In this document: positions 1-64,000 of the stretch, one piece after another | How positions within the stretch are numbered: position 1 is the stretch's first letter | Layout of the letters: each line of letters starts with the position of its first letter | Assembly (NCBI RefSeq): GCF_963678975.1 | Contig: NC_089279.1 | Location: 29,365,525 to 29,429,524 of the forward strand | From: Dysidea avara | Lineage: Eukaryota > Porifera > Demospongiae > Dictyoceratida > Dysideidae | Direction: 5' to 3' | Length of the DNA: 64,000 nucleotides | Made by a program: the position numbers and the translations under genes | Notes under the pieces: model-generated | What the model was told of the DNA's origin: nothing | Database searches by the model: none | Seen by the model: the letters and a program-made list of their open reading frames with translations, nothing else

Positions 1-7
1 CTTTCAG

Positions 8-1838
8 ATGCCACTGACAGCTCCATCTAGCATTGATACTCACACAGTGGTAAGAAGTTTAATATTACTAGAGGTCATGTGATACATTACATAATTCTAT
101 CTTCTATTTGCAGGAAAGGCCAATCTCTAGTAGTAGGTCACAGTCTGCTAAAGCTACTAAAAATACTGCCATTAACAGTGCACAAAAGACCAAGAGTCTA
201 CAACCACTGTCAAATAGGGGAGCTTATGATTCAACTTTCCACCATAATTCTGCTGAAGAAAGTGGCTACAATATGCTGGATCATGGCATGGATAAGGGGA
301 CCAGATCATCAGTCATGTCCCAACCTTATTCTTCCCTAGAACATTCAGGTGGCAATTCTAGTAGGAAAACTAGCTATAGTTCTTTACAGTCTCCAGGAGA
401 TAGCACAATTGATGAGGTGTATGAGTACCCACCAGATCAAGATCCTAGTAATATGCTTATGCCATCAAGAGCTGAACAATATGGAAGATTAGATCACACC
501 AGTAGATACACGCCTGAGCTGCCACAGAGAAGGAAGTCCAGCCAACAAAATGAATATGGGACGCTAGATCATTCTGAGGAGCTTAGAAGTTATCCAGGTG
601 TGTCTGCTCAGCAAGACCAGCAGTATGGAAAGTTGGACCATTCTAGTCGCACTCCTGAACTACCTCAGAGGAGAACTGTTTCTCAATCATCTGAATATGG
701 CAAATTAGAGCATTCTGGTCACCGTAAAACATCAAATACTATTGTTGAGTCAACAGGTTTGCAAGAAAATGAATACGGCAAGTTGGATCATGCTAGTCAT
801 ACGCCAGAACTGCCTCAAAGGAGAATTGATTTTCAAGAAAATGAATACGGCAAGTTGGATCATGCTGGTCATATGCCAGAACTGCCTCAGAGAATTAGTT
901 CTCAAGAGAATGAATATGGAAAATTACAGAATTCTCCATATGAAACTCCTGTAGGCTTACAGCAGAATGAATATGGTAGGTTTGATCATGATGGTCACGT
1001 ACCTAAACTAGCCCCTCAAAGAAATGTCTCTCCACAAGAATACGAGTTGTTAGTACACTCTAGCCAACAATCTAACAATCAGGACAATGAGTATGGGAGG
1101 TTAGATCACACTGGTCACACACCTGAGCTTCCTCGTAAAGGAGTAATTGTACAAGATGGTGAGTATGGCAAATTAAAACGTTCTTTTCAACCAGATACTT
1201 CATCCTCTAACCAGCAAAACAACCGCCATAGTGAATACCACAAGTTGCAACTTGGCACGGAGTCATCTGCTGCTGATCAAAGTGAGTATAGCCGATTGGA
1301 TCAAGTCAATCAAAGTGGTCAACAGCAATATAGTCAGTCAAAGCCTTCCTCGCAATCCTCTGCAGTGTACCAGAATGAGCCGGGCAGGTGGGCTGAAACA
1401 CAGGGTAGTTCTGGTGACCAACACTACAGTGTTCCAAGAAAGTTACACCTTGCTTCAAACTCTGTACCGTCGTCTGCACCCTACCAAGGCCAAATATCTG
1501 AAAGTGCTGGTGAAACAAACTACAGTCAGCTAAGGAAGGTAAAGGAATTTTCTACACCACAGAAAGATAATGTACCCTCAGGTTATGAGACTTTCAAACG
1601 AGAACATGGAACATCTGTTAGTTCTGCTATCAGTTCGTACAGCAGCGACCCAGAAGATAACACTGATGGAATGCAGTCTGAAGTTACTCAATCTGGTGAT
1701 GGTGAATACTCCATGCTTAGCCCTATAGTTTCTGATGGTGTTGATAAATTTCTTGTTGGACAATCCAACAGTGCTTCACATGTCAAGCAGAAAACTCATG
1801 CAAAGCAAAAACCAATACCTAAACCAAGGCATACTTGA
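8..1838 (+). CDS. 3' part of a gene for a tyrosine-motif-rich protein (YxxL array)
   Basis: Two exons are visible. Exon 8-49 lies between an acceptor (ctttcag) and a donor (gtaaga). It encodes MPLTAPSSIDTHTV in the frame that continues into the large exon 114-1838, which follows the acceptor tatttgcag and ends at a TGA. The gene continues left of the window, so the true N terminus is unseen. The visible 588 residues are hydrophilic and low in complexity, with no membrane segment. They repeat a unit like NEYGKLDHAGHTPELPQRR, with about 19 YxxL/F tetrapeptides (YGKL, YGRL, YSSL, YNML, YETF) spaced 15-35 residues apart. The C terminus KPIPKPRHT looks like an SH3 ligand. Motifs of this form are known as SH2-docking (ITAM/ITIM-like) or clathrin-adaptor sorting signals. 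I infer a cytoplasmic receptor tail or a scaffold that is tyrosine-phosphorylated. I do not recognise the gene. Confidence 0.8.
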
Positions 1839-3679
1839 TATAATTGTGTTTCATTTTTATATGTATTATTTTTGTTCCTTTTTAATCTTCGATATTGTTT
1901 TATACACTTATTTTGCTATGTAGTATATATAATGCTATAATGGGTATATTACAATTAATCACTCGTATACTTTGAATACTAACAGTAACCTTTTTGTGAC
2001 TAAACCAGTTTTGTGTAGTAAGTCATCATCTTGTGGTATGCTTATACCAGTACCAATAGACTAGAAAGTAGGCGAGTAACAGCTACATTTAGCTATTTCT
2101 CTGGATGAACTGTACATGCAGTTAGCAAGTTTCAAGTGCCTAGTATGAACTTTGGTGTGGTTTGGAAAAATTGTCTTGGTTGTCTAAATTTCCTGTCAAA
2201 TTTTCAAATTAAGAAAATTCTGGTTTTGATGATCATCCATATACAAATTAGAGTGACTTGCTTAATTAATGTTGCCAACTGCTTGTTAGGAAATAATATA
2301 GATAACCCAGTATATATAGATTGCTATCTTAGAACCTGTCAATCTTACCTATCTAAACTAGCCATATGCATTGTAATAGTTTTGGTACCTGCCTATTTGA
2401 CTGCTGTATTAGAATATTTCAATGTACACAAATGTTGTAATCAACTTTATAACATACTAGCATTGGTACCTGCCCTATGTGCAGGACCATCTCCACATTT
2501 TAATGCCACGAAGAGGGACTAAGCATTAAACACCAGCACTGCTAATGTAGCTATGTAGGGTACATGGTGATGTCACATTTTTTAAAGAGCATGAGGTTTT
2601 CTTATGTCATTAATGATGCAAAACACTAAAGTTTATTGTTTATGGTTTTGACAGGAATGTAGTTTAATTATTCAGTGCATCTTCCCTACCAGTGACTTCA
2701 ACGTGCTGTATAGAACAAACGAAACCTTTGCTGCTTTACATGAGAACTAATGCAACAATAATTAATATATTGGGAACCAAGCATAAATATTAGTGTCCTA
2801 TATTTGCTGTGTAGCATGTATGTCGATAGTGCTTTAAAGTACATGATCCTTATGCAGTACATAATAATTTATAGTGAAGCATGCATGCAAGGCTAGCTAA
2901 TTAGTTAAACTGCATGTGAGCTAAGGCAATTGTATACAGTATACCCTACGTTACATACAGGTTGTGTACACACGGTACAGTTTCAGTTTCTACATTTTGA
3001 TGTTTACCTTACCGACTGTCACAAAGAGAAATGAACTTGAGCATAATTTAAAGTCAACACAATTTGCAGTTATAGTTACTGCATGGCAAGCAAAAGTTCA
3101 GAACTTGTCCTATGCACTTTCAGTTCTGATGTTGCAGTGACACATATACCTCTTGCCATACAAAAACCCAGTTTTGAAACACCTGCAGTGTAATTGACCA
3201 TTAAGGTAATGTATGAATCTTTAGAGTGAAAGCATGTAAGCAGGATAGTGAAACAGTTGTGCCAGGTCAGATGCAGTTCCTCGGTGTAAACTATGGATCT
3301 GCATGGTTCCAGTATTATCATTTTTCAGATGCACAGTAGTATTTGTTCAATCATGCAAGCTGCCTATTACTACAGTAGTATTGAGGTAAGTCTGAACAAA
3401 CAGTTTTTCATGTCAGTGCACACCTATGTGCTTAAAACAAAGATGTAGATATTCTGGATACTGGTGAAAGAAGCTTTTACCTACTCTAATACAACACACT
3501 GGACCAACACACAGATTTACAAATATGTTGGCAATTAGTCTGCCCTGTCCCAAAAGTGCTATAAGAGTCCCTATTATGTGAGGTAATTCAGTGCCAGTGC
3601 TGAAAAATTGATCATAAGAGTTTGTAGATGAAGAGTTGCATGGAACAGATAGAGCAAAAAGGTGCATCAAAAAGGTCCC
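1839..3679. other. 3' flank of the YxxL gene; no further gene seen
   Basis: AT-rich sequence following the stop codon, presumably beginning with the 3' UTR. The only recognisable item is a diverged copy, at about 2640-2740, of the body of the repeat that occurs twice at 3780-4345. It carries the block starting ggttttgacaggaatgtag and a cttccctacc stretch. Short open frames here have no recognisable content. Confidence 0.6.
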
Positions 3680-4345
3680 AAAAGTGAAAAAAAAAGTTAT
3701 GACCTAGGCGGGGATTGAACCCTGGCTGGTTATAATAACTTGGGGTTAGGGGAGGTGCACAAATCGCCACAGTTGTTTATCAGTGGTTTTGACAGGAATG
3801 TAGCTCAACTTTTCAGTGATCCTTCCCTACACCAGTGCCTTCATCGCCCTATAAAGAGCGAACAAAAGCACGTATTTATTTGCTACAACAACACTCGAGT
3901 TGCCAGATGATGGGCGTTTAATTTCGCTAAAGTTCCGCCTCGATACATACTTTGCATGCCAAGATATGATGAGCTAAAAGTCGTGTTTTAAAAAGGTGTT
4001 CACAAAAAGGTACTGAGTAGAAAGAAAAAAATCTGTCAACACGTGGATTTGAACCCACGACCTCTTACATGCTAGTCAGGCGTTCTACCACTTGAACAGT
4101 ATGTACTGTGGTTTTCAAAGGAATGTTGCTCAAGTTTTCTCTACACCTTGGCCTTCTACGCGCTGTAGAGACCGAACGGAAGCACGCGTGAACTCGTGAT
4201 AACAATCTTAGAGTAGGCGGATGATGAGCGCTTCATTATCAGCACAGACTATGTCGATTCGCGCCAAGTCTGGTGAGTAAGCAGCGTGACCGTCAGACAG
4301 ACAGACAGACAGACAGCTTTTCAGCTTTATATATATAGATAGATA
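3680..4345. repeat. tRNA-related SINE, two tandem diverged copies
   Basis: Each copy has a tRNA-like segment on the minus strand (B-box-like sequences near 3710-3730 and 4035-4060) followed by a shared body. The body contains gttttgacaggaatgtagct or its variant, an 'ttccctacacc' block, a 'gagcgaac' block and a 'gatgatgggcg' block. The second copy ends in (cagaca) repeats followed by a gata tract. A third body copy is at about 2640-2740, and another tRNA-like head is at 30180-30262. Pol III-derived heads joined to a conserved body fit a SINE family. Confidence 0.65.
4027..4100 (-). pseudogene. tRNA-like sequence (SINE head), Ala-like anticodon AGC
   Basis: Read on the minus strand it has a D-arm (GTTC/GAAC around AAGTGGTA), an anticodon-loop-like CTAGCAT, and a T-arm with CGTGG/CCACG around a TTCAAAT core. 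The acceptor stem pairs at only about five of seven positions and the anticodon stem is poor. It is therefore more likely a tRNA-derived SINE promoter than a working tRNA gene. Confidence 0.5.
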
Positions 4346-4854
4346 GATTATGTTCAGGATGTCTAGACAATATTACAAGTGATTTAATTGAGGAAAAGCA
4401 CAAAGAATACATGATTAAACTCAAGGATCTCTTTTCATTTATTTTAGATTGTAAGAAAAGAAGTCAACAAAGTGATTTGTCATCAATTTGTCACACCTGA
4501 TCGCTATACAGTTCTATCATAGATAATAGACACCCCATATGGTTCTATAAACTGATAATGAAAAGTTAGTTTGTTATGTATTAGACAGTAAATTGGCCAT
4601 ATCTTTGGAATGCTTCAATGTATCATCACAAAATTTTCACACAAGGTAGATAACCACTAAGTGCCTCATTGTAGCTATAAAAAAGAAAATTGACCAATGT
4701 GCCAAAATGCATGATTTTCCAAAATAGGGTCAACATATTATAGGCTCACATATGTACCTTCATAATTTTTGACATAAGATATCGCATGCATTCTGCTAAT
4801 AGTAGTATAATGCAATTATTCATGTGTTTACATCCAGCAGTACTCCTCTTTGGT
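4346..4854. other. intergenic, nothing recognised
   Basis: AT-rich sequence between the SINE pair and the last exon of TRAP-1. I see no coding exon or clear repeat. Confidence 0.5.
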
Positions 4855-7800
4855 TCAAACTTTCCTGGTAGAACTTGCAGAGTAAGAGTACAAGTTGTGA
4901 CCTACGTAAGTATGCAATAAATTAAACATCTAGGTATGTAGGTAGTAGCAATGGCTTTAATTTTTAGCTAACTCTAATGATTCACCTTTTCTGCTCATGA
5001 ATGTTACATTCATCACAGTGGGGCTGACTGACAACCAAGCAAATGCTCCATGTTCCTGATCTTTGTCTTTTTTTCCATAGTAGAATTTGAGTGCGTTAGG
5101 AGGAATATTTGCCTGAGGGACCAGATAAGATGACCACATGTTAATCACTATGCAATACCTATACAATCAAACAGCCATTCGTTCATTTAGAGTAATGTAA
5201 TAGAGTACACACCTGATGACAAAGTACTCTAATAGAACAGTCATTTAAACGTTTGGATATTGGACTGTTCATTTAATTGATGTTTGGATAATAATCTCTT
5301 CACTGTAATCTGAATATGCAGCTCTTCAGTACAGAGCTGTTCATATTGCCAAGCATACACTCTACAACTTCCTTTACAAAGTTAGCATCTCCTAACATCA
5401 TACCTTATTGTCATCAGAGTCTTCAGTTTCATGACCAGCTCCAGATAAGAAGTATTCTACAGTGCTGTTATCCTCATGGATGTGTTGCATGTCATGATCG
5501 TGGCCACAGAAATAAGCACTGACATTATATTTTATCAACATTGGCCTTAGTCGGTCTTTCAAACCTTCAGTAGGACCATGCCTACCAATTGACCACACTA
5601 GAAAGAAGACAAAAAATGCAGAAGGAATTGTGTATAATCATTCTGCACAACAGTGAATCAACTGACAGGTGGAAATGCATGGGAAACATGAACAGTTCTT
5701 ATTCAGTCAAATACACATGGCATATTGCTTTAATTTGTAGTAACGGAGTAATCTAATTTATGCATTGTATCAAGTAATGAGTGGTGTGTAACAGATATTA
5801 TATGTCTATACCTTTGCAACTACCATATATAGAGAGAAACTTTGGCGGGGGAAAACTTTAGCGAATTTGCCAAAGTTTTAATCCACCAATTACTTATAGC
5901 ACCTCAGATTTAAAGGTCAAGCTAGAATTTTCCAAAGTTTATTTTGCCCAATGCAATTTAGCGTGCTATTCACCAAAGTTTCCCTCTATATGGTATTTCT
6001 TAAATACATGATAAGGAAGTAATCTAGCTTGTAACACATGACAATTGAAGTAGTATCATGTGTTGGAGGGAACTATGAGAAAGTGATATCAATGTAGTTG
6101 ATGAAAATGGCAACAAGGATTGTTCTTAAAATGGACACAGCAGAGCTGGAATACTTTGTAGTAGCTATATATAGGCTGGACTTATAAGTGACTGGAACTG
6201 GGAAAACCAGTCTTATCACTCATGACAGCAAGTTTGATTTTTTTCCACAAACACAAAACTACATGAATACATCATTAAATTTCACTATCATAATCAGCCA
6301 GAGATAGCTGCCATGATCAGTGTATGGATACTCTGGAAAGGTAAGGAATTAATTGAAAATTTGGTGCATGTAGCTTCAACTTGGCAAGCTATATATGACG
6401 AATGCTTAAAACCAGTAAGACTGGTTTTCAAATCACTTAGCATACTCTATGACACAACAAACACCAATTATTCATCTTCTCAGGTGTAATAAGGGATTGA
6501 ATTTAGATTGCAGACAGTTTCCAAAAGTTTTTAAAAGCCATGAAAATTATTATAGGTTCTTTGTTCCCCTAATACAGATCCCCCAAAAGAGCTGGTAAAG
6601 GAAGGTATTTGTGAAATGCCAAAATTATATAATTGAGGCAGAAGACCTTCAACAAGGTACATCACCAAGACATTACAATGGCAATCTTCACCTAGCTCTT
6701 TTCACCTAACAGACAGATGACTGACATAAATACTACATCATCCTTGGCACAAAGCAAACAATACCATAATGTAAATATAATCTAATTGCATTCCTGGTTT
6801 GACAAAAGTGAGCAACAGTGACCAGATGTTTGAATTCTGGCATGCAAGACTACGCCCAGTATGAATACACATACAGGAAGTCAATTTTTAAACACTGCTC
6901 TTGGTAAGTTACAAAGGCTTCAAATACTAAAGTGCAGACATTTCTAACTACAGTGGAACCTCAGTTATCCAGACCCTATACTCATCCAGATTCTCGAACT
7001 ATGGAAATGACTGCTCTATTAGAGTAGTAACTATTTGGGTATTTGATAATACTAATATTTTTAAAAAATGTTCTTTATACACAGTTTCAGAGATATGGAC
7101 TTTTCAGACTTATCTTATGGACCACCCTTAGTCCCATGCAAGGGATTCGAATAACTGAGGTTTCACTGTAAATTAATTTTCTTCATCTAGACACATACGT
7201 ACCAGGATAATGGCCTACCACAAACAGCCACTCTGCAGCTGATGTTGATAAGGTCTTCTCAATCCACTCCCACTGGTCCTCAGCAGCATTCAGTGAGGCA
7301 GGACCACTTGGTGGCAACCATCTTTTAATTGGATCAGTTGGACCACAAAGGATTATAGTGTCAATAAATACAAATTGTATTTCAGCATCAGTACCAGGAA
7401 TTGAAAAAGTCTATGATAAGTACAAACTATGGAAATCTAAGGCTGTAAAGCCAAACATTTGTTACCTCAGTATAGTAATAGTTTGGCATGTACCATCGAG
7501 TTGATTTCTCTGTGTATGCCACTTGTGCTGAAACATTTCCATGATAGTCGTGATTACCAGCTACTGCGTACCATCTTGACTGAAGTGATTTGGCTGTGAA
7601 CACATCCTATGGTGACAACACAAAAAGTGTAATGATTGCTAAAGCATGGATACGTATGTAGCTAGCTACAATGGGTGTAACTAAATATACCCATTATGGT
7701 CTGACGGCGCCCGCTTTTTACTTGGCGGACGCCGCCAAACATAGCCGTCAAGGACTTGACCCTTTACCTCAAAGGTTTCTTTAAACCTTGGATCGTCTAC

Positions 7801-8037
7801 ATCCGTAACTCCGTCTTCATAAAAGTTATCCCCGACAACTATAGTGAAGTTTGCATTAATTCCAGAAGCGACCTTTCCCATCTGTTCTGCGATATCATCT
7901 TCCGACTTGGTGTAGTAGGGCTTTTTTGGCTTGCCACCCCAGTCTCCAAGAACTAAAAACCTTATTGTACCGTCTTCTGCTTGAATACGACAGATACAAG
8001 TGTACAACAAAATCGCCAAAATCCACAAAGATGCCAT
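4855..8037 (-). CDS. TRAP-1: tartrate-resistant (purple) acid phosphatase, six exons
   Basis: Binuclear metal phosphatase of the ACP5/TRAP family, predicted to be secreted or lysosomal. Exons, in transcript order: 8037-7768, 7606-7466, 7410-7203, 5597-5404, 5112-4986, 4901-4855. All have GT-AG borders and the joined frame is open for 328 residues (human ACP5 has 325). The N terminus [20 protein letters not shown] is a clear signal peptide. Metal-ligand motifs follow in order: [25 protein letters not shown] (completed across intron 3) and GHDHDMQH. An acidic, proline-rich loop ([17 protein letters not shown]) corresponds to the cleavable TRAP loop. The tail exon encodes [18 protein letters not shown] and NVS are possible glycosylation sites. 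Exon 5 also reads on to a stop at 4957, but the tail exon, matching that of its paralogs, makes the spliced form better. This is the most diverged minus-strand copy. Confidence 0.92.
5821..5995. mobile_element. MITE with TACCATATAGAGGGAAACTT-type ends (copy A)
   Basis: The ends are inverted repeats (left TACCATATATAGAGAGAAAC; right, inverted, TACCATATAGAGGGAAACTT), both running into ctttgg-rich sequence. A second, rearranged copy is at 57647-57860. It lies in intron 3 of TRAP-1. No coding capacity. Confidence 0.7.
6951..7168. mobile_element. MITE, Tc1/mariner-like, TA target duplication
   Basis: Terminal inverted repeats CAGTGGAACCTCAGTTAT and, inverted, CAGTGAAACCTCAGTTAT are flanked by TA on both sides. 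It lies in intron 3 of TRAP-1 and carries one copy of the dispersed CTCTAATAGAG motif near 7010-7028. Relatives with the CAGTGRAACC end are at 26038, 49033 and 52974. Confidence 0.75.
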
Positions 8038-8096
8038 GTTACTAGAAAACAGCGCTATTATATGATGGGTGGAGTCTATTAATATTGTAGAGTACA

Positions 8097-9075
8097 CATC
8101 GTGCAGCAGTAGCATGCAGCAACAAGCAACAGTCTCTGGCTGTAGCAACAGCAGAAGCGAGCACCAGCAGCAAACAACAACCGCACCAACACAATGCAGC
8201 TAGCAGCAGCAAGAACCCCCAGATCTGAGAGCACCACCAGCTAGCAGCAAGCACCTGCAAGCAACACCAGCCAGCACAGTTAGCACCAAGCATAGGCGGC
8301 GGAAAGGGAGGGGGGCTAGGGGGCTAAAGCCCCCCCCCCCCTCAGAATGATATCACACCGAAATTATCCTTCTTGGAGTGGGCTGAAAACCGTGATAAAG
8401 ATCGAGTAATAGAGCAGTCGCTCTATTAAAGCAGTGAGTGTGTAGCGAGCTATGTAAGGATTTTTATGTAGTTTATCAGCTATAAATGCGTAGCTGGTGA
8501 GGTGGAAAGCTATTGTCAGTTTTTTGGTCTCACATTATCAAACCAGAGATAACTCTGGGTCAGCCCAGCCCCCTCCTCATATCAACTACTTCCTCCGCCC
8601 CTGGCACCAAGTAACAAAGCTAGCAGCCATAAACACCAGCAACAGCAAGCACTACACTGTTAAAAAGAAGAGTAACCACAACTCTCAAGGAGTTCCCAGT
8701 GTAGGGAGGATTTAACACCCCTGCATGGAGAGTAACCATTACTCTAAAGGTGTATATAACTGGGGAGTAACACATGCTCTGAAGGTGGTGTCACTTACTC
8801 TTCAGAGTAATGGTTATTCTCTTCAGAGTGTTGGTTACTCTCCATGGGGTGTTAAATCCTCCCTACACTGGGAACTCTCAGAGTGGTGGCTACTCTTTAT
8901 TTTTAACAGTGTAGCAGCTAGCACCATGCAGCAAGCAATAGCAACACCATGCAGCAACTAGCAGCTAGCAGCAGCAACTAGCACTAGCAAACAATAGACA
9001 CGTGCAGCAGCTATCAACAGAAGTAGATATCAACAGCAGCAAGACGTAGCAGCAGTTGCTACCATTGATGCTCAA
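8097..9075. repeat. degenerate AGC/AACA-rich low-complexity tract, split by a MITE
   Basis: Upstream of TRAP-1 exon 1, about 8097-8285, 8625-8650 and 8912-9060 are dominated by agcagcaac and ctagcagc-like triplets. The MITE at 8655-8911 interrupts the tract. A C13 run is at about 8328-8341. Open frames across the tract are by-products of the composition. Confidence 0.6.
8655..8911. mobile_element. MITE with long terminal inverted repeats, TA target site
   Basis: Ends CACTGTTAAAAAGAAGAGTA and, inverted, CACTGTTAAAAATAAAGAGT are each flanked by TA (8653-8654 and 8912-8913). The inverted similarity extends about 95 bp inward through the block CCCAGTGTAGGGAGGATTTA. The interior repeats units like gagtaacca/ttactct, so the element is almost entirely self-complementary. 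Confidence 0.8.
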
Positions 9076-9188
9076 TCACTGATGACATGAGGCAATCAAA
9101 ACTATATTATTATGTATTATTACTACATGGATATGGTCAAACAATCAGCCTGCAATGTGAAAGTACTATGCCTGGCTATGTAGCTAGC

Positions 9189-9318
9189 TAAAATGTAAGA
9201 GTGTAAACAGTTTTAACTCAGTAATCTAACACACTAAAATGTAAGAGTGTAAACAGTTTTAACTAATCTAACACACTAAAATGTAAGAGTGTAAACAGTT
9301 TTAACTAATCTAACACAC
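9189..9318. repeat. tandem repeat, about 44-bp unit, three copies
   Basis: The unit aaaatgtaagagtgtaaaca followed by gttttaactaatctaacaca is present three times. The first copy carries a small insertion. It lies just downstream of the TRAP-2 tail exon. Confidence 0.8.
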
Positions 9319-9387
9319 ATATAGATTATTGCATGCTGATAAAACTAGCTAGTTTTGAAGGCCACCACAGTACTGATCATGTTGTCT

Positions 9388-10317
9388 TCACACGTTCCTT
9401 GTTGGTTCCATGGAGTAGAAATATATTGGATATCCTACAGAATGTGTAACATTCTGTATAATTAAGTGTACACTTATTTGCCATACATATTTACCAGTCT
9501 GATCAACAAATGACACATTCATGGATGTAGGACTGATGGATACCCAATTAAAGGCTCCAATTCTGCTGTCTAAATCTATGTTTCCAAAGTGATACTTGAG
9601 TGAAGCAGGCGGAATGTTGTCCTATGAAGTACACATAATATTATGGCGTATTATAACGGTGTTGTATTGCCAGCTATATGAGTGAATTATTACATAGATA
9701 CCTTATAAATAATTTATTTCAGTGTATATAGCTAGACACCAACTGTTTTTCCTATCAAGTTTTGTAGTGGCTTTTTACAGAGACTAAAATCTGTGTAGCT
9801 ATACGAGTTATGTAATCAGCTTCACTCACAATATTATCTGCTGAACATCTTATTCCATGGCCTGCTCCACTTATGAAGTACTCCACAGTACCATTCCATT
9901 CACGAATATGTTGCATGTCATGTTCATGACCACAGAAGTAGGCAGAAACATTATACTTGATCAACATTGGCCTCAGTCTTTCTACCAGTACCTCAGTAGG
10001 CCCATGAAGTGATATTGACCACACTAAAGAGTAAGCCATACATGTTCAAGAATTATAGCTGTAGTCGTGTAAACGCATACACACACTTATACATACATAC
10101 ATACATACATACATACATACATACATACATACATACATACATACATACATACATACATACATACATACATACATACATACATACATACATACATACATAC
10201 ATACATACATACATACATACATACATACATACATACATACATACATACATACATACATACATACATACATACATACATACATACATACATACATACATAC
10301 ATACATACATACATACA

Positions 10318-10349
<32 letters not shown>

Positions 10350-12763
10350 CATTACGTAAATGCATGCTAGCAATACGACATTATACACTTACCAGGATAG
10401 TGTCCTACTACAAACAGCCACTTTGCAGTTGAAGCAGCTAGTGTCTCTTCTATCCACTCCCACTGATCTTCAGCAGCGTTTACTGATTCAGGTCCAGGGG
10501 GTGGTAGCCATGTTTTAGTAGGGTGGGTATTACCAGCAAGAATGACAGTGTCAATGAAGACAAACTCAACATCAACGTCAGTGTCAGGAATTGTAACAAC
10601 CTGATGGAGGACATATATGGATTGTGACAGTAGAGAGTTATGCTCACTTCATTGTAGTAATAGTTTGGCATGTGCCAGCGACTTGACTTGTCAGTATATG
10701 CAACCTGAGCTGAGGCATTTCCATAGTGATCATGATTACCACAAACAGAATACCAAGTTGACTGCAGTGATTCAGCTGTGAAAACATTCTATGGGAAAAG
10801 TACATGCTATACAAAGATCCTGTCTGGTTATTTCAAATACATACCATCAGTGGGTTATGTGTAGCTATAGCAAAACTACATGCAGTAATGGCTCTATAAT
10901 TGAGTACATCCTTTAATAGATTGCTACAATGCATTTAGGGCCATATTAAGCCATTTAGTAATAATATAATGCAGTGTGGTTTGTTTTACTACATCAAAGA
11001 ACAGGTGTTAATAACAATATCACATAACTTAAATGAAATCTCAGTCATGTTAAATAAACACCAATAATGGCTCAGGTTATAACTCAATTTTGTAGTTACC
11101 ACATAATAGTTTCATTACAGCACATATATGTTTTGCAGGGGCGGATCCAGAGTTTGGAAAGAGGGGGGGCACCTTTCTGAAAAACAGTTGAAGACCAAAA
11201 AAAACTTGCTGAAAACCAGTTGAAGACCAAAAAAAAAAAAAAAAAAAAAGGTCACGACAATAATAGCTAGTTATTCTTACCAACTATATCACGTCTGTTA
11301 TGTAAAATAAAATCCTATTTATAGCTTCATAGGTAAGCTACACTGCCTCATGAACATTGTGACTGCTTTATTAGAGTAATTGACTGCTCTATTAGAGTAT
11401 CTCGATCTTGTATGCAATTTCTTGAAGGGGGGGGGGGCATTTGCCCCAAATGCCCCATCCTGGATCCGCCACTGTTTTGTTCATTACTGCACATATATGT
11501 TTTCCTGGTGTTTTGAAACAATAGCTATAACTGAACATGTACTTATTCCCTCACTAACTAACTGGATGCTGAGCATTTTAAGTGCACAGGCTATGTAGCA
11601 CTGTAACAATTCTTTCAGTAGCATGCTGGATAATCAATTAAGCATTTTGAATTAAAATATTAGCACTGCTTGAAGCACAGCATCCACCTCAGTTGTATAA
11701 TGATACACTGGACCACATAATCTATCTGTCTGTTGGCCCTCGTACAGACTGTTCAGCCTAATTTTGTGAGTAGTACTCATGATGCCTTGACTATACTTAT
11801 ATATAATATTGCTTATCAGGAGGTAAAGGTACATTCGCGCAATGAATGGGTTCTAGGGTGGAATGTCAGGGTATTCAGTCCTTTTATCGCATCTCTTCAC
11901 TGTCTATACTGCCTACAGGAATCATTAAATTCCGTGCTTATGGCCATGCATGTAATGAATTCCGGAAGTGGAGCATTCCTCCTCATGTGATTAAGCTAAC
12001 CACCAAGGGTCATAAAGCCACCATTTAATAGAAATATTTGGCTTCTCTTTTGTCCACGAAGTGAAAGGAAAGTTATTCCTTTACTCCGAGCTGGATTCGT
12101 TGTTGTCTCTTATACTCATTGATCCTCTCTGCCATTTTCGGCTTGTATTCGCAGTACTTGGTTGTCATGCATTTACTTTGACAAAGCTCAACCTCTATTA
12201 ATTCGATGGGCTAACGTATTTTTCAAATAATTTTATAATTGAGACATTATGACTGATAGTTTTTTCAATATGGTTAGATTTGCAAATGATGAATAATTAG
12301 TTAGCTATTTGCTTGGTAAGCTTAGTTTGCATGTTTATCACAAGGTTTTAATATCAAAATATCAATAATAATAAAACGTATAGCTATAGTTATAGCTATA
12401 TGCAAGAATGGTTTATGAGCTGTCGGTCACGCGCTTAAAAATCATTCACTGGTAGCTAGCTCCACTGAAAAGTAACGTCCATCCACTTACTTCGTAGGTG
12501 TCCTGAAAGCGATGATCATCCACGTCCCGCACTCCTAACAGGTAAAAATTGTCACCAACAGAAATGGTAAAACTTGACCCAATCTTTTCACCAACAATCC
12601 CCATCTGTTCAGCAATGCTCTGCTCTGCGTGAGTGTAATAAGGCTCCCATTCAGCGCCACCCCAATCCCCTACCATCAGAAAGGTTAGGGTGCCATTGGT
12701 TTCTCCTCGAACACCACGGCAAACAAATGCCCCCGTTAAAATCAGCATCCAGAAAAGTGTCAT
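9388..12763 (-). CDS. TRAP-2: tartrate-resistant (purple) acid phosphatase, six exons
   Basis: Exons, in transcript order: 12763-12491, 10788-10648, 10600-10393, 10023-9830, 9621-9495, 9434-9388. All have GT-AG borders and the joined frame is open for 329 residues. The signal peptide begins MTLFWMLILTGAFVCRGVRG. Metal-site motifs are [25 protein letters not shown] and GHEHDMQH. The middle Asp of the usual GHDH is Glu here, but both His ligands remain. The tail exon encodes GYPIYFYSMEPTRNV. Exon 3 is nearly identical in DNA to exon 3 of TRAP-5, while exons 1, 4 and 5 are clearly diverged, which suggests gene conversion. Intron 3 holds a long (ACAT)n tract and intron 1 a hAT-like element. The product is predicted to be a secreted or lysosomal phosphatase. 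Confidence 0.92.
10091..10346. repeat. (ACAT)n microsatellite, about 64 units
   Basis: An almost uninterrupted acat run in intron 3 of TRAP-2. It opens long frames on both strands (Y-I-H-T or M-Y-V-C repeats) that are not genes. Confidence 0.97.
11136..11474. mobile_element. non-autonomous DNA transposon, CAGGGGCGGATCC ends, 5-bp TSD
   Basis: Left end CAGGGGCGGATCCAG and, inverted, right end CAGTGGCGGATCCAG. Both sides carry the 5-bp duplication ttttg (11131-11135 and 11475-11479). The interior has A-rich and G-rich runs and two copies of the CTCTAATAGAG motif (about 11360-11409). It lies in intron 1 of TRAP-2. Sister elements are at 45486-45931 and 32166-33965. CAG...CTG ends suggest a hAT relative, though most hATs make 8-bp duplications. 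Confidence 0.8.
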
Positions 12764-13384
12764 TGCTATGCTGCTAATTATATAAGGCTTACTTAGTGGC
12801 GACTCTTCAGCTTAAATAGCAATGCAAAGGACCAAAGCACCGCCTTTAATTAGCAGATCGCGTGCTAGCTATGTTACGGCACAGTGCATGTGCTAAATTA
12901 TTAGTTTGGCGCGGCCGCCCCTTTGTTTGTAGGAAGCCAGACTAGTGTTGAATAGTCTACATACTGGCAATACTTTGAGCAATACATAACTACAGAGACT
13001 GGTACATGAATAGCTATTTTGCATGCATTTAGAATAGTTACGTACTATAGGGCTGTATAGTCACCACAGATTGCTCCTTCTTTATCTTTTATATTCCAAG
13101 CCTCATTTATACAACCTGTAGGCTGGAAAAAGGCAATTATTGTACCACTGTATTTTTAAAAGGAGACAGATCCAATGCTAGCAACTAAAGACCTGTGTCA
13201 TTAACTTGTATTTGCTCAAAACTATTAAAACACATTGCTACTCACATATTTATGCTCATCTTACTATTAAATGTAATGTGTGATTGACAACATGGCTTCC
13301 ACCTAGGGCGATTATGTGAAACTCAATATTATTGCTAACAGTAAATAATTTTACTATGAGAGCTTAACCAAAAATTAGCAGAGT
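12764..13384. other. upstream region of TRAP-2; no gene seen
   Basis: Sequence before the TRAP-2 start. It lacks the paired CACGTG boxes found before TRAP-3, -4 and -5. No coding exon is recognised. Confidence 0.4.
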
Positions 13385-14430
13385 GAAGTTATTTTTTAGA
13401 CTTTTGACAAAGTATCCCACCAGCTCTTGTTCCCCGTGACAAACTCCATGCATCATTATGATATGATGGCCGAGGAAAATTACTACAATTTGTTCTGCAA
13501 AGATGCCAGCATGTAATTAACAGTCGACAAAGTATTCCACCAGCATTTGTTCCACAAACTCCATCATTGTGGTGTCCAAGGAAAATTACTAGACTGGATA
13601 CAATATTTTGTTCTGCAAAGATGCCAGCAAGTAATAGTTGAGAGTGATTCATCTACAGTAACTTTTGGTGTACCCCAGGGCACTGTCTTGGCCCCATTAC
13701 TCTTCCTGTGTTTTATAAATGATTTGCCAAAAGGGATATCAAAATTAAACTATAATTCCGATGACAGTTACAGAGAGGTCTGGATGAGCTGATGAATGGT
13801 AAATGGTATTTAACCCTCAAAAGCGTGAGTTTGTCAACAAAAAAACATTCACTGTTAAGCCAATATAAAATTCAAAACAAAGAAATTAAGAAAGCTTCCC
13901 ATGCATGCTAAGTACTTAAGTGTAATGATAAGTCATAATCTCACTTGGTCTGAATGCATATAAAGCAAATTACCAACAAGGCTAACAGCAATGGTTTTCT
14001 GCAACATAACTTGCATAACTGTCCACTTGAAATTAAAAGCAATTGTTACAAAGCGATGGTAAATCCTATAATATTAGATTATGCAGCCATTATGTGGTCA
14101 CCACACACACAAAAAGGATATATCAGTATGATAGAAAGAAGTCAGAGGCAAGCAGCAAGATTTGTGATGAATAACTTCTCTCTTATGCCAGTGTTACACA
14201 AAAATGCTAACAAACCTTAACTGTATGGCCGACCCTTGCTGAATGTAGAGAACAGAAAGCTATTATGGTGTTTAAGATTACTATTCACCTTATCAACATC
14301 TCAGCAAACTCTTACCTAACACCTGTACCAATATTACATTATACAAGAGACACCCTCGTGCAGGCCTAGCCTTTTGGTGCCACCCCTTCCTATTTGGATG
14401 AATTAGATAATAAATAAATAAATAAAAGAG
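13385..14430 (+). mobile_element. LINE remnant (CR1/Jockey-like non-LTR retrotransposon, 3' part)
   Basis: Pieces of a reverse transcriptase are readable. One is FGVPQGTVLAPLLFLCFIND at 13661-13720, the conserved GVPQGTVLGPLLF block. Another is the C-terminal region with LHNCPLEIKSNCYKAMVNPI and SMIERSQRQAARFV at 14000-14160. The frame is broken several times. A unit of about 115 bp around the DKVxHQ region is duplicated in tandem (13403-13522 and 13523-13640). The 3' end carries the 'ggcctagccttttggtgcc' block and an (aaat)n tail at 14405-14425, matching the LINE tail at 29910-30105. This is a dead copy. Confidence 0.85.
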
Positions 14431-17400
14431 GCCATAGCAAGAGGTATATACAACCAATGACAAGAATTGATTCCTATAGCTATCTATATTCCTTCTTTCC
14501 TTCCACTATCAAAATTTTCTCTACCCCAGCATGCGAATGACTCTAAGGACATTGACCAATTTAAGCAAAGACTATAGCTGGTCTAGCAACAATCATTAAT
14601 TGATTAAGCTAATTTGTTTGTGATCTGTGTATCATACTCTTTTCAGAGGTCTGCACAGTAATAATATAATAATAACAATAGACCCTTGCTGCACTGCATG
14701 GGACTTATCAATTAGAGATACTATTATAAGTACAAGAGCGCTTACAATCTCTAATCGATAAGCCCAATGGAAGGGTTTGTGATGTGATAAACTAGGATCA
14801 TAGCCAGTATGAATTTCATACTAATATCATGACTGATGGTGAGAGCATTCATGCATGAGGTGACATTTTATAAGTATATATGGGCAGATTGTACTGAGCT
14901 TATATAGCTAACATAATACAATTGACAGATTTACTGAGCAGGAAAAATTTAAGGCATTTTACAGCCACAAATTTACATTGTGTAAAACATACAAAATGTG
15001 ACTGTTCTATAAGGGTAGTTTACTGCTCTATTAGAGTATTTCTGAACCTTTGATACTGTTTCAATCATATTAGAGCTTTACAGTGACCAGCACTGAAGGT
15101 CCTACAACAACTTGTGCTGCAGCCTTTGCATTACCTAATCTAATATACAGATATTGGAGACTTTACGACACTTTAAATGAATGCAAATTTAATTTAATTG
15201 CCTAATATGCTTGACCAGTTTCTAGAAACCTCATAAATCCCACTGGATCCTCACCTGTATGCCATCTGGACCATGTAGATGCTTGTGTGGATCTAACTCT
15301 GGTAAGAGATGAAGTATTAGGAAATGGAAGACCCTCGAATGTGGCAATTGGTATGGACTGAGTATCTGCAGAAACTGCAGATCATTCAAAATAGTAAAAC
15401 TGTCAGTGATTGTTTGAACGTCCTTCATGATGGTATATACCCCCACATTGATCTTTCCTTTTTTTGATTTTTGCTATGTAATTCCATGCAGAGTCTTTTA
15501 TTATTAAGTGATGAGATTAGAACATACTTATCACATGATGTGCCAAGCTAACCAAATAGGCAAATGAAAGTAACTTGTAATGCACTGTATAGCTTTTAAA
15601 GAGCATGTAACTAAAGTACATGGAAACTCTAACATTGGGTAACTGCAAGAAATACTACATGAGTAACCATATAGGCAACACTGGGTTGCTTTTGTGCAGA
15701 CTTTCTGTGTTATACTTCTTTTGACATGATCTATATAATTAATTATCTTGATAGTTCTGCCATCTATGGCTTTATTCATATCCAGCCAAACATACCTCAA
15801 GTCATCTGGCAATGGAAGTGGTATACAAGCACCTCATTGATTACTAAGATAACACATACTGTCATATGCAGTGGTGAGTAATATCCAAATTCCTCTACTT
15901 CTATCCCATAACTGGAATAAAAGCTACATAACTAGCTACTAGCATGAAAATGTGAGCTGGATCCTCTGATATACAGACAGAAATTTGTGAGCAATTAATA
16001 ATGCACAAATTAGTTTACACCATTGTGTCTTTTTGCATGTACAAAGGTTACCATCCTTTGGTAACTATATAATTATCATGGCATTATATGCAACAGGGAG
16101 TTACAGTGGGTAACTACAGGAAAAGGGCTGGCACTGCGAACACAGAGATAGACAAGGGATGCCTGTACTTTGTATTTACCCATTGGTACTCACTGTTGCC
16201 TGTAGTTAGACTAGTTACTTATTGTTGCCTGTAGTTACTCACTCCTTGTCATCAGTTGTCTGATGTTTACACCTACTGACTGTGGTTTTCATTGCAGCGG
16301 GAAATTCATTCAACCTTTAAAGGCTATTACATTGTATTTTGTTATCTCTGCTATAGGTAATGAGCGATTGAACTTTTGTCAGATATAGCATATAGAGCAG
16401 TCCGTAAAATACTCTAATAGAACAGTCGCATAGTGTAACAACCTCCCACAGGTATTGCTGATATGTCATGAGCATGAAAACTTGCATCTTCAGCACCAAC
16501 CCATGTACACTTAGCTATATAGCCTGACAGATGAAAATGCACATATCATATAATAATATTATGACAATTTATTTAGGCTCATAACTGAATTCAGTCCATA
16601 TCATTTGCTGCATGTGAAGATTTGTGATATGTAACATAGTATCATAAGAATTTGTTGATTAAAATGGCCTAAGTCAGTTCTTATTATGGCTGAAGCAAAT
16701 ACTGCAAACACTCGAGTACTTGTTAGACCCAGCTGACATGAAGCAGTTACCATCAGAGAGTGACACAATGAAAGCTATAGATTTCAATTGACATAATTTC
16801 TTGTCAGGAACACTAACATCACTAGTGTGTGTATCACTGCTGCTACTTAAAGTCAGAGCATAAAACATATCACATGCATGGGTATGACTACACGTAGCTA
16901 ATATTCACGAGTACTAGAATACTAACCACCCATGATTGTTTCAGCCTTAGTTCTTATTAATGTTGTGGGGGATCAAGTCATCACTGGGTCTGGGATTTTT
17001 TTCTACATTCTTCAATCAGTTCAATGTTTCAGTTACATGTTTCAGACTCCCTGTATTCACAGGCTTTAGCCTTCTCACAGATCCCTAATTAGATAACATT
17101 TAATAATGCTTGGCATGACAATAACAATGTTATGTTAAAGTACAAACAGCACAAGCTCATGCAGGCATGTTTGATTAGTATACCCACTGTATATATAAAA
17201 CTGACTTATACTACTGCTGGCTGTATGAAATGTATTATGGTACTGGCATGCTGTGTCCACCATATAAGCTGGCTGCCATTTAATTATCATAAATTTTAAA
17301 CACAAGTAATTGTATGTCCATTGCTTGTCAAGGTTGCTATGATGATCTCCATAGTTACCTACATCATTGAAATATTATATATAATGGCCCTGGAATTTAA

Positions 17401-17531
17401 AGAACAAATTAAACAGTTTAATGACTAGATACTAAAAATATCAAAATGTTTTTCACATAATTATAACAGCCTCTTATCAATAAATACATACAAGCTAAAT
17501 GTAGCATAAAACTCAGTTTTCCTTTAACTTG
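14431..17531. other. intergenic between the LINE and TRAP-3; no gene seen
   Basis: AT-rich sequence. It contains a repeat at 15064-15135 (tttacagtgaccagcactga core), shared with 50205-50275, and CTCTAATAGAG-type motifs at about 15001-15045 and 16390-16430. A short inverted repeat (ggagttacagtgggtaacta and its complement) spans about 16096-16245. Open frames here have no recognisable content. Confidence 0.5.
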
Positions 17532-20500
17532 TTATCCTGACTTTCTTGTTGGTGCTTTCTGATAAGTGTACAACTCATTTCCTAATGAAATAATACACAT
17601 GTACAATTTGGCTGCACATATTGGTGGTATCAGGCTTGTGCATTATGCACATACGCAGTGAAACCTGGTCGCTTTATATAGGTCACCTGTCTAAACCAAC
17701 CATCATCAAATACCCAAAAGTGCATGTCATATAGCCACCTGCTAACCCTTTCATGGCTGTGACCGGATTTTTCTGGCACGATGGTATAAAACACATGCAG
17801 AGTGCAATTCCAACATGCTAACACTTCTATTGTGTGTTTCATAGTACGATGCGCTAATCCTGAAGCAGGCACGCCCACAGAGATCCCATTTCTGAGATAA
17901 CCGGATAGTTTGTGCACTATTGTGGGTTTATTACAGAATCCGGTAAAACTTTTCTCTCTCAAAAATAGGGCTATTTCTTTATATTATAGTGACAGTCACG
18001 TTTTGAACAATGATACATCATTATAGATAGGTTAAGACAGCTGGCAAATAGTTTTTTCAGACATGTGGTGTTTGTGCGTATACGCATGCATGACACTGGA
18101 TTTGAGATAAACCCAAAGAAACCAGCTGTGAAGACGACAATTCAGTAAGAAGACAATACAAAGTAGTTTCATACATTGTAACACTTATTGTAGATACTTT
18201 ATTTGTGGCCACCTGTTTCTGAAGACTGCTCTATTATATTGTAGCTTTGTTGCCTTATAATTACATTGTGGTTTTATCTATGTAAACAAAAACAACCTAT
18301 ATCTAGTCAAGATTGCTAGTCCACAGCATTTACGTAGAGATAACCAAGTGGTTCAGTGTACAGTGAGGTTTATACAGCATGATTTGGCATGCATTGTAGA
18401 GTGCACCGGGAAATTCAGCCGTGAAAGGGCTAATTAGTTAATTAATTTATGAAATTTATGCCCTACCATGATGGGCTAGACACATAGGTTTCACTGCAGC
18501 TACTTCATTACAATTGTACACATACTGAGATGTATACAATGCATACTCACAAGTCATATCACAAGTGCAGTGTGCTATATTATACTAGTTAAAGCACCGC
18601 GGTGAGTGCAATACGGAGAACATAGCACGAAAGTGTGGTTGAGAAACAAAGCACACTTTTCCTCTTTGAACTTCACACATTAAGTTACACATATCTATAC
18701 AAACTACATACTGCACATCACATACATTATGCACATGTTTTACAATATGTACCGTATAAGCAAAATTGTGGAGAGCACAATATTTGGTGTTTTCTTAATA
18801 TGTGACCGAATTTTGGAAAATCACCCATATGGGCACGTTTGACAACTAAAATATTTAATGATCAAATCACAAACTTTATAGTGCATATCTACTTGTTGAT
18901 GATTTTAGGCCATTCTCAATACCTTAAATTACAAGAAAGTTTTTGAAATATTTTCAAAACTGTGCCCTGCTCTTATTATCAACCCACTAAACACGAAGAT
19001 TCTAATTATTTCATGCACACCCATATGGGTGATTTTCCAAAATTCAGTCACTTATGCATTTGGCTCAAGTTTGAAATGCATGTCCGAGTTCCTCCACCAA
19101 AATGTACAGACACTTACTTCTACTCACTGGCCCACATATATACAAGAGAGAGTCTTTCATGTGAAACCATAGATAGCTAACAACTGGATATTTATTCAAT
19201 GCATAGCCAGTGCAGTAGCCATCAAGAAGCGAAGTGACTCTGATTGCAAGTCATTGGACACATTCTCTGTGCAAGGTCCTTCTGGTGATAGAGTAGGACC
19301 TTAGTGCAGCGATATTACAAACAATCATAGAATTCTCTTTGATTATAACCGCAGGGTAGATTGTAGCTGAGGTTCAGTACATCAATAGTAAAATTTTAGT
19401 GCAGACTGTACAGTACTTCACTTACAGGCTAGCAATACATAGCAAATTTGTGTCAGATTTGATGAAGCTCTACTTGGTCATATTTCTCTTTTGACAATCT
19501 TTGGCATCACCATACTTTATGAACTTCAGCACCTTGCTTGTTGCCTGATCAAACCAATTTTAAAAAGAACTACTAGAAACACTAATAATAAAACATTGCG
19601 AGATTTTAATTTGGTGATTTTGTAAGTATCTGCCAAATCGCCAATTTTAATTCCACACCAAATTTCTGCTCATACAGTATTCAATCACATATACATACAT
19701 ACATGAACAGGCAGATCTGAGGGGGAAAAGGGGGCTTTGCTCCCTGGTCCTTTCTTGCCCCCCTTGGACTTACAGGACTATATTGGCACCAGAAACAGGA
19801 ATCACGCATTCACACTGTATTGAGAAGTATAGAAAGCCAACAGGCAAATAAAAGACCACAGTTATAAATTTACTTTACAGTTACACTGTGAAATAAAAGA
19901 GATAATAAGTTTGAATTTTTATGCTAAAGATCAAGATACTCTAATAGAGCAGTCACTACTCTAATATAACAATCACAATTGTAATATTATTAACTGACAA
20001 TTTCTGTAAATTATAACCTTATGTTTAGCACACTTTACCATCGAACAGGTTTATCCAACCAATTTTATATGCTTTGCAAAGCATGCATTTTGTTAGTTAA
20101 TATGATAAATGCTCCCAAAGTAAAACTTAGGAGGTCTAATTTTAAAAATTTTTTTAGAGGATATCCAACTAGAGTCGAAGAAAGTGCATTTCCTTCATTC
20201 ATCAAGGGTATGTAAATGAATATAACTTGTGTAATAGAGTTCCGTTCTTCTCCTCTTAGTGGATTTTATCCTATAATTTCTTGCCCCCCTACCAGTGTCA
20301 TGTATGATGCATACATACATACTACATATAGTTACATACACTCCAATCTCAACAATACAACAGTAGTAATTGTCACCTTTCTCATCAATATATCCTACAG
20401 TCATCTCCGTAGGAGTTATGGACACATAGGAAAAGGCTCCATATGATTCACTCTCAACTCCATAGTAAAACAGTAGTGAATCTGATGGTATTTTATCCTT

Positions 20501-23196
20501 GAAAATATAAAAGGCAGTATCAAAGCGTACAATTGCTTTGCATCAGTTGTCAATGTATATAAACAGCAATCCTAGAGCCACACTTTAAATTAGTTAGTTA
20601 AAAAATAATACACTGTAAAACAAAAAATGTACTGTACTGTACCGGAATAGCTAGACAATTCCTTCATTCAACCTCTATAAAGCCTGGTATGCTCTATACT
20701 GTACCTGAAAAAGTGCTACATGCAGGTCAAGGTGACAGATTAAAGAATTACTGTTAAGTAAGTAGAAATAGAAAAGCACAAGTATTCTATTTGAGCGGTA
20801 GACTGTTCTATTAGAGTATCTTGAACTTTTCTTGCAAGCAATGTACCCCCCCATTTCACCACCTATGGTCTAGGGTACTAGACATGCAGGTGTTAACAGA
20901 AGCACGGCTCATATAATACTGTATAGGACACATTAATTGTACCACTAACAGCATTTTCCACAGAAGTCTGTATCTTGTGAGCAGCTCCAGTTACAAAATA
21001 CTCCACGTCAGAATTCGCTTCATGGATATGTTGTGAATTGTGATCATGACCACAGAAGTAAGCAGTGACATTGTACTGATTCAACAATGGCCTCAGTCGC
21101 TGTACCAGTGTATCAGTAGGTCCATGTTCAGCCACCGACCACACTATAACATAACATCACAAGCAAAACATATACTCTATTATGTGGTAAGTAATAATAA
21201 TTTTATTGAACAGTGATGCTGGCTATATTAGTTGTGCTGCCTGGCACTATATGCCTGAGTGATAACCGTTAGCTACTCAATTCTTACCAGGATAATGGCC
21301 TAACACAAACAGCCATTTAGCCGTGGAAGCCTTTAGTGTCTCTTCTATCCATTCCCACTGATCTTCGGCAGCATTTATGGATTCAGGGCCATGAAGTGGC
21401 AACCATCTTTTGGTAGGATGAGATAGACCAGCAAGAATTACGGTATCAATGAAGACAAACTGAATGTCTGTATGAGTACCAGGTATTGTCATGGTCTGTA
21501 GAGAAAAATGGCTAAATAGTCAAACATGCATTACTTTTGATTGTGGGAGTTATACTTGAGAAGTTCACAATCATTATATATGCTAAACACATGTATAACT
21601 ACTGCTTTGTAGCTAATTAAATTACTTACCTCAGTGTAGTAATAATTTGGCATGTACCAACGATGTGAGTGAGCAGTGTACGCAATCTCAGCTGAAGCGT
21701 TTCCATAGTGATCATGATTACCAGCTATGACGTACCATCTTGAATAAAGGGACTTAGCTGTGAACACATCCTATACAAAAATGCTAAATAACTTTCATGA
21801 ACATAAATAGTGGTCCCCCAACTCTTTGGGCCACTAGGTGTGTTAGATAATGGAAAAAGTTCTGATAAACAAAGCCCACACATTAAATTTTAAACACAGA
21901 ACTCAGCTAAAATACTCTAATAGAACAGTCACTTCACAATTCGGATAACAGAAAGTTTAATCAATTAATGGCTGGATATTGGAGGGACCACTGTATACAA
22001 CTCAAAAGATGATCAGTTTTTCTCTGGTACAAGCTATCACATAATCATAGCATAAAAAGTCCAGACACTTTTAACCACTCTGACCCCAATTGGCATGCAT
22101 AGTCTTTGATATTCAATAAGGTCTCTAATACCACTTAAGAACCTCCTGGTATATTAGAAGCTCCCTTGAGTTGGTTAGAAACCTGCTGAATAATTCATTC
22201 TGACTTCAATAATAATATTTTAACTGCATTATATTTTTGAAACCCACAATCAAAAAAAATAGGTTTTAAGTTAATACTACATACCGAGCCATCGGTTAGG
22301 AACCACTCCCTTGGTTTTTAGAAACCTTGATTGGTTTCTAAAATTACGACAAACCTTGGGCTGGGTTCCTAACCTATAATTATGTAGAAGCAATACAGAG
22401 TAAAGAAGAAACCAAAGCTGAACCTAACGCTTGGTAGGTCTAGCAATGGGATACTACAGTGAACATCCCATAATGGTAGGGGGATCGATTTGTAAAAGTT
22501 GGATTCTTTGAATTGTGAACCCATCCTAGAACTCACTCTGAGACTTCCCTAGTGTGTTTGATAGTCTAGTGGCAAACAGTCCTGGCAAAGCGCTTCTTTT
22601 GGCTGCTGGAACAACAACTTTATTCTAATAAACTGTTGAGCCTCAAATTCAATTTCAGAGGGTCTAATCAGTGTTTTAAAAAATTCCTGGGCAGCCAGAC
22701 AATAGCAACTTTGTTAGTCAAAAGCTTAACATCCCCTTCCCTCACTTTCCAAAAGTCTGCTAGCCCTGTTTGCAGCTATAATCATAGCAAAAATGTGACC
22801 AGCATGTACTACTAGCATATACTACTTATGCAAAGAGTCGCGCGACGCCATACTGTAACTAGACCCAAATATGCATAGCACGAGCCACGCCCCTATACTA
22901 TATATTGACCCTAGTGTGCGCTTTCAACTAACTTCAAAGGTCTTTTGAAACCTGGGATCATCCACGTCCTTTACGCCTGTGTCGTAAAAATTATCACCCA
23001 GTGCAATCGTGAACATAGAGTTAATTTCAGTTGCCTTCCTTCCCATTTGACTGGCCACTTCTTTCTGCGCTGGTGTGTAGTACGGTGCTTCCGGTTGGCC
23101 GCCCCAGTCTCCAACCATAACGAAATTTATTCTATCATCTCCTTTGACCAAATAACAAATCGTTAAAGTAGCGAACAACCTCAACAGGTAATCCAT
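17532..23196 (-). CDS. TRAP-3: tartrate-resistant (purple) acid phosphatase, six exons
   Basis: Exons, in transcript order: 23196-22933, 21770-21630, 21495-21288, 21143-20950, 20497-20377, 17581-17532. All have GT-AG borders and the frame is open for 325 residues. The signal peptide is [19 protein letters not shown]. Motifs are [35 protein letters not shown] and GHDHNSQH. The tail exon [16 protein letters not shown] lies about 2.8 kb from exon 5, across an intron holding two MITE-like inverted repeats. I chose the ATG at 23196 because it opens the signal peptide. An in-frame ATG at 23268 would put a hydrophilic leader in front and lies between two CACGTG boxes that look like promoter. It is closest to TRAP-4 and TRAP-5 and forms a recent subgroup with them. 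Confidence 0.92.
17745..18432. mobile_element. probable MITE with subterminal inverted repeats (in TRAP-3 intron 5)
   Basis: The left side ctaaccctttcatggctgtg and the inverted right side ttagccctttcacggctgaa enclose about 690 bp without coding sequence. The inverted match is imperfect and no target duplication was identified. Confidence 0.45.
18800..19053. repeat. inverted repeat, about 33-bp arms
   Basis: The arm at 18801-18833 (gaattttggaaaatcaccca core) is repeated inverted at 19021-19053, enclosing about 190 bp in intron 5 of TRAP-3. It is probably a small MITE. Confidence 0.6.
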
Positions 23197-23252
23197 AACC
23201 TCCTCTTGATCGAGCTGACTATGTACGGACAATCCGGCTATGTAATTGAAGT

Positions 23253-23275
23253 CACGTGGTTCTGGCAATCACGTG
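23253..23275. promoter_or_regulatory. paired CACGTG E-boxes upstream of TRAP-3
   Basis: CACGTG at 23253-23258 and again at 23270-23275, starts 17 bp apart, 57-80 bp upstream of the TRAP-3 ATG. The arrangement recurs before TRAP-4 and TRAP-5. CACGTG is the core bound by MiT/TFE factors (the CLEAR element), which drive lysosomal genes and vertebrate ACP5. Confidence 0.55.
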
Positions 23276-23445
23276 TAGTCCATGTATGGTTCGTAATGCA
23301 CTGAATTATGTGAATAATCTCAACATTTACTTTATACAACAAAAAGCTACACTCTAGACACGTTAAAGATGACTTTGGTTTTTAGCTAACATGACGTTTA
23401 TTATAATAGCTATAGTGGTAGATGACTGTAGATCAGTTGACATCT

Positions 23446-26400
23446 CTACACCTTTGATGACTGCCTTGTTGGCTCCTTCTGAAAACTGTAAAGCTCATTA
23501 CCTGTAATGACAGTAAGTAAGTACAACGATCATAGCTTCAGGTGGGCATAAGGAACAGTTGGAAGTTCATGCAGCTCCTTGATACTAAACTTGTTGTATC
23601 TATATAGCATAGTTTTTTCTCACTGCACATGCTGCTTCATTCTCAGGGTTTGTCAAAATATAAACATTAACAAAACGTTAATAGCAATTATTTGGAGCCT
23701 AGTGCAGTGTACACTACTTCGTATGTAGCCAGCCCCTGAGACTCAAACTACGACTTAAGATTCTGAAAACTAGTGCTAAAATATACGGTGCTATACTAAG
23801 ATCAACATTTGTTTCATGTAGTTTGAGTTTACCCCTCCCCCTAGCATATTCTCTGTACTCCTGAAATGATGGATGATTACTAAACCAAAAAGACATAAAT
23901 GTAAGTGGTCTATTACTGTTCTATTGAAGTATTTAGATTAATTTTACAAGCATTGACCAAAGAAAGTAGGGCTATAGAACAGTTCGATAATCTAAAAAAT
24001 GAATGAATGTAATAACGTTAATTCCTCACTACGAAAATTTTGACTATTTGGTATATAACGGTCATACAATCCTTCCAGTAAATCACATATGACCTTCATT
24101 GTGTATTCACTATGGCATAGGACAATGTATTGTGGTGTGAACGATACCTCACCTTTGCCATCAATATATACTACGTCCATTACTGTAGGACTGATGGACA
24201 CCCATGTGAAGACCCCATGTGTACAATCAGTATCATTGAGTGCATAGTAATACTGCAGTGAGTTAGCTGGTATGGAATCCTGTACAGGAATACAAACAAG
24301 TTGTACTAAGACACTTTAGTTAATAAAATAATACACATGTTAACAAACAGTGTATGTTACTTATCAAACTGACAAGATACTAGTATCCTAACTTCATTAT
24401 AACTATTGATACAGCACACTTCAAGTATGAAACGAAACCACCATCATATCAGTAGTAGCATTTATGGTTTTGTTACCTATTCACATGCATGTGTGTAGTG
24501 CAATTGGAATTGCTACAGCACTCAGCAAAGTTAAATAGATAAGTAGGCTTGTCTATTTGCTTCTGGAAGGCTACCGGGTCTGCAGGCTCTCCACAATTTT
24601 ATGCTTATATGCACTTTATGGATATGGAGTTCCAGTGATGTTGATCAGGGTTAGTGTTTCTGGTTTTAAGTAAAAGTTAGAAAGTTTCTATGCTATTTAG
24701 AGATGCGTGGGTGAGTATTACCTACAAACTTTATTACCAATTAGGCTGCGGGCCGAGGTAATTAGCTGAGTCCACATCATCTGAGGTGGCTCTGCCTTGT
24801 CAGAAGTGCTTTAAGTGCTGTAGAAAATTTCCTTGAGCCTTGAGCAAAGCAGACAAAGAGTGAGGCAAACTGGCATGGAGATTTATACCATTGTGTCAAC
24901 AGCTCAGCACCACACTGTGACATTGGTGCATCATGTACTATCAATTCCTAGATCAACAACAATAATACCTGTCTTGTTAGAAAGTAGGAGTTAACAGTAA
25001 GGGAATTTCATTTTTGATCTTTTCTTGCCAACTATCTTTGTTAGCAAACAAAATTGTGTTTATTTTGTAAAACACTCATTTCACATAAAAATATTAAAGT
25101 TAACATTTTCAGATTTATGGCAAGCAAGTTTTTGCCTACAGTATCACTACTCACAGCATGTTCCACAGAAATTACAGTCTCGTGTGCAGCTCCAGTAAGA
25201 ACATACTCCACAGTAGAGTTCTCCTCATGGATGTGTTGTGTATTGTGGTCATGACCACAGAAGTAAGCAGTGACATTGTATTGTATCAGCAATGGCCTTA
25301 GTCGCTTTACTAATACATCAGTAGATCCATGTTCAGCCACTGACCACACTATAGCAGCAAATATTTTGCATTAGCAAAAAGATAACAGCATATAATACAA
25401 ACTGAATCTATGCGCAGACAAAAGGCACTACCCTATTTTACTCGTATAGAGTTGAGCTATTCAGTTACCTCTGCACCCTTAACAAAGACTTCTTTACATA
25501 AAGTTTCATGTCCATAGGAACATTCATTTACAGTAGTATTTCCTCACCGGGGTAATGACCTAATACAAACAGCCATTCAGCTGTGGAAGCTTTTAATGTC
25601 TCTTCTATCCACTCCCATTGATCTTCAGCAGCATTTATTGATTCAGGTCCAGGGGGTGGTAGCCATGTTTTAGTAGGGTGGGTATTACCAGCAAGTATTA
25701 CTGTGTCAATGAAGACAAACTGAATCTCTGTATGAGTACCAGGTATTGTCATTGTCTGTTAAACATAAACATGACAGTTATGATGACTGCCAAGTAATAG
25801 TAAACGTAGCATTGACCTGTGACAGATCAGGTGACCTGTGACAGATCAGGTGACCTGTGACAGATCAGGTTACAGTACAATCTCAGTTATCAGAAACCTT
25901 GCATGACCACATGGAATTCAGATAAGCATGTACATGTTAAAACCACAAATACACAGGAGGCTTAAAAGATAACAATAGTTCCACTTCGTATAAATACATA
26001 GTTGTTTATCATAACTATGATACAGTATTATTATATACAGCGGAACCTCTCTCTAACGGAAACTTTGTACTTGCTATAGAGGTTATCGTGCAGAGATAAA
26101 AATGTACGTATATGGAGACAGGGACCAAACTTTTGTCCTTATTATAGAGGTTTTTCCTATTGTGTGCTTAATTTTGGAGAGTTTGTTAGAAGAGGTTTAC
26201 ATTGTATACAAGACGTTAACATTGTATACAAGATGTTTACTCCTTGGCTTTACAGCACAACTGCCTGGTCCTGGTAGGTAGAAATACACAACTTTGAACT
26301 TCTACGTTCAGAACTACTCTATTTAACCATACAACATGTATTCAATACCTCAGTGTAGTAATAATTTGGCATGTACCAACGATGAGAGTGAGCAGTGTAC

Positions 26401-28867
26401 GCAATCTCAGCTGAAGCGTTTCCATAGTGATCATGATTACCAGCTATGACATACCATCTTGAATGAAGTGACCCAGCAGTGAACACCCTCTATGAACAAC
26501 ATATTAAATATCATATATACAATATCTACGTGTATTTATATGTAAGCAGGCATGTTAAATATGCTTGTGCAGGCAGTGTTTGACAAGCTATTGGTCAATG
26601 TAATATACTACACAATTACTTCTGTTACTTATTACTCCAAGTGAAAAAAAAGCTTAATATATTAATTTTGCTATAACCAACTAGCCAGCTAGAGTAAAAG
26701 TCCCCCTCACACTTCCACCTTGGCTGCTTTCTTTACCTTTAGCTCAGCTCTATGGGTCTCACGTAAGCTTTCTTTACAGCAATCTAGTCTTATTACATGT
26801 TTGCTTGCAAGGGACCAGTATAGCAATAACTTATTTCCGCTATTTATATACATTCTACAATGCACATATTCTCAACTGCAAATAAACAGGAAGCCAGTAT
26901 ACATTTAATTTGAGAGCTAGGCACAAATTACTATGTGAGAGACAATATATTTTGAGCATATCAAATTTAAATCAACACACAGGAGCACAACATACAAATA
27001 CTGTTTAAACACTACATACCAGTTGGTATATCACAAAATCAAAGTTGACAGGACGTGCACAGTGCATAGGTAGTAGTGCCAGGTATGAGTAGTGGCGGGA
27101 TGTTTGTGGTTTATAGGTTAACACTTAGTGGTTGTGATGCCAATTAACTATTGGACTCTGCATGGTGGGTAATTGGCTGCAATGTCTTTATCCCTTATAA
27201 GGCAGATGAACATACTATACATTCAAGCAAACAACATGAATCCATCACAGTTATTCTCAAATGGTAGGGCTCCCCCTTTAGTAACATTCCCCAACACTAT
27301 GTGCAGGTATCTCCTATATTACATGCCCACCCCTCAGACTCTTATTCTCAAATGTCTAGAAATCTTCCAATCTGAAATCTAAACTAGTATTATTGCAACT
27401 GTGTAGTTTTGAGGGTTGGTTAACTACTACCACTACTTTTTTTTATTAAATGGGCATGATACTGCCAGGATTGAATATTTCAACACCAATCTTACTACAA
27501 TAACTAAATGTCTGACCAAAGAAACACTGCATGAATAAGAAGTGAGTGCATTTCATTGGTATGCTGCCAGTGATTATCTACAAACATCATAGCCAAATCA
27601 AATTGCATCATGCCACATTCGGGGTATGTTGGTTATGTTTAAGACAATAAATTCTAAATTAATCAATACTTCAACACAATGATGGACTACATATTATATA
27701 TAATGAACATCAAGACACATGGTAGCGTACTGTGTGGCCCAAGAAGCTGGAGCGACATATATTACAGGAAGAACAAAAGGCAATCTACATGCATACATAT
27801 GGCTCCATCATCCCTGATTAAAACAGAGTGATTTTTACAATGGAGTTGCCAGCTTAATAGAAAATTCCATGTACCAAATTTGAAGGCCGGTCATTCCCAA
27901 GATATGAGCAACCAAAGTTTTTCCCCTAACCTTTCTTCTAGTTCTTGTCACATGCTACAAATTACCCACATGATTTGAAATTTGACATATCTAAAGGGGG
28001 TCCAAAGACAAATTCCAATACATAAGCTAGGTTTGTGTGAATATTAAACACCATTTAGCTATGATGTGAAAACCGACATGTACTGAACTAGAACAAGAGT
28101 ACTGTCACAAAATTAATGGTTGTCATGTAGGTTTTACTATTATCACATAGCCCCAAAGGGTAGGCCTCCATACCATCTGTTTTGATACACCTGCAACCAA
28201 GATTAAGAATCTTGATTGTCAAATTTTCACCTTGATCACTTGATTTCACCTTCATGTGATTCTTGATCGTCAACCGTAAAAGCCTCATGTTGCTACTGGC
28301 TAAGTGTACGCTTTCAAAAGTGCTTGATTGCTACTTTTGAGGATGTCTTGACTCACTACAAAAGTCCCTTGATTGCCTGACTGAATCTTGATCCTGGTTG
28401 CAAGTATTTCAACAGACGGTGTAGAAGTGACTACCCATCGACTACCTACATTCCAGAAACCATGAGACAGTTTCCATACATTATTCAAGCTCATCAACTG
28501 TGTACAAGACTAACTTGGCAGCATAGCACATGACCAGATTGGTTTCATGATAATATAATTATGCAATGTATCATGACAGTACGTGTATTAAAATACTAAC
28601 TTCGAAAGTTTCTTCGAATCTGGGATCATCCACGTCCTTTACGCCATAATGATAGAAATTATCACCCAGTGCAATTGTAAATTTCGAATTAGTTTCTGCT
28701 GCTTTCCTTCCCATTTGATTGGCTACTTCTTTCTGCGCTGGTGTGTAGTACGGCGCCTCATCCTGGCCGCCCCAGTCTCCGAGCATCACAAAATTCATTT
28801 TATTCTCCGCTTTAGTTAACCAACAGAACACCAAAGTGATCACTAGACTCAACAAACTATGATCCAT
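23446..28867 (-). CDS. TRAP-4: tartrate-resistant (purple) acid phosphatase, six exons
   Basis: Exons, in transcript order: 28867-28601, 26489-26349, 25755-25548, 25348-25155, 24279-24153, 23501-23446. All have GT-AG borders and the frame is open for 330 residues. The signal peptide is [20 protein letters not shown]. Motifs are [43 protein letters not shown] and GHDHNTQH. The tail exon is [18 protein letters not shown]. The protein is very close to TRAP-5, most clearly in exons 1 and 3, so the pair is a recent duplication or is homogenised by conversion. The 3' end is only 250 bp from the TRAP-3 start. Intron 1 (about 2.1 kb) holds mostly unannotated AT-rich sequence. Confidence 0.93.
25814..25872. 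repeat. 19-bp tandem repeat, three copies
   Basis: The unit gacctgtgacagatcaggt is repeated exactly three times in intron 2 of TRAP-4. Confidence 0.95.
26038..26205. mobile_element. MITE, Tc1/mariner-like, TA target site
   Basis: Ends CAGCGGAACCTCT and, inverted, CAATGTAAACCTCT are flanked by TA on both sides. It belongs to the same end-type as the MITE at 6951-7168. It lies in intron 2 of TRAP-4. Confidence 0.6.
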
Positions 28868-28929
28868 GTCGAAATCTTCTTGAGTGCTAACAGTTTCAAC
28901 GATCCAGGTGACGATAGTTAGCGAAATAT

Positions 28930-28955
28930 CACGTGCCTTTCACACTATGCACGTG
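28930..28955. promoter_or_regulatory. paired CACGTG E-boxes upstream of TRAP-4
   Basis: CACGTG at 28930-28935 and 28950-28955, starts exactly 20 bp apart, 63-88 bp upstream of the TRAP-4 ATG. Spacing and distance match those at TRAP-5. Confidence 0.6.
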
Positions 28956-29909
28956 CCTAGATACTCAACTGATCATAATCATTTTTCATGACTTGGGGTC
29001 AAACTCTCTGAAGTAATACACTAGCTGGCTATCATTCTCAGTCGTTTTGAAATCATTAACACTGACTGACCCGGCATAGCTGTTAATGCATATGCATGTA
29101 CACAGTGGAATCTGGAAACACAACTCTGAAAGGTTGCAGTTAGCTAATAGCTCCATTTGGGAAGCAATTTTGGAGCAGTTAGGACAACTAAACTATAGCA
29201 CAAATAGAGTCACTGTGTAGTTGGTGGTAGCTACTAAAATTGTAGCTAGCTAGTCTAAAAGTCAGGCATCACACAGTAGTCATGATCGGGTGCATGCCAA
29301 AGTAGGGTTTGTGAAACCAGCTGCTAATTATAGTGCACACAACTTATGCACCAGCAGCGGATGGTATACCAATAAACACACACCGAGACACACACTCAAT
29401 ACATGCATGTACGTATGTTGTCATAAATGCTTCCATCATGCATATGGGTCTAATTTTATTTTATTTTCCCCAGGCTAGATGGAATTCCCTTAATCATTGT
29501 CTAATGATCACTCTGTTAGTCTGCATGGGCTGACTCTATGTATCATGTATTAGCTGCATCTTTTACTGTTATTGAGTTGGCAGAGAATCCAGCTGTGTAT
29601 TTTTCAAAGCAAATGTCTATTTTATTTGATAACTACACTAACTATTGGCCAACGAAGCTGGATACCACTTATGGCTATCGGCCTGTGTTTACTGATCATC
29701 TTAACTACCTATCTGTGTCAACACTATACGTATCAAATGATACAGTACCTTTTCCACAAAAACACAGTATTCAGAAGATGGTAAAGGTACAATAGATAGC
29801 TCATGGGCTCTGGTGCAGGAATTATTGTAGTGATAGTAATAATAAAAGTTAAGAGATGTTCTGTTGTTGAGGATATCATATACACTCACTATCAAATTCT
29901 TTTCATTGT
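28956..29909. other. intergenic; no gene seen
   Basis: AT-rich sequence upstream of the TRAP-4 promoter. Frames of up to 85 codons have no recognisable content. The right part may belong to the LINE whose tail follows. Confidence 0.4.
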
Positions 29910-30105
29910 GCCATTTATCGTCTTTTTTGTACTTCTCTGTGTTTTGTGTACGTATTGTTTCTTTTCTTTGTAGTGTATTTTGTGTTGTTATCCTTTGTCC
30001 TTGTAATGTTATTTTTGTAATGTATGTGTTGTGGGTAGCACCCTTGTACAGGCTATGCCTTTTGGTGCCGCCACACTGTCATTTTGACAAATTAGATAAA
30101 ATAAA
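29910..30105 (+). mobile_element. LINE 3' end fragment
   Basis: A T/G-rich 3' UTR-like stretch ends in the block caggctatgccttttggtgc, then gacaaattagataaaataaa. The same layout closes the LINE at 13385-14430, so this is a truncated copy of that family. Confidence 0.7.
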
Positions 30106-30174
30106 TGGCAAGTTATATAGTGCCGGCAGTCACGTGCATTAAAATAAACTAAGACAAATACCCAAGAAAGTGAA

Positions 30175-30262
30175 AAAAAAGTTGTCTTAGCAAATGCTCG
30201 AACCCGGCATCCATACTCATAAGCAATGCTTGTAACCATTATACCACTGTTACTGCAGCTAC
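30175..30262 (-). pseudogene. tRNA-like sequence (SINE head)
   Basis: On the minus strand it has the A-box-like AGTGGTATAATGGTTACAAG and a T-arm core CCGGGTTCGAGC, spaced as in a tRNA gene. The A-rich flank gtgaaaaaaaagtt is shared with the SINE at 3680. A convincing cloverleaf was not found. Confidence 0.5.
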
Positions 30263-30389
30263 TCACCTTCTTTATTTTCTACCTTATAAACATCCGACTA
30301 AAGTGACTTCTATATATAACAAGAGTGAAGAAGAAACCAAAGTTGAACCCTAGCCTACCCCTAATGCTAAGGAACTACTTTTCGCGTCC

Positions 30390-30500
30390 CCTAAAGTTGA
30401 ATGCTCGGGGCAATCTACTAGACAGGTACCCTTAAGTTGAATGCTTGGGGAAATCTACTAGACGCATGCCCTAAAGTCGAATGCTCAGGGCATATTGGAT
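30390..30500. repeat. minisatellite, about 47-bp unit, three copies
   Basis: Three imperfect units each contain 'aagttgaatgctcgggg' and 'aatctactagac' or variants. Flanking sequence at 30320-30350 and 30535-30560 matches 22385-22600, in intron 1 of TRAP-3. Confidence 0.7.
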
Positions 30501-30734
30501 GCGTACCAACTCTAGCTCATCTAGAGACAACTGGTTTGTTTGATAGTCCAGCACATGATGGACTTGTGCCGGTAAAATAGCCATTTACGTTCATAACCAG
30601 TACCGGTACTATATCCACTTTGAAAATAAATTGCATGCAATAATTATGTTAACAGTCCTGCCATGGTCCAGATTCTATAACCTGTGTAGTATGGAGGTTC
30701 TGTGAACACCAGTCTTCTGTAACTACAATAGCTA

Positions 30735-30807
30735 TATCGTTCTATCATCTGCTTTGGCTATAAGTAACAAATCAATGAAGTAGCAACTAGTCCAAACAGG
30801 TAATCCA
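30735..30807 (-). pseudogene. relic first exon of an eighth TRAP gene
   Basis: Read from the ATG at 30807 it gives MDYLFGLVATSLICYL, then a stop, then PKQMIER. TRAP-3 exon 1 has [20 protein letters not shown] at the same place. The 5' flank also matches that of TRAP-3, including the CACGTG at 30879-30884. The sequence beyond, at 30320-30570, matches TRAP-3 intron 1. The DWGG, GDNFY and later exons are missing. This is the dead remains of a duplicated TRAP 5' end. Confidence 0.75.
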
Positions 30808-31084
30808 TGACCACCTCTTGGTCAAGCTGAGTTGACTATGAAATGATCAGGAGACCAGCTATGTGTGTGTCAGGAAATCACGTGTACTCCATCTGTATAT
30901 ACGTACATGACATGTGTAATGTATGCAAGTGATTAATAATATACATGTATTAAGTATATTTTCTTAGTAACAGCAATAATAACAAAAAGATCTAGAGTAT
31001 TACTGACTCAGATGTGGTTGAACATGTTTAGATTGCATTGGTTTTAGCTAACATGATGCCATGATGCTATACACTTGGTTTTAA

Positions 31085-42610
<11,526 letters not shown>

Positions 42611-42650
42611 ACTCAATCCTTCTTGACTCGATGACAGCTTGTGCTAGGCT

Positions 42651-42676
42651 CACGTGTTTTCGCACTATTGCACGTG
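42651..42676. promoter_or_regulatory. paired CACGTG E-boxes upstream of TRAP-5
   Basis: CACGTG at 42651-42656 and 42671-42676, starts 20 bp apart, 41-66 bp upstream of the TRAP-5 ATG. On the other side a possible plus-strand leader exon ends at a gttagt donor at 42803, so the region may be a two-way promoter. Confidence 0.6.
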
Positions 42677-43239
42677 ATGCAATTGATCGACTGGACCTGC
42701 CTGCTTGTAAATTTTGGAATTCATCAACAAAACCTTACGACGTGAATTACAATTCGTCAAACACAACAGAACTGTCGCCAGCAGCGGCAGCAAGATCGCC
42801 AGGTTAGTCAGTATTCGTGTAGCTATGTACAGTCTAGCATGCAATCCGGCATAGCCACCATTTGAGCATAGTGAAAGTCTTGTAGGTAAATCAATGTCTA
42901 TCTTATTTCATAACTGTATATACGTATAACAGCTGTACTAATTATACGAATGAGCTAACCGAAAGCTGGCCACCAGCTATGGCTATACCGCACACATGCG
43001 ATCACTTGACTACTCTGTGAATGCTATCCCATTAGGGACTCATGAGTCATATTATATAGTATGGAGCTATAACTAAAATACATGTAGCTACCGACTGCTA
43101 CCCTAACAGGAGGCTTTACCACAAAAATAATAGAACATATGAATGCAATCTTTTAATTACTGTAATTTGATTTAGCATAGTTCATAGTGACATTTGCATT
43201 TGCAGCTTGTAAATGCTTACGCATGTACAATATAACAGC

Positions 43240-44191
<952 letters not shown>

Positions 44192-45376
44192 ATGATGTCA
44201 CATTACTACTCAGTTAATGAAGATGATGATGTGCCAGTGTTAAACAAGTTACCACAACAGTACGGAACTGTAGAGTGAGTGCTTGGTGATGGGTTAAATA
44301 TTTAACTTGTTCCCAGGTGTACCTCTGTATACCAGTGTGTACCAATGACCATATATAAGACATTGAGATTGGGAGAATGGGCTGGAGGGCTGTAGCCTTG
44401 AGACCTGACCCTTAATCTCTCATGTGAGATCATGTCGATTGGGTCATGGTAAATGTGTACCCCAACATTTATGATAAGGCTCTGGCTGGTATAATTGGTG
44501 GTATGCCAACTTACCCCACACCAGAAGCCCTATACTGATATTACGATTCCTCCTAGCTGATATGCTACAGTGCAACCCATGTCACATTAACCAGCCATAG
44601 TTTGGTATTATGAGTTAGTGGAAAGTAAGGATGGGGAGGGACCTTAGGGTGGGATAAAACGTTCCATCCAGCACTACAAAAATTTAGTGATACTGCTGCT
44701 CTTTAGCTGCCACTGCTACCCTGCTATAGCATAGAATGATCTAGAACAGGCAGGATGTTACATATGCTACCACCTCAAACCTGTTGTTGATACCTTCTAA
44801 TGAATACCACAATGTGTAATGATCAAGCTAGCTCTATCGACAGTTGTTTACTGAAACCCTGCCCACATGGTATTTAACCTGGGTCCCATAGACTAATATG
44901 TTACTATGGCCACCTTCAAGTTAACACTGTTTAACCTTCGAATAAACTTGTAATAGATGTCCAGATTTTTATCTGCTTCAATTCACTATCTGTAGCCTGC
45001 AAACTTTCTGTAAAGGTTTAATTATGTCTACCACAAAGCTGTAATTAGCTAGTTGGTACCATTGAATGTATATTTTGAAGCAATGGATTAGTTCCCATTC
45101 AAAGTATGATCAATTTATTCTAATACAAAGATTTGTGTGCAGCAATATATACAGTAACTGGTGCTGATGTCAAAAGACTTTATATATCTAAAATAACTGT
45201 AACATGCTTATACTTATATCTCCAACTCTGTTGCTGCGCCAGATGTATTAACCTACATCTTCCTTACAGAGAAGACTTCAATGAGCATCAGAGGTGTTGT
45301 TTTAACAGAAGATGCTTCTTACCCTTCATCATCATTATCATCGCCTTACTGTTTGTGATGGTCATTGCCACTATAA
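44192..45376 (+). CDS. two exons encoding an acidic tail and a transmembrane segment; possible 5' end of TRAP-6
   Basis: Exon A, 44192-44274, follows a tttttag acceptor and ends at a gtgagt donor. It encodes MMSHYYSVNEDDDVPVLNKL followed by PQQYGTV. Exon B, 45270-45376, lies between the acceptor ttccttacag and the donor gtgagt. It continues in frame as EEDFNEHQRCCFNRRC, then FLPFIIIIIALLFVMVIATI, a strong membrane segment with positive charges on its N side (cytoplasmic N terminus, type II). Exon B ends one base into a codon, exactly the phase needed by the first TRAP exon of TRAP-6 at 51865 (or 51847). The joined frame would be 375 residues. The tail carries YGTV and a possible acidic-leucine sorting signal. 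The alternative is that exon B reads on to a stop at 45459 as a separate small protein, with aataaa nearby. Confidence 0.55.
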
Positions 45377-45485
45377 GTGAGTGTGAGAATCGTGTGCTTT
45401 GGTATGTAGAATACTACACTGTGCTGCTCAATGGAATAGAAATAAAAATATACACATAGCCACATTTCTAGTGTGTGAGTGTATT

Positions 45486-45931
45486 CAATGGCGGATCCAG
45501 GATGGGGCATTTGGGACAAATGCCCCCCTCCCCCCCCCCCAACTCAAGCCCTGAGCCATAGCTAGCCACTTTTTTGATAGAAATACTAGACAGATCTATA
45601 CACCTTGTCAGACCAAAATAACTCATGAAAACTGTATATCACCACCATTTATTGCAAAGTCAAGGTATAACAGCTGTCAGTTGTCACCCAGCTACTTTCA
45701 TATGCAGTAAGCACTGCTAAAAATAATTATCATGTTGCTTGTAACCTTTTAAAACAGCTTTTTAGACTTTACAACCATCTGCAAAGGCCACAATGACAAA
45801 AATCATCCTACTAAGGAGTGATCATTGCTGCTTAAAAAATACAGCAACTATCAAGATAATCTGCTCTCCCCAACCACCAAAACTTAGCCTGTTTGTGCCC
45901 CTCCCCTTGCCAGCTCCTGGATCTGCCCCTG
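45486..45931. mobile_element. non-autonomous DNA transposon, GGCGGATCCAGG ends, 5-bp TSD
   Basis: Left end CAATGGCGGATCCAGGA and, inverted, right end CAGGGGCAGATCCAGGA. The duplication gtatt lies on both sides (45481-45485 and 45932-45936). It belongs to the same family as 11136-11474. Confidence 0.8.
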
Positions 45932-46209
45932 GTATTGGTAGTTAAGCTTGAAAATTTATTGAACTTATCTTCTTCTGGGCAAGGGTTAAGGGCATAAAAA
46001 GGGTTTCACCTTTTGAAATTTGCAGTTATGGGCTTGCAGCAGGAAAACCATTGGTCATACAGAAAGTGTAGTAACTAACATGAGTTTTACTTTTGATATC
46101 TCAGAGGTATATATGTATATATAGGGAGAACAATTTTAAGGGTACATGAGTTTCATAGTTGGCCACAGGGAAGAAAAATATTCTTTATATAGATCGAATT
46201 ACTCTAACA

Positions 46210-46387
46210 TACTGTAAGTTGCTTTTTTTTCATTGTAAAATAATTTTCGTATACAAAATTTGCACGAAAATCTCTTGCACGAAAATGTTTATACAAGATC
46301 GAACTACTCTAATAGAGCAGTCATTCACGTAAATCATACGAAAATATTTTTACATTTTGTTGCACGAAAATAAAGCGAATTACGGTA
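46210..46387. mobile_element. MITE with TACCGTAATTCGCTTT ends (copy 1)
   Basis: The right end, inverted, is TACCGTAATTCGCTTTA. The left end is diverged (tactgtaagttgcttt). The interior repeats cacgaaaat and has a CTCTAATAGAG motif in its centre (46297-46326). The second copy is at 52608-52804. Confidence 0.7.
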
Positions 46388-49300
46388 GAACACTCAAGTG
46401 TACTCTAATAGAACACTCCCACAAGTTGTATTCATACTGGGGTAAATATAGTATAAATGTAGGAACGTTAGTTTTATAATCTTTAAGGTTTTTATTACAG
46501 AGGGTCAGAACTTATGTTTGGATCAGAAGTCACTCATTGTTTGCACATTTACTGTAGCCTCTTCAGTAATATCAGGAGCTCATAAGCACCACTCGTGCCT
46601 TCAGCGCTTATAAGCTCCTGGCAATATGTAACTTGATTTTGGAAAACCACAGTTCACTTTTGAGGCACGCAAACAAGTTTTAAAATAACACTAGACCGAA
46701 ATGTCTACACTATCTGACTAACAATTTTCACACTTTCCAGGTAGTGATTACAACAGTGTGTAAAGCATGCATGCTCCTTTTAGGGGTGTCTGGGGGCATG
46801 TCTTCCCCCCCACCCCCCTCCAGAAATTTTTTGAGAAATAGGTGCTACAAGATTGAATCTGGTGGCACTTTTTGCAACAGTGTTGTCAATTAAAATCTTT
46901 CAGGTACGACATAAGTACAATGGATCCTTCCACCATATGATATAGCTGCCAGTTTGGAAACCATGACGATATTTAATCACATGATACACTTGTGATGTCA
47001 CATAAAGTAAATTAGGTAATTATTGGAAAAGCTCTGCCCCTCTCATCTGAAGTTGGGGGGCTCCAGCCTCTCTAGCCCCCACCTTCTGCTGCCACTAAAT
47101 TTATATGTTCAGAATTATATTTTAATATCAAGACTCACGGTAGTGAGTCGCGCGGCCAGTAAAGCAGAAACGCGCGCCGCAGACAATAAATGACGCGACC
47201 ACTACGTGAGGATTTTACAAGAACGAACGTTGTCAAATTCGGCCTTCCTGTAATCCACCCGTCACTTACGCTATCCCTCTGAAACTCTGGAGTTGAACTC
47301 ATCGTGTCACTAGTAACTACCACACAAGCAGTGAAGCAAATCCACGCCGATTGTTTCGTGATCGAGGTTGCCGAGATCAAAGGGGAAGTTTCATTTTTTT
47401 CTTTCTTTTTTTTTTATCGCATGCGGTTAGACGCAACCGCAGGTGTATGTCTTGCGTTCCTTTGTGCATTCTGAACATTGATCGCCCTGTTATCGCTTCA
47501 GTATTCACTCAATCACCTCAAGATTCACATCATCGATTTCACCATACATGATTACCCTACAGTCGTGATTTCAGTACCAAACAAAGTTTCAGTCGTCCTC
47601 AGTCGACCTAGAGGCCAAATACAAATCCCAGATTGTTGTTTTCTGCAATACTCGCTTGGCATGTAGGGCAATGTGTCTTTAAACTGTTCTAAAAGTTTCG
47701 TTCAGATTGAAACATTTGTTTTCGAGAATGGCTAGTTTGAAATTTGAATTTAGTCGCCCCCATGTCATTTGCTCTCTAAGAATTTTACTCGGAATTTAAA
47801 GAATGACGCAGAGCACAACTGCGGTCACTGGGTATTGATGAACTGGCGCTCTATGTAGTTAATCAGTACATATAGCCACCAAGAAGTGTGCTGCCATAGA
47901 TTATAGTCCATAGATATAATCTATGGTGCTGCATACCATCCTTCGTTTTGAAATTAGTCTCCCCCACATAATTTGTCCTCTAAGGGTGCGGCTTAAAGAA
48001 TGACACAAGAGTACAACTGCGTTTACCAATTGTTGACACAAGCTGTGAGTAATTAGCACATGTAGCTAGCTTAAAAGGAAGTGTGCAAAATCGCCTAATA
48101 CAATTGTCACCATGCATTATTGCATTTTATAGCACCCCCACACAAAATTACACATGTAATTACAACATACAGAGGAGACACATGAATACCAAACACTTTT
48201 CACAACAATAATGTAAGAATTGTACAATAATGACTGTAATATAACTGCTATGCAAATGTTTTCCAGTGGCCCGCCATGGTAGCAAGTCTCACATGATGGC
48301 ATGTATATTCATCCAAACACAATGGGAGTAACGAGTAAGTATGATGGCAACAAGTTGGTATGACTCCATTTGTAGAATCCAGATGAGTGGGTGTGGCTCC
48401 AGTATGTCTAAACAGTTAACAAACATTCCTGTTATAAATACGTGCTAGAGTTGCAATATAATAGTATAGTATTTAAATGCAATAATACATAGTCTCCATT
48501 GCATCACTATCAAACGACACTAAGTGGAGGATATTGTTGCATCTCTAGTATGTACACTCTATCAGTACAACCTGTCTTAATGGCCACTAGTATAGAAAGA
48601 CAACCACTCTTGAAAAGCCAATTCCAATTGAGAATTTATACACTGTTACCTGCTGAATGAGTGAAGGTGGTAATAAACAAGTTCCACCGTAATTTATACA
48701 CGTGATCTGATCCTGTATATTCTGTCAGTGGATGAGATCCACTTGGCCAGGACAAAATGTGACTCAAGTGCCCTGGATGATCCATACTCAACCAACTTAT
48801 GACCCAGTGGCACAATGGAACTGACTATTGATAGAGAATACAATTATATTTATTTCTAAGATGTGTGGATGTGTGGACACATTACAACACATTACATGTA
48901 CATACAAGACATGCTACGTACTGTTTTAGCATTTCAAGTCACCACAATATACACGTACCAGTCAACAATGCTTCATAGTGCCCATCAGTAAACTTGAAGA
49001 AAAGTTACGAAAAATAAAAATTCACATAAGTACAATGAAACCTCATTAATATGGCAGGCTGTGGGACCAAAAAATTTGGCCTGAATAACAAGGTGGCCTT
49101 ATTAATGAGTTCATAAGTAATGCTTAGCTATATTTGGGACCTACTAGAGGTGGCCAATATAATGAGGTGGTCTTATTAAAGAGGTGGCCACTAAGTGAGG
49201 TTTCACTGTACATATAGTTCACAATATTGTGAACAATATTAATGGTTAACAATATACACTGAAACCTGCAGGTCACTTCTTGTGGAAGATTGCTCTCTAC

Positions 49301-50876
49301 ACAAAATGACACATTCAGAGATTGTATTTAGATGGATGATACAGTAACGCATTGTGACTTCAATACTCGTGATGTGTCACTGCTAGGCAGCAACCATATA
49401 CACGGCACTGCCACATCGCACTTGCTCGCACACACAATTTTGCTAAAGATTTTACAAATTGATAATTAAGGGGTGTGGCAACTAGCTGTTTCACTCGCAA
49501 GACTTGTGGCAGCTGTTTCCCTTCTGTACAAGTGGCCACCAAGACAGGTCCACTGTGGATGAAAGCCAGGCATTAGATATTTGGTATTTCATGTGTTGAA
49601 GACATTCCAGGGATTCTGGTAGTCTCAAATCTCACCACAGTTTAACTCAGGCAGTGTTGTGGTCACCACTAAACTACTAGAATGATGTGTTATGTGAAAA
49701 ATATATCCTATGGATAATGACTTCATCACTTTCTTCATCAGGAGATTATAAGCGGGACCAATAGTGAAACTTTTTACACTTGGGGCTGACAGTCAACTGC
49801 CTATGTCTGAAGCAGTACTTTTGGTGCTCTAACAGATTGGCTGCCCCCTTGCTGCCAGCACTCACTGTCTCAAACGCTGTCATACACTAAATCCATCTCT
49901 ATAGCCAGTTAGAACAGCATGCTTCTTACCTTTTTTTAAGGCCGCATAATGCAGCCACCTCTTTAAAAGGCAAGGTCAGAAAATTTTGTCCCTACGGCCT
50001 GAATAATGACCAGTTTTCACTGTACTATTAGTGATTAGTGATCATGGGGGATTATTTATTAAGATACTAAGATATACAAACGCTACAACCTCTAAATATA
50101 GCAGTAAATTTTTTACCCTGGTCCAATGTCTCGTAATAATCGTGACTTCGTGAGAGACTCTACTGTGACAAATACATGTTTATTTATTTATTTATTATTA
50201 ACACTTTACAGTGACCAGCACTGAAGGTCTACAACAACATGTGCTGCAGCCTTAGGATTACCTAACCTAGTTTCATGATATGTGCTAATCGCCTTTTTAC
50301 AATTAAGTTTTACAACACAAATACATGTATAGTTAAACTCACCAATTGCGACTAAATCCCTTCAACACGAAAAGACAAGTAATGAGACAACCTTGGAGAC
50401 AACAGCCACACAAGCCTATTCTGGTGCGTTTATTTAGTAGTAATATAAATTTTAAAGGCGTTTATTTACAACAGGACATAATTACGCGCCCCTCTATTGT
50501 CTCTGTACATACTTGCCTTTTCTTTACTATTCTCATTTCATTTCACAAGATCTCTTGGCAGGGGCGTAGCTTCTTCACTTGAATTAGTCAATGCTTGAAG
50601 TGGATCGAGATACTCTAATAGAACAGTCACATTTCTACAAGTGCCATATTTTTATATTGTAAAGTCTGTAAGTAGCTAGTAATTTAAACTATACAATCCG
50701 ATGCTAAGCAGAAGTTGTAACTATGCTAAATATTGATTGTTGTGTTACAGCTGTTTTATGACTGCTCTAATAGAGTATCTTGATCGTTTCAATGCAGTAC
50801 AAGATGAAAGGCAAAGTGTTGTTAAGGGTTTACTAGTTAAAATGGGTGTTAGTTGGCTGCAGTTGCATGCCACTAA
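46388..50876. other. gene-poor stretch: repeats only
   Basis: No convincing exon. Items seen: a short inverted repeat at 46572-46625 (caggagct...agctcctg); a GC-rich islet at about 47135-47360; a diverged direct duplication, 47737-47850 versus 47945-48055; a palindrome at about 47893-47926; a MITE at 49033-49208; and a repeat at 50176-50275, shared with 15064-15135, preceded by a tttatttattta tract. CTCTAATAGAG motifs are at 50607-50634 and 50757-50786. If TRAP-6 starts at 44.2 kb, all this lies in its intron. Confidence 0.5.
49033..49208. mobile_element. MITE, CARTGAAACCTC ends, TA target site
   Basis: Left end CAATGAAACCTCATTAATAT and, inverted, right end CAGTGAAACCTCACTTAG, both next to TA. 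It is related to the MITE at 6951-7168. Confidence 0.6.
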
Positions 50877-51070
50877 CAGGGCCGTCCAGAGAAATTAGAG
50901 GGCCCAGGGAAAAGAGTTAAAGAGGGGCCCAGGGGCAAGGAAGGGTCTAGATCTTGACTGCTCTATTAGAGTATATCGATCTTTCTTTAAACAGGTATTC
51001 AAGGGGCCCTTTTCGGGCTGGGGCAGGGGGCAAAATACCCCAGTTACCCCCCCTCATGTGGGCGGCCCTG
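50877..51070. mobile_element. hAT-like MITE, 194 bp, perfect 8-bp TSD
   Basis: Ends CAGGGCCGTCC and, inverted, CAGGGCCGCCC. A perfect 8-bp duplication gccactaa lies on both sides (50869-50876 and 51071-51078), as for hAT transposons. It carries one CTCTAATAGAG motif near 50955-50985. Confidence 0.9.
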
Positions 51071-51193
51071 GCCACTAAAATTACAGTTATATTTTAATAT
51101 TCTGTCACTGTAATCTGGGGTTTCTGTCAAAACCATGGAAACTCACCTACTGTTATCAACAGTGCATTGCTTATTCTAACAAAAAGTATTGAA

Positions 51194-51824
51194 ATCCCAT
51201 CCAAAAACAGCTTATAGCTGTAAAAAAAGTGCGCGTCCAAGTAAAGCAGAGTTAACTGCGACAAAAAGTAATGATATCATAATGCGGCCATGTGCAAGGT
51301 GTGCAAGTTGTAAAATTAATATTAGCTAATCAGATAATACAATGTTATTGTTAAAGTGTTAATGAGAACTATGTGATGCTGCTAGTTTTTAAGTGTGTGA
51401 GCATCTTCATAAATGCCACATAAATTTAATTCTCAATAAAGCAATGTGTATAGATTCTCTGATAGTAATAAATAGTTTGAGTTTGGCCACCTTTCCTTTG
51501 TTCGTAGCATTGCTGTATACAGGAAAGGCGGCCAAACTCAAACTATTTATTACTATCAGAGAATCTATACACATTGCTTTATTGAGAATTAAATTTATGT
51601 GGCATTTATGAAGATGCTCACACACTTAAAAACTAGCAGCATCACATAGTTCTCATTAACACTTTAACAATAACATTGTATTATCTGATTAGCTAATATT
51701 AATTTTACAACTTGCACACCTCGCACATGGCCGCATTATGATATCATTACTTTTTGTCGCAGTTAACTCTGCTTTACTTGGACGTGCACTTTTTTTACAG
51801 CTATAAGCTGTTTTTGGATGGGAT
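51194..51824. repeat. near-perfect long inverted repeat: 304-bp arms, 23-bp loop
   Basis: Arms 51194-51497 and 51521-51824 are reverse complements, with only about three mismatches seen by eye. The outer end is ATCCCATCCAAAAACAGC. The same 72-codon frame can therefore be read from both strands, which is a mirror effect and not evidence of coding. No target duplication was found. The right arm ends only 41 bp before the first possible TRAP-6 codon base at 51865. Confidence 0.95.
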
Positions 51825-51864
51825 GTAGATTACTGATTCAATTCAGATACTTTTGTTGTTCTAG

Positions 51865-54800
51865 CATTAGCAGTCACTCTAAATTCCAACAATGATGACG
51901 GAGAGGCTAATTATAAATTGAGCTTTCTTGTAGTAGGAGACTGGGGAGGGAAGTCCTCACCACCATACTACACACCGGCACAGAAAAGTGTTGCTCTTCA
52001 AATGGGCAGAACAGCAGAGGAAATCAACTCACAATTCACTGTGAGTCTTGGGGATAATTTTTACAAAAATGGAGTAACAGACGAAGATGATCCAAGGTTC
52101 AATACTACATTTGAAGTAAGTACACCATATGTATGTATGTTGTTGTTGTGTGCTTATTGGAAATCAAAGCTTAGTCAAAATTTAATCGTCTACAAAGCAT
52201 TAGAGAATTTATGACTATATAGACAGATTATTGCATTGCATGAATGAATGAAGTTATTTTAAAAAGTTTACTGGAGCTGCATGGTAGTTATTGCCTGGGA
52301 AAGGTTTTTACTTGTCACCTTTCACAAATGAAGTGTTTATTACAAACAGCAAATGCAACAACAGCAATTACATAAACCTAATGCTCAACAAGAACGTGTG
52401 CAACAAACATGAGACTTTCCTCTAGACAAAATGTAGTGCCAGTATCATATTAATGCAAGCCATATATGAAGTCGTATATCAAACTACTCCCAAGTTTTCA
52501 CTTGGATATCACAGCAGTGCTAGTTATTAACACTCATCCTCGGTTTTGTCTTGGACTCGTGTCAATAGCTAAGATATTCTACTCCAACTGTTAACCATAA
52601 CTTCCTTTACCGTAATTCACTTTAGTTTCGTGCAAAAAATTTTCGTGATAAAATTTTTCGTGTAAAAATATTTTTGTATGATTATGTGAATGACTGCTCT
52701 ATTAAAGCAGTTTGATCTTATGTAAAAATTTTCGTGTAAGACATTTTCGTACAAATTGTCGCATACGAAAATTATTTTACAATGAAAAAAAGCAAATTAC
52801 GGTATTTATCACACCTAAATTGATGTATACTGAATCTATAACTATACAAAAGTTATACTATTACATGGGATGGTGCAATTGTAACATCTAACAAGACCTG
52901 CCATTTGTTCTCAAAAAAAAACAAAAAACAATCAAAGCTGATGAACAAAAACAACTAGCTCATTTATTTATTACAGTGGAACTTGTCTTAGTGGCTACCT
53001 CTCTAAAAATGACTTAAAAGGACCCAAAGTGAGACTTTCATACACTATTCAACCGATATAAAGTAGCCACCTACTTATTAAGCTCACAAAATCTTGACCA
53101 GCCTATAACAGGTTTCACTGTATAATGCACAGATTAACATAAATTGACAAAAGATATAAATAATAGTTATACGGGCACAATGTGGAGTCTATGAAATTTA
53201 TAAACCCGAAGGCCCGGGCTGTAGCGCACAAGCGAAGCGAGGACGCTACTAAGGGCCTGAGGGTTTATAAATTTCATAGACTCCACACTGTGCCCGTATA
53301 ACTGCTTTAGACTCTATTTCACATTACACTCAGATCACTTACCTCATCCATGGCTGTTTCTGCTGTAGGCTCGGCAAAAGTGTCTGGTTTTCTTGCGATA
53401 ATACTAGCGCCATGGCAACTATGCGTCCTCAAGTGACAAAATAATAGTGCTCGTTACATCACTACACGTGAACAATGCATAGCGATTGGATAAACCTAGA
53501 TTTTGAGCATATGTTATATTGTGCCTGAAGGCGTGGGTATATTAGAAAACAAGGTGGAGTATATGAGATTTATTACCTACCCAAAACAGCCTAAATAGAG
53601 TCTAAATAGTCTTATTGTTGAGTGACACTAACCAGCTGCCGCTTAATGCTGAAGGGAGCTTGCTTTTGAGGCTAGACCTTTGTAGATGTCACTTGGCTCT
53701 TTCATGTAAATAACCATTGCTTTAGTTACAGTCAAACATGCTTAAAATTTTGTGCAAATACTTTCAGCAAAACTTTCACCTATTATTCGCTTCAGTGTTC
53801 CCATTATGCTTGCATTTATACTGCTAGGTTAACAACATTTTAAAAGATTTTAAACAGTGAATGCTCTATTAAACTATTTCACTACAAAGTGACTGTTCTA
53901 TTTGAAAGTATTGACCTAAGAAGCTTAGTACCAGCGGTGTATCTAGGGGTGGGCCTGTGTTCTACCAAAGAATTTTGGTATGTGAGATCGAGATACTCTA
54001 ATAGAACAGTCAATCACTCTATTCAAAGCAGCAATGAAGCAAACTATGCAAGTGATAAATAAGTATTTTATCAGTGGTGTAATATAGTATAGCAGTGTAG
54101 CCCCCAAAATTGGCAATATTGTGCACTTTTTCATAAAACCATGAAACTTTCCACATAAATAGTACTCCTCATGACATGTAATTTTAGATATAGTGCCGTC
54201 ACTGAGTTGACTGTTGGTGACTTATACGGTCGTTTTTATACAGAAAATTGACCATTTTTGTCTTTAACTCCCTGAGGCAGTAATTAACTTGTTCAAAACA
54301 TGGTACCAAACTAAAGAAACAACTTGGTTTTTATTTGAAGTCAATAGGTGATATTATCACAAAGTTATGATCATTTTTACTAGTTGCAAAATTTGATAAA
54401 TTTACCTGCCCTCAAGGTGTGAATTACATGTGGGCAGATAATTATGCATAAATTTATCAAATTTTGTAGCTAATAAAAATACTCATAACTTTGTAATGAA
54501 ATCACCTATTGACTTCAAATGAAAACCAAGTTGTTTCTATCAGCAAGATCTTTTGTTTGGTACCATGTTTTAAACAAGTTAATTACTGCCTCAGGGAGTT
54601 AAGAAAAAAATGATCAATTTTCTGTACAAAAATGGCCATAAAGGTTACCAAAGGTCAAATCAGCGACAGCACTATATCTGAAAATACATGTATTGAGGAC
54701 TACTATTTATGTGGAAAGTTTCATGGCTTTATGAAAAAGTGCACAATTTTTTGGTTGTGCAGCTATTGGTGAAGGGTTTTCATTTTGAACAGGCAGTTAC

Positions 54801-57460
54801 CTTCTTCTTCTTCTTTTTTTTTTCTTTTGGCCCTACCAAACCTAAGAGTCTAGATACGCCACTGCTTGATACAATGCATTGAGTGCTCAATTAAAAATAT
54901 GCCATCAATATCTGTTTTCAAGGAATTAAGCTCCATTATAATATAGTTTGAAATATCTACCTAATAATTATGCATTAATTATGCTGGCATAACAGTCTAG
55001 ACATTATTTGACGCAGGCCAATACAGTGTGGCATACACTATATGTTTACCATGTAGCACTTTGTGTATTAAACCTGATACCTCACATGATACATGCCTTA
55101 ATAATTATGTACATTGTTGTGTGGCATACGTACATGCGGGAACGTGTTACCAATAATCAGCTAGCAACGATACATTATAAAGCTCTTGTGCAACACTTTT
55201 TGCTCTGGTACTTAGTAGTGTGTATGAAACATAGACTATAGAGAATTATAATATTAGTAGGTGGTCTTGTATTTTATGACCAGCAAAAAACTTTGCATGT
55301 GGCAGCTTTACATTAATTTGGAATTGTTCTTTAAATACTTGTCAACATCTTGAGAAAGGTGCTACTACAATGAATAAATGTACTAAAATTGTGAGTACTT
55401 TAAAATTGTTCTATGTATTTGTCATTCATAGAGTGTGTTCACAGCTGAGTCACTCCAGCCAAGGTGGTACATCATAGCTGGTAATCATGATCACAATGGA
55501 AATGTTTCAGCACAAATTGAATACACTAAAAAATCACACCGATGGTATATGCCCAATTATTACTATACTGAGGTAATACTACTACTGCAGTTTGTACTAT
55601 GATGTACAATACATTATATATTCAGATAATTAGAATTCCTGATTCAGGTGTTGCAGTCCAGTTTGTGTTTATTGACACGGAACTTCTTACTAGAGGCAAT
55701 CAGGCATGTTTGCAGCCTGCCACTCAAGATTCTCAGTGGACTTGGATCGAAAACACACTAGCTGCTTCAATTGCACGATGGCTATTTGTGCTGGGACATC
55801 ATCCTGGTAAGATCGTACCAAGCAAATGTTCTGAAGAAGAAATTGCCATACAAGATTCATTACATGTAACTGCACAAAACTTGCACATAGAAATGATTAT
55901 AATTATGTGGTGAAGGGTGCACATTCTTGTGTTATTGCATGCACTGCAGCTGAAACACATGTAAGTCTTGCAAGACTGCAACTACATGTATAAGGTATAC
56001 CAGTTCAGAGTAGGTACAGTACTTGTGCAGGGGCATAGCCAGAAAATCTTGAGAGAGTGAGTGATACAATTTGCCAGCATGTTCTATCTAGGGGTGTGGT
56101 GCATTCCTCGACAGAAAAAAAAATTTTTTTTCAAAAAATCAGACTTCTGAAATTGACTTGAAAGTACTGTTGAATGTTTTATTTGCATACACAGTTGTTC
56201 TATTAGAGTATCACAATCTTAAAAAATGGAGGCAGGGGCTAAGCCCCCTCTAAAACTGGAGGCGTTCTAGCCCTCATGTTACTACACCTATGTAGTATAT
56301 ATTGCCAAGCGTCACTACTTTCATGTGAAGTTTCGCTACTTATTTCACCATCATGTCAACAAAAGTATCTATAATTATAATAAGCCATAGTCTGTCAGGA
56401 CTTATAGGTATAATATAACATAAGTCTCCTACACATTATGTAGCGAACATATTGCTAAAAGCTAACAAATTATTACTGACAATATAAACTTCTATATATA
56501 TATAAAGATATATTATATAGGAACATCATTCAACACATTTTAGTTAGCTTTTGATATTACTCACTTTCCCCATGACCTCAGGTGAACAGACTACAAAGGA
56601 GAGTCAATTATTTTGAGCTATATGTAGCAGGGGAAGAGTAGTCTTAATAATTGAGAAGCACATAAGTACAAAATTATAATAATTATGTCTGTGTAGAGGA
56701 TGGAGAAATGCTTTAAAAGATATTCAGAGAACCATTATGATGTAATGATGTGGTACATAATAACTGTACACTGTATGTATGTATAAACGAGGTATAACAA
56801 GCGTTAAAAAAAAAAAAGTTTGATTGCTCCATTAAACTATTAAGGCACACAACAAAAGCATGTATTTTATTGGTGTTTTGGATATCGTTGTTCAGATAAT
56901 TGACTCTCTACAGTATACATTGCAAAAAGCAGCAATTATTACTTCTGCACTTGATAGTTCACTTTGCTGGTTGTTTATGTGTATAGTTTGGTCAATTGAT
57001 AACCATGGACCCACTCAAGTTTTGGTGGATTGCCTGAGACCTCTACTGATAAAATACAAAGTCACTGCTTATTTTTGTGGACACGATCATACCATGCAGC
57101 ACATCCATGAAGAGGACAGTTCTGTGGAGTATTTTGTGAGTGGAGCTGGTCATAGCATCAATCCTTCACAAACTCATGTAGTACGCACACTTGCATGGAA
57201 TATTCCATTTTTTAATATTTTGTCTTCATAGGGTGATGTGCCTCCACAATCTCTTCTGTTTCACTATGGCTCCTGGGACCCTTTTAAAACTCGAGGTGCA
57301 TTTGCCTACGTCTCCGTTTACCCTGCGATAATGAATGTTACATATGTGGATTATAAAGGTTGGCATGCATTACATGGTTATCACTAATTATTATTCATAA
57401 AAATACATGTGTTTAGGAAATGAGTTGTATTTTTATTCCAAAGAACCAACCAGAAAATGA
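51865..57460 (+). CDS. TRAP-6: tartrate-resistant (purple) acid phosphatase, TRAP exons
   Basis: Exons: 51865 (or 51847)-52115, 55432-55572, 55626-55806, 56987-57180, 57232-57358, 57417-57460. All have GT-AG borders and the frame is open to TGA. Motifs are GDWGGKSSPPYYTPAQ, GDNFYKNGV, GNHDHNGN, GHHPVWS (His-His-Pro for the usual His-Tyr-Pro) and GHDHTMQH. The tail is GNELYFYSKEPTRK. Unlike TRAP-1 to -5, the first TRAP exon has no in-frame ATG: a TGA lies at about 51834 and acceptor-like sequences (ttcag at 51846, ttctag at 51864) follow it. Its 5' exon must lie upstream. The transmembrane exons at 44192-45376 fit by phase. Intron 1 (3.3 kb) is full of transposons. Without the missing exon the catalytic part is about 311 residues, with all metal ligands. 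Confidence 0.88.
52608..52804. mobile_element. MITE with TACCGTAATTYRCTTT ends (copy 2)
   Basis: Ends TACCGTAATTCACTTT and, inverted, TACCGTAATTTGCTTT. The interior is rich in ttttcgtgtaaa, with a CTCTAATAGAG-type motif in the centre (52688-52719). It is the same family as 46210-46387. Confidence 0.8.
52974..53120. mobile_element. MITE, CAGTGRAACYTG ends, TA target site
   Basis: Left end CAGTGGAACTTGTCTTAG and, inverted, right end CAGTGAAACCTGTTATAG, each next to TA. It lies in intron 1 of TRAP-6. Confidence 0.7.
53165..53308. repeat. inverted repeat, about 42-bp arms
   Basis: The arm starting gttatacgggcacaatgtgg is repeated inverted with about one mismatch, enclosing a GC-rich 55-bp spacer. 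No coding content. Confidence 0.85.
53932..54864. mobile_element. hAT-like foldback element, 8-bp TSD with two mismatches
   Basis: Ends CAGCGGTGTATCTAG and, inverted, CAGTGGCGTATCTAG. Flanks cttagtac and cttgatac resemble an aged 8-bp duplication. Inside, two arms (about 54110-54400 and 54440-54760) are inverted copies, for example gaggcagtaattaacttgtt. It carries a CTCTAATAGAG motif near 53983-54015 and lies in intron 1 of TRAP-6. Confidence 0.8.
56030..56300. mobile_element. possible transposon remnant starting CAGGGGCATAGCC
   Basis: The left side resembles the CAGGGGCRTAGC-type ends, and the right side (ggcgttctagccctcatgtt...) is a weak match. It contains a CTCTAATAGAG-type motif at 56194-56221. 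No target duplication was found. It lies in intron 3 of TRAP-6. Confidence 0.35.
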
Positions 57461-57646
57461 CAGAACTCCAGCAAGAAATTAATTACATGAAGAAGTTGAC
57501 TGCAGCATGAAAAATGCACTGCACTTTATACTCTTCAGCCTTCTTTCATATTTAGCTACACTGTAACACTGCAGTATATCATTGTAAACCAGGGACATAC
57601 GCAGGAACTTTGAAAAGGGGTCTCCACTATAACTGAGTGACCGTTA

Positions 57647-57860
57647 TACCGTATAGAGAGAAACTTTGGCAAATCGCTACAAATTTGCCAAAGTTTTACC
57701 CGCTAATTACTCATGCCTGAGATTTGCATCTTTATAGCTATACTATAGATTGAACTTGAATTTGCTCAAGTTTATTTTGTCAAATGCAATTTAACTTGCT
57801 ATTTGCCAAAGTTTATCCCCACCAAAGTTTATCCCCACCAAAGTTTCCCTCTATATGGTA
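57647..57860. mobile_element. MITE with TACCRTATAGAGRGAAACTT ends (copy B)
   Basis: Left end TACCGTATAGAGAGAAACTT and, inverted, right end TACCATATAGAGGGAAACTT. It is the same family as 5821-5995 and lies just past the end of TRAP-6. Confidence 0.75.
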
Positions 57861-58229
57861 TTAGAGTAGTTTATAGTTTATATTGCCTGACTGCTTTATT
57901 AGAGTATCTGAATCTTTTCATCAGAATCATAATTCAGAACAATACTGCAAGTGTTGCTATCATGTGAAAAACTATTATTTAACTAAGATAAAAGTTTAAA
58001 ATGTGTCTTGCTCCATGATAAATTCCAGATTCTGGAAACCTAGAGTAATGTTTCAAGTAGTGTGTAAAATCCGAAGTGGTTTCCTGAAACCCCCCTGGGC
58101 GGGGGTCACCCCTGGGTACACTCCTGTACTAAACTGTCATGTAAAATATATGTGCCACTGCACCTTGCACAGCTGCTGGTTAATGTCAGAACGTGACACA
58201 CATGAGATTAGAGCCAGCATTATGCACAA

Positions 58230-58413
<184 letters not shown>

Positions 58414-58543
58414 ATGCTGCAGATTACTATTACAATGGTGTTCAATTTCTCAATGTGAATAATTATAAAATGCACATGCAGCTGCAGTTGAATATGTCAA
58501 TGCATTTACGTAACTATATGATTGTGCAGCAAAAAGCCTAACT

Positions 58544-59199
58544 TAGGGTTTCCACCACTCAAAATAGGAAGATGCTTCTTTTCATTTTTTCCTGGAGATT
58601 TTCACACAGACCGGCTGACCTTTTAGATAGAAAGAAGTACTAATTTGTTATAGGATTGTATGCAGCATTTGATATATCCAAAAAAAGTGGTCACTTGACC
58701 AAAAATTTCAATAATGGCTGCATTGCATATTGGTCTTGTGGAATAAGAATGTGCCTTCTTTCATTGTTTCTGGCAATTTTTGCACAAACTGATCTTTAAG
58801 ATAAAACAAACAAGCACTAATTTATTATAACTATTGCTTTCAATATCCAATAAAGTGGTCACATAGCTAACAATCCCATGCAGCTATATTGGATGTGCTT
58901 GCTACAGGATGCAGAAATCTTCGTTTATAGGTAAGAAATACAACAGTGGTGTCTTAGATCTCCCTAATGTACAATTATTTTTGAATACGCTGTCCAATAT
59001 AGCTATGATGGGATTTTCGGTCACGTGACCACTTTTTGGATATTTGATGTGTTAAAATTTTGTTGATATTGAATGCCACAAACAATTCAATAATAAACTA
59101 GCACTTTTTTTGCTTTTTATGAAAGGCCACTCTGATTGAAAATCTCCAGAAACATAAAAAAAGAAAACATTCTCCTATTTTGAGTGGAAACCCTACCTA
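58544..59199. mobile_element. MITE/foldback element with TAGGGTTTCCAC ends
   Basis: Left TAGGGTTTCCACCACTCAAA and, inverted, right TAGGGTTTCCACTCAAAATA. Internal parts (ctggagattttca, gtggtcac) also recur inverted. It is about 650 bp with no coding content. Confidence 0.65.
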
Positions 59200-59224
59200 A
59201 ATACAAACTATTTTTCAATTACCT

Positions 59225-59550
59225 GTACCTAGATTTTCAGCCATGATCCATTGTGTAGCATCATTGTTCCTACCTTGAATAGTGTTGGCTTTTACACACT
59301 AACACTTACCTAGATTTTCAGCCATGATCCATGGTGTAGCATCATTGTTCCTACCTTGAATCCTGTTGGATTTTACAGACTAACACTTAACTAGATTTTT
59401 AGCCATGCATGATCCATAGTGTAGCATCATTATTCCTAACATGGATCACGGCTGAAAATCTAGGTAATTGTTAGTGTGTAAAAGCCAACATGATTTACGG
59501 TAGGAACAAGGCTGCTATACACCATGGATCATTCTGAAAATTTAAGTAAG
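59225..59550. repeat. tandem repeat of about 95-bp unit, three direct and one inverted copy
   Basis: A unit built on 'cctagattttcagccatgat' and 'gtagcatcattgttcctac' is present three times in direct order and then once inverted (about 59450-59550). Confidence 0.75.
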
Positions 59551-59947
59551 TTTTACTGTATACATGCACTAGATCAAACCCGGCCTAGTTGTACCGTGTG
59601 CAGCACTGATATAATTAAATTACCTATAGATTAATGAATCCTGCATGTTGGCTAGCTGTTAAGAAACTAAACCATGCAGCATACGCACATTCTATACACA
59701 CAATTACTATAGCACCTGCAGGAAAGCACAAGAGTTATATTAGATGAAGGTAAAGCTTCACACCAGAAATTGCAGCGTTTCTGCCACTGCATGCATGCAT
59801 GCTGTTGCTATATACTTAATTCAGATTTAGCTAATTCAGATTTAGGTACTTCAGATTTAGCAGATATATGCTGCTAACAATGGTGATGGTGTTGTTGCAT
59901 GCACTGATGCTTAATATCATATTCTTATAGAATTGTGATCATAAACA

Positions 59948-60198
59948 TCGTCAAACATGACCTGTTTTCACATCCCATAGTTTTATATGGTTGTCCGTTA
60001 ACAAAGACACAAGTTCTTGATTGTTTGCAAACTGACAATAGGTTTCTAGTGCCCCTCCAGTACATATACAGAGGAGACTGAAAATTACGAACATTGATAA
60101 TTTGTACCTTGTGTTCTGCACATCCATAAGCAAGATAATTTTTTGATGCAGGGTGAACTCGCACCACACAATGCATACAGGTGGCCATACATAAGCTA
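59948..60198 (-). pseudogene. COP1-like WD40 exon fragment, frameshifted
   Basis: On the minus strand one frame gives VHPASKNYLAYGCAEHKVQI then INVRNFQSPLYMY. After a frame change it continues ETYCQFANNQELVSLLTDNH then IKLWDVKTGHV, followed by a stop. The pattern NYLAYGCAEHKV...LVS..TDNHIKLWDV is that of adjacent WD40 blades of the ubiquitin ligase COP1 (FGCADHxVHYYDLRN...SASTDSQLKLWNV). An acceptor-like tcttcag precedes it at about 60199-60205. The blade joint is shortened and the frame broken, so I call a decayed single-exon copy. The family assignment comes from memory of the motif. Confidence 0.6.
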
Positions 60199-60706
60199 AC
60201 TGAAGATTCAAGTATACATGATTTCTTGAAGCAGTTTACCCTGTAGGCATGACAGAAGTTTGGTCTTATTTTACACGAATAATTGGTCATAACTCTGTAA
60301 TCTTGTTCAGATACCACCAAAATTAGTAATGAGATTTGCTTTAATGACCCCTAATTTCAGTTTGATTGGAGTATGCATTAGTGTTTTATGGTGGATTTTG
60401 TAAATTGTGCAGAAAAGTAGAAGAAAAACACGAAGAAGAAACGATCAAAACTCTGGCCACATGTGTCTCAGAAATGGATGGGGTGATGTCCTTCATGTTT
60501 GGTATGTGGACTTCCCTACCTGACAGGAATCTCTACAGCAAAATTAGTTCCAATCGGTTCAGGTACCAATGAGCTACATATGTGTGAGAATCAAGTTTTC
60601 TTTCTTACCGGAAATTTGGCATGCCAGCTTCTTGGGCTACATGACACACTACCATGTGTATTGATATAAATGTACACACCACAATTGCTCTGTTTGACAT
60701 TCATAG

Positions 60707-62810
60707 AGTGTGTTCACAGCTAAGTCACTCCAGTCAAGATGGTATATAGTAGCTGGTAATCATGATCACATTGGAAATGCTGGCGCACAAATTGAATATA
60801 CAAAAAAATCACATCGATGGTACATGCTAAGCTATTGCTACACTGAAGTAACACCATTGTTTACTATAATGGACAATCCCTATATTATATATGATGTTTT
60901 TCAGGTATTTAGAATTGGTTCAAATGTTACAATTCAGTTTGTGTTCATTGACACACAACTACTTACTGCTAGTGATTTAGGATGCTTACCATCTAATGAC
61001 TCAGGTCCTCAGTGGATATGGATTGAAAACACACTAGCTGCTTCAACTTCACTATGGCTATTTGTACTAGGGCACCACCCTGGTAAGAAAATAATTAATC
61101 ATTTATTTTATAACATTACTGTGAGTGCTGTAGGGAAAGTAAAGTACTAAGCATGTTAGAGATGCCCAGGAAAATTTTTGTAACAAGCAAGGCTTTACAT
61201 TATTTATCCTAGTGGATTGAGGCCCAGTACATAAGCATGCTACTTAATAATTCACACTGGTTGCACACTTACACGTGTTGGCAGTATACTGACATGGTCC
61301 AGGTGCAAGTTATCACTAAAACAAGCCTTTTGAGTAGTGCAATCTTTTGGGCGAAAAATTAGAACAGAGGAATGCCCACGATGTGTGCATTGCTACCAAG
61401 CAATGTCATAACTGTGATATAAATCAAACCCGTAGCATTAAATATTATGTTTGTTGGACAGCATTGGTTAGTTGGTTGGCTAGCCAGTTGATCAGTCAGT
61501 CAGTGAGTAGAAACTTTGAATTCTTAATTGTAGAAATCTGCAGGAAGTGTTTTGGGTCAGTTTGAAGGTGTGTTTGCCATTTGCGCCTCCCAGCCAATAA
61601 GACATGAGGGTACTGTAATAGACTGGTTTCTGGTTAATGTGTTTTGGCAAAAGTTGTAAACCTGGCAAAGTTGCAAACCTTCACTGTGTACTTTTCGAGG
61701 ATACAATGGAACCTCTCAACACTTTAGGAAGCAGAATTTTTGGCCCATTTTTACTGTAATGTATAGAGGTTTTCCTCTTCCAGAGGTAACATCAAACCTG
61801 TTGTTGTTGGGACCAATATACTTGTCCTTATTATGAAAGCATTTTCTATTGTGTCCTTAGTTCGACTGTACCTTGATGTTCTTTAGTCCACACAACAGCA
61901 CAAAAAATACTTGAGTAAAACTGATAAATGCAATGTACCTTTGTTTACATTATATAAACATATACATGTTTTTCTCAGATTAAGTGTTAATAAATTATTT
62001 CGGTTGTATGAACATGTTGTAACATTACTGTAGTCTGTAGATTTTCTGTTTGCCTATTCTGTGTTGACTGTTTCTCTTCAGCATTATAACAATATTCGTG
62101 TGTATAATGACCCAATATTGTGCATCATACAGTAATTTTATCTTCCTGGCTTGTATCAAAGTGTGTAGAATATAAACAGCTTCAGTATTTGAAGAGCTTC
62201 AAAGCAATGCTGCCTTTGTAACTGAAGAAAAATATGGACTCAGTTAAATATGAATATGACTACAGTATAAGAATGTGTTTGAGTCCTCCTCTCATTGTTG
62301 TGACTTTTACCTTCACTTGTTAACATGTCCTAATAGTCTGGTCAGTAGCTGAACATGGACCATTAGAAAGTGAGGTGGAGTGCCTCAGACCGCTACTGAT
62401 AGAATACAACGTCACTGCTTATTTTTGTGGACATGATCATACCATGCAACACCTCCATGAAGAGGATAGCTCTGTAGAATATTTTGTGAGCGGAGCTGGT
62501 CATAGTACAGACCCATCACTATGTCATGCTGTATGTATCTCTGTTTGGGATATTTCAGTGTCATTGTATTGTCCTTATAGGATGATGTGCCTCCAAACTC
62601 CGTAAAGTTTCGTTACGGCCCTTGGGACTTCTTTAGTACTCATGGTACATTTTCCCATGTCACCGTTAACTCTACAATTATGAGTGTTACATATGTGGAT
62701 TATGAAGGTTAACATGATTGTGGCTGATTCATATGTTATCACATTTCATTCATTTTGGGAACGACTTGTATTTTTATACCACAGAAACAACCAGAGACAA
62801 AGAAGGATAA
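60707..62810 (+). pseudogene. TRAP-7: TRAP gene lacking exon 1 (or alternative 3' exon set)
   Basis: Exons 60707-60847, 60905-61082, 62337-62530, 62581-62707 and 62785-62810 match exons 2-6 of TRAP-6, with the same phases and GT-AG borders. The frame stays open for 221 residues. Motifs [21 protein letters not shown] and GHDHTMQH are intact. No exon with DWGG and GDNFY was found between TRAP-6 and 60707, so on its own it lacks half the metal ligands. At exon 6 the acceptor homologous to gtttag in TRAP-6 reads ttttg. A downstream ccacag at 62779-62784 restores splicing in frame, giving ETTRDKEG. It is either a partial tandem duplication that is dying or a second set of 3' exons joined to the first exon of TRAP-6. 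Its open frame favours a recent origin or continued use. Confidence 0.75.
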
Positions 62811-62896
62811 AGCCATCTTATATACATTATACTTAGCTACAAGCTGCATTCTTGCACTCATACACAGTATTTGTATACAAAATTGTAATAGGACAG

Positions 62897-63284
62897 ATGG
62901 CTGTGGTATTCAGGATTAATAGTGCGAGCATTGATAACAGGAGGGAGTAAAATAGTGCGAGGAAAAGCTGAGCACCATTTCCTTCCTGTTTACAATGCAG
63001 GGGCGGATCTACAGAGGGAGTTTCTGGTTCTCTGGAATTGCAACTTCAGTCTATAGCTGCAAGTTGAAGACCAAAAAAAAGGTCACTACGTGATTTTGAA
63101 TGCTGTGAAGGTGATTTCAAAGACAAAAGTATGAAGTTTTGCCAATAGAAAAAGCCATAATATAATACAGTAAGTATAACTCTTTGTAATTTTTATCACC
63201 CAGACAAATCGTAGGGGCGCGTGCTATTTCAGAGATAAAACCGCCCCTACAATGTGAGAACTATTAATCTCGAATACCACAGCC
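62897..63284. mobile_element. inverted-repeat element with GGCTGTGGTATTC ends
   Basis: Left ggctgtggtattcaggatta and, inverted, right ggctgtggtattcgagatta enclose about 340 bp. That interval includes a CAGGGGCGGATCTACAG end at 62999 (a nested or truncated element) and a small hairpin gtaggggcg...cgcccctac at 63211-63252. Confidence 0.6.
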
Positions 63285-64000
63285 AACCACCTATTACAAA
63301 TTAATCTGACAACCATAGCAACTGTTACTAAGCAACAGAAATTTAATGTGAAGGATATTCATAACTGAAGATTTGACATTATATACACTGGGGAATCTTA
63401 GTAGATGTTTATGTACAATGCACATGCATGTGTCTCAACAGGAGCTTATAAGTGCCTTCGGCTCCTGGTCTCAACTTGTATAATGCAAATCTCATACTTG
63501 CTATATAGAAGGCTAGGTCTCTAACCAGTAATCACATAATAATTTTGATTACCTCCTAGGAGGCCTCTTAATCAATTATAAAGATCTTATTATCATCTCA
63601 AAGTATAAGACTGTGGTATCGTTTTCTCACTTTAACTTAGTGTCAAGCATAATAAGCCATTAGTTTTGCCAGTGTGCGGATTTGTAGTGTGCATACTGTG
63701 CTTGTGTTATGTTGTGACATGTGTAGAAAACAATGATAGTTTTAGTTTACCCCATTATATTGAATCACTGGTGTGAGCTATCATCTCCTATACACTTCCC
63801 ATATATCCCACACGAACTAGTTGTGCATATCACATTAAATGTTCCATAGCATGCGTACACACTACTTTCACTGTACTGAATTTGCATAATTAGGGACTTT
63901 TCTGATTCAGTATAAGTTAGAATCTTATACCAATGTAACCAAGGACCAATTCAGTTCACCAGTGGCTAAAAGTAACTGAACAAATGCATCATTTAGCTAT
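63285..64000. other. right edge; no gene seen
   Basis: AT-rich sequence without recognisable exon. A short inverted repeat ggagcttataag...ggctcc near 63440-63465 resembles that at 46572-46625. Confidence 0.4.

Follow-up and report, generated by a model that had tools for sequence, protein, structure and literature searches.

The TRAP-6 gene of Dysidea avara raises the question of whether an animal TRAP can be held in a membrane by its N-terminus. Animal TRAPs, which serve as markers of osteoclasts, are generally taken to be secreted proteins or soluble proteins of the lysosome, and ACP5 has a cleaved signal peptide and yields a soluble product. An earlier note on the 64 kb stretch of DNA analysed here (the window) had proposed that two additional 5' exons give TRAP-6 a type II membrane anchor. 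This interpretation is supported by an independently made NCBI model that joins the exons in question and by exons of the same phase at three paralogous loci, and we consider it very probable, judging from sequence, that D. avara possesses a subfamily of type II signal-anchored TRAPs, comprising at least four loci, with the catalytic domain outside the cell or in a lumen.

The TRAP-6 gene, with the inverted repeat in its B-C intron, is laid out in the window as follows.

42631 to 42802, plus strand: exon 0, 57 codons and one base that the NCBI model adds upstream
44190 to 44274, plus strand: exon A, MMSHYYSVNEDDD..., acidic tail
45270 to 45376, plus strand: exon B, end of the tail, NRRC and putative hydrophobic anchor; entry phase 2, exit phase 1
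51194 to 51824, no strand assigned: inverted repeat in the B-C intron, arms 51194-51497 and 51521-51824
51865 to 52115, plus strand: exon C, final residues of the putative anchor (LAVTL), acidic linker, GDWGG and GDNFY motifs
55432 to 55572, plus strand: TRAP exon with GNHD
55626 to 55806, plus strand: TRAP exon with LGHHP
56987 to 57180, plus strand: TRAP exon with GHDH, ending at NCBI donor 57180
57232 to 57358, plus strand: TRAP exon
57417 to 57460, plus strand: last coding exon and stop

These exons reproduce NCBI protein P0001 (Dysidea avara, 428 aa, "isoform X2") letter for letter. The two 5' exons had been placed at 44192-44274 and 45270-45376, and their letters, GT donors and phases were all confirmed, as was the lack of an in-frame ATG in the first TRAP exon, where the frame opens at 51837 after a TGA and no Met precedes the domain. 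The joined frame is likewise open to the stop at 57460, for 375 aa with the NCBI donor 57180 or 374 aa with 57177. For exon A the proposal held in part: its outer donor (44274/gtgagt), which lengthens the exon by 15 nt without shifting the frame, is matched in TRAP-8 and TRAP-9, but in the NCBI model the exon is internal, with an acceptor at 44190 after the upstream exon 42631-42802, and isoform X2 uses the inner of its two in-frame donors (44259/gtacgg). Exon 0 itself encodes no hydrophobic stretch comparable to the anchor, and tblastn against stretches fetched from upstream of the three paralogous loci found no convincing match to it (best E 1.3).

Exon B ends in the donor TATAA/gtgagt, and two acceptors, 51847 and 51865, had been proposed for its junction with exon C. 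Both fit by phase, but P0001 splices 45376-51865, which picks 51865 from the two candidates, and a counterpart of 51865 is found at all four loci, although each has further in-phase exon C acceptors and those of TRAP-8 and TRAP-9 were chosen by homology. Given that the NCBI model and the three paralogous loci point to 51865, acceptor 51847 was set aside.

The hydrophobic segment described for TRAP-6 is confirmed there, but is encoded at no fewer than four loci rather than one. A homologous exon combining tail and hydrophobic stretch occurs elsewhere in this genome, at three loci:

contig C6: P0002 locus
contig C8, downstream of TRAP-6: TRAP-8 and TRAP-9 loci

Counterparts of exon B have the same phases and the donor ATAA/gtgagt at all four loci, and counterparts of exon A are present in TRAP-8 and TRAP-9. 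Each locus encodes an acidic N-terminal tail that leads through an (N/K)RR block into some 25 hydrophobic residues, followed by an acidic linker and then the TRAP domain; the sequence of the linker between hydrophobic stretch and domain is not conserved. The TRAP-8 and TRAP-9 models are open up to the last exon, in which one stop was counted for TRAP-8, and no protein of either gene was found among the best 120 database matches listed. The NCBI isoform P0002 lacks nine domain residues that the genome encodes. A search of 57461-60706 for an exon C belonging to TRAP-7 gave no convincing match (best E 0.055).

Relationship among the N-termini was supported by several comparisons. Those of P0001 and P0002 align with a score of 87, against 13 +/- 11 (maximum 57) for block-wise shuffles, none of 5000 reaching 87. 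When compared directly by tblastn, P0002 and TRAP-6 exon B match weakly (E 2.4; per-locus 0.049 and 0.051), and the link is firmer by way of TRAP-8 and TRAP-9, where E values are lower: within each 10-kb locus, P0002 exon B gave 5.1e-4 and 3.5e-5, and TRAP-6 exon B 3.8e-4 and 0.021. Across exons A and B, dN was lower than dS in both pairs with a computable dS (dN/dS values 0.371/1.493 and 0.089/0.196); the third pair, TRAP-6/TRAP-8, gave none. P0001 and P0002 are sisters in a tree of 33 chosen rows (support 100/98).

On the other hand, exons A and B might constitute a separate small gene, with TRAP-6 using another first exon, given that the frame of exon B stays open beyond the donor as far as 45459, where it meets a stop, and that the B-C intron measures 6.5 kb and contains the inverted-repeat element, whose 304-nt arms are 99% complementary and which 40 bases separate from exon C. 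We rejected this reading, which we regard as highly improbable, because P0001 joins A and B to the TRAP exons, because exons A, B and C follow one another at TRAP-8 and TRAP-9 too, as do B and C at P0002, all in phases that allow joining, and because the TRAP-9 and TRAP-6 N-termini, when searched against the genome, matched TRAP loci alone; the reach of these searches is limited, since they did not arrive at the C6 copy.

That TRAP-6 belongs to the TRAP/ACP5-type purple acid phosphatase family is supported by its domain, fold and ligand set. P0001 carries PF00149 (precomputed), the calcineurin-like phosphoesterase domain, and matches the human enzyme with E 1.3e-74, while the eight top-ranked Foldseek matches are PAP structures from pig, human and rat (target TM 0.89-0.93). 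D142, D180, Y183, N218, H305, H340 and H342, which we take to be the seven metal ligands of TRAP-type purple acid phosphatases, are invariant in all 56 aligned rows (chosen from 195 proteins), as is the catalytic His, H219. In the AlphaFold model of P0001, residues 97-130 form a helix, with pLDDT values of 94 and 93 over 101-120 that drop to 65 over 121-130; most of the catalytic domain lies above 90 and the tail below 50.

To judge how unusual the hydrophobic segment is, we scanned both strands of the window for open segments from acceptor to donor that contain a 19-mer with a mean hydropathy of at least 3.0 and a start that includes at least two basic residues. The plus strand returned two acceptor positions, both in the frame of exon B, with donors 45376 or 45382, and the minus strand of the 64 kb returned none, so that hydrophobic segments of this kind are rare in the window. 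Five minus-strand TRAP genes in the window have a hydrophobic segment within the TRAP exon itself, and three of them, NCBI P0003, P0005 and P0006, start there with signal-peptide-like sequence.

Among the 195 database relatives, 175 bore a recognised motif and were scored (20 did not and were left unscored), and the architecture of tail plus hydrophobic anchor was found in P0001 and P0002 only. Their 19-mer hydropathies, 3.24 and 3.27, are the top two of the 175, with the best 19-mer starting at residue 96 in P0001, where it is the most hydrophobic upstream of the catalytic motif and coincides with the anchor, and at residue 44 in P0002, in each case behind a long hydrophilic tail. Judged by hydropathy and position, neither protein appears to have a short cleavable N-terminal signal peptide.

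Further TRAPs with an N-terminal segment of this kind were found within the same genome, and none in other species. A region search brought in 67 newcomers, none of them anchored, five having longer N-regions with hydropathies of at most 2.38; this negative is weak, since the search also missed P0002. A fish protein, P0129, was considered and rejected, since its long N-extension is followed, from an internal Met onwards, by what looks like a normal signal peptide. The anchored form appears, from the sequences compared, not to occur otherwise among these animal relatives.

Signal-peptide h-regions are shorter as a rule, and this bears on whether the segment might be a signal peptide of unusual type, with a long N-region, that is cleaved to leave a soluble mature enzyme. 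The catalytic domain is the same as in secreted TRAPs, and the minus-strand genes described above, three of them signal-peptide-like in NCBI, are consistent with that proposal. We nevertheless think it unlikely, given a hydrophobic stretch of about 25 residues behind an N-region of at least about 40 residues ending in (N/K)RR at all four loci, with hydropathies at the top of the 175 relatives.

The signal-anchor reading, by comparison, agrees with the type II pattern of a long N-tail and a hydrophobic stretch of 20-25 residues, positive charges lying ahead of the stretch and acidic residues behind it, which is present in sequence at all four loci; in P0001 the predicted helix and the charges of tail and linker fit it too. 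A type II signal anchor supplied by the extra 5' exons would stand in for the cleaved signal peptide: the tail, which is acidic, would stay cytosolic, (N/K)RR marking the cytosolic side, the roughly 25 hydrophobic residues from exon B and the first residues of exon C would span the membrane, and the acidic linker would carry the phosphatase, with its dinuclear metal site, on the outside of the cell or in the endo-lysosomal lumen. We infer in this way the topology, non-cleavage, compartment and activity of TRAP-6. The sequons in the catalytic domain of P0001 (N196, N224 and N407) would agree with a luminal or outside C-terminus, though the supposed cytosolic tails have sequons too (three in P0001 exon 0, one in P0002).

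Three of the four tails contain Tyr-x-x-hydrophobic (YxxPhi) motifs, YYSV or YHSV and YGTV or YGTI, which may hint at endocytic or lysosomal sorting; the P0002 tail has no such motif and contains EDEQLL. When exon A is spliced from its inner donor, YGTV, the second of the Tyr-based signals, is lost. A fuller scheme, in which the tail signals of a four-gene anchored class route the enzyme to the surface and to phagolysosomes of this filter-feeding sponge and the choice of exon A donor tunes the site, is speculative and we hold it to be doubtful.

Lysosomal acid phosphatase ACP2 is first anchored and later shed by proteolysis, and an anchored TRAP-6 might similarly be cut in its acidic linker to give membrane and soluble forms. 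The YxxPhi motifs and the drop in model confidence at 121-130, where the helix leads over to the domain, would fit such shedding, which is compatible with the anchor reading, but the linker is not conserved in sequence, and we advance the idea tentatively, as a possibility short of an expectation. ACP2 is, as proposed for TRAP-6, an acid phosphatase with a hold on the membrane; it has a Tyr-based tail signal, type I topology and a histidine-phosphatase fold, which is unrelated to that of TRAP-6.

TRAP-6 resembles ACP5 in catalytic domain, fold and metal ligands, and differs in having an apparent signal anchor and cytosolic tail where ACP5 has a cleaved signal peptide. In GAP50 of Plasmodium the membrane segment is C-terminal, and no such segment was found in the earlier model of TRAP-6, whose best 19-mer beyond residue 90 scores 0.98. 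GAP50 is membrane-associated and has the same fold as TRAP-6, with 24% identity in the fold alignment (PDB 3tgh, titled 'GAP50 the anchor in the inner membrane complex of Plasmodium'). Plant AtPAP2 and AtPAP9 have a C-terminal hydrophobic motif, AtPAP9 being tail-anchored (PMC8303434); they are membrane-held purple acid phosphatases, as TRAP-6 would be, but anchored at the opposite end.

No description of an anchored animal TRAP was found in the titles and abstract openings of the part of the literature surveyed. If the anchor reading is true, gain of short 5' exons can turn a TRAP into a membrane protein, and an anchored multigene class in a sponge would suggest that phosphate is released locally, that surface proteins are dephosphorylated or that the enzyme takes part in digestion at the phagosome membrane. 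Two of the four loci are already annotated publicly, with "TRAP type 5-like" as their generic name.

The earlier note had proposed that in TRAP-6, a TRAP/ACP5-type purple acid phosphatase gene, exons A (acidic tail) and B (hydrophobic) are spliced to the TRAP exons at 51847 or 51865, so that a type II signal anchor would replace the cleaved signal peptide. Exons 44192-44274 and 45270-45376 together with the TRAP exons from 51865 do have GT-AG borders and matching phases, with a frame open to the stop at 57460, and in the NCBI annotation 45376 is joined to 51865. This is the model of P0001, a 428-residue protein named "tartrate-resistant acid phosphatase type 5-like isoform X2", which we rebuilt from nine exons of the window (C8:29365525-29429524 of a 550.8 Mb animal genome assembly) with no mismatches.

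Coding exons of P0001 (NCBI protein mapped to the window)
42631-42802, plus strand, exon 0
44190-44259, plus strand, exon A with inner donor
45270-45376, plus strand, exon B
51865-52115, plus strand, exon C, the first TRAP exon
55432-55572, plus strand, TRAP exon
55626-55806, plus strand, TRAP exon
56987-57180, plus strand, TRAP exon
57232-57358, plus strand, TRAP exon
57417-57460, plus strand, last coding exon

Two alternative placings of the first junction give an identical protein, and that with gt after 42802 and ag before 44190 was chosen as GT-AG. Thus the annotation shares the join of exon B to 51865 and differs from the gene proposed in the note by an extra upstream exon and an inner exon A donor that shortens the exon by 15 nt; donor 57180 also adds one Val relative to our initial model. 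A search of both window strands for exon-like segments of this kind, in which basic residues flank a strongly hydrophobic stretch, recovered exon B's frame alone. The 90% cluster of P0001 holds five member sequences, and the window genes TRAP-1, TRAP-2 and TRAP-5 correspond to the NCBI proteins P0003, P0005 and P0006. These three and P0001 are proteins of the sponge Dysidea avara, which is therefore the probable source of the genome. The D. avara genome paper (PMC12909245) sets its 575 Mb assembly beside another, and a term search of its main text did not find 'phosphatase'.

About 20 bases separate the exon 0 ATG (42631) from the start Met of TRAP-5, whose frame is on the minus strand (region 42347-42802); this arrangement suggests a bidirectional or overlapping promoter. 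An inverted repeat at 51194-51824, whose 304-bp arms are 99% complementary, ends 40 bases short of the exon C acceptor and may be a young foldback element.

A second D. avara protein from NCBI, P0002, encoded on another contig, is built alike: MRMQNFDNDDDDDDDND...FKRRYFLPWIVIIILFSILLISIILIATL precedes the TRAP domain. Its anchor exon maps to C6:12194339-12194448 (L010 340-449), and the TRAP exon follows about 3.7 kb further on; as listed, P0002 is short of nine domain residues (VFSAKSLQS) that the genome does encode. Single-exon tblastn between P0001 and P0002 was weak (E 2.4; 0.049 and 0.051). Aligned with P0001 starting at the exon A Met, residues 1-72 of P0002 score 87, which none of 5000 block-preserving shuffles reached (13 +/- 11, maximum 57). 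Two further TRAP loci, TRAP-8 and TRAP-9, are found on C8 some 75 and 90 kb past the window end. Their anchor exons corresponding to exon B encode DDQFIIEPQEHNFNRRRLYYSITIIALLLIVIVVTI and DDQLIKEPQEHNFKRRRLYYSITIIALLLIVIAVSI, and their exon A counterparts, MMSRYHSVNYDDD...QYGTV and MSHYHSVNCDDD...QYGTI, matched exon A of TRAP-6 with E values of 9.5e-5 and 2.4e-6 in searches within each 10-kb locus. Exon B has the same phases at each of the four loci, 2 at its start and 1 at its end, and the same donor ATAA/gtgagt, and it can be spliced in phase to an acceptor whose exon completes the hydrophobic stretch with LAVTL, LVVTL, LVVTL or LIATL; this join comes from the NCBI protein for P0001 and P0002 and was picked by homology for TRAP-8 and TRAP-9, whose predicted models keep the catalytic motifs and a frame open up to the last exon.

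Over exons A and B, dN/dS was 0.371/1.493 for TRAP-6 and TRAP-9 and 0.089/0.196 for TRAP-8 and TRAP-9; for TRAP-6 and TRAP-8 dN was 0.35 and dS not computable. Exons A and B thus evolve with dN below dS, which over such short alignments gives support that falls short of proof. When the genome was searched with the N-termini of TRAP-9 and TRAP-6, each returned four matches, all TRAP loci on C8, and missed the C6 copy, so the anchor exons may still have a distant source. The idea of a membrane-anchored TRAP is supported and extended to a predicted type II subfamily of at least four D. avara loci within a known enzyme family.

We compared 195 relatives, from the best 120 of 1043 and the best 120 of 346. 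Among the matches listed, 175 had a recognised GDWGG-like motif, and in these the most hydropathic 19-mers before the motif were those of P0002 (3.27) and P0001 (3.24), the next being 2.68. The best 19-mer also started furthest in for P0001 (96) and P0002 (44), alongside one protein of a fish (48; hydropathy 2.31) in which an internal Met is followed by an ordinary-looking signal peptide. Among 67 further proteins from a region search, the five with longer N-regions all had hydropathies of 2.38 or less; this search missed P0002, and anchored relatives elsewhere may therefore have escaped it. In a 33-row tree P0001 and P0002 were sisters (100/98), joined by P0004 (92/78), whose N-terminus resembles a plain signal peptide. 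These three grouped with the other three Dysidea TRAPs used (100/98), nested with Amphimedon, Ephydatia and two other proteins (93/84). Given this sampling, the anchor would most simply have been acquired on the branch leading to P0001 and P0002.

The AlphaFold model of P0001 has a disordered tail, a single long helix (97-130) and a confident TRAP domain whose fold matches mammalian purple acid phosphatases, and the ligand positions are unchanged in all 56 aligned rows. Basic residues directly precede the helix and acidic residues follow it at all four loci, which under the positive-inside rule would point to a cytosolic N-tail. Sequons carry little weight for topology, since besides those in the catalytic domain, exon 0 has three and the P0002 tail has one. 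The loop after the strand's DT and before residue 287 has 21 and 24 residues in P0001 and P0002; in the other rows it has 30 in 30 of 54 and 21 or fewer in 7 of 54. Both proteins have a Cys inside this loop and another at column 323, found in no other row, and this may change how the loop regulates activity.

Two Y-x-x-hydrophobic motifs occur in each tail of TRAP-6, TRAP-8 and TRAP-9, one near its start (YYSV or YHSV) and one near the exon A end (YGTV or YGTI); the inner exon A donor of isoform X2 removes YGTV from P0001. The P0002 tail has none, and carries EDEQLL. Because such motifs easily arise by chance, we treat possible endosomal or lysosomal sorting as a lead.

TRAP-7 (60707-62707, plus strand) comprises four exons that match exons 4-7 of TRAP-6; their borders are GT-AG, they contain no stop, and dN/dS against TRAP-6 is 0.19/0.60. 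It reads TG at the counterpart of the TRAP-9 last-exon AG acceptor, and 57461-60706 gave no convincing match to a first TRAP exon with GDWGG/GDNFY. TRAP-7 would be a copy of a TRAP-8-like gene that is truncated at its 5' end, or else it would provide exon C, whose phase fits, with an alternative 3' half. Another TRAP locus, at about 3411-5662 of L015 (minus strand), has the signal-peptide-like start MRVFCVLAVLTCLSCVVNG. Elsewhere in the window, an unbroken 1379-residue frame at 37690-41829 (minus strand) with reverse transcriptase, RNase H and integrase domains is an LTR-type retroelement, and a long CTG-type trinucleotide repeat occupies about 58230-58412 (plus strand).
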